From positions 1-28,087 of IMG/VR virus record IMGVR_UViG_3300030060_006363: 28,087 bases of DNA. The stretch is one strand, 5' to 3'. This DNA comes from a virus. This document shows, in pieces, positions 1 to 28,087 of the stretch (position 1 is its first letter; every line of letters starts with the position of its first letter). The translations under genes were made by a program, and so were the position numbers. The notes beneath the pieces are model-generated. The model did not search any database. It saw nothing but the letters and a program-made list of their open reading frames with translations, and was not told where the DNA came from.

Positions 1-1
1 C

Positions 2-178
2 TTAAGGACAGTTGTTGAGTGTGTCTATTATGCGTCTCAACCAAGGCTGACGTATGGTGCAGTAGATTCCATGATGGAAACAGTTGAAGATGTAATAGAC
101 ATTCATATTGATTTTTTTGAAAAAGAAAGAGAAAACACCAAAGCTTTTCTGAAAAAATTGGAGGAGAACAAGACATGA
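2..178 (+). CDS. 3' end of hypothetical protein (partial)
   Basis: An open frame enters from the left edge and stops with TGA at 176-178. The visible 58 residues end in a charged, probably helical tail (FFEKEREN... KKLEENKT). The stop overlaps the next start as ATGA, the same junction used by the following small genes, so it belongs to the same operon. I do not recognise the family. The start lies outside the window. Confidence 0.6.
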   Translation, partial: LRTVVECVYYASQPRLTYGAVDSMMETVEDVIDIHIDFFEKERENTKAFLKKLEENKT

Positions 179-411
179 AATTAAATAATAATCAGTTAAA
201 ACTTATATTGTCTGCCGTTGTGGACTATCAAGCAAGTTTAAGTTCCTCAATAACCCTTTTACAAGATGCAGAGGGAGAAGAGTATAACAAGGGCTTTAAT
301 CTTCTTCACGATGAACATGTTGAAGCTGAATCTGTATGCAAGATTATACGATTAGAATTAGGAACGCCAATACCTACCGACATTAAAGAGACTAAAGGAG
401 ATACCAAATGA
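175..411 (+). CDS. Small hypothetical protein, 78 aa
   Basis: The ATG overlaps the upstream stop (ATGA) and has a strong SD, GAGGAG, 8-9 nt upstream at 161-166. The product is acidic and probably all-helical (NNNQLKLILSAVVDYQASL, then a Glu/His-rich second half). It has no signal peptide, Cys pairs or membrane segment. The stop overlaps the next start by 4 nt. The function is unknown; the setting is a run of tiny accessory genes of the kind often expressed early in phages. Confidence 0.7.
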   Translation: MKLNNNQLKLILSAVVDYQASLSSSITLLQDAEGEEYNKGFNLLHDEHVEAESVCKIIRLELGTPIPTDIKETKGDTK

Positions 412-623
412 CGAATAAAAAATACACCATACGCATTGCATCTTTAATTTTGCGTGTTGAAGATGAAGATGGAAAGGCAATAGCTGATGAGAATGGTGAG
501 CCTATAGAATATTATCCCCTTAAATGGAACAAGTCGCTTTGTCAACGTGAAGTTGAGGAAGAAATCGACCGTTTTCTTGAAAATTTAACTCTTGAAGATG
601 TTACGGAGAACCCAGATGACTGA
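408..623 (+). CDS. Small hypothetical protein, 71 aa (MTNKKYT N-terminus)
   Basis: It starts at ATG in an ATGA overlap, with AAAGGAG about 8 nt upstream. The N-terminus MTNKKYTIRIASLIL predicts a beta strand, followed by an acidic loop (EDEDGKAIADENGEP) and a helical C-terminus rich in Glu. Its first residues nearly match those of the genes at 616 (MTDKKYT) and 1050 (MTDKKEF), suggesting copied or exchanged start regions. No known domain is recognised. Confidence 0.65.
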   Translation: MTNKKYTIRIASLILRVEDEDGKAIADENGEPIEYYPLKWNKSLCQREVEEEIDRFLENLTLEDVTENPDD

Positions 624-846
624 TAAAAAATACACTAAAGAAGAATTGACAAAGGCATTTAATCTGGTGCTACATCCAGATCAACATTGGAAAGACCCTA
701 TATGTTCACAATGCCCCAGAGACAAGCAAGAGATTGTTGATTATGCCATTGATTATTTTGTGGGGGGAGGAGCTAATTTTTATTTAAAAGATGGAGCTTT
801 GTGGGTCGAGGCTCGTGGATATTATGCAAATGGATTGGAGGGCTAA
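616..846 (+). CDS. Small hypothetical protein, 76 aa, single CxxC
   Basis: I chose ATG 616 over an in-frame ATG at 592 because 616 follows CGGAGAA at 605-611, overlaps the upstream stop (621-623) by 8 nt, and gives an MTDKKYT N-terminus like its neighbours. The protein carries one CSQC motif (about residues 30-33), then a predicted helix (RDKQEIVDYAIDYF) and a short sheet (ANFYLKDGALWVEARG). One CxxC alone is not enough to call a zinc site. The function is unknown. Confidence 0.6.
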   Translation: MTDKKYTKEELTKAFNLVLHPDQHWKDPICSQCPRDKQEIVDYAIDYFVGGGANFYLKDGALWVEARGYYANGLEG

Positions 847-847
847 G

Positions 848-1057
848 ATGATTGAACCATATGATAAGATACGACATTGCGAAGTTTGTCACACTGGGTT
901 TGTTTTAGAAAATGAAACAAGTTGGAATGTTGAAGGTGCGTTTTTAGATTATGATGAACAAGATTCGCATCAAGGCGGTGAATATGTTTGTAATAAATGT
1001 TTTAATAAATTTGAGGAGACTAGAATGGTAGACCAGAGGAGAACAAGACATGACTGA
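848..1057 (+). CDS. Small zinc-ribbon-like protein, 69 aa
   Basis: The start is ATG 848, one base after the previous stop, with GGAGG at 837-841; an in-frame ATG at 791 lies deep in the upstream gene and is unlikely. Two Cys pairs, CEVC (near residue 10) and CNKC (near residue 54), frame an acidic middle, the pattern of a two-knuckle zinc ribbon. Phages use such proteins as adaptors or transcription modulators, but nothing here shows a partner. The last codons contain a second SD plus ATG (GAGGAGACTAGAATG, 1014-1028) read in frame, so the C-terminus looks like an overwritten gene junction. Confidence 0.6.
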   Translation: MIEPYDKIRHCEVCHTGFVLENETSWNVEGAFLDYDEQDSHQGGEYVCNKCFNKFEETRMVDQRRTRHD

Positions 1058-1319
1058 TAAAAAAGAATTCACAGTTTCAATTGTATGGGGAGAATTTACG
1101 GAATATGTTCCAATGTCTTATAGTTTCAAAACACAGGCAGAGCTTGACGCATTTTTATTGGGCGTTGAAGAAGCTCATGGTTGTGGAGTGATGAATTATA
1201 TTGTTCATACAAAAGGAAAAGATCAAAAGTTTACGTTAAAAGAATTTGATTTAGATCAACGTGATTTATCAAGTGCGTTTTTAAAAGAGTGGGAAGAATA
1301 TATGGAGACTAGACCATGA
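1050..1319 (+). CDS. Small hypothetical protein, 89 aa
   Basis: The ATG overlaps the upstream stop by 8 nt and follows GAGGAGAAC at 1035-1043. The N-terminus is MTDKKEFTVSIVWGEF. The body looks like a small alpha/beta protein: strand, an aromatic patch (EYVPMSYSFKTQAELDAFLLGVEEAHG), strand (MNYIVHT), and an acidic helical end. The segment FKTQAELDAFLLGVEEA suggests a helix found in many small phage proteins, but I cannot name a family. It ends in METRP because its last codons encode the next gene's SD. Confidence 0.65.
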   Translation: MTDKKEFTVSIVWGEFTEYVPMSYSFKTQAELDAFLLGVEEAHGCGVMNYIVHTKGKDQKFTLKEFDLDQRDLSSAFLKEWEEYMETRP

Positions 1320-1492
1320 CATTGACATACGAAAAACACGAAAGAAAATACTTCAATGATTTGAAAAGTAAACTAGAAGACGTATTTGAGGATTATGATT
1401 GTGAACTTAGTAAAAGCGCAACAGTTGGATATTTTACTGTTAGTTTTTATTCTGACAAACTACTCCAAAAATATAAGGAGACTAGACCATGA
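1316..1492 (+). CDS. Very small hypothetical protein, 58 aa
   Basis: A complete frame starts at ATG 1316, overlaps the previous stop as ATGA, and has TATGGAGAC about 8 nt upstream. It stops at 1490-1492, overlapping the next ATG by 4 nt. The product begins MTLTYEKHERKYFNDLKSKL, is charged and amphipathic, and ends YKETRP. It fills exactly the gap between its neighbours with the operon's usual junctions on both sides, which is the main support. No domain is recognised. Confidence 0.6.
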   Translation: MTLTYEKHERKYFNDLKSKLEDVFEDYDCELSKSATVGYFTVSFYSDKLLQKYKETRP

Positions 1493-1701
1493 AAACTAAA
1501 GAAAAAGAAAAAAACGAAACATATCAATATGAGTGTATTTTAAATTTAGGGAAAGTGTATCCTTGCCGATACGCAAAAAGTAAAGAAGAATTTATTAATA
1601 ACCTATTAGACGAATACAATACTGCGTGTAATGGACTATTTGATGTAAGGCGAGAAGATATTTCTAAAATAACTTCTGATGAGGAGACAGACAATGAGTG
1701 A
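1489..1701 (+). CDS. Small hypothetical protein, 70 aa
   Basis: It starts in an ATGA overlap after AAGGAGAC (1475-1482). The N-terminus is Lys/Glu-rich (MKTKEKEKNETYQYE), followed by a probable strand (CILNLGKVYPCRYA) and helix (SKEEFINNLLDEYNTACNG). It contains three Cys residues but no CxxC pair. It overlaps the next gene by 8 nt. The function is unknown. Confidence 0.6.
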   Translation: MKTKEKEKNETYQYECILNLGKVYPCRYAKSKEEFINNLLDEYNTACNGLFDVRREDISKITSDEETDNE

Positions 1702-2026
1702 TATAGGAAACAGATGCGTCCATTGTGGTGCTGATACATCTTTTGGTAGCGGATTATTCGTTAATCGTATTCCTGCGGATGCCGATTATCAGGCAGAAGA
1801 TTCTGAAGGTAATATAATCTTTAAAGACGGGGAGTATCGTGACGGATATGCCTGTGCTCCATGCATGGCCTTAGACTGTGACCGTTGTGATGTTTCATTT
1901 CCTTTAGATGAAGATATAACAGCAGATGATTGCGACCTTATGGAGTTTAGTGATGGTGCATACCGTGTCCATGAGTGTTGTTTAACTGAGGAAGAAACTA
2001 AAATTTGGAAGAAATTAAACTTTTAA
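1694..2026 (+). CDS. Cys-rich, probably zinc-binding protein, 110 aa
   Basis: ATG 1694 is preferred over in-frame ATG 1679 because GAGGAGAC (1681-1688) sits at the right distance. The protein opens with CVHC at residues 8-11, and has CAPC and CDRC near the middle and a CC pair near the C-terminus. This suggests one or two zinc knuckles around an acidic core. No catalytic motif is visible. It is the last gene of the chain; a strong terminator follows about 20 nt downstream. Confidence 0.65.
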   Translation: MSDIGNRCVHCGADTSFGSGLFVNRIPADADYQAEDSEGNIIFKDGEYRDGYACAPCMALDCDRCDVSFPLDEDITADDCDLMEFSDGAYRVHECCLTEEETKIWKKLNF

Positions 2027-2045
2027 ATTAATTAACCAATAACGG

Positions 2046-2080
2046 AAAAATCCCGAGGTTTTTATCTCGGGATTTTTTTT
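2046..2080 (+). terminator. Intrinsic terminator of the small-gene operon
   Basis: TCCCGAG (2051-2057) pairs with CTCGGGA (2066-2072) across an 8-nt loop, flanked by A- and T-runs that lengthen the stem, and is followed by eight T. It lies just after the last small gene and before the next promoter. Confidence 0.9.
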
Positions 2081-2095
2081 GGCCAAAAATAGGGG

Positions 2096-2125
2096 TTGAC
2101 AAGGTATGGGATAATATGTTATAAT
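2096..2125 (+). promoter_or_regulatory. Consensus sigma70-type promoter
   Basis: TTGACA (2096-2101) and TATAAT (2120-2125) are both perfect hexamers, 18 bp apart. TTATAA at 2119-2124 would give a 17-bp spacer. It sits between the terminator at 2046-2080 and the gene at 2222, so it should drive that gene using host RNA polymerase. Confidence 0.85.
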
Positions 2126-2131
2126 TAAGAT

Positions 2132-2156
2132 ACGGAGAAATCCTAATATACTCCGT
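2132..2156 (+). promoter_or_regulatory. 5'-terminal hairpin of the leader
   Basis: ACGGAG (2132-2137) pairs with CTCCGT (2151-2156) around a 13-nt loop. Transcription from the promoter at 2096-2125 should begin about 7 nt past the -10 box, so the hairpin would form the extreme 5' end of a roughly 90-nt leader. A second weak hairpin (TTTGA/TCAAA, 2161-2179) follows. A 5' stem can protect mRNA from decay; regulation is also possible but not shown. Confidence 0.5.
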
Positions 2157-2221
2157 GCTATTTGACATTGTGAATCAAACAAAAATAATTTTTTAATTTT
2201 AATTAAAGGACTAACTAAACT

Positions 2222-2689
2222 ATGAAAAATTATAAATACAACGATGGCGGAAGAAAAGAAGCAGGATTTAAAGGCGAGGCAAGAGATTGTGTTTGTCGAG
2301 CAATAGTTATAGCGTCAGGAAGACCTTATCAAGAAGTGTATGATAGGTTAGCTGAAGGCAATGCTTCTCAAAGACGTAGCAAACATCAAAAAACTAAACT
2401 GCCTAAATCTGCTCAAAATGGAATTGATGTTTGGAGAAAATGGTTTAAAGATTACATGAAAGAGCTTGGATTTGAGTGGACGGCTACAATGCAAATTGGT
2501 TCGGGATGCAAGGTTCATCTTAAATCAGATGAGCTACCGAAAGGCCGATTAGTGTGTGTGGTGTCAAGGCATTATGTTTCTGTTATTGATGGAGTCATTA
2601 ACGATACTCACGATTGTTCCAGAGAAGGAACACGATGCGTCTATGGGTATTGGAAACTAAAAGACTCTGTTACTTCTGCAACGAGCTGA
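2222..2689 (+). CDS. Possible papain-like cysteine protease, 155 aa
   Basis: The protein begins with MKNYKYNDGGRKEAGFKG, then a Cys-containing helix start (RDCVCRAIVIASGRPYQEVY; C23 likely nucleophile, C25 alternative). It ends with a His strand (SRHYVSVIDG, H117) and a polar turn (INDTHD, N127/D128/D131). Cys on an N-terminal helix, then His and Asn/Asp on late strands, is the papain-like order. I remember similar DCVxRAI...HYV proteins as unassigned genes of many phages; the protease call is inference. It has its own promoter, leader and terminator, so it is a one-gene unit. ATG 2222 has AAAGGA upstream with a rather long spacing (about 11 nt). Its 3' end overlaps the convergent nuclease gene by 20 nt. 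Confidence 0.55.
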   Translation: MKNYKYNDGGRKEAGFKGEARDCVCRAIVIASGRPYQEVYDRLAEGNASQRRSKHQKTKLPKSAQNGIDVWRKWFKDYMKELGFEWTATMQIGSGCKVHLKSDELPKGRLVCVVSRHYVSVIDGVINDTHDCSREGTRCVYGYWKLKDSVTSATS

Positions 2690-3140
2690 ATATCTTTTCC
2701 CAATCAATGTAAGGATATTCAAAGAACCCACCGAGGGGCTGAAGATTCAGCCCCTCTTTTTTTACGTCTAAAACTTGGGAAGCGTGGTACAGGTAGATAG
2801 AATCTGTTGCGTCCTCGACCATGATCCATGAGCGAGTGTCTTTGTTTTTTTGCAGGAAAGACACTTGATGCGGAGACAGGCGAATACTTCGGGTTGAGGT
2901 AATCTTAAGTTCAATAAAGTGAAAGTGGTATTCAGGGCAACGAACAAGCAAATCGGGAATACCTCTGGTGGCATAGGTATCAAGCTTTAAAACATCCCAT
3001 TTAGGAAGCCTCCACAGATTGCTCCTAATCTTTTGGTAAAACTTCTTCTCCGTTCTTTTGATTTTCTTTTTCGTAATCTTCAGGGTTGGCTTGGTGTTCG
3101 ATGACGATGGGCTCTGGATGATCTCCTCGAGTGTTTTCAT
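2670..3140 (-). CDS. VRR-NUC / PD-(D/E)XK nuclease, 156 aa
   Basis: The catalytic core is readable: a helix (KRTEKKFYQKIRSNL, about 29-42), then RGIPDLLV with D63, then FHFIELKI with E77 and K79, then LSPHQVSFL with Q92. This G-I-P-D ... E-L-K ... Q order is the VRR-NUC type of PD-(D/E)XK nuclease, a fold used on branched or flapped DNA; in phages it is a likely Holliday-junction or flap nuclease. ATG 3140 has AAAGGA 8 nt upstream. This start makes the gene overlap the small terminase gene by 116 nt in a different frame; the N-terminal 25 residues before the domain are low-complexity, so a later start cannot be excluded. The neighbouring terminase gene suggests a role in clearing branches before packaging. 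Confidence 0.85.
   Translation of the reverse strand: MKTLEEIIQSPSSSNTKPTLKITKKKIKRTEKKFYQKIRSNLWRLPKWDVLKLDTYATRGIPDLLVRCPEYHFHFIELKITSTRSIRLSPHQVSFLQKNKDTRSWIMVEDATDSIYLYHASQVLDVKKEGLNLQPLGGFFEYPYIDWEKIFSSLQK
2733..2763 (+). terminator. Intrinsic terminator inside the opposite-strand nuclease gene
   Basis: GAGGGGCTG (2733-2741) pairs with CAGCCCCTC (2748-2756), and seven T follow (2757-2763). It is oriented to end plus-strand transcripts from the gene at 2222. The same bases encode residues of the VRR-NUC-like gene on the minus strand. Confidence 0.85.
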
Positions 3141-3612
3141 TTCGTATTTCCTTTAACCTTTTTAAAACTTCATCTTTTGACATCTGGTCTATTGATCCGT
3201 GAAGAATTTCTTTTCTATCAATGTACAGTCCTTGAGCTTGGCCCCTTCGATACTCAGCCTGAACAGAGGCCGAGTAAGCTCCATTTTCTTCTGCTCTTCT
3301 GGATAAATCGTCTAATCTTTTAATGTGACGGTTATATGTGACGGCATATTTACGATCAAGTTCGGTTCGATATGTTTGCAGGGCACGAACAACATGAGGA
3401 CTTTTGTAAGGGTTTAATAGTTCTGATGCACGAACATGGGCAGACCCTTTTGCATATCCTGCCTCAATTGCGGCCTCGGTATTGGTAATCTCTCCGTCCC
3501 GTGACACAAGGGCTTTGACAAACTTTTCTTCCTTTCGTGTCAATTGTTTACTGACACGTTTCTGGTAGGCTTTGTCATTTGGGTCAAGAGTAAGTAAAGC
3601 TTTAACTGGCAT
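3025..3612 (-). CDS. terS: Terminase small subunit, 195 aa
   Basis: Residues about 20-70 match the Terminase_2-type small subunit DNA-binding domain: LTRKEEKFVKALV, TNTEAAIEAGYAKGSAHVR, ASELLNPYKSPHVVRAL. This protein recognises the packaging start site and recruits the large subunit. Then follows a charged helical region (about 70-160) typical of the oligomerisation part, and an acidic C-terminus (EDYEKENQKNGEEVLPKD). ATG 3612 has no clear SD; the sequence just upstream is AAGATATATCCGAT. A terminator hairpin ends 17 nt before the start codon, so expression probably needs read-through or antitermination (see the leader). The large subunit is not in the window. Confidence 0.85.
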   Translation of the reverse strand: MPVKALLTLDPNDKAYQKRVSKQLTRKEEKFVKALVSRDGEITNTEAAIEAGYAKGSAHVRASELLNPYKSPHVVRALQTYRTELDRKYAVTYNRHIKRLDDLSRRAEENGAYSASVQAEYRRGQAQGLYIDRKEILHGSIDQMSKDEVLKRLKEIRNENTRGDHPEPIVIEHQANPEDYEKENQKNGEEVLPKD

Positions 3613-3628
3613 ATCGGATATATCTTAT

Positions 3629-3665
3629 AAAAAAGACCCCTGACTTTCAATAAAAAAGTCAGGGG
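3629..3665 (-). terminator. Intrinsic terminator just upstream of terS
   Basis: On the minus strand an 11-bp stem (CCCCTGACTTT, 3665-3655, with AAAGTCAGGGG, 3647-3637) closes a 7-nt loop and is followed by TCTTTTTT. On the plus strand no T-run follows, so the direction is minus. It ends just before the terS start (3612), the position of an attenuator. Confidence 0.85.
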
Positions 3666-3797
3666 CAAGGTAAAGGACGTACTATGAGTACATGTCGTGA
3701 TCCAAGGGGTGAGGAGAGCCAAATGTGAACCCCTTAGACTATAGCCTCACGACAGGCTGTTGTTCCACTTTCACATTCGGCTGTTCTGTTCAATATC
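3666..3797 (-). ncRNA. Structured leader RNA / small RNA upstream of terS
   Basis: Read on the minus strand, three long pairings can be seen. Stem A pairs AGCCGAATGTGAA (3782-3770) with TTCACATTTGGCT (3729-3717), 13 pairs with one G-U. Stem B pairs AAGGGGT (3735-3729) with ACCCCTT (3710-3704). Stem C pairs TGTCGTGA (3754-3747) with TCACGACA (3700-3693) and encloses B. The 3' arm of A lies in the loop of B while its 5' arm lies outside C, so A with B/C forms a pseudoknot. Small hairpins AGCCT/AGGCT (3758-3743) and GTACT/AGTAC (3691-3679) are also possible. Stem A has an A-C mismatch on the plus strand but a G-U pair on the minus strand, supporting minus-strand transcription. A promoter lies upstream and a terminator downstream. 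It may be an attenuator leader of terS or a free RNA of about 165 nt. Confidence 0.6.
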
Positions 3798-3801
3798 CTA
3801 T

Positions 3802-3830
3802 ATTGTAAGATATAACTACATATGTTACAA
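3802..3830 (-). promoter_or_regulatory. Sigma70-like promoter for the terS leader
   Basis: On the minus strand TTGTAA (3830-3825, 4 of 6 consensus bases) is followed after exactly 17 nt by TACAAT (3807-3802, 5 of 6). The predicted start at about 3796 lies directly before the structured region. The surrounding DNA is AT-rich, so chance matches are possible. Confidence 0.5.
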
Positions 3831-3863
3831 GATATAATTATATTTTACAGGGGATTTTTAAAC

Positions 3864-4424
3864 ATGATGTCATATATGGTTACATATCACACTTTAAACG
3901 AGGAAGGAACAGAAGAGGAGAGAATATTTACGTTTTCGTCAGGTAATTTTCTTGATTTTTTTATGATTATAAATTCGGAATGTGCCAGAAAAGGGATTAA
4001 ATCGGTGCAAGATGTTGTTTCTATTGAAGAAATTGGAGAAAAAAGGGAAAAACTTGACAGGAACTCGATAATAGATCAGGCTAAAAACTTAATAAACGGA
4101 GAAAGAGAGACAACATATGGAGATCCTCTTGTAGCCCATGGGCATATTGCGAAGGGATGGAGTGCCATTCTCGGAGTAGAAAAAATCCCTCCCTCGACAG
4201 TCGCCCTGATGATGGCTTGGCTGAAAATTTCCAGAATTTTATCCAATAAAAAACATGAGGACTCTTACGCTGATGCAATTGGCTATATGGCGTTGTCTGC
4301 GGAATGTGCGGAGAAAGAAGATGGATATGAAAAAAAAGCGTTTAGCGTTCAGGAAAAAACGTCTCCAGAATTTGGAGAGGGTGAGAAGCAAAACGGAACA
4401 GACATTAACGAGGAATCCGAATGA
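3864..4424 (+). CDS. DUF6378-like phage protein, 186 aa
   Basis: The C-terminal half holds the recognisable part: IIDQAKNLINGERETTYGDP, then AHGHIAKGWSAILG, then TVALMMAWLKISRIL and HEDSYADAIGYMALSAE. This ER..TYGDP ... KI.R ... D...D..GY series is the DUF6378 pattern, an all-helical phage domain of unknown role, vaguely MazG-like in its helical acidic layout. The N-terminal 60 residues look like a separate small beta-rich part. ATG 3864 is chosen over in-frame ATG 3822 because AGGGGA (3849-3854) lies 9 nt upstream; ATG 3867 and 3876 are also in frame. It opens the second small-gene operon. Confidence 0.7.
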   Translation: MMSYMVTYHTLNEEGTEEERIFTFSSGNFLDFFMIINSECARKGIKSVQDVVSIEEIGEKREKLDRNSIIDQAKNLINGERETTYGDPLVAHGHIAKGWSAILGVEKIPPSTVALMMAWLKISRILSNKKHEDSYADAIGYMALSAECAEKEDGYEKKAFSVQEKTSPEFGEGEKQNGTDINEESE

Positions 4425-4617
4425 CCCTTCAAGTTGGGGGCGAGGGTTTTATGAGGATAATCTTGTGATGAAAAAAACGAATGGAGCGGTAACAGGACTT
4501 AGGGCCAGACACAGGATTGAAGGTGTTGTTATCCCCAAAGAAATATCAACGGTCTGTATAGAGTGTACGACTGTGCATCAATCACCTTTTAATGGAAAAA
4601 GAACACATTATGATTAG
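4381..4617 (+). CDS. Small hypothetical protein, start uncertain
   Basis: The frame is protein-like from about 4420 onward (NPNDPSSWGRGFYEDNLV, then GAVTGLRARHRIEGVVIP, then CIECTTVH with a CxxC). Its start is unclear. GTG 4381 gives 78 aa but the SD (GGAG, 4374-4377) is too close. ATG 4468 gives 49 aa, has GAGGA upstream, and overlaps the stop of a 15-codon reading frame (4421-4468) that itself has a well-placed GAGGA. I list the longer form because the Trp/Gly/aromatic segment upstream of 4468 looks coding. The function is unknown. Confidence 0.4.
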   Translation: MRSKTEQTLTRNPNDPSSWGRGFYEDNLVMKKTNGAVTGLRARHRIEGVVIPKEISTVCIECTTVHQSPFNGKRTHYD

Positions 4618-4879
4618 CAAAAGGAAAGAAGAGATACTGAAGAACCACTTAGATGTTATTTGCGATATTTTTGAGGAAAGCATTCCTAAAAATAAACCAA
4701 CGACAAATGTCAGGGAGATACAACAGTATCAGGAGATACAAAGAATTAATTCGTTACTGACATCAATTAAACAATGTATTCATAAATTTTTAGAAGAGGA
4801 CAAAATAAATGAACGATCAAGCAGTACGCCCATTACAATTAGCGAAGAACAAAAAAGAATCTATCGAAGCGTCTTTTGA
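4610..4879 (+). CDS. Small helical protein, 89 aa
   Basis: ATG 4610 overlaps the preceding stop (4615-4617); ATG 4592 in the same frame has no SD. The product is charged and mostly helical (KRKEEILKNHLDVICDIFEE, then INSLLTSIKQCIHKFLEEDK), with a polar tail. Its last 71 nt overlap the next gene in another frame. No family is recognised. Confidence 0.5.
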   Translation: MISKRKEEILKNHLDVICDIFEESIPKNKPTTNVREIQQYQEIQRINSLLTSIKQCIHKFLEEDKINERSSSTPITISEEQKRIYRSVF

Positions 4880-5090
4880 TGAAGCAATCTCTGCTTTGGA
4901 GAAAGTAAATCATTTTATAATAGACTTGATAAAAAAAGAAAAAATACAGAAAAAAACATTATTAAGGAAAAGCAATAAGTTAATTGACGACTCTATTGAC
5001 CTGTTGATTGAAACTAAAGAGGAGTTAGAGAATGGACATAATCACAATCAAGGAATCCTCTTCAGGGAAGAAACAACAATTAGCGATTGA
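4809..5090 (+). CDS. Small coiled-coil protein, 93 aa
   Basis: ATG 4809 follows GAAGAGGAC with good spacing. The middle (ASFDEAISALEKVNHFIIDL, then IKKEKIQKKTLLRKSNKLID, then SIDLLIETKEELENG) has a coiled-coil heptad pattern of Leu/Ile with Lys/Glu. It has no membrane segment. It overlaps its neighbours on both sides (71 nt upstream, 59 nt downstream). The function is unknown. Confidence 0.55.
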   Translation: MNDQAVRPLQLAKNKKESIEASFDEAISALEKVNHFIIDLIKKEKIQKKTLLRKSNKLIDDSIDLLIETKEELENGHNHNQGILFREETTISD

Positions 5091-5205
5091 TCTAAACCCA
5101 GAGGAAAAACACCAAGAAAAAAAGAAAGGATTTAAGGAAAGAATAAAAAGTTTTCTGAGACGTTTTGATCCAAGACCTGATTTTACTTTTAGAGAAGGAG
5201 AATAG
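5032..5205 (+). CDS. Very small basic protein, 57 aa
   Basis: ATG 5032 follows AGAGGAG (5018-5024) and the frame stops at TAG 5203-5205, one base before the next start. The product begins MDIITIKESSSGKKQQLAID and continues with a very basic stretch (KKKGFKERIKSFLRRFDP). Such a stretch could bind nucleic acid or a membrane surface. The final codons supply a near-perfect SD for the next gene. It overlaps the previous gene by 59 nt. Confidence 0.5.
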   Translation: MDIITIKESSSGKKQQLAIDLNPEEKHQEKKKGFKERIKSFLRRFDPRPDFTFREGE

Positions 5206-5206
5206 A

Positions 5207-5359
5207 ATGACTGTGTTAACTATTTTAAATAAAATTCTGGCGTTCATGGTGTGTGTGTCGCCTGTTGTGTTTGCAATAAAAATAAATCTATTAAGTCTGG
5301 CTTTGGCAGGGTCTTTTGTGTTCTGCATTTTGTGTGTGTTTATAGCATTTATTTTTTAA
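5207..5359 (+). CDS. Small two-helix membrane protein, 50 aa
   Basis: ATG 5207 has AGAAGGAG 7-8 nt upstream, one of the best SD sites here; an in-frame ATG at 5165 lies inside the previous gene. Two hydrophobic segments fill the protein: about 5-22 (TILNKILAFMVCVSPVVF) and about 28-50 (LLSLALAGSFVFCILCVFIA). It could be a holin-like or superinfection-exclusion protein. It is far from the lysis genes at 13.5-14.1 kb, so exclusion or host takeover seems as likely; this is inference. Confidence 0.6.
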   Translation: MTVLTILNKILAFMVCVSPVVFAIKINLLSLALAGSFVFCILCVFIAFIF

Positions 5360-5380
5360 AGTTACCGCTGACGTAGCGGA

Positions 5381-5424
5381 GAAAACCCTCAGTTGATCCC
5401 CTGCTGAGGGTTTTCTGTTTTCTT
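5381..5424 (+). terminator. Terminator of the second small-gene operon
   Basis: A 12-bp stem, GAAAACCCTCAG (5381-5392) with CTGAGGGTTTTC (5404-5415), is followed by a T-rich tract (TGTTTTCTT). A second hairpin, CCGCT/AGCGG (5365-5379), stands directly before it. The 3' end of the opposite-strand RHH gene (stop at 5389-5391) lies inside the stem. Confidence 0.8.
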
Positions 5425-5538
5425 AAGCAAGTGTCGGATTGTTCCAGAAATGGTTCTGTCTTCTTCCTCACTTTTCCTCTTAAGAACATTATAAGTATCA
5501 ATTGATAAAGCAACTGATTTATATTTACTTGAATCCAT
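5389..5538 (-). CDS. Small ribbon-helix-helix (CopG/Arc-like) protein, 49 aa
   Basis: A complete frame runs from ATG 5538 to TGA 5389 with AAAGGAT 6-7 nt upstream. The sequence MDSSKYKSVALSIDTYNVLK then RKSEEEDRTISGTIRHLLKK has the ribbon-helix-helix layout: a short strand with alternating residues (KSVALS), helix 1 (IDTYNVLKRKSEEE), turn (DRTISG) and helix 2 (TIRHLLKK). Such dimers bind operators through the strand. It lies after polymerase at the end of the replication block but has its own AT-rich upstream gap with an inverted repeat, so it may be an autoregulated phage repressor or regulator. The target is unknown. Confidence 0.75.
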   Translation of the reverse strand: MDSSKYKSVALSIDTYNVLKRKSEEEDRTISGTIRHLLKKTENPQQGIN

Positions 5539-5559
5539 GGGTGTATCCTTTATAAAAAT

Positions 5560-5574
5560 TTATATATAATATAA
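5560..5574. promoter_or_regulatory. Inverted repeat upstream of the RHH gene
   Basis: TTATAT and ATATAA arms lie 3 nt apart in the 45-bp gap between the RHH start and the polymerase stop. RHH proteins often bind such short palindromes in their own promoter. The gap is almost all A/T, so chance symmetry is likely enough to keep confidence low. Confidence 0.25.
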
Positions 5575-5583
5575 GATAATTTA

Positions 5584-7500
5584 TTATATTATGTCAACAA
5601 CTTGGCCCCAACTTTCCCCCATTTCAAGGTCGCATCGAGAAGGGATTTCAAGGGGAATAGCTTTTTCCATAATATCTTTAATGTGCAACGCTTCTTCCTT
5701 GCAATGAACACTGCAACACAATTCGTCATGCACCTGTACAAGAGGGACAATCCCCTCCTTGTAAACGTCTACCATTGCCTGTTTAGTCATATCAGCCGCC
5801 GAGCCCTGAATAAGCTTGTTCAGGCTCTTGTAAGTGTAAGCTCTTTTGAGGCGCGTGGTCGCACCGTACTTCTCCTGTGCCTCTCTCTTAGTATAAGCTT
5901 TTGTCAGATCAAAGGTATCAGGCTCCCATTGGTCAAAGGTTAACCGTCTTCCTCTTAAGCTTCTTAAGTAGGCTTCATCTGTTTTTTGTTTATTGAGCCG
6001 TGTAATAAGGGCCTGTTGCAATCCTTTAACAAAGGGGACCCGAGAGTGATATTGTGCGGTAAGGTCTTTAGCCTCCTCAAAAGACAAATCAAGTTGTTCT
6101 GAAAGCTTTTTAACGCCCATACCATACATCATGGCAAGGTTAATCGTCTTGGCTTGCTTTCGAGGAATATCAGCCATTTCAGCCACTAACGTATGAAAGT
6201 CTGTTTCGGGGTCGTTCTGGTAATTAGAAACAAATTCATCAACGCCTTCAAGTTGAACCGCGTTTTTCTGCCAATCATTATATACTTTAGCGTAATGAAC
6301 AAGAATCCGTGGCTCTTGTTGGCTGAAATCAATGCTCGCCCACGTGTCTCCTTCTTCAGGAAGAAACAGATTTCGTACAGAAATAAGCGTTCCTTTACCA
6401 TAGGTGGGAATCTGCTGTAGATTAGGGTTATTCATCGACAATCTGCCTGTAACGGTTCCTACTGCGTCCCCTCTAACTTGGTTAATATGGGAGTGTATAC
6501 GGCCGTTTACGGCATGGTTCTGAATGGTATTGATAAATGTGCCGTTAATTTTATTTAATTCTCGCGCTTTAGCAATTAAATTAGGTATTTTATGGGTATG
6601 CTGAGTAAGAAACTCTCGGGTAAACGAGGGGGTTCCTTTTGGTGTTTTAGGGTATGGAAGTTGTTGCTCTTTAAACACAATCTCAATACTGTGCGCTGAC
6701 CATATCGCTACATCTAAGTTTGTAAGACGTTTAATCTCATCGAGAACTTCCTTCTCCTCCTTTTCAAGCATCTTTTGTGTTCTTTCTGCTCCTTGTATGT
6801 CTACGCGAATGCCTTTCTTTGTCATGTCAACTAAACACGGTAAAAGCTCCGTTTCTAAATTAAAAACAGTCGTTAAATCTTCTCTTTCTATTTTAGTTTT
6901 AAAAGTGTTCCAAAGATCAAGAGTTAACTCGGCATCCGTTTCTGCGTAGCCTCCGACAAAGTTAGCCGGCATCTTCCACATTTCTGACTTGGCATCTAAA
7001 CCAAATTCAGTTGCGGCTTGAACAAGACCCTTTTCTGATTTTGTTTTACCGAGATAATCAAAGGCAACGGCGTTCAGACTGTAAGAAAAACGGTTCTCGT
7101 CAAGAAGACTTGCAACAAGCATTGTGTCAATAATTCGGCCCTCAACTTTATGCCCCATAGCTCTCAACCAACCTACATCGTACTGAGCATTGTGAAACAC
7201 TTTATCGCACGGAAGAGCCAACATATCTTTGAGCCACAAATTAACCAAACGCTCATCCAGATTTCCTCCTCCCATATGCTTAAGAGGGAAGTATCCTTTA
7301 AACTCATCTGTGGCTACGGCAACACCTACAACCTCACCGTTCCCTGTCGGCCACCCAGGGCCAGAAGAACGGAGGTCAGGGTCGCGTGTTTCGAGGTCGA
7401 TTGCTATTTTTTTAGCGTTGCTGAGATCGGGGAAGCTTTCAGGAGGTGACCATGAGTCTACCGTATCTATTCGGGCCAAATTTAAAATTCCTTGTTCCAT
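5584..7500 (-). CDS. polA: Family A DNA polymerase with 3'-5' exonuclease, 638 aa
   Basis: It replicates phage DNA. Exonuclease motifs: IDLETRD (D35, E37), HNAQYDVGW (D108) and YAETDAEL (Y185, D189), so proofreading looks intact. Polymerase motifs: SIDFSQQEPR (D391), O-helix RKQAKTINLAMMYG (R447, K451, Y459) and VHDEL (H591, D592, E593). The residue matching E. coli Pol I F762 is L455. There is no 5'-3' exonuclease domain, as expected for phage enzymes of this size. ATG 7500 lacks a clear SD; only a 27-nt gap separates it from the helicase, so it is probably translated from the same transcript. It is the last large gene of the replication block. Confidence 0.97.
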   Translation of the reverse strand: MEQGILNLARIDTVDSWSPPESFPDLSNAKKIAIDLETRDPDLRSSGPGWPTGNGEVVGVAVATDEFKGYFPLKHMGGGNLDERLVNLWLKDMLALPCDKVFHNAQYDVGWLRAMGHKVEGRIIDTMLVASLLDENRFSYSLNAVAFDYLGKTKSEKGLVQAATEFGLDAKSEMWKMPANFVGGYAETDAELTLDLWNTFKTKIEREDLTTVFNLETELLPCLVDMTKKGIRVDIQGAERTQKMLEKEEKEVLDEIKRLTNLDVAIWSAHSIEIVFKEQQLPYPKTPKGTPSFTREFLTQHTHKIPNLIAKARELNKINGTFINTIQNHAVNGRIHSHINQVRGDAVGTVTGRLSMNNPNLQQIPTYGKGTLISVRNLFLPEEGDTWASIDFSQQEPRILVHYAKVYNDWQKNAVQLEGVDEFVSNYQNDPETDFHTLVAEMADIPRKQAKTINLAMMYGMGVKKLSEQLDLSFEEAKDLTAQYHSRVPFVKGLQQALITRLNKQKTDEAYLRSLRGRRLTFDQWEPDTFDLTKAYTKREAQEKYGATTRLKRAYTYKSLNKLIQGSAADMTKQAMVDVYKEGIVPLVQVHDELCCSVHCKEEALHIKDIMEKAIPLEIPSRCDLEMGESWGQVVDII

Positions 7501-7527
7501 ATCAACTACTTAACACACTTTTTATAT

Positions 7528-9060
7528 TTATACAATTAAATAAGATTTATCGGGATCTTTTGGGTAAAGTATGTAAAGACTGTTTTTTGTTCGGGTTACG
7601 GCCACATAAAACAAACGATGCAAGGCATCTTTGTTGTACCGTGTTTCGCGTTCTGAGGCAGAAGAAATATCTGTCAGGACAACCACGTTATCGGACTCAG
7701 CCCCTTTTGCTCCGTGGATAGTTGAAAGAATAATACGAGGTTCTCTGCCAAGCTTTTCTTTCTTCTTTAAAAGAGAGACGATGTATGTTTCCTGTTCATC
7801 TTTAATTAAATCAAGCGCATCTCTCCATATAACGTCCTTGTCTACGAGCAAACCGTGATGCTCCTTAAGGTCTTCGTATGTAAATGTCTCTGTATCAAAT
7901 TGTCCGTGTATTGTTTTCTTCCCACGTTTTATGTGCAGATCGTTGCCAGACATAAACTTATATATTTTTTGTGCCGTTTTAAGATCAACACGTTCTCCTT
8001 TTCTAAGCGTCTCCCATCCTTTGATAGCCTGTAAAACAGGCTGACTTACAGAAAGATTGCCGTATTGGTCTTGAAAAAACAATCCGTGTACTCGTAGTTC
8101 ATCGGATATTTCTCTCAGCATAAAAGCACATTGGGACAGGATTAACCATTTTCCCTCTCCCATCTTTTCGTAAGGAGGATTATACATGCGATGCACTTCT
8201 CCTTCAGAAGGTGTCGAAGAATATTCTTTAGGAAAGCGATTACCTTTTGATACCTGTTTAATTATTCTCTGAGCAATCTTGTGGGGCTCTACAGGTACGC
8301 GGTAAGATTGAGAAAGAACTTCTGCTCCGCTATCTAAATTTATAAAATGTTGAGGAGAAGCCCCCGCCCATGTAAAAATTGCCTGGTCGTCATCTCCCGC
8401 GCATATCATTCTTTCTGTTTTCTTATCTAAAATTGCAGCAATGTCCCATTGAAGAGGGGACAAGTCCTGTGCCTCGTCAAGTAAAATTAAATCAAACTCT
8501 GGACAAGTCGCAACTGCATCCGTCAGGAACATCTCGAGCATGTCGGTAAAATCATACAAAGACTGACTCTTTTTAAAATTCTCATAACTTTCTGAAACGT
8601 ATTCAACTTCGTGCCAACGCAGACTACCGTGTGTAGACGTATTGTATTCCGTTCTTAAGGGTGTTTTCTTGACCCGTGCGCGGTGAATAAGGGACAGTAT
8701 CGGACTGTTTCTTATGTATCCTCTGTCTTCAACATCCTCTGCCTCTACGCTTCCAAGAGATACAAGGCGAACCTGAGATGCAAATTGTTTAATCTCTTTA
8801 TCACCAAGACAACGCATCCCTCTTTCGTCCATACAATGCTTTGAAAAACTATGAATTGTTTTAAACCAGAAAAGATCCTTTTCTGCATTTTTAAAACCAA
8901 AACGTCTGCCTGCTCTTTCTCTGGCTTCGTCACAGGCCTTGTTCGTAAAACTGAGAAAGGCAATTTTGTGAGGGGAAACTCCTTTTTCAAGAGCGTCTGA
9001 CACTTTGTTTATTAACGTGGTTGTCTTCCCTGTGCCTGGAGGGCCAAATATACGAAACAT
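7528..9060 (-). CDS. UvrD/Rep-like superfamily 1 DNA helicase, 510 aa
   Basis: It unwinds DNA for replication or repair. Motifs in order: Walker A GPPGTGKT (6-13), motif Ia FLSFTNKACDEA, motif II LILLDEAQDLSPLQWD, motif III GDDDQAIFTWAGA, motif V STIHGAKGAESDNVVVL and motif VI RLFYVAVTRTKNSLYIL. All key residues are present. It is shorter than host UvrD (about 720 aa), mainly in the inserted subdomains. The ATG overlaps the primase stop as TAATG, so translation is probably coupled. No DnaB-type replicative helicase is in the window, so this enzyme may serve at the phage fork. Confidence 0.95.
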   Translation of the reverse strand: MFRIFGPPGTGKTTTLINKVSDALEKGVSPHKIAFLSFTNKACDEARERAGRRFGFKNAEKDLFWFKTIHSFSKHCMDERGMRCLGDKEIKQFASQVRLVSLGSVEAEDVEDRGYIRNSPILSLIHRARVKKTPLRTEYNTSTHGSLRWHEVEYVSESYENFKKSQSLYDFTDMLEMFLTDAVATCPEFDLILLDEAQDLSPLQWDIAAILDKKTERMICAGDDDQAIFTWAGASPQHFINLDSGAEVLSQSYRVPVEPHKIAQRIIKQVSKGNRFPKEYSSTPSEGEVHRMYNPPYEKMGEGKWLILSQCAFMLREISDELRVHGLFFQDQYGNLSVSQPVLQAIKGWETLRKGERVDLKTAQKIYKFMSGNDLHIKRGKKTIHGQFDTETFTYEDLKEHHGLLVDKDVIWRDALDLIKDEQETYIVSLLKKKEKLGREPRIILSTIHGAKGAESDNVVVLTDISSASERETRYNKDALHRLFYVAVTRTKNSLYILYPKDPDKSYLIV

Positions 9061-10601
9061 TAGAATGGACTCTTTTCTTGCTCATCAAACTTTTTAGGAT
9101 CAATTTTTATATCTTCTTCAAAGTTAGCCGGAATACTCCACACGCGAAGCGCCTTACCTTTAACTTTTAACATCACAGGCATACCGCCTATGTCTTTAAC
9201 TCTTTGGGCTACCTGATGTCTTTTATAATCGTAAAATTTGTTCTTTTTTAGATGGTCCATTAAATCTTTTATACGAAAATACGTTAAAGACCTTTCCTCA
9301 TCTGTCCACGCACGGCGAAGATAAATTTCGTCACGACTTTCTGCTTTCTGCAAATGATGAGAAAATTCCTCTAGATATTCATAAAACTGTCCGTCTATAT
9401 TAGAATCCTCGGAGGCCTCCATTATCGCTCCTTCTGTCTCTAACATATTAGACAGAAGACCGTTTAATCGAGTCTCCCATTGCGGTTTGCTAATTGTAGG
9501 AGGAACAAAATTTAACTGTTCAAGACAAGACTTTTGGAACTTCGCTTGAACCATAAGGCTTTCACTATCGAGCTCAACCGGATGAGAGTTAACATCTAAA
9601 AACCAAAGCGGTGGGTTACTGTTATACTTTCTTAAGTTTCCCATTGCCGTGTTAGTGACAAGAGATTGAACCCCAAATTTGCGTGTCGCGCATAACTCCT
9701 TGTTACAAAAGCTTTTTATAGGTTGGTCATTGCATTTATAAGTGTAATCTTTTTTCTCAAGTTGCTTGGCAACGGCGTTCATTTCATTCAAATCTAAAGG
9801 AGGGTCAAAATATTTCGCATTGTATCTGGATATTTCCTGACTCCATGATTTAGGAAATGCTTTTCTTAAGTAAACCCCAACATTAAAAAGACCGTTGTTC
9901 CGTGAGCCCTCTTCAAACCCTTGTTTAAATAGTGCCTGGAGACACGGTGGAACGTCTTTGAAATCTTCGTCAGGTTCATTTTTAATTTCAAACGCAAGGA
10001 TTTCATCAGGGGCTTTTGCGTAGTGATCGTATAAATCAAAAAACTCTTGCAGGGTTCCTCCGCTTCCATCGTCTTTAATAACGTAACGAAGTCCCATCTT
10101 CTCATCATAGTAAGGAAGATTAAGAAAATTTCCTGTGTCGCCTTTTTCTACGTTTAAAAAAACCTGTTTAGGAAAAATCTCTGAGCCATTATACCCCAAA
10201 GCAGAGGCCATATCCTTAAGAGTGTCCTGCATGTCTTTAGCTGACATCCACTCCTTGCTAAATAAAAATATGTGAGCGCCCCCTGATTTACTGCGACAGA
10301 CAACAAGTGGTAACTCTAAAGTCCTTATTTTTTCAACTAAAACCTTGTGGTCAAGACCAACGTATTCATCTACATCAATACATCCCCAGACGCATTGACT
10401 CTCCTCGTTAATGGGAATAATACCAATTGCTGACCCCTTACCTGACAGATGCTCTTCCCAAAGCTCCGTGGTGCGTGGAGTACGAACAATAGAAGCTTTA
10501 CCTGTTTGTTTACCATTCTTATTACCAGATACGGCATACGTTCCGTAAGCAAGCTCCAGACCTCTAAATATATGTTCAAATTTATCTGATTCTGTGGACA
10601 C
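9060..10601 (-). CDS. Archaeo-eukaryotic-type primase (PrimPol), 513 aa
   Basis: It makes primers for polymerase A. The N-terminal half has the AEP core: WGCIDVDEY (D76, D78; the hhDhD metal site), CRSKSGGAHIFLF (the S..H motif, H110), then GSEIFPKQ and GNFLNLPYYD, the series seen in TOTE-type and phage PrimPol proteins. The middle (about 215-310) includes a Cys cluster (CNDQPIKSFCNKELC), a possible zinc site, in a helical region like the PriCT-type extension. The C-terminus may be a helical or winged-helix part. It starts at GTG 10601 with AGGTGA upstream. A hairpin at 10619-10642 stands between it and the SSB gene, so its level may be below that of SSB. Confidence 0.85.
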   Translation of the reverse strand: MSTESDKFEHIFRGLELAYGTYAVSGNKNGKQTGKASIVRTPRTTELWEEHLSGKGSAIGIIPINEESQCVWGCIDVDEYVGLDHKVLVEKIRTLELPLVVCRSKSGGAHIFLFSKEWMSAKDMQDTLKDMASALGYNGSEIFPKQVFLNVEKGDTGNFLNLPYYDEKMGLRYVIKDDGSGGTLQEFFDLYDHYAKAPDEILAFEIKNEPDEDFKDVPPCLQALFKQGFEEGSRNNGLFNVGVYLRKAFPKSWSQEISRYNAKYFDPPLDLNEMNAVAKQLEKKDYTYKCNDQPIKSFCNKELCATRKFGVQSLVTNTAMGNLRKYNSNPPLWFLDVNSHPVELDSESLMVQAKFQKSCLEQLNFVPPTISKPQWETRLNGLLSNMLETEGAIMEASEDSNIDGQFYEYLEEFSHHLQKAESRDEIYLRRAWTDEERSLTYFRIKDLMDHLKKNKFYDYKRHQVAQRVKDIGGMPVMLKVKGKALRVWSIPANFEEDIKIDPKKFDEQEKSPF

Positions 10602-10618
10602 AAATCACCTATCAATAA

Positions 10619-10642
10619 ATCAGGGGTTTTTACGCCCCTGAT
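10619..10642 (-). terminator. Weak terminator or processing hairpin between SSB and primase
   Basis: ATCAGGGG (10642-10635 on the minus strand) pairs with CCCCTGAT (10626-10619) around an 8-nt loop, followed only by TTATTG. The stem is strong but the T-tract poor, which fits partial termination or a 3'-protecting hairpin for the SSB message. Confidence 0.5.
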
Positions 10643-10655
10643 CCATCCAGAAAAG

Positions 10656-11429
10656 TTAAAACGGTATGTCTTGTGATTCAGCGCCTTCTTCCGTATGTTT
10701 TACGGTTACTTCGCCTTCTGCAATTGACTTTTCAAATAACTTAGCTTTCTGATAAGCTTCAGCGTTTTCCACAACGCCTTCTAAAGATATGTCCCATCCA
10801 GACCATTTACCTTTAGAGTTTTCCTCGTCAACGGTTTTCATTCTGTACACATAAGCATAAGAAGGAGGGTCGAAACTTTTACCGTTTTTATCCTTCATTG
10901 TCTGAGACAAAATCGTTGAGAGCCATTTCTTCGATTTTTTAAGTTGTGTCGATTTCATAGAAATCAAAGCAGTCGAAGAACTGCCATCATCGTTTAAGAC
11001 CACAACGTAATGTTGAGCCGTTTTATCTATGTAATCTCCATTTCCATCAACAACATAGTCCTTATTATCTTCCGCACTACGTTCGTATTTTGGAATGTTT
11101 GGATCTCCTGCAGAATACATAGCAATAGGTGCACCTGTTCCTGTGCCGCGTGAAGCCCAATGAATATACTTACTTTGGAACAATACAGGCAGTACGCGAA
11201 TGCCTTCTTTTCCAGGGTAGTTTTGATTGGTGACCGAATTGTATATATCACCCTTCTTTGCATCGTCAGGTATATCGTCCATCCCAGACCATATTTTTAT
11301 AAAAGGCAAAGCAACATCGTCCTGAGTTATGCCAGAAAGTCCTGCTCCTGCGTCTTGTGCAAATATGTCTGCGTCTAAAACGGCAACTTCGTTATTCGTG
11401 TTCGTTGTTGTTACATCTTGTTTCGCCAT
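10656..11429 (-). CDS. Single-stranded DNA-binding protein (phage SSB-like), 257 aa
   Basis: The C-terminus is acidic and ends in EEGAESQDIPF, nearly the DDDIPF tip of bacterial SSB that recruits replication partners. The core (about 35-220) is rich in strands and aromatics (DVALPFIKIWSG, RVLPVLFQSKYIHWASRG, PSYAYVYRMKTVDEEN, GKWSGWDISLEG), consistent with an OB-fold. The N-terminus is a flexible Thr/Asn-rich leader. The gene has a perfect SD (GGAGG) and its ATG overlaps the previous stop (TAATG). Its place next to primase supports the role. The family is not standard bacterial SSB; it resembles SSB-position proteins of marine phages. Confidence 0.8.
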   Translation of the reverse strand: MAKQDVTTTNTNNEVAVLDADIFAQDAGAGLSGITQDDVALPFIKIWSGMDDIPDDAKKGDIYNSVTNQNYPGKEGIRVLPVLFQSKYIHWASRGTGTGAPIAMYSAGDPNIPKYERSAEDNKDYVVDGNGDYIDKTAQHYVVVLNDDGSSSTALISMKSTQLKKSKKWLSTILSQTMKDKNGKSFDPPSYAYVYRMKTVDEENSKGKWSGWDISLEGVVENAEAYQKAKLFEKSIAEGEVTVKHTEEGAESQDIPF

Positions 11430-11995
11430 TACTGTTTACCTCCTTTGATAGTAGCGTGGTCAATGACTGTTACACCCATAAATTCAGGAAGGCTAACGCC
11501 CTTCTCGATCTGTTCTTTAGCCCAAGCTTTTCCCGTCATCGGGTGAACCTTAGAATCTTCCTGTACAGGCAAGTTTTCTTGCAAGGCGAGTGTCTTAAAT
11601 TTTTGAGCTGTCTCATCCTCGCCCTTACCAAAATCAATTGAGACAGTGTTCTTGATAATGTCGTAATGTCCGTTTTCTCGAAGATAATGCAAAGCGTCCT
11701 CTTTATTTTCAACTTTTGGACGGAAAGAATATATCTTCTTAACAGAAATTTCTGCTCCGTTTTTCATTACAAACTTTTTCATACCTGCTTCATTCATCAA
11801 CTCAGGCAGGCGGTCATCTGTAAGAATACGAAGCTCCGCTTTGTCTTTCTTAAGTATATCTTCACGCATTTCAATTTTCTCTTGCATTTCAACAATACGT
11901 TCAGCAACGGAAGATATAGAGTTTAAATTGTTGTCTTTGATTTTAGGTGCAGAGATATCTGCATCCTCTTTCATAAAATCGGGTACTTCGACCAT
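11429..11995 (-). CDS. Coiled-coil protein of the replication operon, 188 aa
   Basis: ATG 11995 has GAGGA 7 nt upstream and is the first gene of the replication operon. Residues about 27-60 form a coiled coil (SSVAERIVEMQEKIEMREDI, then LKKDKAELRIL). A compact region follows: LPELMNEAGMKKFVMKNGAE then ISVKKIYSFRPKVENKEDAL, and a C-terminal part (GVSLPEFMGVTVIDHATIK). I know similar proteins beside SSB in phages but no certain function; a recombination or SSB accessory role is inference. It is tightly coupled to SSB (TAATG). Confidence 0.75.
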   Translation of the reverse strand: MVEVPDFMKEDADISAPKIKDNNLNSISSVAERIVEMQEKIEMREDILKKDKAELRILTDDRLPELMNEAGMKKFVMKNGAEISVKKIYSFRPKVENKEDALHYLRENGHYDIIKNTVSIDFGKGEDETAQKFKTLALQENLPVQEDSKVHPMTGKAWAKEQIEKGVSLPEFMGVTVIDHATIKGGKQ

Positions 11996-12021
11996 CGTTT
12001 TTCCTCATTCTTGGTTAAAAA

Positions 12022-12047
12022 TTCACTACTTGTTTTTGAGTAGTAAA
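12022..12047. promoter_or_regulatory. Inverted repeat between divergent genes (possible operator)
   Basis: TTCACTACT (12022-12030) and AGTAGTAAA (12039-12047) form 9-bp arms with one mismatch, 8 nt apart, in the 94-bp gap between the replication operon and the SNF2 gene. Position and symmetry suit a regulator binding both promoters. No terminator T-run follows. Confidence 0.45.
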
Positions 12048-12089
12048 TCATATATATACTATTTTATATTAAAATCAAGGAGAAAATGT

Positions 12090-13547
12090 GTGAATTATGA
12101 GTATAAAACACAACCGTTCAAACACCAGGAAAGAGTCTTTAATCGCTCGAAAAGCCTTAGACATTATGCGTTTTTCCTTGAGATGGGAACCGGAAAATCT
12201 AAAGTTACCGTAGATACAATGTCGTATTTATATGAAAGCGGCAAAATAGACACAGTGCTTATTGTGGCCCCTAAAGGTGTGTATGAGAATTGGATTAAGA
12301 ACGAAATACCAAAACACATGCCAGATAGAATTGAGCCCCTTGTTGTTAAATGGCAACCAAATTTTACCAAAACATTTAAAGAACAGATGCATCAAGTAGC
12401 GACCAGAAGCAAAAGAAAAGACGAAAAACTGCATGTTCTTGTGATGAATGTCGAAGCATTGTCAACACGTAAGGGGATAGAGGTTGGTACATATTATTTA
12501 TCTCAGAACCCGAATAATTTAATTATTGTGGACGAAAGCACCACTATTAAGAACAAAGACGCAGAACGCACTAAATCTATTATTAAATTAGGTGAGCTCG
12601 GAAAGTACAAAAGGATTTTAACAGGCTCTCCTGTAACTAAGTCGCCCTTGGACTTGTTTTCTCAATGCAAGTTTTTAGACCCCAATATCCTTGGGTTTGA
12701 CAGTTACTATGCGTTTCGTAACCGATACGCTTTAATGAAACGTATGTCGTTTGGCGGTAAAAGTTTTGACCAGATTATTGGATACAGAAGAATAGAAGAG
12801 CTACAGGCAAAAATACATGATTACAGTACTAGGATTTTAAAAGAAGATTGTCTGGATTTACCTGATAAACTTTACCAGAAACGCTATGTTCCGTTGAGCG
12901 CGGACCAAAAGAAAGTCTACGAGCAGATGAAAACGCTTGCTCTTGCCCAGATAGACAACGGAGAGTTGGCAACTACAACAAGTGTTTTAACGCAGATAAT
13001 GAGATTACAACAGATATGTTGCGGGTTTTTGCCCCCTGATGACGGTCAAATAAAAGAACTAGAGAACGGAAGATTGAAAGAACTGTTATCTATATTAGAG
13101 GAAGTAGACGGAAAAGTTATTATCTGGGCAACGTGGACGCATGATATTAAAAAAATAAAAAAAGCAATTGCTGAAAAATATGGAGAACAAAGTGTAGCAA
13201 CTTTTTATGGAGATACCCCACAAGACAAACGTCAGGAAATTGTAGATAGATTCCAAGACTACAATGACTTTCTTCGTTTTTTTGTTGGACAACCAAAGAC
13301 AGGTGGGTTTGGGTTGACGTTAACGGAAGCCAAGACCGTTATTTATTACTCTAACAGTTATGACCTTGAGATACGTTTGCAATCAGAAGACAGAGCGCAT
13401 CGTATAGGACAAGAGAGTAACGTAACTTACATTGATATTGTATGTCCTGATACGGTTGATGAAAAGATTATAGATGCTTTGCAGGATAAAGTGGATCTTG
13501 CAACCAAAGTTTTTGGAGAAGAAACACGGCAGTGGTTACAAAGTTAA
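12090..13547 (+). CDS. SNF2-type superfamily 2 helicase/ATPase, 485 aa
   Basis: Motifs: Q-like KTQPFKHQERVF (6-17), Walker A LEMGTGKSK (30-38), NNLIIVDESTTIKN (DEST box at 148-151 in place of DEAH), RILTGSPVTKSP (motif III), then the C-terminal half with VIIWATWTH, TGGFGLTLTEAKTVIYYSN and SEDRAHRIGQ (motif VI). DNA-translocating SNF2-like enzymes are common in phages, where they may remodel protein-DNA complexes or help recombination. The start is GTG 12090 with AAGGAG 7 nt upstream; the open frame extends back to 11841 only as a shadow of the opposite gene. It is the only long plus-strand gene in the right two thirds and overlaps the M15 gene end by 12 nt. Confidence 0.92.
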   Translation: MNYEYKTQPFKHQERVFNRSKSLRHYAFFLEMGTGKSKVTVDTMSYLYESGKIDTVLIVAPKGVYENWIKNEIPKHMPDRIEPLVVKWQPNFTKTFKEQMHQVATRSKRKDEKLHVLVMNVEALSTRKGIEVGTYYLSQNPNNLIIVDESTTIKNKDAERTKSIIKLGELGKYKRILTGSPVTKSPLDLFSQCKFLDPNILGFDSYYAFRNRYALMKRMSFGGKSFDQIIGYRRIEELQAKIHDYSTRILKEDCLDLPDKLYQKRYVPLSADQKKVYEQMKTLALAQIDNGELATTTSVLTQIMRLQQICCGFLPPDDGQIKELENGRLKELLSILEEVDGKVIIWATWTHDIKKIKKAIAEKYGEQSVATFYGDTPQDKRQEIVDRFQDYNDFLRFFVGQPKTGGFGLTLTEAKTVIYYSNSYDLEIRLQSEDRAHRIGQESNVTYIDIVCPDTVDEKIIDALQDKVDLATKVFGEETRQWLQS

Positions 13548-13988
13548 GTATGTGTAGACACTTCCGTCATAGGCCAGACAAGATTTTCTGCACCCTTCTT
13601 TTTTAGTGCTGACATGCACCCATCCATTGTTTGGGTCATTGTGTTTCTTTGACCAATATTCCAAGATTAACTGATCGTACTCAAGATTGTCTTGAATAAA
13701 TTTAGCGAGCTCTGGGTTTGGAATCCCTGCAATTTCTAAATCAGCAGCTTGCCCCAAAGAATGCTGACTTTTTTGAGAGCCGCCTATTTTTTCATTAAGT
13801 TCCTTGGACCGATAACCGCTTGTCGGGGTAAAAGGACCGTACTTTTCACGCACAGGTTCAAGAATTGTTTCGCATAAATACTTAAGATTTTCGATATGTT
13901 CGTCTGTGGGGAGGTTATCAAGATTAAAACGTGAGGCGGTTTGGCTTTTGCATAACTCTTTTAATGTAAAATGCGGGGATAGGTTCAT
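13536..13988 (-). CDS. M15-type peptidase, probable endolysin, 150 aa
   Basis: It probably cleaves peptidoglycan peptides at lysis. The zinc site is complete: TSGYRSKELNEKIGG, then SQHSLGQAADLEI (H76, D83), then GWVHVS (H125), the Peptidase_M15_3 pattern. It has no signal peptide, so it would need a holin. The ATG overlaps the stop of the upstream small membrane-protein gene (ATGA), which completes a lysis pair. Its 3' end overlaps the convergent SNF2 gene by 12 nt. A virion-associated lytic role is possible but less likely for such a short free domain. Confidence 0.92.
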   Translation of the reverse strand: MNLSPHFTLKELCKSQTASRFNLDNLPTDEHIENLKYLCETILEPVREKYGPFTPTSGYRSKELNEKIGGSQKSQHSLGQAADLEIAGIPNPELAKFIQDNLEYDQLILEYWSKKHNDPNNGWVHVSTKKEGCRKSCLAYDGSVYTYLTL

Positions 13989-14143
13989 AACAACTGCTCA
14001 AAACCGCTTGCAATAATGATAAGCACGACAATAGCCCAAAGTCTGACATCTAATTTTTCCAACGATTTTTCTATTTTAGAATATCGTGAATGACATTCTT
14101 TTTCATGTTTTTCTAACAACTTTAAAACATCGTCACTGTTCAT
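13985..14143 (-). CDS. Holin-like coiled-coil/membrane protein, 52 aa
   Basis: The frame runs from ATG 14143 (AGGATAAT upstream) to a TGA overlapping the endolysin ATG. The N-terminal part is a charged helix (MNSDDVLKLLEKHEKECHSR, then YSKIEKSLEKLD), followed by one membrane segment (LWAIVVLIIIASGF) and a short tail. This is the layout of XhlA-like haemolysin/holin-associated proteins. The tight coupling to the M15 gene supports a lysis role; true holin activity is inferred. Confidence 0.7.
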   Translation of the reverse strand: MNSDDVLKLLEKHEKECHSRYSKIEKSLEKLDVRLWAIVVLIIIASGFEQLL

Positions 14144-14147
14144 TGTA

Positions 14148-17100
14148 TTATCCTATTAATTTATCTAGTTGTTCCATTCTTGCAAGGGTATCAGGATTAA
14201 AGGGCCCAAGATTAGTTTGAGGAGCAGGGGGTTTAATTTCAGGGCGAGGAGGTATGTTTATTCCGCGAATTTCTTTTCTTTTTTCTATTTCTTCTTTTTC
14301 TTGATTTCTTCCTGTAGGAACAATTGTATCAGTTACAGGTCTTGCAATTTCTTCTCTAATAAAAGTAGTAGTTGGAATTATTGTAGCAGGAAGACCAAAA
14401 TATTTTAACAACCCGTCTTCAAACTCTTGTAAAATTTTCTTTCCTTCTGTTGTTGTGGGGTTTAAATCAATAGTTTTATCTTTAAAAGGCTCCATTACTT
14501 CTAAAAACTCTTTCCCTTTTTCAGGGTCAAAAACTTCTTTTAATCTTTTTTCTATAAGAAACATAGGGGCATCTGAAAGAACTTCTTTACCTATATCAGA
14601 GGCCATAGCCCCTGCTTGTATGTTTCCTATGCTTTGAAAAAAGTTAAGACGATTAAGCACAGATCCTATAGCTTGTAAACTAATAATTCTAGCAGCTTTT
14701 ACTTCCATGCTACTTGGGTCTATATCTAAATATTTAGAACCTAAATCTCTATAATAATTAGAAACTTTTTTTAGGTTAACTAATTGTTCTTTTATTAAAT
14801 CTTCTGCTTCTGGGTTAAGAAGCTTTTTATTTTTTAATATATTTAAAATAGAATTTTTAGAAGGCACAAAGTCTTTTTTAAAATTAGCGCCTAAATCTTT
14901 TATATTTTTTATATCAGTATTTAAAGCAAATTCTAACATATTTCCTGCGTTTGAGTCTCCAGGTAAACGAGCTTGGGTTAAAGCTCTGTCTAATAAATCT
15001 TCAACAACAAAACTAACAAAAATATCGTTTGCTTCTGGAAGTTCTTTTCCTGCGTTTGAAACAATATCAGATAATTGATTAAAGTTTTTTAAAGGAGCAT
15101 CAGACCTAATTACAAAATTTATTGCATCTTCTGGTCTTTCTTTGCCTCCAACTTTTTTAAATATATTAGAAAAAGACTCTTTTTCTGCATTTCTTTTTAC
15201 AATATCTGGAACAGTCTCTTGTAAAAACTTTCTTGAAGCCTCTCCTCCTTTTTCTAATAAATCTTTTAATTCTCTAAAGGAAGGTTGATTAAAGAAATCT
15301 CTGTATTCCGTAATAAAATTTTTAACTTGTTGTGGATTAATAGTGTTTAATTTTAAATCTCCCTCAAAGTTTTCTATAATTTCTTTTAAACCTCTTTTAT
15401 TTACTAAATTTTCTTCTTTAATATATTTTGCAGCCATTCCTCTAAAAATATATTCTACTGCTTGGTCTAAATTTTTTATAGATTCGTCAACATTAATGTT
15501 TCTTCCGTCTTTCATAACTTTTAAAGGATTAGGATCAAAAGGATCTTTCTTTAAAAACTCAAGAGCATTTTTTAATTGATTGTATTTTAATCTTGAAGAA
15601 CTTGCTTTACCATCAAATATATTATCTAAGAATAATTCTGGAGCAAACTTAATTCTTCCTGAAGGATTTCTTTGAAAAGTATCTGTCATAAAAGTTGTGC
15701 CAAAAACATCGTTTCTTGATCTTGAAAAATTCCTAGCATCCATAAGAGCGTTTAATTGTTCTGCACTTTTTGCTTTACTTAAAGTTATAGTTGGTACAAG
15801 AGAATCATCTAAATCTTCTAAAATAGCTTCTCCTATTGTGCTTAAAATGTTTGCATTTGTTTTGTCGCCTTTTTTTGCTAATGCTTCTGCATTTTCTCTA
15901 AAACTTTGTCTAATTTTTAATAAAGTTCCTACGTTTAATACGTTTTTAGGGTATTTTGTTACAGCAGCAGCCCTGTCTTCATTTAACTGAGTAAGCTCTA
16001 AAGTATCTTGTGCTATCTTTTTTAACCTTCCAAGTTCAGCTGAAGAATACTTAGCATATTTTCCTTTTCCTATCTCTGTGCCTTCAAACTTACCCGTACC
16101 TAATTTTTCTATTTCTTCTATAAATTTCTTTAAACGCGGTTTAGTTAACACAGGGTTTTTTGCTAGTTTAATTGGGTCCATAAGAAAACTAACAGGCTGC
16201 CCTTCCATTATAAAAAATTCTTCTATTGTTAAATCAGGGTCTTTTTCTAACGCTTTATTATATCTTCCCTTATCAAAGGGACTAAGTTCATTTGGATCAG
16301 TAGTGGTTTTTTCAAAGTCTTTGTAAATGCCTGATTCATTTAGTTGTTTGTTAATCTGAGAAATAAAAGATTCAATCCTATTATCAAATCTTCTTATTTC
16401 TTTTATAAAAGATTTAGACCCTGTATTGCCTGCTTCTCTTACTCTAATCATTAAATTTTTTAAAGGCAGTAGTTGTGGAGGAAGATCCTCTATTTCTCCT
16501 GGAAGATCATAAAAATCTTCTGATCTTTGATTAGTTGGATCAGTTATTTCTTTATACCTTCGTGTTATATTATCAGTTACAACAGGAGTTGATTTTTCTA
16601 TTTTATTCCACAATTTATTTTCTTGTTCTTTTGAAACTTTTAAAACATCATCTAATTTACTTCTAAATATTTTGTTCATTTTAGCGTCTAAATCTGGGCT
16701 GTACCCAAATTCATCTATTTGATTATCAATTTTTAATCCTTCAGGACCTTTTATTTTTTCAACGGCTAAATCTGTTTCAGTAATTGCGTTGTTTAATTCT
16801 ACTTTAAGATTTTGTCTTAATCTATTTTGCATTAAATCGCTTGCTGCTCGTATTAAATCTGACGCTTCTTTTCCATTTATGTCATCTACCTGTAATGCAT
16901 TACGTCTAAGTTGGTTTATTACAGCGCTTATAGCCTCAAGTTGATTTTTTGTTGAATCATCAAACTTTTTTGCATAATCAGGATCTTTTGCTTTAAGTCT
17001 ACGAATTAACTCTCTTTCAACTTGTATAAGAGCTGGATTTAAAGTTATTTGCCCTGGAGAAAGCTCTCGCCCCTCGTTTACAGCGTCTTGAACTTGACCA

Positions 17101-18365
17101 ATAGTTTTACTTAAATCAATAGTTTCTCCTTCTTTTGCACCCTCTATTAATAGTCTAGTTATATATTCTCCCGTTCTTTGATCTGTTTGACCAAAAACTC
17201 TGTTAAATAAGTCTTTTGATTTTCCTGCTGCGTAAGAAGTAGCATTAAGAGTTACACGCGGAATATTAATAATAGAGGTAGCTGTTTCTGAAAGTATTCT
17301 TGGAAGTGTTTCTCCTGGCCAATTTTTTTCTGCAAGATATGCCCCAGGAGTTGCGGAAACTCCTATACCAATCTCGGCTCTGACAAAAGGATCACTAAGT
17401 TTTAACCCAGGAGGACCTGTAAATTTTGCAGGAATAGTTCTACCGCCTACAAGCGGAACAGCTTTAGGAATAGCAACGTCTTTTGGTCCAACTCTTGCTG
17501 CTTTTCCCATTGTTTCTAATCCCTTAGTAACAACATTTTTAGCCTTACTTCCTCCCCCGTAAATTTTTTCAAATAAATTAGATTTTCCTGAAGATTGATT
17601 TGTTCTTTTAAAAAAAGGAACTTTTTTCCCTGCTTCTCTTATAAAGGCTTCTCTTCCAGGGTTTATTGCATTTCTTAAAGCAGTAACTCCTGAACTTATA
17701 GATGCATCCATTATTTCTTTTGCCGGAATTTTGGTCGCAAGAGCTTTAAATGCTGGAGCTGCGGTTACAACAGCAGCAAGAGTATCTGCGGCATTTGCTG
17801 CTGCTTGATCCGAACCTGGCATAAAAGGGTCTTCTGGAAGAATAACTTCTTCAGCAATTTTAGTACCAGTTAAAGCTGTTAATCCTCCCCCTAAAAAACC
17901 TCCCGCGGCTAAAAGCCCTTTAATTGCCAAAAACGGAACGCCAGGGGGTAAAGGAGCGCCTATAGCAAGTCCTGCTCTTCCCCCTCTTTTTGCTCCTTGC
18001 CAAAAAGCAGCGCCTTCTACAAGCGCTCTTGCAAGCCTTCCTTTGTCTATAAAATTAAAAAATTTATCGTCTGCAGTTCTTTTACGTATTGATGTTGATT
18101 CTTCTATTATATCTTCAGGAGAATACGTTCCATGTATTTTAGTTTTTATTTGTTCGGGGGTAAATCCTTGAAGAAACATTAAATCATTTGCTATAACTTC
18201 TTTAGCAACTTTGTCGTTTAAAGGTCTTTCTTCATTATTTCTAAGATTTTCATATATTTTTTTAACGTCATATCTTTCGTTTAATCTTTGATTTATTACG
18301 TCAGGGTTTAGATTTTGAAACTCTAAAAACTGCTCTTGAAGAAGTTGTTCATTATAATCAGACAT
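14148..18365 (-). CDS. Very large putative internal virion / ejection protein, 1405 aa
   Basis: It is the largest gene of the window, mostly predicted helix with high Lys/Glu/Asn. Residues about 115-175 hold a Gly/Ala-rich hydrophobic stretch (GRLARALVEGAAFWQGAKRG, then APLPPGVPFLAIKGLLAAGG, then FLGGGLTALTGTK) that could insert into a membrane. Long helical regions follow (about 400-1300). The C-terminus is Pro-rich (GINIPPRPEIKPPAPQTNLG). I see no lytic transglycosylase motif. Its place as the last structural gene before lysis, after three other ejection-like proteins, matches gp16-like proteins that form a conduit for DNA. It is more AT-rich than the genes at 21-24 kb. ATG 18365 has GAAAGG upstream. 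Ejection function is inference from size and order. Confidence 0.6.
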   Translation of the reverse strand: MSDYNEQLLQEQFLEFQNLNPDVINQRLNERYDVKKIYENLRNNEERPLNDKVAKEVIANDLMFLQGFTPEQIKTKIHGTYSPEDIIEESTSIRKRTADDKFFNFIDKGRLARALVEGAAFWQGAKRGGRAGLAIGAPLPPGVPFLAIKGLLAAGGFLGGGLTALTGTKIAEEVILPEDPFMPGSDQAAANAADTLAAVVTAAPAFKALATKIPAKEIMDASISSGVTALRNAINPGREAFIREAGKKVPFFKRTNQSSGKSNLFEKIYGGGSKAKNVVTKGLETMGKAARVGPKDVAIPKAVPLVGGRTIPAKFTGPPGLKLSDPFVRAEIGIGVSATPGAYLAEKNWPGETLPRILSETATSIINIPRVTLNATSYAAGKSKDLFNRVFGQTDQRTGEYITRLLIEGAKEGETIDLSKTIGQVQDAVNEGRELSPGQITLNPALIQVERELIRRLKAKDPDYAKKFDDSTKNQLEAISAVINQLRRNALQVDDINGKEASDLIRAASDLMQNRLRQNLKVELNNAITETDLAVEKIKGPEGLKIDNQIDEFGYSPDLDAKMNKIFRSKLDDVLKVSKEQENKLWNKIEKSTPVVTDNITRRYKEITDPTNQRSEDFYDLPGEIEDLPPQLLPLKNLMIRVREAGNTGSKSFIKEIRRFDNRIESFISQINKQLNESGIYKDFEKTTTDPNELSPFDKGRYNKALEKDPDLTIEEFFIMEGQPVSFLMDPIKLAKNPVLTKPRLKKFIEEIEKLGTGKFEGTEIGKGKYAKYSSAELGRLKKIAQDTLELTQLNEDRAAAVTKYPKNVLNVGTLLKIRQSFRENAEALAKKGDKTNANILSTIGEAILEDLDDSLVPTITLSKAKSAEQLNALMDARNFSRSRNDVFGTTFMTDTFQRNPSGRIKFAPELFLDNIFDGKASSSRLKYNQLKNALEFLKKDPFDPNPLKVMKDGRNINVDESIKNLDQAVEYIFRGMAAKYIKEENLVNKRGLKEIIENFEGDLKLNTINPQQVKNFITEYRDFFNQPSFRELKDLLEKGGEASRKFLQETVPDIVKRNAEKESFSNIFKKVGGKERPEDAINFVIRSDAPLKNFNQLSDIVSNAGKELPEANDIFVSFVVEDLLDRALTQARLPGDSNAGNMLEFALNTDIKNIKDLGANFKKDFVPSKNSILNILKNKKLLNPEAEDLIKEQLVNLKKVSNYYRDLGSKYLDIDPSSMEVKAARIISLQAIGSVLNRLNFFQSIGNIQAGAMASDIGKEVLSDAPMFLIEKRLKEVFDPEKGKEFLEVMEPFKDKTIDLNPTTTEGKKILQEFEDGLLKYFGLPATIIPTTTFIREEIARPVTDTIVPTGRNQEKEEIEKRKEIRGINIPPRPEIKPPAPQTNLGPFNPDTLARMEQLDKLIG

Positions 18366-18379
18366 CTTTAACCTTTCTT

Positions 18380-20998
18380 TTACTTATCTTCAGAAATCAA
18401 AGGATAAATTCTATTACCGGGACCTGCTTGTTCGTTTAATGATGGTTTTGCAGAAGGGCCGTAAATAAATAAATCTGAAATTCCTTTATAAGAAGCAATT
18501 ATAGTATCTACCGCATTTATAGTTGCTTGTATTTCCGCTGCATCATCTTCTTCTCTATTTAATTGTTTCCTTGTAACAAGACCATCTCTTATAGTTATAA
18601 AGAAAGGAAGAGTTTTATTATTTATTTCTTCTGCAACTGTTTCTTTGCTTTTAAATATACCAATCTCCCCAGGAAGAGCTTCCTCAAATTTTCTTATTAT
18701 TCCTACACCTCCACCTTCTCCACGGTCTACAATTACACTTCTTGCGCTTGATAGAAAAGCGTTAGCACTTGTACCTAAACCGCCTAAAGTATCATTAATT
18801 TCTTTTGGATCGTCAAACTTCCTACCTCCCCCTAAAAATTCAAATATTAAATTAGCTGAAGATGCAATTCCTGTTGCAAGCCCTGACTCTGGAAGATCTT
18901 TTACATTTTTTTCCATTTTTCTTACAGCTTGCATTAATGAAGATTTACTTATATCCTGCGTTGTTCTTAACCTAGGTTGAAACGCTTTGCTTTCACTACC
19001 TGGTGTATATTTCAGGTCTAATTCATCTTCAACAGTTTTTATTAAAGAAGAACTAACTTGACCCCCGCTTTCTATACGTTTTTTTATTGCGTTAATGTCT
19101 GCTCGACTCATTAATCCAGGTCTAGTTATTTGGACACCATTTTCGATTGTTGTTGTTGGTTTTGTTTTGTCTAACAAAGCCCTTCCAAAAAGATCTGTTG
19201 CAGTATTTGTGTCTCCTGAAGCATACATTTCCCTAATATCTGGATTAGAAAGTAACGCTCTCTCCCTTTCTTGCAATGTCGGCGCTAAATTCTTATACCA
19301 GTTTCTAAACCCAGCATCGTTTATTACTTTATTACCAGTCTCTGTAGTTAGATTAAGGTCACCGTATTGAAGCCGTAATTCCGCAGCTGCTAATCTAAGT
19401 TTGTCATACTCAAGTGCTTGTGAAATATCTAACAACTCTTTAGACGTTCTATCTTTTAATCCTTGCAGTGTTATCTGTCCATCAATCCCTAGTTCAGTTA
19501 ATTCTTTCTTAAGGTCCATTTCTTCTCTGGCAAGTATCCGTGCTTGTTCTAATTGGTTTTTGTCAAGACCTAATTTTGCAAAGAACTGTTCATTTGCTTG
19601 TTCTAATTGTTCTCTATCAAGGCCTATAGATGCAGCAAATTGTCTTTGTTGTTGCTCTAATCTTTCGGCTTGCAAGTACTTTTCTGCAAGAGTTTTTTGA
19701 CTTAACAATGCAGATTTATTGTTATAATCAAGATTCATATTTCTTTCGGTATACCCTTGTAAGGAGCTGTCACGCTCTAATGTGTTTTCATGCATTACCG
19801 CTATTTTTGCTTGTTCTTGCTCTCCCATTAACACTTGCAGTTTTTGTCTTGCGTCATTAATCATTTGCGTTTTGTTAAGGTCGGTGCTACTCCTTAATTC
19901 TGCTATATATTGATTTAATTGATTTACATCATTAGCTAGTCTTGTTTGATGGTCCTGTGCGCTTTCTTGTACTTTTTTAGATATATTTGCTTCAAACTCT
20001 GTTAAGCCTATTTGAAACATATTACCAAGAGTTGCTGTCCTTTCTATTCCTGTTTGCTTTCTTATATCTTTTTGTTCCTCTTGATAAATTCCTGACGCAG
20101 TTTGAAGAGCTCCCATACGTGCAGCGCGGTCAGCTTCTGATGCTTGTCCTGCTATAGCAGTAATTTCTCCCGGCACAGGAGCAAAAGCACCTGCTAAATC
20201 ACTAAGAAAATTTGCGCCAGGTTGGCGTGACCCTTGTGCAAGTCTTAATCCCGCCCCTCCGATAGAAGCTAATGCTTGAGCTCTTGCAACATCTTTATCA
20301 GGTTGCCCTATTCCTGTTTGAAAAGTAGGTAAAAGCTCTGCATAAATATCTTGAAGACTTCTTGCATTTAAATCTGTCATTGGTTCTATCTTAAACGCAT
20401 CTGGTCTAAAAGAGCCATAAGCACTACCTTCTTGCATTTTACGAACCATACCACCATCAGCCATTTGCACAGGTTCTTCAGGTTGTCCTGCCATAAGCAT
20501 AGACCCAACACCGCCTGCCATATCTGTTGGCATACCACTTTCATCTTCCATAGCAACATCAGCTTCGCCCTGCATCAACGCATCTAATCCACCTTGAGCC
20601 TCTACGATAGCCATAGTCGGTTGAACCAAGGTCAATACAGAATCAGGGGTTTGCTCTGCATCAGGCTCCCCGACAAGTCCTGCAAGCTCGCCTCTGCGCC
20701 CCTCTACAGGGACTTCATCGCCACGAATTGCGTTCATTAACTGTTCATAGTCTTGTGCAGAGTCCACCTGAGACAAGATACCAGAAACAAGCTCATCCCC
20801 TTCTTGTCTTTGTGCTTCTGCCATAACTTCTTCTGGACCGGGGGCCATGGGCATTTCAGCAGGGGGCATCATCTGTTGTGGAGGAGCCATCATCTGCTCC
20901 TGTGGAGCCATCATCTGCTGTTGTGGTGGAGGGGGCATCATTTGTTGAGGAACCATACCACCTTGTTGCATAAACATTTTTCGTTTTAATGGGTTCAT
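18380..20998 (-). CDS. Large coiled-coil virion protein with Met/Gln/Pro-rich N-terminus, 872 aa
   Basis: ATG 20998 is used because AAGGA lies upstream after the preceding stop; the open frame extends 20 codons further, overlapping the preceding gene. Residues 1-60 are Met/Gln/Pro-rich with three tandem heptads (QMMAPQE, QMMAPPQ, QMMPPAE, 28-48). DGGMVRKMQEG follows at 181-191. The middle (about 280-560) is a long coiled coil with an 18-residue repeat (ASIGLDREQLEQANEQFF, then AKLGLDKNQLEQARILAR). The C-terminal third is helical with a Gly-rich loop (RSVIVDRGEGGGVGIIRKFE). I infer an ejection protein assembled inside the capsid, from composition and position only. Confidence 0.6.
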   Translation of the reverse strand: MNPLKRKMFMQQGGMVPQQMMPPPPQQQMMAPQEQMMAPPQQMMPPAEMPMAPGPEEVMAEAQRQEGDELVSGILSQVDSAQDYEQLMNAIRGDEVPVEGRRGELAGLVGEPDAEQTPDSVLTLVQPTMAIVEAQGGLDALMQGEADVAMEDESGMPTDMAGGVGSMLMAGQPEEPVQMADGGMVRKMQEGSAYGSFRPDAFKIEPMTDLNARSLQDIYAELLPTFQTGIGQPDKDVARAQALASIGGAGLRLAQGSRQPGANFLSDLAGAFAPVPGEITAIAGQASEADRAARMGALQTASGIYQEEQKDIRKQTGIERTATLGNMFQIGLTEFEANISKKVQESAQDHQTRLANDVNQLNQYIAELRSSTDLNKTQMINDARQKLQVLMGEQEQAKIAVMHENTLERDSSLQGYTERNMNLDYNNKSALLSQKTLAEKYLQAERLEQQQRQFAASIGLDREQLEQANEQFFAKLGLDKNQLEQARILAREEMDLKKELTELGIDGQITLQGLKDRTSKELLDISQALEYDKLRLAAAELRLQYGDLNLTTETGNKVINDAGFRNWYKNLAPTLQERERALLSNPDIREMYASGDTNTATDLFGRALLDKTKPTTTIENGVQITRPGLMSRADINAIKKRIESGGQVSSSLIKTVEDELDLKYTPGSESKAFQPRLRTTQDISKSSLMQAVRKMEKNVKDLPESGLATGIASSANLIFEFLGGGRKFDDPKEINDTLGGLGTSANAFLSSARSVIVDRGEGGGVGIIRKFEEALPGEIGIFKSKETVAEEINNKTLPFFITIRDGLVTRKQLNREEDDAAEIQATINAVDTIIASYKGISDLFIYGPSAKPSLNEQAGPGNRIYPLISEDK
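20855..20917 (-). repeat. 21-bp tandem repeat encoding Met-rich heptads
   Basis: Three degenerate 21-bp units lie in the N-terminal coding part of the 872-aa protein; GGAGCCATCATCTGCT occurs at 20883-20898 and again at 20904-20919. They encode QMMAPQE, QMMAPPQ and QMMPPAE. Confidence 0.7.
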
Positions 20999-21011
20999 GT
21001 CGTATGTTTCC

Positions 21012-22190
21012 TTATCCTGTACCAAATAAACCAAGATTTTTAGCACCTGCCGCGGCACTTAATCCTGCAATTCCTAACCCTGCTACTTGCTGGAACGGAG
21101 ATGGTGAGAAAGTTGGTGTTTGTGTTACTGTTTGCTGACTTGACGGTATACCTTTGTATATGTCACTTAAGAACTGCAGTTGTTGATACGGATATTGTTG
21201 TTGCTGAAGCTCTGTTTGTCGCGTTGCATCAAGGGCAGACTGAGCAATACCACGTTGCAGTGTACCTAAATTCATTAATGTGCGAATATCTTCACCGGTA
21301 AGGTTTTGAAGCTGTTGTCCCATTCCTGCCTGAACACCACCTAGTCCTGAAAGTTGTTGCCCTAATCCTGCAATCCCTCCTGCAAGGCCAGACGCTAATC
21401 CTGCCTGACGAGCCGCTAAATCAGAACGAGCAAGACCTGCCTGTTGTAACGCTCCTGCTCTTTGGAACCCTATATTACTTAATCCCTGACCTGAAGCCAA
21501 TCTCCTGTTTTGTTCTTCCTGAAAGGCTTGTTGTGCTTGTTGCGAGGCTCTTCCAAAATCTTGAGCGTAGGCTTCACCAACAGCTCTGGCACGTTGTCCC
21601 TCTAGTTCTGCATCCATAATATCACGCCGTGAACCAGAAAATGCGCCAGAAGAAACAGCTTGAGCATCTTGTCTGTTTTGTGCTTGGTCAAATTGACGAT
21701 TAATAGCGGCTTCAACATATTGTTGATACGGACTTTGAAACTGTGTGACACTTGAAGGGTCAAATTGTGCTTGTTGTGCCTGACGAATAGCCGCAATACC
21801 AGACTCTAGTTCAGGTGTTGCTCCTGCGGTTGGTAAAAGCTGTTCATAGCCTGTTTGAAGTTGCTGTTCTGAAGGGTCCATAATGTCAAAGGCACGTTCG
21901 CCACGACCAAGGGTTCCTCTTGCCTGACCATAGGTCCGTGCAGCTTCTCCAATAAGGTCTTGTGCGTTTTGTATGTATGGAAGGTAGGAGCCTATGCCTG
22001 TTTCAGCAATATCCATTGCCTGCATTTCCTGCGGAGATAACCCTGCAACTTTAAATCCCGGCGGTAAAACGCGGTTTGCTTGCCGACTTGCAACAAGTTC
22101 CTGCACATCATCTAAAAGCGCTCTTCTATACGCCGCAAACTGTGGGTCTTCTTTAACCGTGGTGGTTTGTTCAACATAATCTGTAGACAT
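21012..22190 (-). CDS. Gln/Ala/Gly-rich putative ejection protein, 392 aa
   Basis: It starts YVEQTTTVKEDPQFAAYRRA and carries a segment I associate with phage internal proteins: SPYQQYVEAAINRQFDQAQN (about 153-172), SSGAFSGSRRDIMDAELEGQ, then long Gln/Ala helices (DFGRASQQAQQAFQEEQNRR). A low-complexity Gly/Leu zone follows (LASGLAGGIAGLGQQLSGLG), and a hydrophobic C-terminus (QVAGLGIAGLSAAAGAKNLG). Such Gln/Ala helical and Gly hydrophobic composition is usual in podovirus ejection proteins. The ATG overlaps the upstream stop (TAATG). Confidence 0.65.
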   Translation of the reverse strand: MSTDYVEQTTTVKEDPQFAAYRRALLDDVQELVASRQANRVLPPGFKVAGLSPQEMQAMDIAETGIGSYLPYIQNAQDLIGEAARTYGQARGTLGRGERAFDIMDPSEQQLQTGYEQLLPTAGATPELESGIAAIRQAQQAQFDPSSVTQFQSPYQQYVEAAINRQFDQAQNRQDAQAVSSGAFSGSRRDIMDAELEGQRARAVGEAYAQDFGRASQQAQQAFQEEQNRRLASGQGLSNIGFQRAGALQQAGLARSDLAARQAGLASGLAGGIAGLGQQLSGLGGVQAGMGQQLQNLTGEDIRTLMNLGTLQRGIAQSALDATRQTELQQQQYPYQQLQFLSDIYKGIPSSQQTVTQTPTFSPSPFQQVAGLGIAGLSAAAGAKNLGLFGTG

Positions 22191-24469
22191 TATGCAACTC
22201 CCTCAAATTTTTTCATTAAACCGTACATTGTCTTAATACCGTCTTTGTAGCCTCCCCCTGCCATTTTACCTGCTCCGCGCACAGCGTTTTTTGTAAACAC
22301 AAATTCACCGGGCATGAGGTCAGCAGCAACAACATCACGTTCTACGCCAAGAGGACCGGGTACTTCTCCCATTCTCCGTGGACCATATACACGTTCTTTT
22401 TCATCACTTCCTATGCTCATTTTTCTAACTGCCCCTTCTTCAACACCTTGTCTAAAACTTGCAACAGGGTCGGCGACTCTTGGAAGATTAGCCCTTGCAG
22501 AAGCAAGTCGTTCTGACGCAAGTTGCTGTGCTTGTTGTCTACGAATTACTTCGTCTTCAATTGTGGGGTCTTCTTTGTAAAAAGGTGAATAATACGCATA
22601 CCCTCCTGTTTGAACATTCATTGGCGCTGTAATTGTATCGTCTACCGTGGTAGGTGGAGGAGGCGGCGGGGGTGGAGGAGCAGGTTTTTGACCTGCCATT
22701 ATTTGTTGTATGTCTGCTTCAGAAAGCCCCATTGCGCGTAAACTTTCTACGTCTATGTCAAATATACCACCTATACTGTTTATACCGCCTTGAGCAGCCA
22801 TATTTTGATTAGCTGTCATGTTACTTTGTGGAGCAACTGTTGTTTGTGAAGAAGGTGGAACATACTGACCGGGAGTAATACCAAACCCTGCTAATTGATT
22901 TCTCATAGCCGCTGCAATACGAGAGGCAGAAGCACTGTATAAATTGTTTGGATCTATTGCTCTTTTTTCTTGGTCTATAAGACCGCCTTTACCTTCACCC
23001 GCTGTTAAAATACCAGAATCACTAGCAGGAAGCATTCCTATCGTTGAAATAAGGCGATCTTCAAATTGTTGAAATTGAGGGCTTGCAATAAACTGAGCTT
23101 CTGTCAAAGGTTTTTCGCCTGTAGTAGTAGCTTTTTTATAGGCATCTGCATACAGTTCATTAAGACGACTTAATTGTCCTGAAGGACTGAGCGTAGGGTC
23201 TATGTCAAATATACCCCCTCCTGTCTGCATTTTGCGTACTGGAAGAAGGGACGCTAACCCACCACCTCTGCCATAAGCCCTTCCGGGACGGACAATCGGG
23301 TCATAAGGTCTTCTTGTTGTAGGAAAGTCTTGGAAATTAACCCTAAGAGCCGCAATTTGTTCTGGTGTTGGGTCGCCGTAAATGTTCCCCGGATTATCCC
23401 CATAACCTCCACCACCCATAAGAGCAGCACCGCCTAAAGTTGCTCCTGCTGCAGGAAGAGCAGCTCTAAGTGCGCCCATTTTTGTAGGGATTAAATTTCC
23501 AAATTTATCTAATCTAAGACCTTGCCCTCCCGTTGTATAAGGAGTGGCATATGCTTTTATTTTGTCAACAAGACCAACTTCTGATTTAGGTATTACTTTT
23601 AAAAAATCTGCTGACGTTAATACTTCTGGATTTGCTTTTGTTGCTGCTTGTTTAATTGATTTTTGTATAAAATCACTTTGTGTTGCTTTTGCTGTTTCTG
23701 CTGCTGCTGCTGCTTCTGCTGTTTTTGTTGCCGCTTCTTTTGTTGCTGCTGTTGCTACGTCTCCTGGTGGTAAACTTTGAAAAGGAAGTCTGTCTGCAGA
23801 TAAAACCCCTTTACCAAATCCTGCGTCTAATCCCGCCGTTAACCCTGATATTGCGCCAGAAGTTAAAGATTCTTTTAAATTTCCACCTGTTAGCGCAGTT
23901 CCGGCTGCACCACCTGCTCCAGCAGCTAACCCTGTTACTACTGGGTTTAAAGTAGAAGCAGCCACTCCTTGCATTGCGGCAAACGCGGCTGGCCCAAAAT
24001 ATGCCAAGGCAACAGGAAGAGCAATTTTTGCTATCTTTTTCAAGCTTTTAAACATTTTTTTAAAGAAAAACTCAGGTAACCCTGTTTCGGGGTTAATGGA
24101 ATTTAATTCGTTACCAACGATATAACGCTCTGGCTCATAGCCCATTTCATTTATTTGAGCAAAAAGCATGTCCTTAAGTTGTGGATTGGCGTTTAAAACG
24201 TCCATTGGTATAACAGTATCGCCTTCAGATGCGTGGACCACGTATATATCGCCTTCACGCCCCATTGCGGCAAGTTTATCCGTCATCTCCGTCATTGAAG
24301 CAATACCGCCTTCAGGAACCATAGGCGCTTCTTCTGCATCAACAAATGAAGCAATACCGCCTTCAGGCATAGCAACCTCTTCGGTTTGTTCCATCATCAT
24401 TTCGGGAGGAGGCATAGGAGTGGTGTCTCCTTGCATTTGTTCCATCATCATCATTTCTTCGTTAGGCAT
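22190..24469 (-). CDS. Large putative virion protein with PGEFV motif, 759 aa
   Basis: ATG 24469 with GGAA upstream is preferred; an in-frame GTG at 24499 would add 10 residues. Residues 1-70 are Met/Glu-rich with two PEGGIAS copies (35-41, 52-58). GDTVIPMDVL (83-92) and MPGEFVFTKNAV (719-730) resemble the short motifs of phage proteins that sit next to tail or ejection genes. Hydrophobic Ala/Gly stretches lie at about 147-215, with a nine-Pro run near 598-606. GGIFDID occurs twice (418, 567) and VRKM twice (411, 681). It is probably an ejection or tail-associated virion protein; the exact role is unknown. Confidence 0.6.
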   Translation of the reverse strand: MPNEEMMMMEQMQGDTTPMPPPEMMMEQTEEVAMPEGGIASFVDAEEAPMVPEGGIASMTEMTDKLAAMGREGDIYVVHASEGDTVIPMDVLNANPQLKDMLFAQINEMGYEPERYIVGNELNSINPETGLPEFFFKKMFKSLKKIAKIALPVALAYFGPAAFAAMQGVAASTLNPVVTGLAAGAGGAAGTALTGGNLKESLTSGAISGLTAGLDAGFGKGVLSADRLPFQSLPPGDVATAATKEAATKTAEAAAAAETAKATQSDFIQKSIKQAATKANPEVLTSADFLKVIPKSEVGLVDKIKAYATPYTTGGQGLRLDKFGNLIPTKMGALRAALPAAGATLGGAALMGGGGYGDNPGNIYGDPTPEQIAALRVNFQDFPTTRRPYDPIVRPGRAYGRGGGLASLLPVRKMQTGGGIFDIDPTLSPSGQLSRLNELYADAYKKATTTGEKPLTEAQFIASPQFQQFEDRLISTIGMLPASDSGILTAGEGKGGLIDQEKRAIDPNNLYSASASRIAAAMRNQLAGFGITPGQYVPPSSQTTVAPQSNMTANQNMAAQGGINSIGGIFDIDVESLRAMGLSEADIQQIMAGQKPAPPPPPPPPPTTVDDTITAPMNVQTGGYAYYSPFYKEDPTIEDEVIRRQQAQQLASERLASARANLPRVADPVASFRQGVEEGAVRKMSIGSDEKERVYGPRRMGEVPGPLGVERDVVAADLMPGEFVFTKNAVRGAGKMAGGGYKDGIKTMYGLMKKFEGVA
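24297..24367 (-). repeat. 20-bp direct repeat encoding PEGGIAS
   Basis: GAAGCAATACCGCCTTCAGG is present at 24297-24316 and 24348-24367, 51 bp apart. It keeps frame (17 codons) and accounts for the duplicated PEGGIAS in the 759-aa protein. Confidence 0.85.
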
Positions 24470-24565
24470 ACCAATATTCCATTTATTATTGAAAAGCACG
24501 TTATACTACGTGTGGCGTGGAACTTGGTGTCCTACGAAACCTTAACAGTTTAACAAAAACTATCT

Positions 24566-26440
24566 CTATCGTCTACCGTCTGTACGCACTTCAACCCGTG
24601 GCGACCCTAATCTCCATTGATTTTCTGTATCTGAATTAGATACTTTAATCGCAAAACTACGCCCACGCAAGCGAACATCAGCTTCTTGCGTAAACTGTTC
24701 AACCACCGTACTCGACCCGGCAGCACTTTGCGTCACCGTGCTGTCATCTGATTGCAGGTAAGTACCGCCGGGATTGTTGCGTGTTTTAAGTGTAAAAGTT
24801 ACAGCAGGGCTGTTGGAGGTTGACCCATCAAACGTCACATCTGGTATAAGCTTAGAAACAAAAACAAATCTGTCTCCATCTCCAATATCTATTTGAGAAC
24901 TTTCGACAAACGCTTCAACAGCAGAATCAGGCGTTGTAGACCCGTCATCTAACCCAAACTCTTGGTAATAAAGGTAATTACTATCTGCTGCTATTGGGTA
25001 TTCTGTAATGCCACGGTCTACCCACGCAGTTCGAGATAGATTACCATACGACCAGACTTGTTCTTCGTAATTATATATAACGTATCTGTCTATTTCAGAG
25101 CTGTCAAAAGAGCAATAAAACCACCAAATTTCCCCATATGAGCTGTTTAACGCAGAAAACACCTTGAGACTTTGCCCAAGGTTAAAATCGTTAAATACGT
25201 ATGATTTTACCGTGCAAGGCAACTTTTGAACGCCGCCACTGTATACATAAAACTCTTCTTTACCCATCCAAAACACGGCATCATCAACCGCTTTTGCTGC
25301 CATTGGGGACATAATTGTCGTGTTGCCTGATATCTGACGAATACCGAAAGTAAATGGAGGGCCTAAAAACTGCATTGTGTGCATTGACACATCGGTAAAC
25401 ACAATAATCTGTTGTTTGGTTTCTACAGCGCAAATAATTTCAGAACCACTACCTACTCTAAGACTTCCTGCCGTATTCGTGCTTGTTGTTGTCCAAGTCG
25501 TTAAACTTTCTTGGTCAGAAAACCGTATGAGCAAAGGATCTTGTGTTCCAATTGCGGTTTCAGAATCACATCCAAAAGCAATAACATGCCGGTCAACGTC
25601 TGAAACAAGTATTTGTTTGGCAATTGTGGGTGTTTTTGCATCTGAACTTTCGTCTGACAAAGCTACAGCACGAACAAAACTAGAAGAGCTATCGCTTCTA
25701 TCCCAGTAGTATATGCCACCATCACGCACGTTCATTAACAAGTCTTCACCAAAGTTGTCATGCGACCAAAGACGAAGTGTCGCTCCTGCTGCAATTAAAC
25801 TAGAGCTTGACCCCCATGTGCCACGACCCCACGTACCTGCACCCCAACCAGAACCGCCAACAGACGTATCTAATCCTATGTTAATTTGGTATTTACCGAC
25901 AGTAGAACCGCCACCGTTACCAGTATCACTTGAATTAGCGGTTGCAGTTGCTGTAAATTTGTAACTGTTTGCGTTAACAATTTCTGTAATCTCGTATTCT
26001 TGATTTAGCACAGAGGCAGTAATGTTACCTCCAAGAGTAGCTGCTCCTGTAAAAGTAACAAAATCACCTTTAATTGCACCGTGGTCCGTGTCAGATGCTG
26101 TAATAACAGCAGAACCATTAGACGCGGCAAAAGTCACATCACCTGCACTTGTTGTTAATCGAAGAGGGGTTACATCATTGTATGCTCCACCTTCTTCAAT
26201 ATAGTATTTTAAGTGTGTTCCAACCCCTGAGAACTGTGTGCCGTCTAACACGACCCACGGATGTAACGCTCTGCATGTTCCTTGAAACGTGTTGCCTGAT
26301 ATTTTATACCAACCGCCTATCTTTTCTGGGACACCGTAACGAAACCTTATTTTGTCGCAATCAAACCAACCGCCCTCATTCGTATAAGACGTTGTTTCAC
26401 GATTAATACCGGGCCTAAATTGAAGTTTTGTCATCGGCAT
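24566..26440 (-). CDS. P22 gp10-like tail-hub / DNA-stabilisation protein, 624 aa
   Basis: It starts at ATG 26440 (TAATG overlap), giving MPMTKLQFRPGINRETTSYT; an in-frame extension upstream is a shadow of the neighbouring gene. A beta-rich body includes GGWYKISG, a low-complexity Gly/Ser/Thr insert (about 110-200), then propeller-like strands: VDRHVIAFGCDSE, LLIRFSDQESLTTW, IICAVETKQQIIVFTDVSMH, MQFLGPPFTFGIRQISGN, AVFWMGKEEFYVYSGG. It ends RLRGRSFAIKVSN then QWRLGSPRVEVRTDGRR. The order source-check, spatial strands, then WRLG..R matches P22 gp10, which closes the portal channel. The call rests on remembered pattern, not a search. Confidence 0.7.
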   Translation of the reverse strand: MPMTKLQFRPGINRETTSYTNEGGWFDCDKIRFRYGVPEKIGGWYKISGNTFQGTCRALHPWVVLDGTQFSGVGTHLKYYIEEGGAYNDVTPLRLTTSAGDVTFAASNGSAVITASDTDHGAIKGDFVTFTGAATLGGNITASVLNQEYEITEIVNANSYKFTATATANSSDTGNGGGSTVGKYQINIGLDTSVGGSGWGAGTWGRGTWGSSSSLIAAGATLRLWSHDNFGEDLLMNVRDGGIYYWDRSDSSSSFVRAVALSDESSDAKTPTIAKQILVSDVDRHVIAFGCDSETAIGTQDPLLIRFSDQESLTTWTTTSTNTAGSLRVGSGSEIICAVETKQQIIVFTDVSMHTMQFLGPPFTFGIRQISGNTTIMSPMAAKAVDDAVFWMGKEEFYVYSGGVQKLPCTVKSYVFNDFNLGQSLKVFSALNSSYGEIWWFYCSFDSSEIDRYVIYNYEEQVWSYGNLSRTAWVDRGITEYPIAADSNYLYYQEFGLDDGSTTPDSAVEAFVESSQIDIGDGDRFVFVSKLIPDVTFDGSTSNSPAVTFTLKTRNNPGGTYLQSDDSTVTQSAAGSSTVVEQFTQEADVRLRGRSFAIKVSNSDTENQWRLGSPRVEVRTDGRR

Positions 26441-26940
26441 TAGTAAACACTCCCTGTAATGTAAGGTGGTTGTGCATATGCTTGAGCTTGAAAAGCAACA
26501 AACCCTAAAATTCCAAGAATTAAACCAACAGAGCATGTAATTAAAAAAGCAAACCCAATATCTCTCCACATTTGTCTGCGTTTTTCTTCTTTTACATACA
26601 ACTCTTTTAACCTTGCTCTTTCTTTAGCTATGAAACTATTGAGCTGCTCCCAATCGCCCTTCTTCCCGTATAACATGAAGCACTCACGTAGTTGATCTCT
26701 CATTTCATCTTGTTGTTTTTTGTGAAAAAATTCATCTATTGCAGAATTTTCAACGCCAGATAATTTAGTAAAGAAAGAAGATTTTTTGGCTTCAGCTTTT
26801 GCTTGAAGGGCTGATTCTCCCGTAGCCCATTTTTGTATGGCTGTACCCATTTGAGAAAGATCACGTCCTGCTTTGACAGCAGACATTAACATGCCATGTC
26901 CCGATTTTATTGCTGCAAAAGCTGTAACAGGGTCTATCAC
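26440..26940 (-). CDS. Conserved marine-phage protein with C-terminal membrane helix, 166 aa
   Basis: It opens MIDPVTAFAAIKSGHGMLMS, an N-terminus I recognise from many cyanophage and other marine phage genes. A charged helical middle (EFFHKKQQDEMRDQLRECFM, then KERARLKELYVKEEKRRQMW) precedes a membrane segment (IGFAFLITCSVGLILGILGF, about 129-148) and a short polar tail. The start is GTG 26940 with GAGGA upstream; 4 nt separate it from the upstream stop. The function is unknown; its location between tail-hub and oxygenase genes suggests a virion or late role. Confidence 0.75.
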   Translation of the reverse strand: MIDPVTAFAAIKSGHGMLMSAVKAGRDLSQMGTAIQKWATGESALQAKAEAKKSSFFTKLSGVENSAIDEFFHKKQQDEMRDQLRECFMLYGKKGDWEQLNSFIAKERARLKELYVKEEKRRQMWRDIGFAFLITCSVGLILGILGFVAFQAQAYAQPPYITGSVY

Positions 26941-26944
26941 TCAA

Positions 26945-27310
26945 TTAATCCTCTACCCAACTAGTCGTACCTTCGTTCCAAGAGTATGTTTTAGTTGCAG
27001 AAGCATCTGAAGGAAGTGCAACAGGTGCTTCCCAGTCGCACGTTGTTTCGTTTAATGTCCAAGAGTTAAAAGGTTTAGGGGGAATAAAAGCATTACGGGT
27101 TGAATCATATGTAAAACCTATGCCTGCAAATCTTTTACGAAAATTGTTGTTATAAGAAGTTTGCACCCACGTTCCACCTAATAGGTTTTGGCAATATGTC
27201 GCACCTATGCTTTCTGTTTCATGTCCATCAGAGTTTGCTGTGTTTGAATTTGATATAACAACAACCCTTAACACAATATTATCTGAATTTATTTCTGCAA
27301 AATGTGCCAA
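26945..27310 (-). CDS. Conserved marine-phage MAHF protein, 121 aa
   Basis: The sequence MAHFAEINSDNIVLRVVVIS, then GGTWVQTSYNNNFRKRFAGI, then GFTYDSTRNAFIPPKPFNSW and TLNETTCDWEAPV is a family I recall from many cyanophages and other marine phages. It has small beta-rich Trp/Gly repeats (W..E...W). Its function is not known; it tends to sit among late genes. The start is TTG 27310, supported by TAGGAG 6-7 nt upstream and by the known MAHF N-terminus. Confidence 0.85.
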   Translation of the reverse strand: MAHFAEINSDNIVLRVVVISNSNTANSDGHETESIGATYCQNLLGGTWVQTSYNNNFRKRFAGIGFTYDSTRNAFIPPKPFNSWTLNETTCDWEAPVALPSDASATKTYSWNEGTTSWVED

Positions 27311-27319
27311 CGTAATCTC

Positions 27320-27895
27320 CTAGTATGTCCACGATACATAACTGTATCTTGTACCGCTTGTTACAGGTGTTACTTTATGGGGATACATAAAGTTACTCGG
27401 AAAGATCATTATAGATCCTTGAGGTAATTTTATTTTTTCTGTTTCCCACATTATAAAATCTCCACCCTCATAATCCTCATTCAAGGCTCCCACTATTGAT
27501 AATACTGGAATACCTTTTCTTTCTCCGTCAAACACCGTATGTATATGGTCACAATGCTCTTTCATTGTTGTGCCGACCACATACTTGTTAAACCTTGCCT
27601 GAGTGTATCCATTCCACCCATTAAACCAACTTTCAAAACCTTTTAAATCAACCGTTATATATTGATTAATCGCATCCCATATTCTGTCATTTAGCCTCAA
27701 AGAACACCTGTCTTTTGTGTTAAAAGAGACTGCAAGTTCATTATCAAAAGAAACATATTTCTTTTTATCGGGCATATAAAACGAATGTGTCTCCCAATTA
27801 TTATCTTGCAACTCTGCTATGACATCTTTGCAAAACTCCTTGTTAAAAAAATCTTTATAAACTTTAACATAATCTTTTATACTTTCATTAATCAA
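27320..27895 (-). CDS. Fe(II)/2-oxoglutarate oxygenase (prolyl-hydroxylase-like), 191 aa
   Basis: The double-stranded beta-helix core shows the iron triad HxD...H (H114, D116, H173) and the 2-oxoglutarate-binding Arg (R183): MKEHCDHIHTVFDG, then GGDFIMWE, then GSIMIFPSNFMYPHKV, then SGTRYSYVSW. The substrate is unknown; family members hydroxylate prolyl, nucleotide or other side chains. The start is TTG 27895 with AGGA 8 nt upstream; it overlaps the upstream stop (TTGA) and the next in-frame Met is at residue 41. Marine phages commonly carry such genes beside structural genes. The active site is complete. Confidence 0.88.
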   Translation of the reverse strand: MINESIKDYVKVYKDFFNKEFCKDVIAELQDNNWETHSFYMPDKKKYVSFDNELAVSFNTKDRCSLRLNDRIWDAINQYITVDLKGFESWFNGWNGYTQARFNKYVVGTTMKEHCDHIHTVFDGERKGIPVLSIVGALNEDYEGGDFIMWETEKIKLPQGSIMIFPSNFMYPHKVTPVTSGTRYSYVSWTY

Positions 27896-28086
27896 AGCTG
27901 TAATCCTGTTAGCTTGCTTGTATCCCCAAGAATACCTTTGGGAAACGTATTACAGGATATACTAACTCGTTCTTCTGTTTCGGTAGCAGGAACCATGTGT
28001 GTTAAAGAAGAAGGAAACACCGCAAACTGGTTAGACTTAACATTAAAAAACCAACTGTCAGAATTATGTATATTAAAATCTTGTGG
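27892..28086 (-). CDS. C-terminus of a second 2OG-Fe(II) oxygenase-like protein (partial)
   Basis: The frame enters from the right edge and ends at TGA 27894-27892. The visible 64 residues contain SNQFAVFPSSLTHMVPATET then EERVSISCNTFPKGILGD. The order FPS..H.V.....ER.S.S.N is the C-terminal iron-His and 2OG-binding-Arg pattern of the putative 2OG-Fe(II) oxygenase family TIGR02466. The N-terminal HxD lies outside the window. It stands directly upstream of another oxygenase with a 4-nt overlap. Confidence 0.75.
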   Translation of the reverse strand, partial: PQDFNIHNSDSWFFNVKSNQFAVFPSSLTHMVPATETEERVSISCNTFPKGILGDTSKLTGLQL

Positions 28087-28087
28087 C

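Follow-up and report, generated by a model that had tools for sequence, protein, structure and literature searches.

A minus-strand pseudoknotted RNA precedes the small terminase gene in one clade of uncultured phages

The locus upstream of terS

The window analysed here is a 28-kb virus record (IMGVR_UViG_3300030060_006363, coordinates 1-28,087), whose nearest relatives by PolA (about 47-51% identity) and TerS (27-49%) are phage DSL-LC04, HTVC023P-type pelagiphages and psg01. On its minus strand lies the gene for the terminase small subunit, terS, with its ATG at 3612, followed by a nuclease ORF whose start codon falls within terS; a homolog of the nuclease in another contig (L020) matches PF08774 under the cutoff (E 0.0025). 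Upstream of terS, and sharing its strand, are the replication genes polA, helicase and primase. In contrast to several neighbouring genes, terS has no Shine-Dalgarno sequence. Between terS and a set of divergent genes lies a compact unit comprising a predicted promoter, a structured RNA core of about 95 nt and a terminator:

3802-3830, minus strand: sigma70-like promoter, TTGTAA-17-TACAAT, with a predicted start near 3796-3793
3770-3782, minus strand: P1 5' arm, AGCCGAAUGUGAA; four double-compensated and four one-sided pairs across relatives, P(random) 0.0012
3743-3758, minus strand: P2 hairpin, AGCCU-GUCGUG-AGGCU; the stem is the same in every member
3747-3754, minus strand: PK2 5' strand, UGUCGUGA, made up of the P2 loop and its closing pair; one double change (U-A to C-G)
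3729-3738, minus strand: PK1 5' strand, UCUAAGGGGU; one double and three one-sided changes with every pair kept, P(random) 0.0025
3717-3729, minus strand: P1 3' arm, UUCACAUUUGGCU; U3729 is able to join either P1 or PK1
3711-3716, minus strand: single-stranded linker CUCCUC between P1 and PK1, invariant in all members
3701-3710, minus strand: PK1 3' strand, ACCCCUUGGA, pairing with 3738-3729
3693-3700, minus strand: PK2 3' strand, UCACGACA, pairing with the P2 loop
3678-3692, minus strand: P3 hairpin, UGUAC-UCAUA-GUACG; one one-sided change, U-G to C-G
3636-3666, minus strand: intrinsic terminator hairpin, then U6 (3634-3629); stem kept through substitutions, including in sister phages without the core, P(random) 0.005
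3025-3612, minus strand: terS, terminase small subunit, 195 aa; phrog_51 E 1.6e-11, PF03592 above cutoff
2670-3140, minus strand: nuclease, PD-(D/E)xK / VRR-NUC-like, 156 aa; alignment shows a G-PD...ELK motif

The core, located between the promoter (3830-3802) and the strong terminator (3666-3636), is an H-type pseudoknot (P1/PK1) carrying a hairpin whose loop forms a second pseudoknot. P1, called stem A in a preliminary description of this DNA, comprises 13 continuous pairs (3782-3770 with 3729-3717) that include one G-U on the minus strand, and, as that description held, only on this strand is the stem unbroken. PK1 (its stem B, 9-10 bp) crosses P1, with no linker between the PK1 5' strand and the P1 3' arm, and PK2 (6-8 bp) is a second crossing helix that pairs 3754-3747 in and around the 5-bp hairpin P2 with 3700-3693. 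P1 and P2 read nearly alike on the opposite strand. From 5' to 3' along the minus strand, the order is P1 5', P2, PK1 5', P1 3', CUCCUC, PK1 3', PK2 3', P3, terminator, U6, 16 nt and the terS ATG, the 16-nt spacing being shared by members with terS directly behind. Three segments are strictly conserved, namely AACAACAGCCU, CUCCUC and GGAUCACG. The terminator has the conserved GC-rich hairpin and U run of an intrinsic terminator. The roughly 130-nt stretch of long nested and crossing pairings with a terminator before terS, as first described, is found at 3830-3613 on the minus strand.

The sigma70-like promoter of the preliminary description, TTGTAA-17-TACAAT, is present at 3830-3802. Consensus matches of this kind by themselves are not above chance (6 found vs 7.0 expected), and the site has an aligned counterpart in L003, L004, L006, L009 and L010, that is, in relatives with and without the RNA core. 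A further promoter-like sequence, TTGAAA-17-TAAGAT (3650-3622, minus strand), overlaps the terminator and would start a terS mRNA 2-4 nt before the ATG; the pattern occurs 10 times in the window, no more often than chance predicts (9.3 expected). Because the genes on the far side are divergent, transcripts reaching terS must either cross the leader terminator or start inside it.

Several other elements were seen nearby. The divergent promoter region at 3803-3837 contains a dyad, TTGTAA-N17-TTACAA, that is promoter-like on either strand and is not kept in L004. The plus-strand gene at 3822-4424 is a DUF6378 (PF19905) gene whose listed start at 3822 is probably wrong; an ATG at 3864 is preceded by CAGGGG. 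At 2733-2756 on the plus strand, a ten-pair hairpin resembling a terminator falls within the nuclease ORF, towards its 3' end and at the convergent end. When TATAAGATATATCC and TTGAAA-17-TAAGAT were considered as late-promoter motifs shared among genes, no convincing set of sites emerged, and a match of UUGGAUCAC to the 16S rRNA 3' end was judged to be chance.

Covariation and strand of the fold

Chance tests on the window bear differently on the parts of the leader. The whole leader folds at z = -4.6, mainly owing to the terminator, and the core by itself, taken as a nested fold, is unremarkable (z = -1.0); the crossing helix pair is more unusual, its length being reached in 6 of 3000 dinucleotide shuffles. 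Stronger evidence comes from comparison with relatives.

TerS homologs and pattern scans yielded a comparison set of four more distinct viral sequences (L003, L004/L005, L006/L007 and L008), with the L008 core identical to that of L004. Covariation in related phages, the check set beforehand, turned out in favour of the structure: double-compensated changes occur in P1 (four) and in PK1, PK2 and the terminator (one each), and every one-sided change leaves a G-U pair when the minus strand is read, where the opposite strand would have A-C. Between the window and L004, P1 retains 12 of 13 pairs despite five substitutions per arm (random expectation 0.0012), PK1 all 10 despite three plus two substitutions (0.0025) and the terminator all 12 (0.005). 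PK2 keeps six of eight pairs, which is not significant alone (P(random) 0.24), its two outer pairs being absent from the L004 group.

When all helices of at least 5 bp that the four distinct sequences have in common are listed without bias, the terminator, P1 and PK1 come first, and PK2 is among the few other listed helices that carry a double-compensated pair. Sliding the partner by 1-3 columns lowers the share of paired cells from 91% to 33-42%; the count is conservative, because both the P3 shift and an insert of 2 nt in L003 are wrongly placed by MAFFT. Core identity between the window and L004 is 70%, below the 76% of terS third positions, indicating that pairing is kept while the sequence drifts. 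As expected of a structured non-coding RNA, then, helices on one strand are kept by compensatory change, through few independent events, since the handful of distinct sequences falls into two main lineages. For this number of sequences the structure is well supported, and the observation of a pseudoknotted structured RNA on the minus strand before terS is confirmed.

Distribution among phages

All members for which PolA is available fall into a single clade of a PolA tree (support 97/98), with L009, L378, L379 and L380 as its supported sister clade. Alignment of sister-clade upstream regions (L009, L010) shows that the core is absent while the promoter-like block, a CGTCC..AACTT segment and the terminator are kept; TerS of these core-less phages is 81% identical. 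Core presence and absence between the sister clades is one gain or one loss, in either direction. Since terS occurs in the sister clade with no core before it, terS expression in those phages does not depend on the core, and the clade's retention of the promoter-like block and covarying terminator implies selection on this layout independently of the core. The L008 phage has gained a methyltransferase-like ORF directly behind the terminator, an insertion that left promoter, RNA and terminator intact. This ORF (L062:6240-6878, weak PF05175 match) separates terS from the leader terminator and begins just behind ATATATCCGAT.

A covariance model, R1, run over about 3.7 Mb of loci scored members at 116-142 bits, the elements' own opposite strands at no more than 25 bits and non-members at no more than 20 bits, and it found nothing beyond known members in these loci and none outside the one supported clade. 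Six loose-to-strict DNA patterns over viral contigs retrieved just known members and chance matches, as did, among the matches listed, one DNA pattern over genome contigs; no second copy of the RNA was found elsewhere in the searched contigs. A loose topology descriptor over 3 Mb was useless, giving 1515 matches. An INPHARED DNA search gave no match among 50,697 phage records, and such an RNA was not found in DSL-LC04, HTVC023P, HTVC027P or psg01, all of which have terS. The preliminary description had recognized no known RNA class; scanning the window and related loci with Rfam 15 bears this out, with no matches at the gathering threshold and sub-threshold matches only (window and L004). Literature searches on terminase-linked pseudoknotted noncoding RNA turned up nothing relevant. 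As far as the collections searched show, the RNA is undescribed and confined to one small clade of uncultured phages. Sequence comparison shows the fold, its strand, the terminator and the clade distribution.

Two other structures were seen upstream of other terS genes. Pelagiphage HTVC023P has a gap of about 550 nt before terS (L384:3441-3730), where repeats that can fold occur but do not resemble the RNA of the window, and a hairpin of high stability on either strand (z about -7.6) lies at L020:4521-4650, about 350 nt upstream of the terS relative there.

Possible function of the RNA and comparison with known systems

Our best explanation, held tentatively and at a little under an even chance, is that the terS-nuclease operon carries a structured leader RNA peculiar to this clade, combining termination, read-through and a core that sets the read-through fraction. 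Host RNA polymerase would start at the promoter near 3796, and the core of P1 and P2 would form and be locked by the two pseudoknots. Polymerase would mostly stop at the terminator, at about 3630, releasing a stable short RNA of about 165 nt, and the fraction reading through would supply terS and the downstream nuclease. Start, termination and read-through are all steps that we infer. Our guess is that the pseudoknotted core most likely sets the fraction through protein or polymerase binding, not by pairing anew with the arms of the terminator, and an additional role of the short RNA in trans is conceivable. Covariation in P1, PK1, PK2 and the terminator, one-sided changes that are all minus-strand G-U, the terminator 16 nt before terS, the divergent genes on the other side, the promoter-like block and terminator kept by sister phages and the unit left intact by the L008 insertion argue for this leader reading. 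Against it stand terS without the core in the sister clade, the few independent changes and the TTGAAA-17-TAAGAT sequence inside the terminator (3650-3622), which could drive terS without read-through.

That embedded sequence underlies the main rival, in which terS is expressed from it as a near-leaderless mRNA and the RNA is an independent, free-standing phage small RNA acting in trans on host or phage targets, with terS merely lying behind. We consider this quite possible, though on the doubtful side. The complete promoter-RNA-terminator unit and the strictly conserved segments AACAACAGCCU, CUCCUC and GGAUCACG fit such an RNA, as does a terS that lacks a Shine-Dalgarno sequence behind a promoter-like site 2-4 nt upstream. 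However, no second copy occurs in the contigs searched, and the core-less sister clade keeps the promoter-like block and terminator, which an orphaned small-RNA gene need not do. The same retention of the terminator would suit an insulator that blocks minus-strand transcription from the polA side, where polA, helicase and primase are encoded in the same orientation as terS, with terS again driven by the embedded promoter and the core an unrelated passenger. The promoter-like TTGAAA recurs in L009/L010, but the embedded pattern occurs at chance level, and we regard this account as improbable. Two further readings draw on the proximity to packaging genes. An RNA working in the DNA-packaging motor like phi29 pRNA would explain why the element adjoins terS and is of the same order of size; this role, part of the preliminary description, is most unlikely, because close sister phages with 81% identical TerS do without the core, whereas a phi29-type packaging RNA would be needed wherever the same motor is used. 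Packaging sites are often found within or close to terS, so inverted repeats of a DNA-level cos or pac site might also be considered; to this we assign next to no probability, as the conserved helices have non-Watson-Crick pairs that are G-U when one strand is read, and helices that cross suit RNA, not duplex DNA.

The preliminary description had further proposed a riboswitch or attenuator in which stem B alternates between PK1 and the terminator arms. The alternative pairings are physically possible in the window, yet they are weaker and only partly conserved. PK1 plus terminator amounts to about -35.5 kcal/mol in the window, versus -20.6 for the two alternative helices, and to -32.1 versus -14.4 kcal/mol in L004, so that native pairings win by about 15-18 kcal/mol. 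All four sequences allow the PK1 3' strand to pair with the 3' arm of the terminator (CCCUUGG/UCRGGGG), but this pairing must displace a local hairpin that has already closed. The 5'-arm pairing, the one that would prevent termination in time, falls from -10.5 in the window to -5.4 in L004 and is not conserved. The mutually exclusive, conserved antiterminator pairing of a competing-fold attenuator is thus lacking. Given a far stronger native fold and an unconserved 5'-arm pairing, we reject the switch as a likely mechanism and think it very unlikely. The core may have a ligand- or protein-dependent effect. One bolder version of the leader reading, rather unlikely in our estimate, is that a compact double pseudoknot with no competing pairing directly controls polymerase passage of a packaging-gene terminator, which would make it a new phage RNA class, a pseudoknot-type antiterminator.

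The non-coding portion of phage genomes is poorly charted, and the RNA is an undescribed, covariation-supported addition to it; as a leader it points to control of terS by early termination. A sister clade lacking just the core provides a natural deletion control, which makes function testable with two short constructs.

Known systems resemble the element in part. Like phi29 pRNA, it is a phage-encoded structured RNA with a positional link to packaging; the two have no structural relation, phi29 is not known to have a TerS/TerL pair and the window's RNA is absent from sister phages. The lambda pR'-tR' (6S RNA) late leader has the same order of promoter, short non-coding RNA, terminator and phage genes; it uses the protein Q and a DNA site, and the RNA structure differs. 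The manA and wcaG motifs of marine phages are likewise structured leader candidates found by comparing marine metagenomes and phages (PMC2864571), with other genes and other folds, and Rfam gave no match here. HK022 put RNA, of about 70 nt with two stem-loops, is a nascent phage RNA that acts on polymerase just behind its promoter and lets it pass terminators (PMC9378689). The text of that paper describes no pseudoknot, and the window's RNA has two, plus an adjacent terminator, in place of a two stem-loop fold; by analogy, put is a precedent with a different fold and a model for how the core could act. Similar in layout is IsrK of Gifsy-1, a small RNA of a prophage, from whose promoter a read-through mRNA is made as well (PMC4825925). 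Its fold and downstream genes differ from the terS and nuclease arrangement of this phage, and the likeness is one of layout: a phage-encoded short RNA with its own promoter and terminator and, by analogy, a precedent for a single promoter serving both a short transcript and, by read-through, the mRNA of the phage genes behind it.
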